DNA of 36,088 nucleotides from Lachnospiraceae bacterium (GTDB lineage: Bacteria; Bacillota; Clostridia; Lachnospirales; Lachnospiraceae): NCBI GenBank assembly GCA_017478245.1, contig JAFVDW010000091.1, forward strand, positions 1-36,088. Direction: 5' to 3'. The notes under the pieces are model-generated. The model was not told the origin of the DNA. It was given only the letters and a program-made list of their open reading frames with translations, and ran no database searches. The position numbers and the translations under genes are program-made. Below, one piece after another: positions 1-36,088 of the stretch (within the stretch, counting starts at the first letter, position 1; the number at the start of each line of letters is the position of its first letter).

Positions 1-36
1 CTAAGAGGTCTGTATACCATATCGATAGATTTGTTT

Positions 37-56
37 AAAAGCGCCCACTTGGGAGC
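37..56 (-). terminator. Possible short terminator after folC
   Basis: On the minus strand, downstream of the folC stop, a short GC hairpin (41-47 with 50-56, one internal mismatch) is followed by four T residues (plus-strand A at 37-40). The stem is short and the T run brief, so this is a weak call. The rest of 1-106 shows only a repeated ATCGATAG motif (22-29 and 83-90) and no gene. Confidence 0.35.
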
Positions 57-106
57 CTTGTTAAGGTTACCCTTTTTTACCATCGATAGAAAAAAAGAAT
101 TTTTTG

Positions 107-1546
107 TTAATTCAGGGTTGACTTTTCATAGTTGGTCTCCTTCATACTATGAAGTCCACCTACACTCATCAGTTCTTTAATCTCTCCCACCAGATACAAA
201 CTCCCGGCTATATAGATGTACTCCTTCGCCTCCTGTGTATGCAACAGTTCTCTCAAAGCTGTTTCCACACTATCATATATAGTATGTTCACAATCATTTA
301 TATTCTTTTCATGCTCTGCAAAAATCTTTTCCAATGTTCCCACATCTGTAGCTCTTGCAGTTCTCATAGGTGCTATGGCGATTCGGGAGAAGACGCTCCC
401 CTGCAGAATATCTTTGATCATATTCCGATAATCCTTATCCTGCACCACCGAAAATAACAGACTGCGTCTGCCCTTGCATCCGTCTGCCCCTACTGTTTCC
501 ATAAATGCACGGATGCCATCCTCATTGTGTGCACCATCCACATATACATTGGGCAGTATCTCCTCCATTCTGCCCTGCCAAACACATTTCCTGACTCCCT
601 CCTGCAGGTGCGTAGGAAGAACGGAGCTTCCTCCATCCAACACGCCTATGGCAAGAATTGCCAAGGAAGCATTCTCCATCTGATAGCGCGCCTGCGTATG
701 AAGTTCCAGTCTGACATTACCATAATACTCAGTATGCACGGAAAAATCAATGTTTTTATTCTTAAAATTTAGGAAACTATAGTCTTTTTTCGACAAAGAG
801 TAAATCGGTGCGCCTAATTTCGTGGCTTTCTCGCGCAGCACCCCACTACTTTCTTCATCCGATTCCACACAGACCACCGGAACATTTGGTCTCATGATGC
901 CCGCTTTTTCCGCAGCAATTTCTCCAATCGTGTTCCCCAGATATTCCGTATGATCCAAGCCAAGACGAGTGATGATCGTCAATTCTTTTTGCTCCACTGC
1001 ATTGGTGGCATCCAGTCTGCCGCCCAACCCGGTTTCCAGAATACAATAATCCGCATTTGCTTCTGCAAACAGCAACATTGCCATAAAAAACAGATACTCA
1101 AAAAAGGTGGGATGATAGCCTTCCCCACGCTCCAATGCCTCCCAATCCAGACTCTCATACACCCTGAGAAACGCTTGCAGGAAAGCTTCTTCAGATACCA
1201 GTTCTCCCTTGATCAGAAAACGCTCTCTGATATCCACCAGATGGGGGGAGGTAAACACACAGGTGGTATATCCCGCTGCCTCCAGGATATGACGCATATA
1301 AGCGCATACGGAGCCCTTACCGTTGGTACCTGCCACATGAATAATCCGAAGCTTTCTATCCGGAGCACCAAGGGCATAAAGCTGCCGCTTGGTGGCTTCC
1401 GGTGTGTGCTTCGTAGTAAAGCGAGGGATAGAAAGCAGATACTCCACTGCCTTTTCATAGGTGCTTATATGCTTCCTCTGTATGGCATAGGCGCTTGTAT
1501 TTTGTATGGGTTTTGTTGTGCTGTTTTCTTCTGCCTTGTCTCTCAT
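107..1546 (-). CDS. folC: Bifunctional folylpolyglutamate synthase/dihydrofolate synthase
   Basis: Cytosolic Mur-ligase-family enzyme that adds glutamate to dihydropteroate and tetrahydrofolates with ATP. The 479-residue product has the FolC-type P-loop GTNGKGSV near residue 75, a typical SIPRF segment shortly before it, the metal/ATP-site stretch ETGLGGRLDATN, and the later D-G-A-H-N motif (VYVDGAHNEDG) that starts the C-terminal domain. About 30 N-terminal residues precede the usual family start, and the ribosome site in front of this ATG is weak, so the true start may lie further in. It begins 9 bases after the valS stop on the same strand and is probably co-transcribed with valS under the T-box leader. 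Confidence 0.93.
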   Translation of the reverse strand: MRDKAEENSTTKPIQNTSAYAIQRKHISTYEKAVEYLLSIPRFTTKHTPEATKRQLYALGAPDRKLRIIHVAGTNGKGSVCAYMRHILEAAGYTTCVFTSPHLVDIRERFLIKGELVSEEAFLQAFLRVYESLDWEALERGEGYHPTFFEYLFFMAMLLFAEANADYCILETGLGGRLDATNAVEQKELTIITRLGLDHTEYLGNTIGEIAAEKAGIMRPNVPVVCVESDEESSGVLREKATKLGAPIYSLSKKDYSFLNFKNKNIDFSVHTEYYGNVRLELHTQARYQMENASLAILAIGVLDGGSSVLPTHLQEGVRKCVWQGRMEEILPNVYVDGAHNEDGIRAFMETVGADGCKGRRSLLFSVVQDKDYRNMIKDILQGSVFSRIAIAPMRTARATDVGTLEKIFAEHEKNINDCEHTIYDSVETALRELLHTQEAKEYIYIAGSLYLVGEIKELMSVGGLHSMKETNYEKSTLN

Positions 1547-1555
1547 AAATATCTC

Positions 1556-4234
1556 TTATCCAAGCTGTGCCAGACGCTCTGTTACCTGTTCCATCATCTG
1601 AGTGTACTTGGCAAGCTTTTCCTTCTCCTCTGCAATCTTACTTTCCGGCGCTTTGGAGATAAAACGTTCATTGGAAAGCATGCCGTTTACACGGGCAAGC
1701 TCACCCTCCAGACGCTTCTGCTCCTTTTTCAGACGTTCAATCTCCTGTGCAATATCCACCAGTTCCGCAAACGGAATGTAGAGGGTCGCACCGGGAATCA
1801 CCACGGACACTGCATCCTGTGCGATACCGTTTTTGTCCTTCTGCATAGTCACATCATTGGCATAAGCCAAAGATGCGAAGAACAGCTTGCCTTCAGTGAA
1901 GGTATTTAAAATACCCTCGTCCTCGCTGACTACATAGACACTTGCCTTCTTGCTGGGTGCCACATTCATCTCAGAGCGAAGATTACGGATGCCGCGCACT
2001 GCCTCCTTGATGGTCTCGATGTCCTTCTCTTCCTTGGCGTAATTTCTGCTCTCATCATACACGGGCCACTTGCTGATCATGATGGAGGCTTCCTCGGACT
2101 GCAGAGTACAGAAAATCTCCTCTGTCACAAAGGGCATATAGGGATGCAACAGCTTCAGTGCATCAATCAACACTGTCTTCAGGGTCCACAGAGCTGCATT
2201 CTGGCTCGTGGCAACGTCGGTATTGTAAAGTCTGGGCTTCACCATCTCGATATACCAGTCGCAGAACTCGTCCCAGATGAAATCATAGACCTTCTGTACA
2301 GCGATACCCAGTTCAAAATGCTCCATGTTGTCAGTGACATCTTTTACCAAGGTATTCAGCCTGGACAAAATCCACTTATCTACCGGCTGCAAATCTGCCG
2401 CCGCGGGAGCAGATACTTCATTCCCTGTTTTCTCCTTTGCCTGTTCCATATTCATCATAATGAAACGGGACGCATTCCATACCTTATTGGCAAAGTTGCG
2501 GGAGTTCTCTACTCTCTCATAGTAGAATCGCATGTCGTTACCCGGTGCATTACCGGTGATCAAGGTCAGACGCAGGGCATCTGCACCATATTTCTCAATA
2601 ATCTCCAAGGGGTCAATTCCGTTGCCCAGAGATTTACTCATCTTCCGTCCCTGACTGTCGCGTACCAGACCGTGGAACAATACGGTCTTAAAGGGCTTTT
2701 CTCCCATCTGCTCATAGCCGGAGAAAATCATACGGATAACCCAGAAGAAAATGATGTCATAACCGGTTACCAGTACATCGGTAGGATAGAAATATTCCAA
2801 ATCCTCTGTCTTGTCAGGCCAGCCTAACGTTTCAAAGGGCCACAATGCCGAGGAGAACCAGGTATCCAGGGTGTCCGGGTCCTGGGTCAGATGCTCATGA
2901 CCGCACTTCGGGCAGATCTTCGGCATCTCTTTTGCTACCGTTACCTCGCCACATTTATCGCAGTAATAGGCGGGAATCCGATGCCCCCACCAGAGCTGAC
3001 GGCTGATACACCAGTCGCGGATATTGTCTGTCCAGTTGTAGTAGGTCTTCTCCATACGCTCCGGGATCAGCTTGATATCTCCCTTTTTTACCGCCTCTAC
3101 TGCTGGCTTAATGAGCTCCTCCATCTTGACGAACCACTGCTCTTTTACAAGGGGCTCGATGGTGGTCTTACAACGGTCGTGGGTACCTACATTGTGGGAA
3201 TAATCCTCAATCTTTACAAGCAGCCCCATCTCGTCCAGCTCTTTTACTATGGCAGCTCTTGCCTCGTAGCGCTCCATGCCCTCGAATTTACCACCGTTTG
3301 CATTGATGGTGGCGTCATCGTTCATCACATTGATAACGGGCTGATTGTGTCTCTTGCCGACCTCGAAGTCATTGGGGTCATGGGCGGGCGTGATCTTCAC
3401 TACACCGGTACCGAACTCTCTGTCTACATAAGTATCTGTCACAATGGGAATCTCACGATTCATCAGGGGCAGCATGACTTTTCTTCCAATCAGGTGGCTG
3501 TACCTTTCATCCTCCGGATGAATCGCTACTGCGGTATCACCCAGCATGGTCTCGGGGCGGGTGGTAGCAAAGGTCAAAAACTCTGTGTCAGAGGGCTGTC
3601 CATTCTCGTCAATCAAAGGATACTTGATATGCCAGAAATGACCTGCCTGCTCTTCGTACTCTACCTCCGCATCGGAGATGGAGGTGTTACATACAGGACA
3701 CCAGTTGATGATGCGGGAGCCCTTGTAGATGTAGCCTTTCTCGTGCATCTTGACAAACACTTCCGTCACTGCCTTGTTGCAGCCCTCATCCATGGTGAAA
3801 CGCTCTCTGTCCCAGTCACAGGAGGAACCCATTTTCTTAAGCTGCGAAACAATACGTCCACCGTATTCTTTCTTCCAATCCCATGCGCGCTCTAAGAATT
3901 TCTCTCTGCCGAGATCATGCTTATCGATGCCTTCTTCCTTCAACTTCTCGATGATTTTAACCTCAGTAGCGATGGACGCATGATCCGTTCCCGGCTGCCA
4001 GAGGGCATTAAAGCCCTGCATTCTCTTGAAACGAATGAGAATATCCTGCATGGTGTTATCCAGTGCATGTCCCATGTGGAGCTGTCCGGTGATATTTGGG
4101 GGTGGAATCACGATGGTGAAAGGGGTCTTTGAATGATCCACTTCTGCGTGAAAATATTTTTTGTCTAACCACTTCTGATACAATCTGTCTTCTATGCCGC
4201 TAGGGTCATAGGTTTTCGCTAATTCTTTGCTCAT
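1556..4234 (-). CDS. valS: Valyl-tRNA synthetase
   Basis: Class I aminoacyl-tRNA synthetase that charges tRNA-Val and edits threonyl-tRNA. At 892 residues it has normal family length. Visible are the HIGH signature as HMGH at residues 53-56 in [17 protein letters not shown], the CP1 editing domain with [17 protein letters not shown], two CxxC zinc-like pairs (CPVC and CDKC/CPKC), the KMSKS loop in [14 protein letters not shown], and a C-terminal coiled-coil arm rich in Glu/Lys/Arg ([16 protein letters not shown]) that is diagnostic of ValS. The start has a clear AGGAGG 6 bases upstream. Expression is expected to respond to uncharged tRNA-Val through the T-box leader at 4236-4588. Confidence 0.97.
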
Positions 4235-4235
4235 A

Positions 4236-4588
4236 TTTTCCTCCTATTCTTGGCACTAAGAAAGCCCTCTGCCGACTTTCGTCAGCAAAGGGCGTAATCT
4301 ACGCGGTACCACCTTTGTTCACAGGAATACTCCTGCCTCGTGCAGCTTCTCTCCCATCCATTCTCATATTCTGAAAGTATGTGTAGAGTAAAAGCGCTAT
4401 CCTGTAACGGAGATAACTCGTGAGAACTTACTGTGTTTCAGTTCTCCGGCTCAGAAGCTACCTTCCGTCCTCCTTCCTTCAAACGACCTTGCAGCACCGG
4501 CGATTCTAAATAAACCGATAGTCATTCTCTCTGATAAGGGGTAGGGCGTACTCCTCTTCTTCATTGCCTTTATTGGTTTTAGTCAATT
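4236..4588 (-). promoter_or_regulatory. T-box leader (tRNA-Val sensing) of valS
   Basis: The minus strand carries the diagnostic T-box sequence AAGGTGGTACCGCG (plus 4302-4315) about 70 bases before valS. It is followed by a strong hairpin (4264-4276 with 4281-4293, GAAA loop) and a short T-rich tail, the expected terminator that competes with the antiterminator. Upstream sequence has the AGAGAG and GCTGCAAGG elements typical of Stem I. A candidate valine specifier codon GUA lies at 4461-4459 (GGTAGC context); this assignment was made by eye without folding. The T-box class is certain; the specifier is not. Confidence 0.93.
4264..4293 (-). terminator. T-box regulatory terminator hairpin
   Basis: Thirteen-base arms 4264-4276 and 4281-4293 pair with two G-U wobbles around a four-base loop. 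On the minus strand the hairpin ends in GGGCTTTCTT, a modest U tract. It lies directly after the T-box antiterminator sequence and before the valS ribosome site, so it is the conditional terminator of the leader. Confidence 0.8.
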
Positions 4589-4594
4589 TATTAA

Positions 4595-4624
4595 AATATA
4601 GCCCTATTGAACGTCGTTTGTCAA
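4595..4624 (-). promoter_or_regulatory. Promoter of valS-folC inside the end of the CPBP gene
   Basis: A consensus -35 TTGACA (4624-4619) and -10 TATATT (4600-4595) are separated by 18 bases on the minus strand. The -35 hexamer lies in the last codons of the upstream CPBP gene, so valS can be transcribed independently although the gap after that gene's stop is otherwise all leader. Confidence 0.6.
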
Positions 4625-5476
4625 GTCCTTTTTCGTCATCTTCTGAAGCAGTACCATACCTGCTGCCAACACTGCAATGCCCACCACCAAAAGCACCAAC
4701 AATACAGACGTAGCTGGAACCTCCTCAGGCAAAACAGCAGGCAGCACCAGAGCACCCAACAGATTGAAGGTCATATGAACCACCATGGATGCGTATATGG
4801 AATCTGCCTTTACCGCTACCACACTTAACAGAATTCCAAACAAAAAAGTATACGCCATCCAAATCGGTTGACCGTGCACTAGTCCAAAAGCCAACGAACT
4901 CACCAACACAGCCACCCAGGTAGGCATGGCACGTCTGAGTCTCGACAACACCAGTCCACGGAAAATGATCTCTTCAATGACAGGGGCTGCAATGACTTCT
5001 GCCACAAACATGAGCAACACAGAATCTACCACCAACATTCCCGCCTGTTCGCCATATGCCTCCATCAGGGCTTCCGGAATGGGAAGCAGCTCCATACCTA
5101 CTTCAATAGCTAAGGCAAATCCCACACCCGCCAATATCAACGGCAAAAGCAGTTGCGGCTTCATCGTCTGCATCCGGGCTTCTGCGGGAAGCTTCTTTTT
5201 GCGAATCGCAAAAAATCCCCACAAAATCAACATCGTGATGATTGTAGAAGCAATAATCACCCATGGCTGAATGCCCAAAATATAATTCATCGCTTCATCG
5301 ACTATTGTCATGGGGTCATATGCACCTGCCTGTCCCCCCGATTTGACTGCTGCCATCACTATGTAGATGATCATCAATCCCATATCAAGAATCATCTGCA
5401 TGCCAAAATAAAGCAATATATAACATATCGCCTTTCCAAGCTGTAGCAACACATTTAACGCCTTATTCTCACTCAT
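4604..5476 (-). CDS. CPBP-family intramembrane metalloprotease (CAAX protease/bacteriocin-processing type)
   Basis: Polytopic membrane protein of 290 residues with about eight hydrophobic segments. The family signature is complete: EEIIFRG with E168/E169 and R173, H201 in the AFGLVHG segment, and H234 plus N238 in HMTFNLLG. Members (CAAX prenyl protease 2/Abi family) are intramembrane endopeptidases; in bacteria they are linked to bacteriocin self-immunity, peptide processing or membrane signalling, but the substrate here cannot be read from the sequence. A GGAGG ribosome site precedes the ATG. It has its own promoter region and no obvious bacteriocin gene beside it. Confidence 0.88.
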   Translation of the reverse strand: MSENKALNVLLQLGKAICYILLYFGMQMILDMGLMIIYIVMAAVKSGGQAGAYDPMTIVDEAMNYILGIQPWVIIASTIITMLILWGFFAIRKKKLPAEARMQTMKPQLLLPLILAGVGFALAIEVGMELLPIPEALMEAYGEQAGMLVVDSVLLMFVAEVIAAPVIEEIIFRGLVLSRLRRAMPTWVAVLVSSLAFGLVHGQPIWMAYTFLFGILLSVVAVKADSIYASMVVHMTFNLLGALVLPAVLPEEVPATSVLLVLLVVGIAVLAAGMVLLQKMTKKDLTNDVQ

Positions 5477-5498
5477 TTTTTGCCTCCAAAATTCGTTG

Positions 5499-5541
5499 TT
5501 GTATTATTTCTTTAATACAATAGCAAAACTCTTTTGAAAAG
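5499..5541 (-). promoter_or_regulatory. Promoter and 8-bp inverted repeat ahead of the CPBP protease gene
   Basis: A -35-like TTGCCT and -10-like TATTGT spaced 17 bases apart are readable on the minus strand just before the gene. Just downstream, a perfect inverted repeat with 8-base arms (5499-5506 TTGTATTA, 5513-5520 TAATACAA, 6-base centre) overlaps the expected transcript start, which is a typical operator position. The regulator is unknown. Confidence 0.4.
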
Positions 5542-5576
5542 GCAATACCTTTTTTGTAAAAAGCTTTTTATATTGA

Positions 5577-5771
5577 CTATCGATACTCCATAGATATCTC
5601 CAGGAAGCTGCGCTTTCCGTCAATATAATCCTGATAGGCAATCTCCGGCTCCTTGCCCCGGTATACCTGACACAGTCCGCAGGCATCACAGTCTCCTCTG
5701 CACCGGAACAGCTCACGAATGCACTGCTCCCGCTCTTCTCTGGTGGAATGTTCTATCTCCGGCGGCCTCAT
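5577..5771 (-). CDS. Cys-cluster microprotein, paralogue B
   Basis: A 64-residue acidic protein, not recognised as a named family. It contains a C-x3-C-x2-C-x2-C cluster (RCRGDCDACGLCQ) in its middle, flanked by REEREQCI on the N-terminal side and YQDYIDGKRSFLEISMEY on the C-terminal side. The same layout is seen in the upstream gene (5780-5992), so the two are tandem duplicates that diverged. The Cys cluster could bind a metal or iron-sulfur centre; this is inference. The start follows a GGTGGGAG-type ribosome site 8 bases after the upstream stop, so the two are in one operon. Confidence 0.75.
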   Translation of the reverse strand: MRPPEIEHSTREEREQCIRELFRCRGDCDACGLCQVYRGKEPEIAYQDYIDGKRSFLEISMEYR

Positions 5772-5779
5772 TCTCCCAC

Positions 5780-5992
5780 CTACCTTCCGCTGACATAGCG
5801 GGCATTGTATTCCATATTAATCTGGGCGATTTCTTTTTTCCCATCAATATAGTCCTGATAAATATCCCAGGGAGAACCGCCTCCCAGCCAACAGCTTGAA
5901 CAATTCTCACAGCCGCCGCCACCGCAGTCCAGGGATCTGCGAATGATTTCCTCCCGCTCTTCCTTTGTGGTATCTTTGATCAGTATACTCAT
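5780..5992 (-). CDS. Cys-cluster microprotein, paralogue A
   Basis: A 70-residue protein with a C-x4-C-x2-C-x2-C cluster (CGGGGCENCSSCW), preceded by KEEREEIIRRSL and followed by IYQDYIDGKKEIAQINMEYN. It aligns along its length with the next gene (REERE, YQDYIDGK and MEY are shared). Start is an ATG with GGTGAGG upstream. No signal peptide or membrane segment, so cytosolic. It is the first gene of a two-gene unit driven by the promoter at 6094-6122. Function is unknown; a metal-binding or redox role is a guess from the cysteines only. Confidence 0.8.
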   Translation of the reverse strand: MSILIKDTTKEEREEIIRRSLDCGGGGCENCSSCWLGGGSPWDIYQDYIDGKKEIAQINMEYNARYVSGR

Positions 5993-6070
5993 GCAAACCT
6001 CACCATCCTTGTCACGCCTTTATTATTTCTATACCTTCATTTTCAAAATTTACAGCATCGTCTCCTGCAA

Positions 6071-6122
6071 TACGATACTATATGTGTAAAATTATTATAT
6101 CGTAGGAAATAAAATATGACAA
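6071..6122 (-). promoter_or_regulatory. Strong promoter with overlapping inverted repeat for the Cys-microprotein pair
   Basis: The minus strand shows TTGTCA (6122-6117), a 17-base spacer, and a perfect TATAAT (6099-6094). An inverted repeat TACGATA/TATCGTA (6071-6077 and 6098-6104) brackets the predicted start site, suggesting a repressor site. The transcript would carry about 95 bases of leader before the first gene. Confidence 0.6.
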
Positions 6123-6181
6123 ATCTATTTTTCAATCCATAATCTTATGATTTTAATAGTACTGTTCTAATAATACTGCGG

Positions 6182-6235
6182 AAAACTGGCATGGCAAAAA
6201 AGTTTTATTCTGGCTCTTTTTTAGATGCCAGTTTT
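6182..6235 (+). promoter_or_regulatory. Long leader hairpin ahead of the ECF S-component gene
   Basis: Perfect 11-base arms AAAACTGGCAT (6182-6192) and ATGCCAGTTTT (6225-6235) enclose an inner stem AAAAAAG/CTTTTTT (6196-6202 with 6216-6222). The right arm ends in TTTTG, so it could act as an attenuator, but there is no upstream plus-strand gene to terminate. It matches no riboswitch class I recognise. The rest of 5993-6311 holds the opposing promoter and a second hairpin. Confidence 0.45.
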
Positions 6236-6257
6236 GTAATACACTGTCTCTCAAAGC

Positions 6258-6282
6258 AGAGGTAACATATCACAGTACCTCT
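6258..6282 (+). promoter_or_regulatory. Second leader hairpin near the ribosome site of the ECF gene
   Basis: Arms AGAGGTA (6258-6264) and TACCTCT (6276-6282) pair perfectly around an 11-base loop. The right arm could alternatively pair with AGAGG of the ribosome site (6299-6303), giving a possible open/closed switch for translation. The alternative pairing is only five bases, so this is tentative. Confidence 0.3.
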
Positions 6283-6311
6283 CCAAATATAAGAGAAAAG
6301 AGGAGCTGCTT

Positions 6312-7247
6312 ATGGAAAAGAGGAAAAGTTATGGTACGCTGATTGCCGGTATCGTGTTGCTGATTGCCAGTATTATTTTCACTGTATACGCCCACAACAC
6401 CAGTTATCAGCAGTCAGTAGCAACAGGAAATCAACTATCAGAGGTAAAAAAACAGATATCCGACATTGAGGACGGTACAGCAGCCGGAGACGTGGATGCC
6501 CTAAATCTCCGGAAGGATACCCTGAGTGCAGAAAAATTAAATTTGGAACGACCTTATTCTTACGGTCTGACGCTATTATTTTTCTCGGTTCTCCTGTTCT
6601 TCAAGGGACTGTACAATGCCCTTGTAGGTGTGGTCAAAACGCCAAATACAGATGTGAAAAAACTGGCACAAGCAGGCTTGCTTGCAGCTCTGTGCTACAT
6701 TGGATTCGCCTTTTTCAAAATTGATATTGCCGTGGGACCGGAGAAGACCGCCTTTCATTTCGGCAACGTCTTCTGCGTACTGGCAGCACTGCTATTGGGC
6801 GGTTACTGGGGCGGCTTAGCCGGAGCCGTCGGTATGACCATCGGTGATCTGACCACAGCCTATGTGACCAGTGCACCCAAGACTTTTTTGTTAAAGATGT
6901 GCATTGGATTGATTGTGGGATTGGTGGCGCACAAGATTTTCAAACTGGATCAGGCACACAGCAAAAAGTATGTGTCCGGCGTAACCATTCTTGCTTCTGC
7001 CTGCGGTATGGGCTTCAATATCGTGGCTGATCCCTTGGTAGGTTATTTTTATAAAATGTATCTGCTGGGTGTGCCTCAGGATATTTCCTCCGCCCTTGCC
7101 AAAATGAGTGCCTTGACCACCGCCGTAAACGCAGTCGTTGCAGTGTTTGCTGCTTCTATCCTCTATTTGGCACTGCGTCCTGCACTGAAAAAATCAGGTT
7201 TGTTTGTGAATCTCTCATCCGAAAAGGATTTGCAGAAAACAGCCTAA
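6312..7247 (+). CDS. ECF transporter S component with an extra N-terminal membrane/coiled-coil module
   Basis: Substrate-binding membrane subunit of an energy-coupling-factor vitamin transporter. Residues about 115-300 form the S-component core with several membrane helices and the family-typical ALLLGGYWGGLAGAVGMTIGDL stretch. Most S components are about 180-200 residues; this one is 311 because an N-terminal unit precedes the core: a membrane helix (about 8-28), a charged, coiled-coil-like external or internal segment (about 38-78, SEVKKQISDIEDG), and a second helix (about 84-105). The vitamin cannot be assigned, and no EcfA/EcfT genes lie nearby, so it presumably shares a distant energising module. 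Ribosome site AAAGAGGAG lies 6 bases before the ATG. Confidence 0.82.
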   Translation: MEKRKSYGTLIAGIVLLIASIIFTVYAHNTSYQQSVATGNQLSEVKKQISDIEDGTAAGDVDALNLRKDTLSAEKLNLERPYSYGLTLLFFSVLLFFKGLYNALVGVVKTPNTDVKKLAQAGLLAALCYIGFAFFKIDIAVGPEKTAFHFGNVFCVLAALLLGGYWGGLAGAVGMTIGDLTTAYVTSAPKTFLLKMCIGLIVGLVAHKIFKLDQAHSKKYVSGVTILASACGMGFNIVADPLVGYFYKMYLLGVPQDISSALAKMSALTTAVNAVVAVFAASILYLALRPALKKSGLFVNLSSEKDLQKTA

Positions 7248-7273
7248 AGCATGCACTTAGTTTGTTCGCTCCA

Positions 7274-7310
7274 GAGGGGTGCTGCTTGCCACTGGTATGC
7301 AGCACCCCTC
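7274..7310 (+). terminator. Hairpin after the ECF S-component gene
   Basis: Twelve-base perfect arms (7274-7285 and 7299-7310, GC-rich) with a 13-base loop lie 26 bases after the stop. No T run follows on either strand, so it may stabilise the mRNA end or act as a weak terminator rather than being a standard intrinsic one. Confidence 0.45.
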
Positions 7311-7351
7311 GCGGCATTCGCCAGATTGCCATGCCGGCGTGTCATCTTGAC

Positions 7352-7437
7352 TCATAGCTCACGGGAATAAGCAAGATGCTCTGCCAACTGTGAAGCATAG
7401 CCTTTTCCCCAATACTTTGGATATAAACCCAACCGAT
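7352..7437 (-). pseudogene. Remnant of a GNAT acetyltransferase
   Basis: The minus strand encodes, without a start codon, a tail reading LGLYPKYWGKGYASQLAEHL followed by AYSREL and a stop. This is the acetyl-CoA-binding motif A of GNAT enzymes (YWGKGYAS pattern), cut off both before and after. The fragment abuts the stop of the intact GNAT gene at 7440 and differs in sequence from it, so it is a separate decayed copy, not a frameshifted part of that gene. Confidence 0.5.
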
Positions 7438-7439
7438 TT

Positions 7440-7883
7440 CTATACTAATCTCATCATAACAAGATATTCGGTCGTTCCCTCTTCATACTTTTTAGTTTGA
7501 GTAATATGAAAACCATGCTTTTCGTAAAAGCGAATCGCATCAATATTTTTTTCAATAGCCCACAAAAATGTTACAGAATAATTTTCTTTTGCATATTCAA
7601 TTAAGGCTGCACCTACGCCCTGGTTCTGAAAGAAATAATCTACATAAAGCTCAACAATCTCATTATCTTCAATATGAATAAGCCCTTTTACAATGCCATC
7701 ATCATAAACCCAAATATGATTCAAGATATCTGGGGCTTTATATTTTTCTGCGACGGAAAGCACCTGCAATTCACCGAATGAATAATCATCATTCCGAAAT
7801 ATAGGTCTGAACTTAATACGCTTAACAAAAACAAGAATTTCAGCAATTCTTGAAATATCATTTAGTGTTGCTTTTCTAATCAT
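7440..7883 (-). CDS. GNAT-family N-acetyltransferase
   Basis: A 147-residue cytosolic acetyltransferase of the GNAT fold, predicted to transfer acetyl from acetyl-CoA to an amine; the substrate is unknown. Seen are the N-terminal MIRKATLNDISRIAEIL start typical of single-domain GNATs, the strand ELYVDYFFQNQGVGAALIEYA containing the Q-x-x-G-V-G/A acetyl-CoA loop (QNQGVGAAL), and the C-terminal AIRFYEKHGF motif. A GAGGAG ribosome site precedes the ATG. It is the last gene of a minus-strand accessory run, 25 bases after a small membrane-protein gene. Confidence 0.88.
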   Translation of the reverse strand: MIRKATLNDISRIAEILVFVKRIKFRPIFRNDDYSFGELQVLSVAEKYKAPDILNHIWVYDDGIVKGLIHIEDNEIVELYVDYFFQNQGVGAALIEYAKENYSVTFLWAIEKNIDAIRFYEKHGFHITQTKKYEEGTTEYLVMMRLV

Positions 7884-7908
7884 GTGTTTCTCCTCATCAA
7901 ATCCCGAT

Positions 7909-8133
7909 TTAACTCTCTTTCTTCATTAACAAACCAACAAGCAATCCTATAAATAGTGCAATTAAATGCGTTACTAGGCTTTCTATACCAAGCACTAGGG
8001 ATAAAAAAAAGATGATTAAATATACTATTTCAATTTTTTTATCAACAGCTATGGAATTTATAAATAGTACAGCCGTACATGCCACTACAATAATACAATT
8101 TACACCTCCATACTTTTCGATATATTTTTTCAT
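7909..8133 (-). CDS. Small two-helix membrane protein
   Basis: A 74-residue hydrophobic protein with two predicted membrane helices (about residues 12-31 and 36-68, the second long or kinked) and short charged ends (MKKYIEKYGG at the start, MKKES at the end). AAAAGGG sits 8 bases before the ATG. I do not recognise a family. It lies between the GNAT and DUF1801 genes in the same orientation with 34-base gaps, so it is plausibly co-transcribed. Confidence 0.55.
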   Translation of the reverse strand: MKKYIEKYGGVNCIIVVACTAVLFINSIAVDKKIEIVYLIIFFLSLVLGIESLVTHLIALFIGLLVGLLMKKES

Positions 8134-8167
8134 ATTAATCCCTTTTACAAAAATATAATTTTAACTG

Positions 8168-8497
8168 TCATTCAAGTGTTTCTGCAAAAATACTCTTTAA
8201 TACCTCAAATGGAATATCCTGGTTTATACCTATCTGAAGCATTCCTTTAGGAGTAATTTTGTACCCTTCCAACTCTTCCTTATGCTGCAATACAGCTTTT
8301 GCCTCAATATTAATATGATCCTTAAAAGGTATAAGTCTCACGAAAGAATCACGGATATAATAGCTCGGCAGTTTCGCCCACATTTTTTCTTCAGGATTAC
8401 AAGAAGCGCTTTCAAAAATCATATCTCTCAACTGATTGAAAATATCAGCAATCTCATTTGGATAATTGTCTATATATTCCTTTATCCGAGAATCCAT
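8168..8497 (-). CDS. DUF1801 (YdhG/iron-chaperone-like) protein
   Basis: A 109-residue protein resembling the DUF1801/YdhG family of small frataxin-like folds. Supporting features are the N-terminal IKEYIDNYPNEIADIFNQLR, the central EEKMWAKLPSY (family members have a similar E-x-x-W/I-x-Y-x-x-P block) and the FKDHINIEA segment followed by KGMLQI. The start is set at the ATG at 8497 because GGAGG lies 8 bases upstream; an ATG 15 bases earlier overlaps that ribosome site. Biochemical role is not established for the family. Confidence 0.75.
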   Translation of the reverse strand: MDSRIKEYIDNYPNEIADIFNQLRDMIFESASCNPEEKMWAKLPSYYIRDSFVRLIPFKDHINIEAKAVLQHKEELEGYKITPKGMLQIGINQDIPFEVLKSIFAETLE

Positions 8498-8529
8498 TGC
8501 TTTTTCCTCCATTATTTTAAAAGATATTT

Positions 8530-9357
8530 TTATCCCATATATTTCTTATGGGCAAGCTTGACATTGCTCTGTTTTACCATCGCGTAATGCAGCGTAGTAT
8601 CAATCTTCTCATGTTCCAGAAGCTTCTGCACCTGTTCAATGGGCATTCCCCTGTCGATTGCAGTTGTGGCCATTGTTCTCCTAAACTTATGCGGGTGAAC
8701 ATGCTTTACTTCACATTGCTCGCCCATCTTCCTGAGCATAATCTCCATTCCGCCGGCTTTAAGTCTTCGATGCGGATTTCTAATCGTAACAAATAACGCA
8801 GGGTTCTCATCACTCCTTGATGACAGGTATTTTTCGAGATGAAGCTTCGTCTTTGCATCAAAATAAACTATCCGCTCCTTGTCACCTTTACCAAGTACGA
8901 TGCACTCACGCTCTTCAAAATCCATATCAGATATATCAAGGTTCACCAGTTCGCCGACTCTCATTCCAGTCGAATTCAAGAAATCTATGATTGCAAGGTT
9001 TCTGATTTCCCTGCAATCATCCCTCAGTTTTTCCAAATCCTCGTCGGCATAAGTTTCCCTGACCACAGAAGTGGTTTTAATCTTATGAATACGACGCAGG
9101 GGACTTTTGTATATATAGCTCTCATCCTCTAGCCATTTGAAAAAACTTGATAAATTGCGTCTTACATTATCTACGGTTGCCTTACTTACACCGCTCATCT
9201 GATACTCGGATAAGTAATTCCTGATATCATCCGTATTCATCACGCAGACATTTTTATCAGACTTTTCGAGAATCTTGCCTATGTTGAACTTATACAGGAA
9301 CAGCGTCTTTTCAGACCTTCCCTCCAGTCTCTTCACAGAAAGGAATTCATTTAACAT
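8530..9357 (-). CDS. Tyrosine-type site-specific recombinase (XerC/D-like)
   Basis: A 275-residue integrase-family recombinase. The N-terminal SAM-like core-binding domain (about 1-95) precedes a catalytic domain carrying the full set of residues: R133 in STGMRVGEL, K160 in the GKGDKER hairpin, H223-x-x-R226 in HPHKFRRT, H249 in KLLEHE and nucleophile Y258 in TTLHYA. The ribosome site is weak. It lies between a Fic gene and a DUF1801 gene and no phage, conjugation or tRNA attachment site is visible, so it may act on a local inversion or cassette site rather than on a prophage. Confidence 0.9.
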   Translation of the reverse strand: MLNEFLSVKRLEGRSEKTLFLYKFNIGKILEKSDKNVCVMNTDDIRNYLSEYQMSGVSKATVDNVRRNLSSFFKWLEDESYIYKSPLRRIHKIKTTSVVRETYADEDLEKLRDDCREIRNLAIIDFLNSTGMRVGELVNLDISDMDFEERECIVLGKGDKERIVYFDAKTKLHLEKYLSSRSDENPALFVTIRNPHRRLKAGGMEIMLRKMGEQCEVKHVHPHKFRRTMATTAIDRGMPIEQVQKLLEHEKIDTTLHYAMVKQSNVKLAHKKYMG

Positions 9358-9422
9358 TTGAGGTTCCGGGGATTTAATCCACTATTTTCATGCCGGGGAG
9401 CAAACGCATGTAACAATATGCT

Positions 9423-10523
9423 CTATTCCAGAGACTTCTTCAATTCTTTTTCATGACTTTTAGTAAAATCACTAAGCTTATACGATCTGATACGTTCGTT
9501 TACCATAATAGGTTCAACAAACCCGGTCTTAACAAGAACTGACAATCTGTTTATTATTGTTTTATTTGTGACATCAAATTCCTTGCTGACTTCAATCGGC
9601 GTGAATTCCCTTTTGTAATGCTTCATAAGGAACAATAGCAGTGCTTTCTCTTTTCCCTTTAGGTAGGAAAGACTGCCGGCCACTTCTTCATTGCTCGAAC
9701 CTTCTGACAGTTCACAAATTTTATTTGAATAAAGCTGGACCATTCGAAGGAAATAGTTTATCCATATTTCCGGATGCGGTGGCTCATTCCTACCTGAATA
9801 ATAAAGCGCCGGCAATCCCATTTGAATGGATTCATAGTATTCACTCACATCATAAGCAAAGTACTCTTCCAAAGATCCAATACCATTAAACCCATATCCG
9901 TTGATATCAAGAACATATCCCGAAAGCAGACGCGCAGTTCTTCCGTTACCATCTTCAAATGGGTGAATTGTCACCAATTGATAATGCACTATCGCCGCCA
10001 CGATAAGTGGATGATCGTCCGTTGTGTTCACATATTTCACTAATTCATCCAGCAAGCTCGGAATATCTGAATACTCCGGTGGTATATAGTCGGGATTTCC
10101 TGTTTGTGAATCGTATACAGCAAATAGAACGCCTGGAGGCATCGGATCACGAAGTCCTATCTTTTCCATTGATGCTCCTTTTTCTACATATTTCTGTACA
10201 TCAAGGATCAGTTTTTTAGAGAATTTCTCTTTCTCTTTAGCCTTTTTCTCCAGATAATTCAGAGCAAGGAAATAATTCCTTACCTCTTGTTCAGGCTTTA
10301 GAAAATGCTTCCTTTCATCTCGCTCAATCACTTCATCAACCTGTTTTTCAGAAAGAGGATTTCCTTCGATCTTGTTTGATGCATACGAGCTCTTCATTTT
10401 TGAGTTTTTGCGTAGCTTGCTTGCAACAGATCTAGACATTTTTACGGTAGAAACCCTATATCTGTTTTTTTCGATTTCCGTTATATACTTAAGAATCTCG
10501 TTGGTCAGTGTCGCTTTAATCAT
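9423..10523 (-). CDS. Fic-domain protein (AMP-transferase type) with N-terminal inhibitory helix and C-terminal winged helix
   Basis: Predicted to attach AMP or a related group to hydroxyl side chains of a target protein. The active-site motif HPFEDGNGRTAR (187-198) matches HxFx(D/E)GNGRxxR exactly. An N-terminal inhibitory helix of class II Fic proteins is visible as SNKIEGN (49-55), whose Glu normally blocks the gamma-phosphate site, so activity should be self-restrained. The C-terminal about 60 residues (TPIEVSKEFDVTNKTIINRLSVLVKTGFVEPI) form a winged-helix DNA-binding domain. Ribosome site GAGGTGA precedes the ATG. No separate antitoxin is needed for this class and none is next to it. Confidence 0.92.
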   Translation of the reverse strand: MIKATLTNEILKYITEIEKNRYRVSTVKMSRSVASKLRKNSKMKSSYASNKIEGNPLSEKQVDEVIERDERKHFLKPEQEVRNYFLALNYLEKKAKEKEKFSKKLILDVQKYVEKGASMEKIGLRDPMPPGVLFAVYDSQTGNPDYIPPEYSDIPSLLDELVKYVNTTDDHPLIVAAIVHYQLVTIHPFEDGNGRTARLLSGYVLDINGYGFNGIGSLEEYFAYDVSEYYESIQMGLPALYYSGRNEPPHPEIWINYFLRMVQLYSNKICELSEGSSNEEVAGSLSYLKGKEKALLLFLMKHYKREFTPIEVSKEFDVTNKTIINRLSVLVKTGFVEPIMVNERIRSYKLSDFTKSHEKELKKSLE

Positions 10524-10542
10524 GCCAAATCACCTCAAGATA

Positions 10543-10602
10543 ATCATATTAGAATTGGAATAAAAAGTCCATTATAATTTCACTATTTTTTCACTATTTT
10601 TC
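10543..10602 (-). promoter_or_regulatory. Fic promoter with 11-base direct repeats
   Basis: On the minus strand -35 TGGACT (10571-10566) and -10 TATGAT (10548-10543) are 17 bases apart, leading into the fic start at 10523. Immediately upstream of the -35, two copies of TTTCACTATTT (plus 10578-10588 and 10589-10599) sit 11 bases apart, one helical turn, as expected for cooperative binding of a regulator. The Fic winged-helix domain is an obvious candidate, by inference. Confidence 0.45.
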
Positions 10603-10654
10603 ATTATGCTTAGAAAGTTATTTTACAAGATAATCTTTCACCATAAACTTGAAG

Positions 10655-11062
10655 TTACTTAAATGTTACTTCACTTTCTTCTGCCGGTCTGATGATATGC
10701 TCACTAACCGTAACAATATATCCGCTTGCTCTCATATCACCTATACCTTTTTCAAAACCCTTTGCACTTTCTGTTTCAATTATTTTTCCGCCGATAGGAA
10801 CTAATAATCGCGGGTTATCTACAGACGGCAAATATTTCTCATATAATAGTTCTATTTTATCTACTTTTCCCTCTAAAACCAGTAAATCAGTCCATTTAGA
10901 ACTGTGTGCTTCATAACAGTAATCTATCTTTCCTACATCAACGGGAGTGTTTAAGTAGTCAGTCTTATATACAAGCCATTTAATTGTACCTCCCACAGTA
11001 AATGGTATTCCGCAACATTCCATTTGCCAACTTTCATAAAAAACTATACATTTATTTTCCAA
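10655..11062 (-). CDS. DUF6578-like protein of unknown function
   Basis: A 135-residue protein with the segment VFYESWQMECCGIPFTVGGTIKW near its N-terminus, the hallmark I associate with DUF6578 (W-Q-M-x-C-C-G-x-P-F). The Cys-Cys pair may matter for metal or redox binding; nothing more is known. I place the start at the TTG at 11062 because a strong AGGTGATC ribosome site lies just before it. The longer frame beginning with ATG at 11128 would overlap the upstream gene by 37 bases and adds residues with no family match. Confidence 0.65.
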   Translation of the reverse strand: MENKCIVFYESWQMECCGIPFTVGGTIKWLVYKTDYLNTPVDVGKIDYCYEAHSSKWTDLLVLEGKVDKIELLYEKYLPSVDNPRLLVPIGGKIIETESAKGFEKGIGDMRASGYIVTVSEHIIRPAEESEVTFK

Positions 11063-11091
11063 AAGATCACCTCGCGCAATCCCAAATTGTA

Positions 11092-11511
11092 TTACTCGAA
11101 TGTAAAACTCTCTGTTTTCAAATCGCAATAGTATCTTCCGCTTTCTGCGTTGAATTTCAAAACACAGTAGTCTGGATCGGTAACGCCGCCCTTATAAAAT
11201 ATTGTGTCGCCTTTGCGCCAAATCATATCTTTCGTCTTTTGGTCAGTCAACACTTCCATGTTGCCTTTCAACATAACACCCGTGTACTTAATCAAGCCTT
11301 TATGGTAGAAGTAAATACAGGCATTCGGATTATTCATATACTGTTTTACTCTCATTGAAGAAGTGTTCGTTGAAAAATAAAACTGACGTAACCCATCAAT
11401 TTTTCTTGGTTTCAGCATTGCTTTTACATTGGGGAATCCCTCTTCGTCAACAGAACAGATAAAAGCAACTTTTTGTTTCCTGATAAATTCTGCTATTTTA
11501 TTGTTATCCAT
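11092..11511 (-). CDS. Pyridoxamine 5'-phosphate oxidase-like flavin protein
   Basis: A 139-residue protein of the split-barrel FMN-binding fold. Typical features are the start MDNNKIAEFIRKQKVAFICSVDEEGFPNVKAML, where family members read out a C/T-x-D-x-x-G-x-P strand, then FYFSTNTSSMRVKQYMNNPNACIYF and a final KFNAESGRYYCDLKTESFTF. These small proteins often bind FMN or F420/haem and are annotated as general-stress or PNPOx-like proteins; the substrate is unknown. A GGGGGAAA ribosome site precedes the ATG. Its stop lies 29 bases before the DUF6578-like gene. Confidence 0.85.
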   Translation of the reverse strand: MDNNKIAEFIRKQKVAFICSVDEEGFPNVKAMLKPRKIDGLRQFYFSTNTSSMRVKQYMNNPNACIYFYHKGLIKYTGVMLKGNMEVLTDQKTKDMIWRKGDTIFYKGGVTDPDYCVLKFNAESGRYYCDLKTESFTFE

Positions 11512-11535
11512 AATATTTCCCCCATAAATCCCGAG

Positions 11536-12185
11536 TTATCGTCTACAAAACTCAAAAACTCTGTCGTAAAAGTCTTTTGCCTCCTCGAAAGCGCCGTGTC
11601 CGAGACCTTTATAAACATATAGTTCACTCTTGGCAATCCCCCTGTTCAAGTCATAAGGAGCATCGTTACCAACAATATTATCATCATCTCCAGCGATAAT
11701 CATTGTCTTGCAGCTAATCTTTGATAACTCAGCTCGCGAATCGAATCCCAGGATTAGCCATATCGTTCCAACCGGAAACGGCTTCTTTCACAACGCCATT
11801 CGCGTTTGGAGCCGTAACCGCAAGGAGCAGTTTAATCACCATCTTCGGATGGTCTATTGCAATATATTGAGAAATCATGCCTCCTTGAGAAACACCGAGA
11901 AGATACGTCTGTTCAATTCCAAGGCACCTCATAGCCAGAACCTGATCATTTGCCATATCCCTTATGGTATATCCGTCTGGCATTTTGTTCTTTCTGCTGA
12001 ACATATACACTGTATCGTCATGAAAAAATTTCCTATAAGGCGACGACAGTATCCATGCCTTACCTTTTACCGTTGTCAAGCCATCCGAAAGTCCTGGTAG
12101 AACAACCAGTTTTTTTGCGGTCACTGCCAAAGGAAACATAGTACATTTCTGTATTACCTGCTGTTACATAGCCATTCCTTCGCAT
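11536..12185 (-). pseudogene. Alpha/beta hydrolase, broken by a homopolymer frameshift and an internal deletion
   Basis: Reading from ATG at 12185 (good AGAGAGG ribosome site), the product starts MRRNGYVTAGNTEMYYVSFG and continues SDRKK. At a run of seven A (minus strand; plus 12110-12116) the frame shifts; with six A it would read on as LVVLPGLSDGL. The middle carries the nucleophile elbow GVSQGG. After GWNDMANPGIR (near 11735) the frame changes again and continues as FDSRAELSKISCKTMIIAGD, then DDNIVG (acid) and GLGHGAFEEAKDF (catalytic His region), ending at 11536. About 40-60 residues of the cap region seem missing at the second junction. Two separate lesions make it a pseudogene rather than one sequencing error. 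Confidence 0.8.
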
Positions 12186-12310
12186 AACCTCTCTCCCTCT
12201 TAGCGTTTAATTAAGTATAAGCGGTTTTGATAAAAAAGACAACCAAAAGGCAAAAATGGTCACAGAAATTTAAAAAAGTCAATTAACTAAACAAGCAATA
12301 CCGATTTGAC

Positions 12311-12358
12311 ACAGTAGTTAAGGGATAGTGGAGTGCTCCATTATCCCTTAACTATTGT
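12311..12358 (+). repeat. Near-perfect 23-bp inverted repeat with a tiny loop
   Basis: Arms 12311-12333 and 12336-12358 pair over 23 positions, with two positions being G-T pairs when read on the plus strand. The sequence lies downstream of the minus-strand DUF4097 gene and of the broken hydrolase start. No T run follows on either side, so it is not a classic terminator; a small mobile or boundary element, or a plus-strand structured RNA, are alternatives. The remainder of 12186-12430 shows nothing else I can name. Confidence 0.6.
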
Positions 12359-12430
12359 AGTCCTTAGCTCAATGACATTGACAAGCTTGATGGGCTTTTT
12401 ATATGATTTCAAAGAAATATCTCTTTTTTC

Positions 12431-13381
12431 CTACCTTGTAAATAGGACATTCAAATTCCCCATGGAACAATCTAACTGCATATTTTTATCCGCGTCATTA
12501 TCCACAGTTCTGCTGCTTCCCAGACCACTGAAGGATTGTTTTCCAATGGTAAGATTTCCCATGGCAGCGTTCACCTCATAATTGAAATCGTCTTCACTGC
12601 CCTCTACTGTCAGCTCCAACTGCCCCATCGCGCATTCCAACTCAGCCTTTTCATGGATGTCACCTGCCAAATGTACGGCTCCCATACCCACTTCCACATC
12701 CAACGTATCTACATCCATATCCTGCACCTGAACCTCGCCCATACCAACCTCAATGGAACAATCCTCCGCTTTCAGATATTCCATTTCAATCTGTCCGGCA
12801 CCAAGCTCCAAATCCACCACCTTGGCATACACCTTTCCCAGATTTAACATTCCGGCTCCCAAAGATACCACTACCCTGTCAAAGAAATATTCCTCAGGCA
12901 CATAAAGCGTTATTTTACAGTTATGAGCCACCTTTTTCATACCCTTCTTCGCGGCTTTCACGAATAATTCCTCATCCTCTACATAAGCCTGCAGCTTCCC
13001 TGCTGCTTTCGCCTCCACATAAAAATTTTCATCATCAGAGGGCTTCCATATCAGTTCGCAGTTTCCTACATCCATCAACAGCTCTGATACATTGCTGCCC
13101 AGACGGAACTTCTCTACATCCCCTGTATAAATCTTATAATCAGAGTCAAAGTCTACTGCAACCTCACTACCATTGCTAATCACTCCATTCTCTAACACAG
13201 AAATCCCAAACGCATCACTAAACGGATTCAGGTTCATATGTACCCTTCCATCTGTAGACTGTGCCACCACTTCATCTATTCTTTCTGCTCCGACAATACT
13301 GGTTGCTGTCACACTGATCAGCACACCCGCCAGAATCAAAGCTAACGCAAGAATAGCAGACCGTTTCATAAACTTTTTCAT
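12431..13381 (-). CDS. DUF4097-family beta-strand-repeat envelope protein
   Basis: A 316-residue protein with an N-terminal membrane anchor or signal (KKFMKRSAILALALILAGVLISVTATSI). The rest is a DUF4097 (putative adhesin/LiaX-like) right-handed beta repeat: the C-terminal half repeats a short motif such as LELGAGQIEMEYLKA, IEVGMGEVQVQDMDV, VEVGMGAVHLAGD and CAMGQLELTVEG. The start overlaps the stop of the DUF1700 gene by 4 bases (ATGA), showing translational coupling. In Firmicutes this gene follows PadR and DUF1700 genes and is associated with envelope-stress modules; the exact role is unknown. Confidence 0.88.
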   Translation of the reverse strand: MKKFMKRSAILALALILAGVLISVTATSIVGAERIDEVVAQSTDGRVHMNLNPFSDAFGISVLENGVISNGSEVAVDFDSDYKIYTGDVEKFRLGSNVSELLMDVGNCELIWKPSDDENFYVEAKAAGKLQAYVEDEELFVKAAKKGMKKVAHNCKITLYVPEEYFFDRVVVSLGAGMLNLGKVYAKVVDLELGAGQIEMEYLKAEDCSIEVGMGEVQVQDMDVDTLDVEVGMGAVHLAGDIHEKAELECAMGQLELTVEGSEDDFNYEVNAAMGNLTIGKQSFSGLGSSRTVDNDADKNMQLDCSMGNLNVLFTR

Positions 13382-14088
13382 TCTCCAACCTCCCTCTTGC
13401 CAAATATCTTTCTAAACAGTGCCGCAATACCTTTGAAAATGGCAGGCGTAGCAATCCCCGCCATAGCTACGGTCAGCATCATAAAAAGAATTCCGACTCC
13501 TAAACAGATTAGCGCTACTGCAAACACCGCTAAACTCACCAGGGGCGATGTCCCAAGACACAGCACCGCAGCTATCACTAAACCAACCGCTACTGCAAAC
13601 ATTACGACTACAGTTAAACCAAAAGCAAAAATACATGCAAACCACGCTATCAGAATGCAAAACAATGTACCCAGCACTCCTGCGCCGACTCCCAAAAACG
13701 CCGGTGCCAAACACACACAGGCTAATACAATCAATATGATTACCCAGGTGGGCAATCCCTCTTTCTTCTGTACACTTGGCGTATAATCCGTTGTATCTGC
13801 CCATGAATTCTCATTGAAATTCCTCTGGGGCTGCTGTCCATATTCTACCAATGCCTTATCCCAGGCTATGGTCTTGCTGTCATCACCATTGCCACTCGCA
13901 TAAATATCCTGCTTGATATTTTCAGCCACTTTTATAGGATCCCCCAAAGCCTCCAGCACTTCCTGTTCTTTCTCCGCACCTGCATCATCAAAATAGTCAT
14001 TGTAATACTGCAATGCCTCCGCTCTCTCTTCCGGGGATATGTTCTGAAGCAGATTTTCTAATTGTCTCATAAATTCTGTTCTGTTCAT
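13378..14088 (-). CDS. DUF1700/HAAS-domain membrane protein
   Basis: A 236-residue protein. The N-terminal HAAS-like domain (MNRTEFMRQLENLLQNISPE then YYNDYFDDAGAEKEQEVLEALGDP, about 1-60) is a cytosolic helical unit found with PadR regulators. After a polar linker it has four to five membrane helices (about 125-220). I set the start at the ATG at 14088 because GAGGAGAAAA precedes it directly; an upstream ATG 30 bases earlier lacks a site. It lies 38 bases after the PadR stop and is coupled to DUF4097. A role in membrane sensing together with PadR is likely from family context, not shown. Confidence 0.87.
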   Translation of the reverse strand: MNRTEFMRQLENLLQNISPEERAEALQYYNDYFDDAGAEKEQEVLEALGDPIKVAENIKQDIYASGNGDDSKTIAWDKALVEYGQQPQRNFNENSWADTTDYTPSVQKKEGLPTWVIILIVLACVCLAPAFLGVGAGVLGTLFCILIAWFACIFAFGLTVVVMFAVAVGLVIAAVLCLGTSPLVSLAVFAVALICLGVGILFMMLTVAMAGIATPAIFKGIAALFRKIFGKREVGE

Positions 14089-14126
14089 TTTTCTCCTCAT
14101 TGCTGCGCTGCTTTTCACCTGCTATT

Positions 14127-14474
14127 TTATAGCGCGCTTCCATCCTTTCCCTCAAATTCTATCTTACCCTCAAACAGCCCTGTAATCTTATCCGCATAGC
14201 TTCTCCACTCGCTCTCATACAGCCTAAGCTGTGCCCAGCCCCTGCTGGTAATCTTATAATACCGCCTGTTTCTGCCAGCACACTCCATGTCGTACACTTC
14301 CAGACATTCATCCTTCTGCAATCTCCTCAACACCGGATATAATGTGGACTCAGACAGCTCAATCACCTGCCGCACTTCCTGTGTAATCTTGTAACCGTAA
14401 GTGCCCTCCGGCTCCTTGGAGACGATGGCCAGCACAATGGCATCCAGCAATGCTGCTCCTGTGTTAAATACCAT
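14127..14474 (-). CDS. PadR-family transcriptional regulator
   Basis: A 115-residue winged-helix regulator. The PadR signature is clear: LLDAIVLAIVSKEPEGTYGYKITQEV, then LSESTLYPVLRRLQKDECLEVYDME, then GRNRRYYKITSRGWAQL, with a C-terminal dimerisation helix. Start at the ATG at 14474 has GAGGTGAGAAA immediately upstream; the frame is open for 33 more codons but those run through the leader and are unlikely to be translated. It is the first gene of the PadR-DUF1700-DUF4097 unit. Its own promoter is buried in a perfect 22-base inverted repeat, so autorepression is probable. Confidence 0.92.
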   Translation of the reverse strand: MVFNTGAALLDAIVLAIVSKEPEGTYGYKITQEVRQVIELSESTLYPVLRRLQKDECLEVYDMECAGRNRRYYKITSRGWAQLRLYESEWRSYADKITGLFEGKIEFEGKDGSAL

Positions 14475-14526
14475 TTTCTCACCTCTTATCATCCATTTTT
14501 CAAGATGGGTTATTATATTTTTGTGC

Positions 14527-14590
14527 AATATTATATGCCGTATAGTATTGCTATCACACATACTATACGGCATATAATATTATTTGTCAA
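14527..14590 (-). promoter_or_regulatory. PadR promoter with a 22-bp perfect inverted-repeat operator
   Basis: Perfect arms of 22 bases at 14527-14548 and 14560-14581, 11-base centre. On the minus strand -35 TTGACA (14590-14585) and -10 TATAGT (14567-14562) are exactly 17 bases apart; the right arm covers the spacer and the -10, and the left arm lies just past the start site. Occupancy of both arms would block initiation. Each arm contains an AT-rich site ATACTATACGGCATAT centred on CGG. Confidence 0.8.
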
Positions 14591-14671
14591 CTAAAATTCT
14601 CAGAAATTTTATATTGCCATTTTATGAAGTCCTTTTATTTATCCTATGTCTTGAAACCTATCTCGTTACAA

Positions 14672-15985
14672 TCAGTGCTCCATTTTCCAAAAGAACGCGC
14701 TGTATGCGGGAAGCAGGCTCCCCCCGCCAAAATCATGCTCCTTGCCATTTATCAAATCCACCGCCATGCCACATCCGGCATCAAAATGTGCCATAAAATC
14801 CTCTCCATCCGCATTGATTGCTACCAACACACGCTCCGTGTCTGTCTTTCTCTCAAAAATACACTGCTTATTGGTCAACAGCACCGAACGAAAAGCCCCA
14901 TAATTCAGCGCATTGCTATTCTTCTTTGCTACGGTAAGTTGCGCGATCCACTCCGTCAATTCATTCCACGCAGGTGCCTCAAAACAAGGACGCAGCGCAG
15001 GATCCCCCTCTTCCTTTCTTGCCTTTGCTCCCCATTCGCTGCCGTAGTATACACAGGGAATTCCGGGCATACCAAACATCAACGCATATATGAGCGGCAG
15101 ATGCCTCTCATTTTGCAGAATACTTGCCACTCTGGTCACATCATGATTATCCACAAAGGACAACAGATGCTTCCCCTTGTACAGCGTCCAATTCTCCGGT
15201 CCGAACTGACGCAGCAGGGAATGATTGATTTCAAACATGTTCAAACTATTGAAGCTGCTGTGCAACCCCTTGTAACACTCATAATTCGTAGCAGAATGCA
15301 GCATTGCGTCGTTCATCAGACGATTATAATCTCCATGCAGCATCTCTCCCAACAAATAAAAGTCCTCTTTCAAGCCCTGCGTAAAGGAGCGTAGTCTGCG
15401 GACAAAATCCTCCGGCAAACAATATGCCACATCCAGACGCAATCCATCGATTCCGAATTCCTCCACCCAGAAGCGAATACTCTCAAAGAGATATTGCACC
15501 ACATCTTCATTATATAGATTCAGCTTCACCAGGTCATAATTGCCTTCCCAGCCCTCATACCAAAGCCCATCATTATAATGGGAATTACCATCGAAGGCAA
15601 TCCGATGGAACCAACTCACATACCCCGATGACTCTCTGTACTGTAAAACATCCTGAAAAGGACCAAAACCACGCCCTACATGATTAAATACACCATCCAA
15701 CACCACTCGAATCCCCTCCTCATGAAGGGCATCGCAGACTTCTTTAAAATCCTCATTCGTTCCCAGTCGCACATCCAATTTCCTATAATCTCTTGTATTG
15801 TATCCATGGGTGTCCGATTCAAAGATGGGAGAAAAATACACAGCATTCACTCCCAACTGCTTCATATGGGGTATCCACTCCTTCACTTTTAATATCCTGT
15901 GCTCCAGAACACCATCGTTCTCAAATGGAGCCCCACAGAACCCTAACGGATAAATTTGATAAAATACACTTTCATATGCCCACAT
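14672..15985 (-). CDS. GH13 alpha-amylase-family glycoside hydrolase (intracellular)
   Basis: A 437-residue (beta/alpha)8 enzyme. Conserved regions are DGVFNH (97-102), GLRLDV with nucleophile D185, LLGE with acid/base E214, and FVDNHD with the transition-state D282. No signal peptide is present, so it should act on maltodextrins or related alpha-glucans already imported. The compact size and lack of an N-terminal beta domain argue against neopullulanase with the full dimerisation module; cyclomaltodextrinase/amylase-like activity is the best guess. It has AAAGGAGTGG before the ATG and its own promoter; no sugar transporter adjoins it. Confidence 0.9.
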   Translation of the reverse strand: MWAYESVFYQIYPLGFCGAPFENDGVLEHRILKVKEWIPHMKQLGVNAVYFSPIFESDTHGYNTRDYRKLDVRLGTNEDFKEVCDALHEEGIRVVLDGVFNHVGRGFGPFQDVLQYRESSGYVSWFHRIAFDGNSHYNDGLWYEGWEGNYDLVKLNLYNEDVVQYLFESIRFWVEEFGIDGLRLDVAYCLPEDFVRRLRSFTQGLKEDFYLLGEMLHGDYNRLMNDAMLHSATNYECYKGLHSSFNSLNMFEINHSLLRQFGPENWTLYKGKHLLSFVDNHDVTRVASILQNERHLPLIYALMFGMPGIPCVYYGSEWGAKARKEEGDPALRPCFEAPAWNELTEWIAQLTVAKKNSNALNYGAFRSVLLTNKQCIFERKTDTERVLVAINADGEDFMAHFDAGCGMAVDLINGKEHDFGGGSLLPAYSAFFWKMEH

Positions 15986-16026
15986 CGCTTTCCACTCCTT
16001 TGTATAATCCTCATATCAGCAGAAAT

Positions 16027-16055
16027 ATTATACCTTATTTTTGCCTTCTTCTCAA
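16027..16055 (-). promoter_or_regulatory. Promoter of the GH13 gene
   Basis: TTGAGA (16055-16050), a 17-base spacer and a perfect TATAAT (16032-16027) on the minus strand, about 40 bases before the ATG at 15985. No catabolite-response-like palindrome was noticed around it. Confidence 0.65.
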
Positions 16056-16151
16056 CCATTGACCACCTTAGTACCGCTGCAGGATTCCTTGCAAACACTT
16101 GTTATTCAATTCCAGTGAACACAATGTCACTTTTGAATGATTTTTTTATAG

Positions 16152-16181
16152 AAATCCACAAAATCCACAGAGTTATCCACA
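16152..16181 (+). promoter_or_regulatory. Cluster of DnaA-box-like sequences
   Basis: A perfect consensus box TTATCCACA lies at 16173-16181, preceded by two near-boxes AAATCCACA at 16152-16160 and 16161-16169. They sit in the 312-base gap between the GH13 gene and the helicase gene. The remaining gap (16182-16297) is AT-rich with no gene. Such a cluster could be a DnaA-binding site or chance in AT-rich DNA. Confidence 0.35.
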
Positions 16182-16297
16182 TTTGCACACTTGTCGTTTG
16201 TTTGTTTTTTTGACCGTCAATCTACGGAAATTATGGCGTCATTTCTTGCAAATAAAAAACTTTAATTTGTGATTCTATTTATCATTATTTATTGTGC

Positions 16298-18916
16298 TTA
16301 ATATCGTTTCCAAAATTGGGTAACTGCGGTCTCTACACTGTTGATATTCACAGTCTCAAGCTGTTCCCATTCACGCGGAAACAGCCTGCGATAAGCCGGT
16401 TGCAGAAACCGTTCATCCAAAAGCACTACAATTCCCACATCCGCCACAGTACGAATAACCCTGCCCGCCGCCTGCAACACTTTATTCATTCGCGGATAGC
16501 GATAGGAATAATCAAATCCATTTTCGCCCTCTTCATCAAAATATCCTTTCAATATTTCTCTCTCCACACACACTTGCGGAAGCCCGGTTCCCACAATAAC
16601 AGCTCCAATCAGGCTATCTTCCTTCAGGTCTATCCCCTCTCCGAAAATACCACCCAGCACACAAAAACCAATCAAGGACTCTCCTCCTTCTTCCACCTCG
16701 ATATCTATGGCAATCTTAGCCTGCAGATCGCATGCTTCATTCCCACGAAATCTGGCTAGAAATGCTTCTCGATCCGCTTCCTTCATATATTCCTGCTGAA
16801 TGATACACTCCTGATGTTCGGACTGAAAATATTCAATATAATAATCATAAATTGTCTGCAGGAAGGCATAGGAGGGACAAAAAACCATATAATTTCCCTC
16901 CTTCGCCCCCACAATTTCACTGATATAGCGAGCAATCCGATAATATTCCTCCTCTGAACGCCGGGTGTACTTGCTTGTCACATCTCTCGCAATGAATATC
17001 CCCCGCTTGTCCGGGTCAAACACCGATTTTGCATAGACTTCATAATCTTCCTTCTCTCCTCCCAACAAGCCTTTATAATACTGTATCGGAAGAAATGTTG
17101 CGGAAAATAAAATACTGCTCCTTCCCTTCGCTAGACATTCTTTCAGATTTTTAGCCGGATTTACGCAAAAAAGCTTCAGTAAGAGGTCTTTTTCTTCATC
17201 CAACTGGGTATAAATCACATAATGCTCATCCAGTCGGTCGTAGATATCCAAAAAATGTGATACCGCAAAGAAAAATTCCAACAGTTGATCCCGCACCTCT
17301 AACTTCGTCTCCTCCTGCTCATCCAGGTATTCATCCAAACAGCTATGCAATCGCATCAAAGGCTTCACAAAACCTTCTATATCGGTAAGTATTCGATAGT
17401 TTCCACATTCTCTCTTAAGCTCCAACAGCTTTTCATTGCATTTTCCCAACTGATATTCCAACTTTTCTGCATAGCCCTTGCGGACAAAGATACTCCTTCC
17501 CCCTTTCCGTCCTTGATGATAAGCATATTCTCTCGACATCATCGATATTTCTGATACATCTGTCATTTCTAATGTCATTTGCCCTTCAACTTCAGATTTT
17601 TCAGCACTTTTCAAGTATTCCGACGCTATTGTCTTTTTTATTTCCCGTCGCAATTCCAGGAAGTCCTCTTTCCACAACGAGGCACTGTACATCTCTCTCC
17701 CCCGCTCCAACAGATTGTGTGCCTCATCCACCAGAAAGAGGTATTCCTCCCCTACACTTTCTGCAAAATATCGTTTCAGACTTACATGGGGGTCGAACAG
17801 GTAATTGTAATCTCCAATAATACCATCAGCGAACATGCTTAAATCCAGACACAGCTCAAAGGGACAGACCTGATATTTCCGGGCGTACTCGGCGATGGCT
17901 TCTCTGGAAAAGCTTTCCTTTGATGTGAGCAGATCAAATATAGCATCATTCACTCTGTCGTAATGTCCTTTAGCAAAAGGGCAGCTCTCCGGATTACAGT
18001 CGGGCTTGTCCATAAAACAGATTTTGTCTTTGGCGGTCAACGCCACACTCTTGAAATGAAGCCCTTTCTTCCGCAAGAGCGACAAAGTATCCTCCGCTAC
18101 TGTACCGGTGATAGTCTTGGCAGTGAGGTAGAAGAGCTTCTCTCCCATTCCCTTCCCCATTGCCTTGAGCGCCGGGAACACTGTGGCGATAGTCTTCCCC
18201 ACCCCCGTGGGTGCCTCTAAAAACAATTTTCTTCTGTGATAAATGGTCTGATAGACATAGGATACCAGCTCCTTTTGTCCCCTTCGATAAGTAAATGGAA
18301 ATGGAAGGTTTTCTATGGAAGCCTGTCTGATTTGTTTCCATTGCCAGGAATAGTCAGCCCATTTGCGATATGCGGACACCAGCTCCTGAAACCATTGTTT
18401 GAGCTCTTCAAATTCATAATCCTCATAAAAATAGCGGATGTCCTCGGTCTCAATGTTACAGTAAGTCATCCGTACCCGGATTTCCTTGCATTCTCTTTGC
18501 AGACCATACATATAGGCATAACACTTTGCCTGTGCCAGATGTACCGGCACCGGCTCTCTCATACGTCCCAATTCCCGATAGGTTCCTTTGATTTCGTCAA
18601 TGACAATCTCCCCTGACTGCTCAATGATACCGTCCGCGCGACCTTCTACCACCAACACATACTGCTGTGTCTCCTCTGTATATCTAAGCGGCACCTCCGC
18701 CGTATATTCCGCCCCCATACGTCTCTGAATCATGCGATGGATACGACTTCCTTCCTGCATGGCATTGTCCGGAGCCCCCTGTCTGCGATTATCAATGTCC
18801 CCATGACGCAGGATAAATTCCACCAGATTCCTGACAGATATCCGGATTTCGCCCTTCGGCAATTCAATATAGCTTTCTCCGTTATCCGCCCTTCTTTGCT
18901 CCAACTGTGTGTCCAT
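16298..18916 (-). CDS. DinG/XPD-type superfamily 2 DNA helicase fused to a PD-(D/E)XK nuclease domain
   Basis: An 872-residue nuclease-helicase. N-terminal part (about 55-190) has RecB/Cas4-like nuclease features: D95 in EGRADGII, E108-x-K110 in VIDEIKG, and the helix LAQAKCYAYMY with Q129. The helicase follows with Walker A APTGVGKT (235-242), the DEAH box (397-400) and a C-terminal motif VI stretch QAAGRVIRT. Cysteines C300, C307, C312 and C351 between the two helicase motifs match the 4Fe-4S domain of XPD/DinG helicases. It probably unwinds 5'-3' and acts in DNA repair. Own promoter; GAGG ribosome site. Confidence 0.88.
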   Translation of the reverse strand: MDTQLEQRRADNGESYIELPKGEIRISVRNLVEFILRHGDIDNRRQGAPDNAMQEGSRIHRMIQRRMGAEYTAEVPLRYTEETQQYVLVVEGRADGIIEQSGEIVIDEIKGTYRELGRMREPVPVHLAQAKCYAYMYGLQRECKEIRVRMTYCNIETEDIRYFYEDYEFEELKQWFQELVSAYRKWADYSWQWKQIRQASIENLPFPFTYRRGQKELVSYVYQTIYHRRKLFLEAPTGVGKTIATVFPALKAMGKGMGEKLFYLTAKTITGTVAEDTLSLLRKKGLHFKSVALTAKDKICFMDKPDCNPESCPFAKGHYDRVNDAIFDLLTSKESFSREAIAEYARKYQVCPFELCLDLSMFADGIIGDYNYLFDPHVSLKRYFAESVGEEYLFLVDEAHNLLERGREMYSASLWKEDFLELRREIKKTIASEYLKSAEKSEVEGQMTLEMTDVSEISMMSREYAYHQGRKGGRSIFVRKGYAEKLEYQLGKCNEKLLELKRECGNYRILTDIEGFVKPLMRLHSCLDEYLDEQEETKLEVRDQLLEFFFAVSHFLDIYDRLDEHYVIYTQLDEEKDLLLKLFCVNPAKNLKECLAKGRSSILFSATFLPIQYYKGLLGGEKEDYEVYAKSVFDPDKRGIFIARDVTSKYTRRSEEEYYRIARYISEIVGAKEGNYMVFCPSYAFLQTIYDYYIEYFQSEHQECIIQQEYMKEADREAFLARFRGNEACDLQAKIAIDIEVEEGGESLIGFCVLGGIFGEGIDLKEDSLIGAVIVGTGLPQVCVEREILKGYFDEEGENGFDYSYRYPRMNKVLQAAGRVIRTVADVGIVVLLDERFLQPAYRRLFPREWEQLETVNINSVETAVTQFWKRY

Positions 18917-18966
18917 CTGGTTTTCCTCGCCTTCTTTATAGACTAAACATACTGTGTATTAATGAC

Positions 18967-18995
18967 AGTATATTCCATCCCTTTCTTCCAGTCAA
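18967..18995 (-). promoter_or_regulatory. Promoter of the nuclease-helicase gene
   Basis: TTGACT (18995-18990) and TATACT (18972-18967) are 17 bases apart on the minus strand, about 50 bases before the start at 18916. No GAAC-N4-GTTC LexA-type site is seen here, unlike the adjacent repair operon. Confidence 0.65.
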
Positions 18996-19048
18996 ACTCC
19001 TCTATTTACTTTCTTCCTCTTCAAAAAGCACAATTCCTTCCTAATTTG

Positions 19049-19825
19049 CTACTTTTGAAATTCAGTCATATATCCCCGAAAACGTAACGGCAGCATATTG
19101 CGCTGTAATTCTGGATTACGTCGCTCTTCCACCCCTATTTTTTCACAGAAATAACGGAATAATTCTTGATAATCCACTTCTCCTGCGTGGGCTTTATCTC
19201 TGGCTGCTCCACTCAATTCCTTCATATCCGGCATTTCTCCCTGCACCAGGTACCAGTCCCTTCCTGCCGGATGTACGCCATACAAATGTCTCTTCTCATC
19301 ATAGATCAGAAAATGCTCCATTGGCAGTCTATCAGCAAAATGAGGCATCAAAAAGGTCATGAGATTATTCTTCGGTCCCATTTCGGCATACAAGACATTT
19401 CCCTCCAACTCCTCAAAGCGCAAAAAGCCTCTCATGTGCAGATACTCATAATTGGCATTACGCCCCAGTGCAAACACCTTGTGCACATCTGCATCTGCCA
19501 GATGATCATACAGATGTTCCGGTCTGCTGTTCACTGTCAAGCCATGCACCACCGTGCGATACACCGCCTGCGCCTTCTCCTCATCCTCTGCCGAAAGCGC
19601 CAGACAGATCCAAAAGTAATTCTCCTCCCCAAATCTGCGCCGCAGCGTATCAGCCACCTTGATCGCCTTTCCTGTATTTGTCACCACTGCTCTGTATTCC
19701 GCAAATAATAACAATTCCTCTGTAAGGCTAAGCCTCGTATCCATCGGATTACTCCTGTCCTCATAGGCGTTGTAGATAGCTGTAAACACACCTTCTATCG
19801 AATCCTCACACTGATACACTCTCAT
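19049..19825 (-). CDS. TIGR03915/DUF4130-family putative DNA repair protein
   Basis: A 258-residue protein of the family always found beside the TIGR03916 radical-SAM protein. It begins MRVYQCEDSIEGVFTAIYNAYEDR and contains the tail FLIYDEKRHLYGVHPAGRDW, both characteristic of DUF4130 proteins. The start at 19825 has an AGGAGAAGGAG ribosome site; the upstream in-frame ATG does not. It is the second gene after the radical-SAM gene (gap about 80 bases) and probably acts with it on DNA lesions or modified bases; the chemistry is not known to me. Confidence 0.87.
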   Translation of the reverse strand: MRVYQCEDSIEGVFTAIYNAYEDRSNPMDTRLSLTEELLLFAEYRAVVTNTGKAIKVADTLRRRFGEENYFWICLALSAEDEEKAQAVYRTVVHGLTVNSRPEHLYDHLADADVHKVFALGRNANYEYLHMRGFLRFEELEGNVLYAEMGPKNNLMTFLMPHFADRLPMEHFLIYDEKRHLYGVHPAGRDWYLVQGEMPDMKELSGAARDKAHAGEVDYQELFRYFCEKIGVEERRNPELQRNMLPLRFRGYMTEFQK

Positions 19826-19906
19826 CTTGCTCCTTCTCCTTTTAACCTGATTCAATATTTGCAAAATCGTACTATTATCTGCTTACACCTATATCTATGT
19901 CCTTGT

Positions 19907-21259
19907 TCATAGAATCCCCACCGCCGTATGCAGTGCTTCTGTACGCTCCACCGGTCTCTCAAACACTCCGTCGTCAAATAATGACATCTGCTTATAGGTC
20001 ATCCCGTCGCTGCCAAACCGTATGCGCTCCTTCTCACTGGTCAGATTCCGTACAATGTAATCCTCCTCCAGCTTGGTAGGATACATCATGCGTCCATTGC
20101 AAGTAATAAAATACAAAGCGCGCTTTAATACCACTCCCAGCTTTTTTAGGTCTGCAAACGTCAGTTTGACCCCTCTCCTGGCTGCTATGATTCTCTGTGC
20201 ACTCTTCACCCCAATCCCGGGTACTCTGAGCAGCTTCTGATAAGAGGCACGATTGATCTCCACCGGGAACTCCTCCAGATGCCGCACCGCCCAATCCTCC
20301 TTAGGGTCCAGCATCACATTAAAGAAGGGTCTCCTCTCATCCAACAATTCACTTGCCTCAAACCCGTAAAACCGAAGCAGCCAATCCGCCTGATACAATC
20401 TATGCTCCCGCAAAAGAGGCGGTCCGCCGGGAAGGGAAGGCAGACTTTTATCCTCATTCACGTTGACAAAGGCGGAGTAGAAAACCCTCTTTAAGGCAAA
20501 CCTCTGATACAGATTCTCCGCCACATGGATAATCTGATAATCATTCTCCGGTGTAGCGCCAATGATCATCTGGGTTGATTGCCCTGCTGCAACGAATCGG
20601 GGTGCATGACGATACAGCACCAGCTCCTCCTGATTGCTCTGTATCCCATTCTGAATCTGCCTCATGGGTGTCAAAATCGTTTTACGATGTTTATTAGGTG
20701 CCAAAGCATGCAGCCCTTCTGCAGTGGGCAGCTCTAAATTCACACTCATACGATCCACCAGAAATCCAGTCTGTCTGATAATCTCCCCATCTGCACCTGG
20801 AATCGCCTTTACATGTATATAGCCGTTAAAATGATAACGTCTTCGCAAGAGTAAAACTGTCCGGTAGATCAGCTCCATAGTATAGCTTGGACTCTGTAGT
20901 ATCCCGGAGCTTAGGAACAGTCCTTCTATGTAATTCCTGCGGTAGAATTCCATGGTCAGCGTACAAATTTCCTCCGGAGTGAAAGCCGCCCGCGGCACAT
21001 CATTGGAGCATCGATTCATACAATATTTACAATCAAAAATACATTCATTGGTAAGCAGAATCTTCAACAAGGAAATACATCTGCCATCCGCTGCAAAGCT
21101 GTGACAGATTCCCCCTGCCACACAATTCCCTACCGACTGCCCATTGCCCTTTCTCTCCACGCCGCTGGAGGTACACGCCACATCATACTTCGCCGCAGCA
21201 CCCAATATACCTAATTTCTCCATCAGGGACATCTCCCGCCCTGTCTCCAAATACTCCAT
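19907..21259 (-). CDS. TIGR03916-family radical-SAM DNA repair/modification protein
   Basis: A 450-residue radical-SAM enzyme. The cluster-binding motif is CIFDCKYC with C73, C77 and C80 (CxxxCxxC), followed by a SAM-radical TIM-barrel core. The C-terminal region has a helix-hairpin-helix DNA-binding motif RVPGIGVKSAQRIIAAR. Three further cysteines near 30-52 (ACTSSG, GNCVAGGICHS) may bind a second cluster. AGGAGAGG lies before the ATG. The gene starts the operon with TIGR03915 and is preceded by two LexA-type boxes, so it is expected to be induced by DNA damage. Spore-photoproduct-lyase-like chemistry is one possibility. Confidence 0.9.
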   Translation of the reverse strand: MEYLETGREMSLMEKLGILGAAAKYDVACTSSGVERKGNGQSVGNCVAGGICHSFAADGRCISLLKILLTNECIFDCKYCMNRCSNDVPRAAFTPEEICTLTMEFYRRNYIEGLFLSSGILQSPSYTMELIYRTVLLLRRRYHFNGYIHVKAIPGADGEIIRQTGFLVDRMSVNLELPTAEGLHALAPNKHRKTILTPMRQIQNGIQSNQEELVLYRHAPRFVAAGQSTQMIIGATPENDYQIIHVAENLYQRFALKRVFYSAFVNVNEDKSLPSLPGGPPLLREHRLYQADWLLRFYGFEASELLDERRPFFNVMLDPKEDWAVRHLEEFPVEINRASYQKLLRVPGIGVKSAQRIIAARRGVKLTFADLKKLGVVLKRALYFITCNGRMMYPTKLEEDYIVRNLTSEKERIRFGSDGMTYKQMSLFDDGVFERPVERTEALHTAVGIL

Positions 21260-21339
21260 CTGCCTCTCCTGTCACAATCTCTCAAAAACTCCATACCACC
21301 TTAGAACAGCCCTTATGTCATCGCCTTATCAGAGTTATA

Positions 21340-21384
21340 AGAACATTTGTTCTGTTATTAGAATAGCACATATGTTCTTCTTGT
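21340..21384 (-). promoter_or_regulatory. Two LexA (SOS) boxes on the radical-SAM repair operon promoter
   Basis: AGAACATTTGTTCT at 21340-21353 is a perfect GAAC-N4-GTTC palindrome of the Gram-positive LexA type. A second site GCACATATGTTC at 21366-21377 matches with one mismatch. A weak -35/-10 pair (TTGCAC, 17 bases, TATTCT) on the minus strand is overlapped by the second box, and the first lies just downstream of it, so repression by LexA is expected. Boxes are about 80-120 bases before the start at 21259. Confidence 0.65.
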
Positions 21385-21456
21385 GCAAGACCTATTCTCA
21401 CATGATTGCATATGCTGTTTTCTGATACCGAATTGTAACAGTTTGGCCTTTCATTC

Positions 21457-21506
21457 ATAAATCTGCTCCTGCTTCGCATGAGCCGCCTCTACGAGGCGAG
21501 GTTTAT
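21457..21506 (+). repeat. Cloverleaf-like repeat element upstream of asnA
   Basis: An outer stem ATAAATC/GGTTTAT (21457-21463, 21500-21506) encloses two hairpins, GCTC/GAGC and CGCCTC/GAGGCG (21484-21489 with 21493-21498). The outer stem and the following TTTC resemble the hairpin at 31022-31046 in the atp operon, so these may be two members of one dispersed repeat. It could instead be a terminator-like leader of asnA. Confidence 0.35.
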
Positions 21507-21553
21507 TTCATTATAGGGTATTCGGCGAATTTGCTATATTCACCAAAAAACTA

Positions 21554-21582
21554 TTGCAAATTGAGCCAAAAAGCAGTTAAAT
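21554..21582 (+). promoter_or_regulatory. Promoter of asnA
   Basis: TTGCAA (21554-21559), 17 bases, TTAAAT (21577-21582), with the asnA ATG about 40 bases downstream. Of the 363-base gap, the other notable contents are the LexA boxes and the repeat element; no T-box sequence is seen for asnA. Confidence 0.5.
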
Positions 21583-21622
21583 AGAAAGGTAGGAATAACT
21601 TTAAGAAAGTAGGTTTACGATT

Positions 21623-22633
21623 ATGTCAAGTTTTCAAATACCTGAAGATTACAAATCCCAGTTAAACCTGTATGAGACACAGGTGGCAATCAAGACTGTC
21701 AAGGATTTTTTTCAGACTCTGTTAGCTGAGAGACTGCACCTTTTGCGTGTCTCCGCTCCCTTGTTTGTGGATCCTGCATCGGGCTTAAATGACAACTTAA
21801 ACGGAGTAGAGCGTCCGGTTACTTTTGATATTTTACATCAGAATGGTCGCCAGGCTGAGATTGTACACTCCCTTGCAAAATGGAAGCGCTACGCTCTGAA
21901 AAAATACGGCTTTGCTGCCGGCGAGGGGCTTTACACAGATATGAGTGCGATCCGCCGGGACGAGGAGGCAGACAACGTACACTCTATCTATGTAGATCAG
22001 TGGGATTGGGAGAAAATCATCACCCCCGAAACTCGCAATATAGAAACTTTGAAGGATACTGTGCGCACTGTATATAAGGTACTGCGCAAAACCGAGAAAT
22101 TCATGGCAATCCATTATGATTACATCGATGAGATTCTGCCCCATGATATTTTCTTCATCACCACTTCCGAGTTGGAGGAAATGTTCCCCGAATACAGCCC
22201 TAAAGAACGAGAGTATTACATAGCCAAAGCCAAAGGCGCTGTCTGCATCATGCAGATCGGCGACAAGCTGGAGAACGGCGAACCTCATGACGGGCGTGCC
22301 CCGGACTACGATGACTGGGCATTGAATGCAGATATTGTGGTATACTATCCGGTTCTGGATATAGCACTGGAGCTCTCCAGTATGGGTATCCGCGTGGACA
22401 AAGAAGCATTGCTCTCCCAGCTTGACAAAGCAGGCTGCCCCGAACGTGCAAAGCTTCCTTTCCATCAGGCGATCATCAACGATGAGCTTCCACTCACCAT
22501 CGGCGGAGGAATCGGACAGTCCCGTATCTGTATGTTCTTCCTGCGCAAGGCGCACATCGGCGAGGTGCAAAGCTCTCTGTGGCCTGAGGAAACCCTGCAG
22601 GAAGCCCAAAGAAAAGGATTACAATTACTGTAA
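21623..22633 (+). CDS. asnA: Aspartate-ammonia ligase (asparagine synthetase A)
   Basis: Makes asparagine from aspartate, ammonia and ATP in the cytosol. The 336-residue length and class II aminoacyl-tRNA-synthetase-like fold match AsnA. Recognisable stretches are RLHLLRVSAPLFVDPASGLNDNLNG, YTDMSAIRRDE, SIYVDQWDWE, and the C-terminal TIGGGIGQSRICMFFL, which carries the motif 3 Arg. The ribosome site is modest (AAAGTAGG). It is monocistronic, with its own promoter and a strong bidirectional terminator 48 bases after the stop. Confidence 0.96.
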   Translation: MSSFQIPEDYKSQLNLYETQVAIKTVKDFFQTLLAERLHLLRVSAPLFVDPASGLNDNLNGVERPVTFDILHQNGRQAEIVHSLAKWKRYALKKYGFAAGEGLYTDMSAIRRDEEADNVHSIYVDQWDWEKIITPETRNIETLKDTVRTVYKVLRKTEKFMAIHYDYIDEILPHDIFFITTSELEEMFPEYSPKEREYYIAKAKGAVCIMQIGDKLENGEPHDGRAPDYDDWALNADIVVYYPVLDIALELSSMGIRVDKEALLSQLDKAGCPERAKLPFHQAIINDELPLTIGGGIGQSRICMFFLRKAHIGEVQSSLWPEETLQEAQRKGLQLL

Positions 22634-22680
22634 GCCTGCCGGTTTTTGGCGCACTTACTATGGCGTTACAATAAAACACA

Positions 22681-22724
22681 AAAAAGATAGTCGTTGCATG
22701 TATCATTCAGACGACTATCTTTTT
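22681..22724 (+). terminator. Strong, probably bidirectional terminator between asnA and the convergent gene
   Basis: Perfect 14-base arms (22681-22694 and 22711-22724) with a 16-base loop. The right arm ends in a T run on the plus strand and the left arm begins with A5, giving a T run on the minus strand too. It separates plus-strand asnA from the minus-strand membrane gene ending at 22776. Confidence 0.9.
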
Positions 22725-22775
22725 CTCTTTTTAAGCTTCTCCTTCAGGCTGCCGCAAGCGCTCCCCAAAGCACCT

Positions 22776-24680
22776 CTACTGCCACACCATAAATTTGTCA
22801 TTTTGAAAGGTCAGTTCGTAGTCAAAATCCCTCATGAAATCTGTTATCATACGCCACTTAGGATCATCCATGATTACTTGTATGTAATCCTCATCCAATC
22901 CCATTCTGACAAGCGCAAGCTTATTCCCCTCTGTATACTGTCCATAGATATTCTCCGCAATCACAATCGGGCGTTCCACTTCCTCCTTCTCAATCTCTTT
23001 GCGTAGCAATTCCATATCGTCCTGCATAGTTTCCAGATTATAGGAAGCCAAATCAGGCCATGGATTAAATGCGGCAGGCATCTGCAAATAGAAAGACATG
23101 GCTGGAATCTTACCATAGAGCACCACTTCTCTGCCCTGTAACTCATTCTCTTCCACATAATCACTGATTTCCTGCATCCACCGGGCTCTCTCGCTGTTCA
23201 TCACCACACCCTGCAGCACCGGATTCCCGGTGACCTTCGCAGTGGGATTCTGTACACCGGTGCCTTCCGCAAATACAAACACGCTGCCAAACAGTACACT
23301 CTGCACCATAAATAGTCCCAGAAATGCCAGTAAAACGCCTTTTGCCGCAGCCGGATCACACACTAGCTGCCACTTGCCCAGGCGACACGCCTTCACATCC
23401 CGCACAAAGCGCAGACACCACCACAAGGTGCATGGCGCCACCAGAAACAAATTGTTTAGGCTTGGATACACATTGTTATTGCTTCCAATAGAAGTCACAA
23501 GCACCACCAGAATCATCAGTCCCCCCAGAAGCCTTTCCTCCTTGCTGCTTCTCCTATGGAGGATTCTAATCACAGCAATCACCATCGTCAACATCAAAAA
23601 CAATATGCCCGGCAGTAACATGGAATCATAACTATAATACAAAAACGAAAAAAAGTCTCTGGACCATAACCACCAGATGGTTCCCAGTGAAATGATACCC
23701 CAGCCTGCACACAACACGGCTTGCACCACCTTACACAGCTTCTCTCTCTCCTTCAGAAAAGTCCAATGCTCCATCACCGTCTGTATCAATCCCCATACTA
23801 CCATTCCTACCAACGCAATCAGTGCCAAACGGTTCATCCAGTAGGTATTTACCAGGTAGGTCTTCACAATAGACAGTACCATAGAGGATGCCTTATAATC
23901 TGTTGCATTATCTGTCATGCCCAGCAATCTGCGAATACCATTAAAATAATTGTCTAACCCATACCGCACATGCAGATATGCAAACATGACAATCACAGCG
24001 GTAAGATAACCTCCCACGCACCATTCCGTATAACCAAGCCCCCGCATAAAGCCGCCGTGCAGGATTGCCCGCACACTGGTATTCCTCTTGTTCTCCCGCT
24101 CCTCCAACGCTGCATAGACCCATACAGCCACGATTAACACCATCTGCGGCAGATTGGAAAACCGTACAAAAATATTCATTCCCAGACAGACACCGGCAAC
24201 TGCCAACAGTACCATTTTTCCCTTTGTCAATCCTTTATACAGCAGAATAACGCACGCCGTAAACAGTACATAGCTCAAATAGTCATACAGCTTCGCTGTG
24301 GGGCACCAACACAGACTCAGTGCTGCAATTTCACCGAAAAATGCAACCCACTTTTCCATCTGCAAAGCTCTTGTCGCAAAGAAATACCCCATCCCCGCCA
24401 GCACGCTCACTAGCAGACCCGTGTAAATATTCAACCCTACCAGGCTTTGTCCACCGGGAAGCATTGTAAAAAGATGCCCCAGTGCATTGGCAAGATAAGT
24501 AGAAAACAGCCACATCGAATCCATATGACGCGTCCCCATATAGACAAAATTGGCATAGTTATAGCCCGTATCCCATAAATCGATACCTATATGCACATGG
24601 CGCATAGGATACAACAATAATATCACTAGAAAAAGATTATCCAATATATTCTGTGCTTGCCTGCTCTTTAGAAATTTCAT
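22776..24680 (-). CDS. Polytopic membrane protein, GT-C glycosyltransferase-like
   Basis: A 634-residue protein with about 12 membrane helices and a soluble C-terminal tail of about 130 residues (KVTGNPVLQGVVMNSERARW onward). The first extracytoplasmic loop has GIDLWDTGYNYANF with an Asp pair-like arrangement, as expected for GT-C enzymes that use lipid-linked sugars, but I cannot confirm a specific family. It follows the acyltransferase gene by 42 bases in the same orientation, so the two probably work together on cell-surface glycan or lipid-linked sugar assembly. GGGGGAC precedes the ATG. Confidence 0.65.
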   Translation of the reverse strand: MKFLKSRQAQNILDNLFLVILLLYPMRHVHIGIDLWDTGYNYANFVYMGTRHMDSMWLFSTYLANALGHLFTMLPGGQSLVGLNIYTGLLVSVLAGMGYFFATRALQMEKWVAFFGEIAALSLCWCPTAKLYDYLSYVLFTACVILLYKGLTKGKMVLLAVAGVCLGMNIFVRFSNLPQMVLIVAVWVYAALEERENKRNTSVRAILHGGFMRGLGYTEWCVGGYLTAVIVMFAYLHVRYGLDNYFNGIRRLLGMTDNATDYKASSMVLSIVKTYLVNTYWMNRLALIALVGMVVWGLIQTVMEHWTFLKEREKLCKVVQAVLCAGWGIISLGTIWWLWSRDFFSFLYYSYDSMLLPGILFLMLTMVIAVIRILHRRSSKEERLLGGLMILVVLVTSIGSNNNVYPSLNNLFLVAPCTLWWCLRFVRDVKACRLGKWQLVCDPAAAKGVLLAFLGLFMVQSVLFGSVFVFAEGTGVQNPTAKVTGNPVLQGVVMNSERARWMQEISDYVEENELQGREVVLYGKIPAMSFYLQMPAAFNPWPDLASYNLETMQDDMELLRKEIEKEEVERPIVIAENIYGQYTEGNKLALVRMGLDEDYIQVIMDDPKWRMITDFMRDFDYELTFQNDKFMVWQ

Positions 24681-24722
24681 CTAAGTCCCCCAAACTATCT
24701 GTTTTTGTCTCATGCTTTTATT

Positions 24723-25883
24723 TCATTCCTTGGACTGTTGTCGAAATCGTGTATCGCCCCTGCCAATTCCCTCCATCAGCTTTCGATATCCTCCAACATG
24801 TACGAGCACACCATGCAGCCCCCTCATCAAAATAGCACGCAGCCAATCCACTGCAATCCCCGCAGAGAACATCACAACTACTGCCATGCAGGTTCTGAAA
24901 ACCAGTTCCCATACAGAAGCGATCCGCTCCGCCCCAAACCAAGACTGCCATACATTCCGCACACCCAGATTTTCGTGTAGCAGATACACCCCCAAGGTAT
25001 ATGGTGCGATCCTGCACACCAGACGCGCGAAAGAACCGGTAAGCTGTATCTTCAAAAAGCTTATAAACAAGCCAACTGCTGCCAAAAAAGGCAAGATGTG
25101 ATTGTATTCCACACTGACAGTCAGAAGCAATCCCAGTTTTCCTGTTTTTCCATAGAGCACATGCAGACACATTAGCTCTGCAAAAATGCCTAACACACTC
25201 AGTACATATAAGACCAGTGCCCGATGTCCCCTTTCCAGGCTCGGCATACCGTATCTCCTCAGATATGCCGCCGTCAAAAAGACACAAATGTACCAGAGAC
25301 AGTCATACCCCTTACTATCCATCTCCAACCGCACCGGCAGAATAGACTTCATTCCGCAAAACACCACCAGAAGAAGTATCACTGCCGTTCGCAACTGCTC
25401 CTTCGTCATCCGCTGTACTGCAATGGTCAAAAAGGGAGTGAGCAGATACAGGAATATATAAGCCGTTAAAAACCAATAATGCCCCATGGATATGGGGAAT
25501 AACAACTGCAGAAAATAAAAGGTGCCACGCTCTCCCTCCGGTACGAATCCCAACAGAACCGCCACAAGACCTACACCCACAGAATAACTCCATACCTGTA
25601 GAACCAGCTTTAACAGTCTGCTGAGCTTGAAGCTTGATTCGCACAAAAAGAAACCGCTGATCATCATATAGAGGTTGACAGCAACAATACAAAATGCTTC
25701 CAGCAGCCAGGCTGCCGTACCCACATTTCCTATCTTGCCCGCAGCCAGATCTCCCAGCAGGTTTCCTTTTCCCAAAAAATGTAATACCACCACCATCATC
25801 ATGGCAAGGCATCTGAGCAATTCCAAATTTGCCATTCTACCTTTTTTATCTTCGGAGTATTCCTTCTTTACTATTTTATTCAA
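24723..25883 (-). CDS. Membrane acyltransferase, acyltransferase-3 family
   Basis: A 386-residue integral membrane O-acyltransferase (OafA/WecH-like). After a short basic lead the conserved start ANLELLRCLAMMMVVVLHFLG carries the R and H expected at helix 1. About ten membrane helices follow, with the usual FSAGIAVDWLRAILMRG-type C-terminal helix. The start is assigned to TTG at 25883 because GAGGTG lies 6 bases upstream; a GTG 9 bases earlier is part of that site. No internal terminator separates it from atpC, so some read-through from the ATP synthase operon is possible. It probably acetylates a surface polysaccharide. Confidence 0.85.
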   Translation of the reverse strand: MNKIVKKEYSEDKKGRMANLELLRCLAMMMVVVLHFLGKGNLLGDLAAGKIGNVGTAAWLLEAFCIVAVNLYMMISGFFLCESSFKLSRLLKLVLQVWSYSVGVGLVAVLLGFVPEGERGTFYFLQLLFPISMGHYWFLTAYIFLYLLTPFLTIAVQRMTKEQLRTAVILLLVVFCGMKSILPVRLEMDSKGYDCLWYICVFLTAAYLRRYGMPSLERGHRALVLYVLSVLGIFAELMCLHVLYGKTGKLGLLLTVSVEYNHILPFLAAVGLFISFLKIQLTGSFARLVCRIAPYTLGVYLLHENLGVRNVWQSWFGAERIASVWELVFRTCMAVVVMFSAGIAVDWLRAILMRGLHGVLVHVGGYRKLMEGIGRGDTRFRQQSKE

Positions 25884-25927
25884 AATAAGCACCTCGAAAA
25901 TGTTCCTATAGATAAAACTGTGCGTAT

Positions 25928-27729
<1,802 letters not shown>

Positions 27730-27775
27730 TCAGCCTCCTTTTTCATCGTAATTTGCCGGTGTCCGATAAATCTCC

Positions 27776-28663
27776 TTAATGCTTGCCCTTCTGCGCCTTT
27801 GCCCCCGCGGAGACCTCTGTGATCTCCTGTGTGATAGCAGCCTGCCGCACCCCGTTATAGCGTAGGGACAGATTATCAATCAGCTCCTCCGCATTGCGAT
27901 TTGCATTACTCATCGCATTCATACGCGCATTCTGCTCCGCAGAAAAACTATCCACCAGCGCTCCATAGATAAAGCCCGCAATATACCCTGGCATACAACG
28001 GTTAATGACCTCCGTTACAGAAGGATGGAATTTGAAGTGCACATCCACCTCATTTTTCTTCTCCTCCGGCGTCAGGAAATATTTGCGTTCAAAAGGAAGC
28101 AAGCGCTCCATCTTTACCGTAGATGTCAGCTCGCTCTCCATATCACTGTATATAATGCGGATTTCATCCACATGTCCCGCATCATACTCTGCAAGCAATG
28201 TATAACAAATCTCTCGCGCCCTGCGAAACGTAGGATTCTGCGCAGTATAAAGAAATGACTGCTCTATGGGAATTCCACGCTTTGAGAAATATCTTCTCCC
28301 ATACTCTCCCACCACATAGAGCTGCACTTTTTTATGCTTTTCAATCTCCACCTGTGCCCGTTTTAACACATTATAGTTGTAAGCACCTGCCAATCCCTTG
28401 TCCGCAGTGATGACCAGATAAGCATATGTCTCCGCTTTTTTTCGTCCCGTTTTGGGATAAAAGTAGTGAGAGTTCACATCCGCCTCACTCTGAAATATTC
28501 GCTTGATCTCCTGCTCCTGCTGAAGAAAATAGGGGCGCGTATCCTTCAACGCCTGCTTTGCCTTTTGCAGCTTGGTAGAGGAAATAAGATACATTGCATT
28601 GGTAATCTTTCTCGTATTGGAGACACTATCGATTCTGTCTCTGATCTCCTTTGCATTTGCCAT
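27776..28663 (-). CDS. atpG: F1Fo ATP synthase subunit gamma
   Basis: Central rotor shaft, 295 residues. The N-terminal helix IRDRIDSVSNTRKITNAMYLISS and the C-terminal helix NARMNAMSNANRNAEELIDNLSLRYNGVRQAAITQEITEV are the two long helices of the coiled coil. The middle contains GLAGAYNYNV. It starts 30 bases after the atpA stop on the same transcript. Confidence 0.96.
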   Translation of the reverse strand: MANAKEIRDRIDSVSNTRKITNAMYLISSTKLQKAKQALKDTRPYFLQQEQEIKRIFQSEADVNSHYFYPKTGRKKAETYAYLVITADKGLAGAYNYNVLKRAQVEIEKHKKVQLYVVGEYGRRYFSKRGIPIEQSFLYTAQNPTFRRAREICYTLLAEYDAGHVDEIRIIYSDMESELTSTVKMERLLPFERKYFLTPEEKKNEVDVHFKFHPSVTEVINRCMPGYIAGFIYGALVDSFSAEQNARMNAMSNANRNAEELIDNLSLRYNGVRQAAITQEITEVSAGAKAQKGKH

Positions 28664-28693
28664 AGCGACTCAACTACCTTCTTGATCTGAAAT

Positions 28694-30463
28694 CTATTCA
28701 CTAATTTCCAAATAAATATTTCTATAATCCTTCGCACATTGGATGATTCTCTCTTTGTCCTCATCCGTAATCTGACCTTTTTTATTAATGCGATAACACA
28801 GATTTGCCTCCTCTACCGCAATATAGGACAGAAGACCTTTCTGGAACCGCGGCAGATCGTCCAGTGGAATACCTTCCATCACATGTGCCGTAGCTGCTAT
28901 AAGCAGTACTACCTGTTCATGAAGCTGATAGGGCTTTGACTGCTCCTGTCTAAGCAGACGCATCAAGCTCTGACCATAAGCCAACTGACTCTTGGTGGCT
29001 TCATCCAGATCATTGGCAAACTGTGTAAAGACCTCCATCTCACGATACTGCGCCAAATCCAAACGAATACTTCCCGAAGCCTTCTTCATCGCCTTGGTCT
29101 GCGCTGCACCACCCACACGGGATACGGAAAGTCCCACATTGACTGCCGGACGCTGCCCTGCAAAAAAGAGATCGCTCTCCAGAAAAATCTGTCCGTCCGT
29201 GATGGATATGATATTGGTCGGAATATAGGCAGATACATCTCCCGCCTGGGTCTCAACAATGGGCAGTGCCGTCATACTGCCTCCACCCGCCTCCTCTGAC
29301 AAGTGCGCTGATCTCTCCAACAATCTGGAATGCAGATAGAATACATCGCCCGGATATGCCTCACGACCAGGGGAACGCTCCAATAACAGCGAAATAGAAC
29401 GATACGCGATGGCATGCTTAGACAGATCGTCATATACAATCAGTACGTCTTTTCCCTGGTGCATAAAATACTCGCCAAGCGCAGTGCCCGCATAGGGCGC
29501 AATATACTGCATAGGCGCCGACTCACTGGCGGAAGCATTCACCACGATTGTGTACTTCATCGCCCCTCTTCTGCGCAGGGTGTGCACCAACTGCGCAACA
29601 CTGCTCGCCTTCTGCCCGATTGCCACATAGATACAGATGACGCCATTTCTCTTTTGGTTTAAAATGGTGTCTATTGCAATGGCAGTCTTGCCTGTCTGAC
29701 GGTCACCGATAATCAACTCTCTCTGCCCCCGTCCGATGGGGAACATAGAATCAATACAGAGAATACCGGTATTCATAGGCGTATCTACCGGCTGTCTGTC
29801 TATAATCGCCGGAGCAGCAGCCTCAATCTCACGATAGCCATCGGTCTTGATGGGTCCTTTACCATCGATGGGATTACCCAAGGCATCCACTACTCTGCCC
29901 ACAAAATCCTCACCTACGGGGATGCCTGCTGTCTTACCGGTTCTGCGTACAATACTTCCCTCAGTTACTTCCTCTTCATCGCCAAACAGAATGATACCGA
30001 TAGCACCGTGCTTTAAATCCTGCACCATCCCTTTCACGCCGGATTCAAAGATGACGATTTCGCCATACACTACATTTTGCAATCCTTCCGCAAACACAAT
30101 CCCATCTCCGACGGTCAGTACTCTACCCTCTTCCTCGGCGACAGCCTGCAGTTGCCATTCATCGATAGACGTACGAAACAGAGAGATCAGTTCCTCGCTG
30201 CTCTTACCGGTATCCTTACCTGCCAATTCTCCCAAGAATTGTCTCAACTGCTGAAGACGTCCCTCTCTGGTCCAGTCGTATATATCATCTCCCACAAGCA
30301 GCTTGAAGCCTGACTTGATCTTTTCATCGCACAACCATACAAGCTCATAATCCTTGTGGTACTTCTTCTTCAAAAAATTCTTAAAACGTATCCGCTGCGT
30401 GGAGTCCGGTTCCTCAAAGGAATACAGAAATGCCTGCGTCTGCGTTTCTCTATTCTCCGCCAT
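28694..30463 (-). CDS. atpA: F1Fo ATP synthase subunit alpha with fused delta-subunit C-terminal domain
   Basis: Regulatory/structural alpha subunit of F1, 589 residues, about 85 longer than usual. Residues about 88-589 are normal alpha: N-terminal helix [15 protein letters not shown]-loop GDRQTGKT (253-260) and the arginine-finger region. Residues 1-80 align with the C-terminal domain of delta (AtpH): [21 protein letters not shown], then [19 protein letters not shown] and [10 protein letters not shown], matching the E. coli pattern of D-x-x-x-x-x-G-x-x-x-x-x-G-D-x-x-x-D-x-x-x-x-G-R-L. The ATG has AAAGGAG 8 bases ahead and overlaps atpF by 14 bases. No convincing internal start could make a normal alpha. 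Confidence 0.93.
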
Positions 30464-30944
30464 TTACCGTGCTCCTTTCCACATCATCCAGAAAGGCATC
30501 GTACACGCTGCCCTCGCCGCCTTCCAACATCAGCTTCTCGGCAGCCTCCACGATCATCTTAGATATCTCTGACTTCGCGTCATCCAGAATCGCACTACGC
30601 TTCTTCTCCGCATCGCGCTTCGCATCTGCAATAATCTTGGCAGCCTCTTCTCTGACATCGCGGGTTCCCGCCTGCCTCTCACGCTCCAGATCTGTAGCAG
30701 CCTTTTTCTTCTGTGCGGCAATTTCATCCTGCACATTACGCAGCTTCTCTTCATAAGAATGCTTCATATCCTCCGCATCCTGAAGAGCAGCCTTCGCCTG
30801 TTCTTCCATTTCCTTATAGTGGTCTTCTCTCTGCTGCATAAATTTCTTCACCGGTGCATATAAGAGAATGTAAAGCCCTCCGAAGAGTACCACTACATTA
30901 AACAGATGAAGAAATATTTGCATAAAATCTATACCTAGTGGCAT
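30450..30944 (-). CDS. atpF: F1Fo ATP synthase subunit b
   Basis: Peripheral-stalk subunit of 164 residues. A single N-terminal membrane helix ([23 protein letters not shown]) is followed by a long charged coiled coil ending in [20 protein letters not shown], as in AtpF. It is of ordinary length with no extra delta domain. The start is the ATG at 30944 with GGAGG 8 bases upstream. It ends inside the atpA start. A 200-base, repeat-rich gap separates it from atpE. Confidence 0.95.
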
Positions 30945-30960
30945 AGTATATACCTCCATT

Positions 30961-31065
30961 CTTGCGCCCTAATATTTCGCCTGCTTTCAGCCATGCTCAT
31001 CGCTTTCAGCCATGCTCACTCATAAATCGGCAAGCCGATTTATTTCGTGTCGGGCTTGCGCCCTA
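30961..31065. repeat. Repeat cluster in the atpE-atpF gap
   Basis: Eleven-base direct repeats CTTGCGCCCTA at 30961-30971 and 31055-31065 flank a segment holding a tandem pair of GCTTTCAGCCATGCTCA (30983-30999 and 31002-31018) and a 10-bp hairpin ATAAATCGGC/GCCGATTTAT (31022-31031 with 31034-31043). A further palindrome GAGCATGCTC lies at 31096-31105. The flanking direct repeats could be a target-site duplication of a small non-autonomous element, but too few copies are visible to say. Confidence 0.5.
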
Positions 31066-31149
31066 TAGAAATAGCTGTGTAAGTGTGGCTTTGTGAGCAT
31101 GCTCCCACGCCACCCTTTCCCATCTATTTCTGCATGGCTTAATGCTTCA

Positions 31150-31521
31150 TCACATGACAAATACGATTAAGATTGCTACGATTAAGGCATAGATTACGAC
31201 GGTCTCTATAAATACCAGACCCAACATGAGGAGGGCTCTGATGCTGCCTTCTGCTTCGGGTTGGCGCGCAATGCCTTCATTGGACTTTGCGATGGCCAGT
31301 CCCATGCCGATGGCGCCGGCTGCTGCTGCCAAACCGATGGCAATAGCTGCACCGATGGCTTTGCCGCTGGTTGCGTCCGCACTACCTGCGTCCTCCGTAA
31401 TCTCTACCTCGCCGGTAGCTGCTTCTGCTGCGTTTACCTTAGACGCACCCACAAATGTGGTGATGGTCATCGTAACAATAAGTAATGCCAATGCCAAAGA
31501 TATTCTCTTTAAATGCTTCAT
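31150..31521 (-). CDS. atpE: F1Fo ATP synthase subunit c with N-terminal signal-like extension
   Basis: Proteolipid ring subunit; 123 residues compared with about 75-90 for most. Residues 1-33 look like a cleavable signal peptide (KRISLALALLIVTMTITTFVGAS) followed by an acidic linker (34-52). The hairpin core follows, with the RQPEA loop (86-90) and ion-binding E106 in VFIETVVIYALI. Around it, T107 and Y111 fit Na+-type rings but the usual Gln of helix 1 is Met73, so Na+ versus H+ is undecided. ATG overlaps the atpB stop by four bases. Confidence 0.93.
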   Translation of the reverse strand: MKHLKRISLALALLIVTMTITTFVGASKVNAAEAATGEVEITEDAGSADATSGKAIGAAIAIGLAAAAGAIGMGLAIAKSNEGIARQPEAEGSIRALLMLGLVFIETVVIYALIVAILIVFVM

Positions 31522-32375
31522 GATGCTTCTCCTCCAACTGCCGCCTGTGCAGCTTTTTCTTTTCTTTCTTTTTTCTGTGTAACCTCCGTCACTTCACCGT
31601 AGTATACCGATGTCAGCATCGTCAACACATATGCTTGAATCAACGCATGCAGCACAGTGAACAATACACCTACCACCACCGGTAGGAAAAAGCTTAAGCG
31701 TATATAAAAATACACCAGTTCTGTCGTCAGCATACCCGACAATAACGCTCCGAAGAGACGGAAGGTCATGGATATGGGCAGGGAAAATTCCTTCAACGCC
31801 AATCCGATTCCTTTCACCTTGTTCGTCACCACACCGCCAAACAGGATGAAGAAATAGGAAAAGAAGCCCATTGCAATCGCCCCATTAATATTGGCCAAGG
31901 GTGCCGGAAGGGAGACCGAATGTCCTTGGGTTGTAATGCCCTGCACACCAAAAAGTTCAAACATGGTGCCCACGAAAATGTATGTTCCTGCTGTAAAGAT
32001 ATAAGCTCCCAGTGCTTTGTTCTTGTGTGGGCTGTTACTCTTTGCAAGATTGTCAAAGAAGCCTACCCACTCCTCAATCAACAGTTGAAATTTACCCGGA
32101 ACATATTGAAATCTGGGAATCGCAAATATACGAATCGCCGCTGCAAACAAAAGCAGCACCCCTGTCACGATGAAGCCGGACACCAGTGAAGGATCCACTT
32201 CAATCAATCCCAGGATTGGAATCTTGTTCTCATCGTGCAGTACGGCATCCCGCATGGCTTGCTTAATCGTCTCATGCTTGATGGAGTACGGCCTTGAAAG
32301 AATGATTCCTATGATGAACAATACGATCATCACCGCCATAATAATCAGGCTTTTGGTTCTTTTTTTCTTGTCCAA
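31518..32375 (-). CDS. atpB: F1Fo ATP synthase subunit a
   Basis: Stator channel subunit, 285 residues, with about six membrane helices. The essential Arg is in MTFRLFGALLSG, and LTSVYYGEVTEV closes the last helix. I set the start at TTG 32375: GGAGGTGG lies 9 bases ahead, while the upstream in-frame TTG at 32405 has no site and would place the ribosome site inside the gene. It is the first gene of the atp operon. No atpI precedes it. Confidence 0.92.
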   Translation of the reverse strand: MDKKKRTKSLIIMAVMIVLFIIGIILSRPYSIKHETIKQAMRDAVLHDENKIPILGLIEVDPSLVSGFIVTGVLLLFAAAIRIFAIPRFQYVPGKFQLLIEEWVGFFDNLAKSNSPHKNKALGAYIFTAGTYIFVGTMFELFGVQGITTQGHSVSLPAPLANINGAIAMGFFSYFFILFGGVVTNKVKGIGLALKEFSLPISMTFRLFGALLSGMLTTELVYFYIRLSFFLPVVVGVLFTVLHALIQAYVLTMLTSVYYGEVTEVTQKKERKEKAAQAAVGGEAS

Positions 32376-32419
32376 GTCGCGTACCACCTCCAAATATTTT
32401 ACCAAAATACATCATTTCT

Positions 32420-32448
32420 ATTTTATCAATCTCAACACATAAAATCAA
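32420..32448 (-). promoter_or_regulatory. Promoter of the atp operon
   Basis: TTGATT (32448-32443), 17 bases, TAAAAT (32425-32420) on the minus strand, about 45 bases before atpB. The upstream FocA gene ends at 32509 so this promoter gives the operon independent expression. Confidence 0.6.
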
Positions 32449-32508
32449 TATTTTTGTTAAAATTCACCAAAAACATTGCTACAACCGTTTTCATTATGCT
32501 CCGTGCAG

Positions 32509-33309
32509 TTATTTTTCTGTATCCCGCTCCTTGCGCAGATAGACAAAAAAGTACCCTGCGCCGACTATACAGGCTCCACCTATGATATTGCCCAATGTCA
32601 CAGGCACCAGATTCTTCGTCAGAAGCTTCATCCAGGAAAGTGTTTCATCAGGTATACCATATTCGCCTGATACCAGAATACCCGCCGGGATAAAGTACAT
32701 ATTGGCTACACAATGCTCATAGCCTGATACAACAAACAGCATGATTGGCAGGAACAATCCCAGTATTTTGCCCGCTGCATCTTCTGCTGCAAATGAAATC
32801 CATACAGAGATACACACCAGAATATTACACAGGATACCACGCAACAGCGCATCTGTAAAAGCAAGAGACTCCTTTGTGCTGGCTGTTGCCACAACAGCCT
32901 CTGCCAGCTTTCCTCCAAACATAGAATAACTATGACTATACGTCAACAAAACTGCCACAAAAATGCTTCCCACAAAATTCCCCAAATATACAATACCCCA
33001 GTTTCTCAATAATCCCCCTACTGTTGTTTTTTTGTCCAATACTGAGAGAAGAATCAGACTATTCCCTGTAAAAAGCTCCGCCCCCGCCACAATCACCATA
33101 AGCAATCCCACCGGGAAAAGCAGCGCTCCAAGAAACTTACCAATGGCTGCCGGTTCTACGCTCACCGCAGCCACCTGACTGCCAAAGGCGCCAAAGGCAA
33201 TAAATATACCTGCAAATACTGCCAGCACAAACATTTTAGATGTGGACAGCCTGGTCTTGGCTGCTCCTGCCTCCGAATATCTTTTCGCTATCTCTGATGG
33301 TGTATACAT
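32509..33309 (-). CDS. Formate/nitrite transporter family channel (FocA/NirC-like)
   Basis: A 266-residue pentameric-channel-family membrane protein with six helices. The family hallmarks are the N-terminal helix MYTPSEIAKRYSEAGAAK, LFTGNSLILLSVL (the omega loop region) and GYEHCVANMYFIPAG with the gating His. It should carry formate, nitrite or hydrosulfide; formate is most plausible in a fermenter, by inference. Ribosome site GGAGGAAG. It follows a small membrane-protein gene by 21 bases, and precedes the atp operon. Confidence 0.93.
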   Translation of the reverse strand: MYTPSEIAKRYSEAGAAKTRLSTSKMFVLAVFAGIFIAFGAFGSQVAAVSVEPAAIGKFLGALLFPVGLLMVIVAGAELFTGNSLILLSVLDKKTTVGGLLRNWGIVYLGNFVGSIFVAVLLTYSHSYSMFGGKLAEAVVATASTKESLAFTDALLRGILCNILVCISVWISFAAEDAAGKILGLFLPIMLFVVSGYEHCVANMYFIPAGILVSGEYGIPDETLSWMKLLTKNLVPVTLGNIIGGACIVGAGYFFVYLRKERDTEK

Positions 33310-33330
33310 ATCGCTTCCTCCAACCGCTCC

Positions 33331-33591
33331 TTATCTTCTCTCTTCCGGGTTCTGCTGTTTATCATGGGCTGCTTCTGAATCGCCTTTCCTATGAGCTGTC
33401 AGATCAAACACCAGCGCCATCCCAATCAGCATCCCAAAGCCGGTATATAACGGAACATCATGAACTGCTTTACCAATGACTGCCCCCAGGATACCCCCAA
33501 AGAGCATCCCTGCAAGCAACCCCACATTTACATGAAGTCCCTTTTTCCCATCGCACGCTTCCTCTTTTTCCTTTGTATTCATCTCTTCCAT
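33331..33591 (-). CDS. Small glycine-rich two-helix membrane protein
   Basis: An 86-residue protein with a charged N-terminus, two glycine-zipper-like helices (GLLAGMLFGGILGAVIGKA and YTGFGMLIGMALVFDLT) and a charged C-terminus. I know no family for it. It is transcribed with the FocA-like gene from the promoter at 33661-33689. GAGG lies before the ATG. It could be an accessory or assembly partner of the channel, by position only. Confidence 0.7.
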   Translation of the reverse strand: MEEMNTKEKEEACDGKKGLHVNVGLLAGMLFGGILGAVIGKAVHDVPLYTGFGMLIGMALVFDLTAHRKGDSEAAHDKQQNPEERR

Positions 33592-33660
33592 GTCGAAACC
33601 TCGTCTTTGATTTTTCTTTTCTTATATGTTCTATAGCTATATAATATTTAGCGTCAGATT

Positions 33661-33689
33661 ATTATAGCATAACAAACCATTTATTACAA
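33661..33689 (-). promoter_or_regulatory. Promoter of the small-membrane-protein/FocA unit
   Basis: TTGTAA (33689-33684), 17 bases, TATAAT (33666-33661) on the minus strand. It lies directly between the divergent XRE gene at 33712 and the unit at 33591, so the XRE protein is a natural candidate regulator. Confidence 0.65.
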
Positions 33690-33711
33690 TCAGTTAATGG
33701 AGGTTTTGCAT

Positions 33712-34026
33712 ATGAAGGAAATCAACTTTGAATTGATCAGCAAAAGAATAAAAGAAACCCGCATCGCGCGGGGGTTGACGCAGGAGTACCTTGCCAATGC
33801 CGCTGATGTCAATGTTTCCCATATCAGCAACATTGAGAATCATCGTGTCAAAATCTCCCTGCCCACGTTGGTGAATATTTGTAATGCGCTTGATGTAACG
33901 GTGGATTATATTCTCGCCTCTGAATATACGAGCACTTCTCCTTTGGACAATGAAGTGCTTAAGAGGCTGCATTCCTGCTCTGACGAACAGAAGGTAAAGA
34001 TATTAAAGATCATGGATATCATTTGA
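33712..34026 (+). CDS. XRE-family helix-turn-helix regulator
   Basis: A 104-residue protein with an HTH_XRE domain: ISKRIKETRIARGLTQEYLANAADVNVSHISNIENHRVKISLPTLVNICNALDVTVDYIL (residues about 7-66). The C-terminal tail is short and charged (EQKVKILKIMDII), as in single-domain Cro/C1-type regulators. The start at 33712 has GGAGG 8 bases before it. It is divergent from the FocA unit. Its 3' end overlaps the convergent small gene by 24 bases. Confidence 0.9.
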   Translation: MKEINFELISKRIKETRIARGLTQEYLANAADVNVSHISNIENHRVKISLPTLVNICNALDVTVDYILASEYTSTSPLDNEVLKRLHSCSDEQKVKILKIMDII

Positions 34027-34266
34027 GACAATACCGCTTTCGTGCATAAGCTTTACACCACATCCAAAGCCCATGCCAAACATTTCCCGTTCTGCATGAT
34101 AAAGCACATCCAGGAAGGCATTCCTTACCGATTCCCGGTCAATCTGCTGTTGTTCGCACAAGCCTGACAACACCTGCTCCAACTCATGGTCGATGCTCTT
34201 TTGTATCTCTTTATAGTCATTCGATTCATAAACAACTTTTTCAAATAACTCATCCATCATCTGCAT
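34003..34266 (-). CDS. Small helical protein, DUF6809-like, unknown function
   Basis: An 87-residue acidic, all-helical protein (MDELFEKVVYESNDYKEIQK, ending GFGCGVKLMHESGIVSNDIHDL). The overall form resembles small Clostridia proteins such as DUF6809 (a helical core ending in an F-x-x-G-x-K-L-M helix), but I am not certain of the family. AAGGAG lies before the ATG, and a good promoter at 34303-34331 precedes it. It ends overlapping the last 24 bases of the XRE gene on the other strand, which is unusual. Confidence 0.6.
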   Translation of the reverse strand: MQMMDELFEKVVYESNDYKEIQKSIDHELEQVLSGLCEQQQIDRESVRNAFLDVLYHAEREMFGMGFGCGVKLMHESGIVSNDIHDL

Positions 34267-34302
34267 GCCACGGTACTCCTTATCTTTATGTATTGCATTT
34301 AT

Positions 34303-34331
34303 ATTATACTATTTTTCTGTTTATATGTAAA
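34303..34331 (-). promoter_or_regulatory. Promoter of the small helical protein gene
   Basis: TTTACA (34331-34326), 17 bases, TATAAT (34308-34303) on the minus strand. The gene start is about 40 bases on. Confidence 0.6.
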
Positions 34332-34337
34332 AAATAT

Positions 34338-34362
34338 ATATGATATATCCGATATATCATAT
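34338..34362. promoter_or_regulatory. 25-base perfect palindrome between divergent genes
   Basis: Twelve-base arms ATATGATATATC (34338-34349) and GATATATCATAT (34351-34362) mirror around a single C. It lies between the minus-strand small gene promoter (-35 ends at 34331) and the LysR gene start at 34398. Such an operator would suit the adjacent LysR protein or another dimeric regulator. Confidence 0.55.
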
Positions 34363-34397
34363 TGGTATAGCTAAATATGACAAAGGAGGGCGTCAGC

Positions 34398-35303
34398 ATG
34401 TCCGTTTCCTATGAATACTACAAAATATTTTACTATGTGGGAAAATACAAAAGCTTCAGCAAGGCAGCAAAGCTTCTGACCAACAGTCAGCCCAATATTA
34501 CCAGAACCATGAACAATCTGGAAATGGAGCTGGGTTGTAAATTATTTGTCCGTTCCAACAAGGGCGTTACCCTGACTCCGGAGGGCGAGAAGCTGTTCCT
34601 CCATGTTCAGGCTGCTCACGAGCAGCTTCAGATGGGCGAGGCTGAGCTTGATGCGTCCAAGCATGTGCAGAACGAACGAATCTCTATCGGATTTTCCATC
34701 GGTATCACGGAGATTATATTACATGACAAAATCCTCCCTGTCCTTCACGACTACCATATCCTGTATCCTGATACCCGGATACAGATCATCAATGATTCCA
34801 CTCCCAAGCTGATTGACGCCATTACAAACGGTATGATCGACATGGCAGTTGTGACCACCTACGACACCAAAACAGACCCCCAACAGACCGTCCTGAATTC
34901 CTTCCGGGACATCCTGATTGCCGGACCTTCCTTTGCCCATCTGAAAGGACGTCTACTCTCCCTGGCGGAGTTGATACAGTATCCCATCATCAACCTATGG
35001 CGCGGCACGGAGACCTATGAATTCTATAAGGAGATTTTTGCCGCTCACGGTCTGCCCTTCGAGCCGGAGGTAGAGACTGCCACCACCGATCAGGTGCTTT
35101 CCTTCGTGTCCAACGATATGGGAATCGGCTTCATTTCCCCGGAATATGCCAAGGCATCCTTGAAAAAAAGCAAGGTCTTTCAGATCAACCTCGCCGAAAC
35201 AATTCCTACACGGAATATCAGTCTGATTCATGATGCGTCAAGATCCGCCAATCCCGCCGCAGATATTCTGGAAGCTATGATCATCCGGTCTGCATACCAC
35301 TAA
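34398..35303 (+). CDS. LysR-family transcriptional regulator
   Basis: A 301-residue regulator. The N-terminal winged helix YKIFYYVGKYKSFSKAAKLLTNSQPNITRTMNNLEMELGCKLFVRSNKGVTLTPEGEKL is a textbook LysR HTH; a periplasmic-binding-protein-like effector domain follows (about 95-295). The start at 34398 has AAAGGAGG upstream; a start 21 bases earlier lacks a site. Effector is unknown. The next gene is the collagen-like protein in the opposite orientation, so its target may be the divergent small gene at 34266. Confidence 0.93.
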   Translation: MSVSYEYYKIFYYVGKYKSFSKAAKLLTNSQPNITRTMNNLEMELGCKLFVRSNKGVTLTPEGEKLFLHVQAAHEQLQMGEAELDASKHVQNERISIGFSIGITEIILHDKILPVLHDYHILYPDTRIQIINDSTPKLIDAITNGMIDMAVVTTYDTKTDPQQTVLNSFRDILIAGPSFAHLKGRLLSLAELIQYPIINLWRGTETYEFYKEIFAAHGLPFEPEVETATTDQVLSFVSNDMGIGFISPEYAKASLKKSKVFQINLAETIPTRNISLIHDASRSANPAADILEAMIIRSAYH

Positions 35304-35342
35304 AACAGATTATTTGTCATGCCCCTTCGTATAATAACTTTT

Positions 35343-35369
35343 GGAGAAACCGAGATTCCCGGTTTCTCC
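35343..35369. terminator. Hairpin between convergent LysR and collagen-like genes
   Basis: Ten-base arms (35343-35352 and 35360-35369) with a 7-base loop; outer bases TGTCAT/ATGACA (35317-35322, 35375-35380) could extend it. No clear T run is present on either strand, so its efficiency as a terminator is uncertain. Confidence 0.5.
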
Positions 35370-35398
35370 CTGGGATGACATGACCGTTTAACGTGCAT

Positions 35399-36088
35399 TC
35401 ATTGAATCTGAATAATCACCAAATGTGCCGAGACAGGTCGTGTTCCACCGGCAAGCGGAGTAATCGTAAGTGCTGTCGCATTGCCGGCAGGGTTGCGAAT
35501 TGTCAAAATAGAATTTATGACCGTTGTTGTGACAATCGCCATCCCAATAATCTGAGAGGCTCCTGTTGCACGTCCGGCTACAGTATAGGCAAGATCATTG
35601 CCATTTAATGTGACAATCAACTGCCCTGCTTCGTCCACACTGACCTCATACAATATCAGATAGGTTCCAATCCGGGCAAGGTTAAATGAACTTGCCCCCG
35701 TCCTCGCTATATCTGAGCTACTGTTAGGTCCATCTTGGGGGAAACTCACATCAGTTCCCGGTGCAACTGTCGCCGAATTATCAGGGGGCATAAGTGCATA
35801 GAAATCCGAATAGTTCAGTACACCACCTGCCGGTCCCGCCGGGCCTGTTGCCCCTGCCGGTCCTTGGGGTCCTGCCGGACCTATGGGTCCTCTTGCTCCT
35901 GCCGGTCCCGCCGGGCCTGTTGCTCCTGCCGGACCTGCCGCGCCTTGCGGTCCTGTTGCTCCTGCCGGTCCTATGGGTCCTGTCGCTCCCGTCGGGCCCG
36001 CCGGACCTATGGGTCCTCTTGCTCCTGCCGGTCCTGCCGGGCCTTGCGGTCCTGTCGCCCCTGCCGGGCCCGCCGGACCCTGAGCGCC
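35399..36088 (-). CDS. Collagen-like protein with BclA-type C-terminal domain (5' end outside window)
   Basis: Partial, open at the window edge; 229 residues visible. From the edge come about 29 uninterrupted Gly-X-Y triplets (GPA, GPQ, GAT, GAR, GPI recurring), then [22 protein letters not shown] and a 130-residue beta-rich globular domain ending AHLVIIQIQ. The layout matches exosporium/BclA-like glycoproteins: triple-helical stalk and a trimerising TNF/C1q-like head. Gly codons are mostly GGA/GGT/GGC and Pro mostly CCG, giving a GC-rich tract unlike the neighbours. Location on the spore or cell surface is inference. Confidence 0.85.

Follow-up and report, generated by a model that had tools for sequence, protein, structure and literature searches.

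One complete operon for an F1Fo ATP synthase lies on the minus strand of the window (the whole 36,088-nucleotide stretch of Lachnospiraceae DNA analysed here), and its alpha subunit begins with delta's C-terminal, b-binding domain. Within the limits of sequence evidence, we regard both the presence of this domain and its translation as nearly certain. We propose that delta lost its N-terminal domain and that its C-terminal domain (deltaCTD) became attached to the N-terminus of alpha, which, with three alphas per F1, would place three b-binding sites around the crown. With the N-terminal domain of delta gone from the central axis, nothing would limit the enzyme to one stalk, and several stalks in some molecules would follow from these two features together: at least part of the molecules would bind two or three stalks, each with a b dimer and an a subunit, like an engineered enzyme of Bacillus PS3. 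Since every extra a subunit would add to the protons that pass in each turn, such an enzyme would run in low gear and could make ATP when the proton motive force is low, beside an ordinary enzyme with one stalk that is encoded at another place in the genome. From the example of the engineered enzyme, we consider it probable that at least part of the molecules carry more than one stalk.

The operon runs from 32405 to 25928 in the order a-c-b-[deltaCTD-alpha]-gamma-beta-epsilon, with the following features.

31518..32405, minus strand: a subunit, 295 residues, TTG start in the list of open reading frames
31150..31521, minus strand: c subunit, 123 residues, with a long N-terminal extension
30450..30959, minus strand: b subunit, a separate gene of 169 residues
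30472..30478, minus strand: AAAGGAG, a ribosome-binding-like word 8 bases before the ATG of the fused gene
28694..30463, minus strand: fused gene, delta C-terminal domain plus alpha, 589 residues, ATG start (open reading frame, Pfam and TIGR matches)
30221..30454, minus strand: delta (OSCP) C-terminal, b-binding domain, about residues 4-81 (Pfam and family profile)
30200..30220, minus strand: linker, about residues 82-88 (gap between the delta and alpha domain matches)
28697..30199, minus strand: ordinary alpha body, residues 89-589 (TIGR00962 and motifs)
27776..28663, minus strand: gamma subunit
26335..27723, minus strand: beta subunit
25928..26338, minus strand: epsilon subunit

All seven subunits of an F1Fo enzyme are present, with the P-loops, RLFG in the a subunit and ET in the c subunit. 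The alpha body carries GDRQTGKT at residue 253 and SVSRVGG at 446, which we take, with the other motifs of the operon, to have catalytic or ion-path roles. Open reading frames, Pfam matches and a genome-wide OSCP search revealed neither a separate delta gene nor an unfused alpha within the operon.

A sequence-only reading had assigned residues 1-80 to the delta C-terminal domain and the remainder to ordinary alpha, and had suggested an HMM search of the N-terminus against the OSCP/delta profile. That search bears out both assignments: positions 97-170 of the 172-position Pfam profile align to residues 3-75 (E 3.3e-5, 24.5 bits with a cut-off of 22.3; 27.9 bits for this gene in the whole-genome search), three alpha domains follow at residues 110-579, and TIGR00962 (atpA) covers residues 89-582 with 751 bits. 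As the OSCP match begins at profile position 97 and residue 3, the delta N-terminal domain is absent from the chain. A family profile, which has the window itself among its training rows, places the domain at residues 4-81 (E 2.5e-32). The NCBI models call the protein simply 'alpha'. Chance similarity to delta is ruled out by the comparison of fused N-termini with five unfused deltas (hhalign probability 98.9, E 1.1e-17), by matches of a profile of 24 fused N-termini to the solved deltas of PS3 (6n2y, E 2.9e-6), Escherichia coli (5t4o, E 1.1e-4) and the mycobacterial b-delta (7jg5, E 1.1e-4), and by OSCP matches in 59 of the 62 aligned fused relatives at E <= 0.01. With the threshold at E <= 0.001, the fused gene has an OSCP match in 32 of 35 genomes, 30 of them above the Pfam cut-off; the exceptions are G004, G044 and G184.

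Translation from the first ATG, for which the same reading had invoked a ribosome site and a 14-base overlap with atpF, is likewise supported, as AAAGGAG and the overlap (30450-30463) are both in place. Up to residue 117, in-frame ATG, GTG or TTG codons occur only at residues 1, 31, 44, 57, 73, 77 and 80; since residues 81-117 hold none, an alpha starting near residue 88 is ruled out. The reading had named as refuting it a full-length atpH elsewhere in the genome together with an alpha start near residue 88; the former exists, the latter does not. Among 91 relatives, 69 have a start with a ribosome-site-like word ahead of the delta domain. The codons of this domain are constrained in 11 of 11 pairs (pN/pS 0.08-0.56), in every pair more weakly than those of alpha.

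The full-length delta (182 residues, E 2e-48) lies on contig C102 in an operon of canonical order, a-c-b-delta-alpha-gamma-beta with an alpha of 508 residues, ended by the contig end. Thus, the window's operon is the second F-ATPase of its genome. Across 36 fused genomes, the window's and 35 others, TIGR00962 finds at least two alphas in 25 and one in 11. In 10 of the 35 others, the fused gene is both the only alpha and the only OSCP match at E <= 0.001, in a search that leaves 3 of the 35 fused genes undetected. Eight of these ten lack the delta N-terminal domain (G154, G142, G062, G109, G130, G043, G079 and G068) and two have a full fusion (G082 and G050), with genome completeness of 87% for G154 and 94-99% for the others.

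The sequence-only reading had known of no described delta-alpha fusion. This proved mistaken: the fusion is of an already known kind, since Ueno et al. (2025) describe engineered and natural cases (PMC12229609). In Bacillus PS3 they removed the delta N-terminal domain, which lies on the three-fold axis and, in their argument, restricts the enzyme to a single stalk, and fused the rest of delta to alpha. The engineered enzyme, solved as PDB 9JC1, contains 2.2 times the a and 1.8 times the b of the wild type, has an H+/ATP of 5.8 versus 3.0, and makes ATP at lower proton force. They also point to Acidaminococcus fermentans and UniProt entries G4Q3K6 and A0A1I2C5T3 as natural cases of a fusion lacking the N-terminal domain, and predict multi-stalk enzymes; by their description, the window shares this architecture. 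In our literature search, which covered mostly titles and the openings of abstracts, with subscription papers and preprints outside it, PMC12229609 was the only paper recognised as dealing with a delta-alpha fusion.

The window's chain and the engineered one (9jc1_I) form one continuous alignment (residues 28-569 to 24-563, E 5.5e-185), with deltaCTD ahead of alpha, no delta N-terminal domain, and separate b and a subunits in both. Whereas the PS3 protein is designed, with an artificial linker and a truncated epsilon, that of the window is natural, belongs to an alternate alpha clade, and comes with a full epsilon and an extended c. Other known systems are less alike. The mycobacterial and Gordonia b-delta (7jg5; PMC5709465) also joins delta to a neighbouring subunit, but there the partner is b, whereas here it is alpha; with b as a separate 169-residue frame, the window's operon is not an actinobacterial b-delta case. 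N-ATPases (TIGR03324) similarly have no separate delta gene, but their order is beta-epsilon...a-c-b-alpha-gamma and their b is longer and E-like (PMC5709465, PMC5706428). The window stays below the cut-offs of the corresponding models (602.3 of 750.5 bits for TIGR03324 and 583.1 of 752 for TIGR03305), and we rejected this assignment.

The delta-alpha fusion is present in one open frame in at least 44 of 200 same-family genomes, the window's included and two of them contig fragments; a separate case, G071, would be the 45th. Of the 80 best related loci, a set that says nothing on the fused share among all genomes, 79 are fused (72 deltaCTD-alpha and 7 full delta-alpha) and one, L158, has separate genes. 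We read 40 operons closely and found 26 deltaCTD-alpha, 8 full delta-alpha and 1 b-deltaCTD-alpha fusions and 5 with separate genes, an additional delta frame being detected only in the last five. The length ahead of the alpha core falls into two classes, 99-148 residues in 82 and 196-211 in 15 of 97 measured rows, with 16 more deltaCTD rows outside the alpha-core pattern measurement. Carriers include Lachnospiraceae, Oscillospiraceae, Faecalibacterium gallinarum (JCM 17207), Oribacterium parvum (ACB1), Acutalibacter and Mogibacterium. Within the window's own genus, 10 of 41 genomes match the profile at 1e-20 and six, again with the window's, do so in fused frames, counted as unbroken matches starting at or before profile position 10; G633, whose match starts at position 35 and whose chain is b'-deltaCTD-alpha, falls outside this count. 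A sample of 398 genomes from across the phylum shows the fusion to be rare: counting stop-free rows that reach into the delta part, the window's type occurs in five (G000, G468, G180, G595 and G341), and eight fusions in four families sit on canonical-type alphas (G220, G264, G367 and G392, the last a contig fragment; G281; G200 and G500; G313). The other genome of G281's family, G239, gave no match. Plasmid spread was considered and rejected, as the 10 plasmid records give weak matches, all below 60% identity; among the five listed, separate delta and alpha genes are annotated in three, and two carry no annotation. In five unfused loci (L059, L068, L071, L072 and L075), chosen by a search favouring in-frame closeness of the two genes, delta and alpha share a frame and lie 0-42 bases apart, so that few changes separate these operons from fusion.

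We built a maximum-likelihood tree of alpha without its delta part from 40 chosen rows. The window falls within a clade of alternate alphas (100/99) in which unfused alphas occur together with full, truncated and b-joined fusions. In two places, L051/L056 (100/97) and L055/L069 (99/85), a truncated form has a full one as its nearest neighbour, and the truncated state takes eight changes on the tree, at least five of them forced by starred branches; truncation thus looks repeatable, on a tree that does not distinguish gain from loss of the truncated state. Outside this clade lie L082 (G281), L183 (G220), L184 (G200), L086 (G071), L188 (G633) and, weakly, L185 (G231). L183 comes from a one-contig genome, and two more genomes of its genus (G264 and G367) match in one frame, as does one (G500) of the genus of L184. 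L185 is not counted as sure, because its delta domain scores close to noise (E 0.0055) and OSCP matches nothing in G231 at 0.01. The mutual order of these fusions is poorly resolved, so they may have one or several origins. A FastTree tree of 118 rows (of 124, after dropping alpha cores below 430 residues) again places L082 and L086 outside a 100* clade.

Some chains also take in b. A 778-residue b-deltaCTD-alpha chain in G068 (L079:5556-7892) matches ATP-synt_B, OSCP and alpha, has stops in the other frames at its junction, and is the only PF00430 (b) and the only alpha match of that genome, with no separate b; because b would equal alpha in number, this b would be too scarce for three b dimers. 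No second b-deltaCTD-alpha case appeared among 60 relatives of G068. In G633, of the window's genus and with a canonical delta also present, a 736-residue chain (L188:3297-5507) joins a b-like membrane part, deltaCTD and alpha beside a separate b of 140 residues, and in G071 a 315-residue b' upstream of deltaCTD-alpha (L086:4477-5421) has a tail weakly like two tandem deltaCTDs (protein E 1.6e-4, per domain 0.02-0.03). The two triple fusions are each known from one genome and may be assembly or sequencing errors. Taken as read, the L188 arrangement, with a free b next to the b'-deltaCTD-alpha chain, would link every alpha to a stalk of its own. V-ATPases have three peripheral stalks, and the window's enzyme may resemble them in stalk number; their stalk subunits are unrelated, and the likeness would be convergence. 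In G633, b could pair with b'-deltaCTD-alpha so that every alpha has its own b.b' stalk, which would make this F-type enzyme a convergent counterpart of the V-ATPase with its three stalks; this is part of a wider reading that we hold to be somewhat short of an even chance.

A multi-stalk enzyme is made likely, by analogy, by the 9jc1_I-like domain order, the whole set of subunits, the genomes with no alpha and no OSCP match other than the fused gene, the repeated truncation, the constraint on the fused domain in all pairs, and the b'-deltaCTD-alpha chain of L188. Counting against it, the stalk and a-subunit numbers suggested here are carried over from engineered PS3, with its cryo-EM mean of 1.26 stalks per particle, a figure that its authors attribute to loss on the grid (PMC12229609). 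The L079 chain, with as many b as alpha, also speaks against it. The main rival, less probable in our judgement but to be taken seriously, is a single working stalk: one of three tethered delta domains would bind b2/a, two would be idle, and the fusion would replace the N-terminal domain as the anchor on F1. Such an enzyme would agree with the 51% of engineered particles with one stalk and 15% with none (26% have two and 8% three; PMC12229609), and with an operon in which a and b are each encoded once and the sequence gives no sign that either is made in larger amounts. The deltaCTD also evolves faster than alpha, as expected if some copies are idle. Furthermore, in full delta-alpha fusions one N-terminal domain could still occupy the axis, and this domain is constrained about as strongly as the C-terminal one (pN/pS 0.17-0.70 versus 0.13-0.57 in 10 pairs), so that fusion alone does not mean several stalks. 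Against a single stalk stand the three equal sites without a blocking domain predicted for the window's enzyme, and the average of about two stalks that both SDS-PAGE and H+/ATP give for the engineered one (PMC12229609).

Were the chain cut, or alpha also made from an internal start, most alphas would be free of delta and the complex canonical; 26 of 91 relatives do have a start with a ribosome-site-like word within 47 codons ahead of the alpha core, but the same count in eight control stretches inside alpha is 6-28 of 91, which leaves no excess, and the window has no start codon at residues 81-117. We hold such an arrangement, by cleavage or internal start, to be improbable. The genome is a 119-contig draft, yet an assembly or sequencing error joining two genes is scarcely credible given the fusion's recurrence among same-family genomes and the best related loci, which rules out an artefact peculiar to the window, its occurrence in O. 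parvum ACB1 and F. gallinarum JCM 17207, and an independent case in the one-contig G220. Decay of a functionless second operon, conceivable where a canonical one is also present, is just as hard to believe, since none of the seven genes is interrupted, their motifs are intact, and the fused operon supplies the only ATP synthase alpha and delta of ten relatives' genomes.

How many protons an ATP costs is taken to depend on the c-ring, since only one a subunit is present in every ATP synthase so far (PMC12229609). If the natural deltaCTD-alpha enzymes are multi-stalk, the gear could also be set by the number of a subunits, and both gears would be at the disposal of many anaerobes. Culturable organisms for tests, evolutionary intermediates and b-delta-alpha chains, in which stalk number is expected to follow alpha number, are all to be had within the family. 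What we add from gene sequences is that the fusion occurs commonly in the family of the window and among related Clostridia, where it often belongs to a second ATP synthase, and that there are full-length intermediates, recurrent truncation and a b subunit drawn in; these points were not found in the sections of PMC12229609 consulted or in the other literature searched.

The c subunit (31150-31521) has an N-terminal extension of about 50 residues that looks signal-peptide-like by eye. Its length is 111-165 residues where the a subunit is of the window's type (79 frames) and 70-95 otherwise (38 frames). Directly upstream of the operon is a gene of the Formate/nitrite transporter family (32509-33309, Pfam), which is also near the operon at L193 and within the flanks of none of 120 other loci. 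Farther upstream lie an 86-residue frame with hydrophobic stretches and weak Pfam matches only (33331-33591) and, at the window's end, a frame with collagen-like GPAGP repeats (35883-36083).
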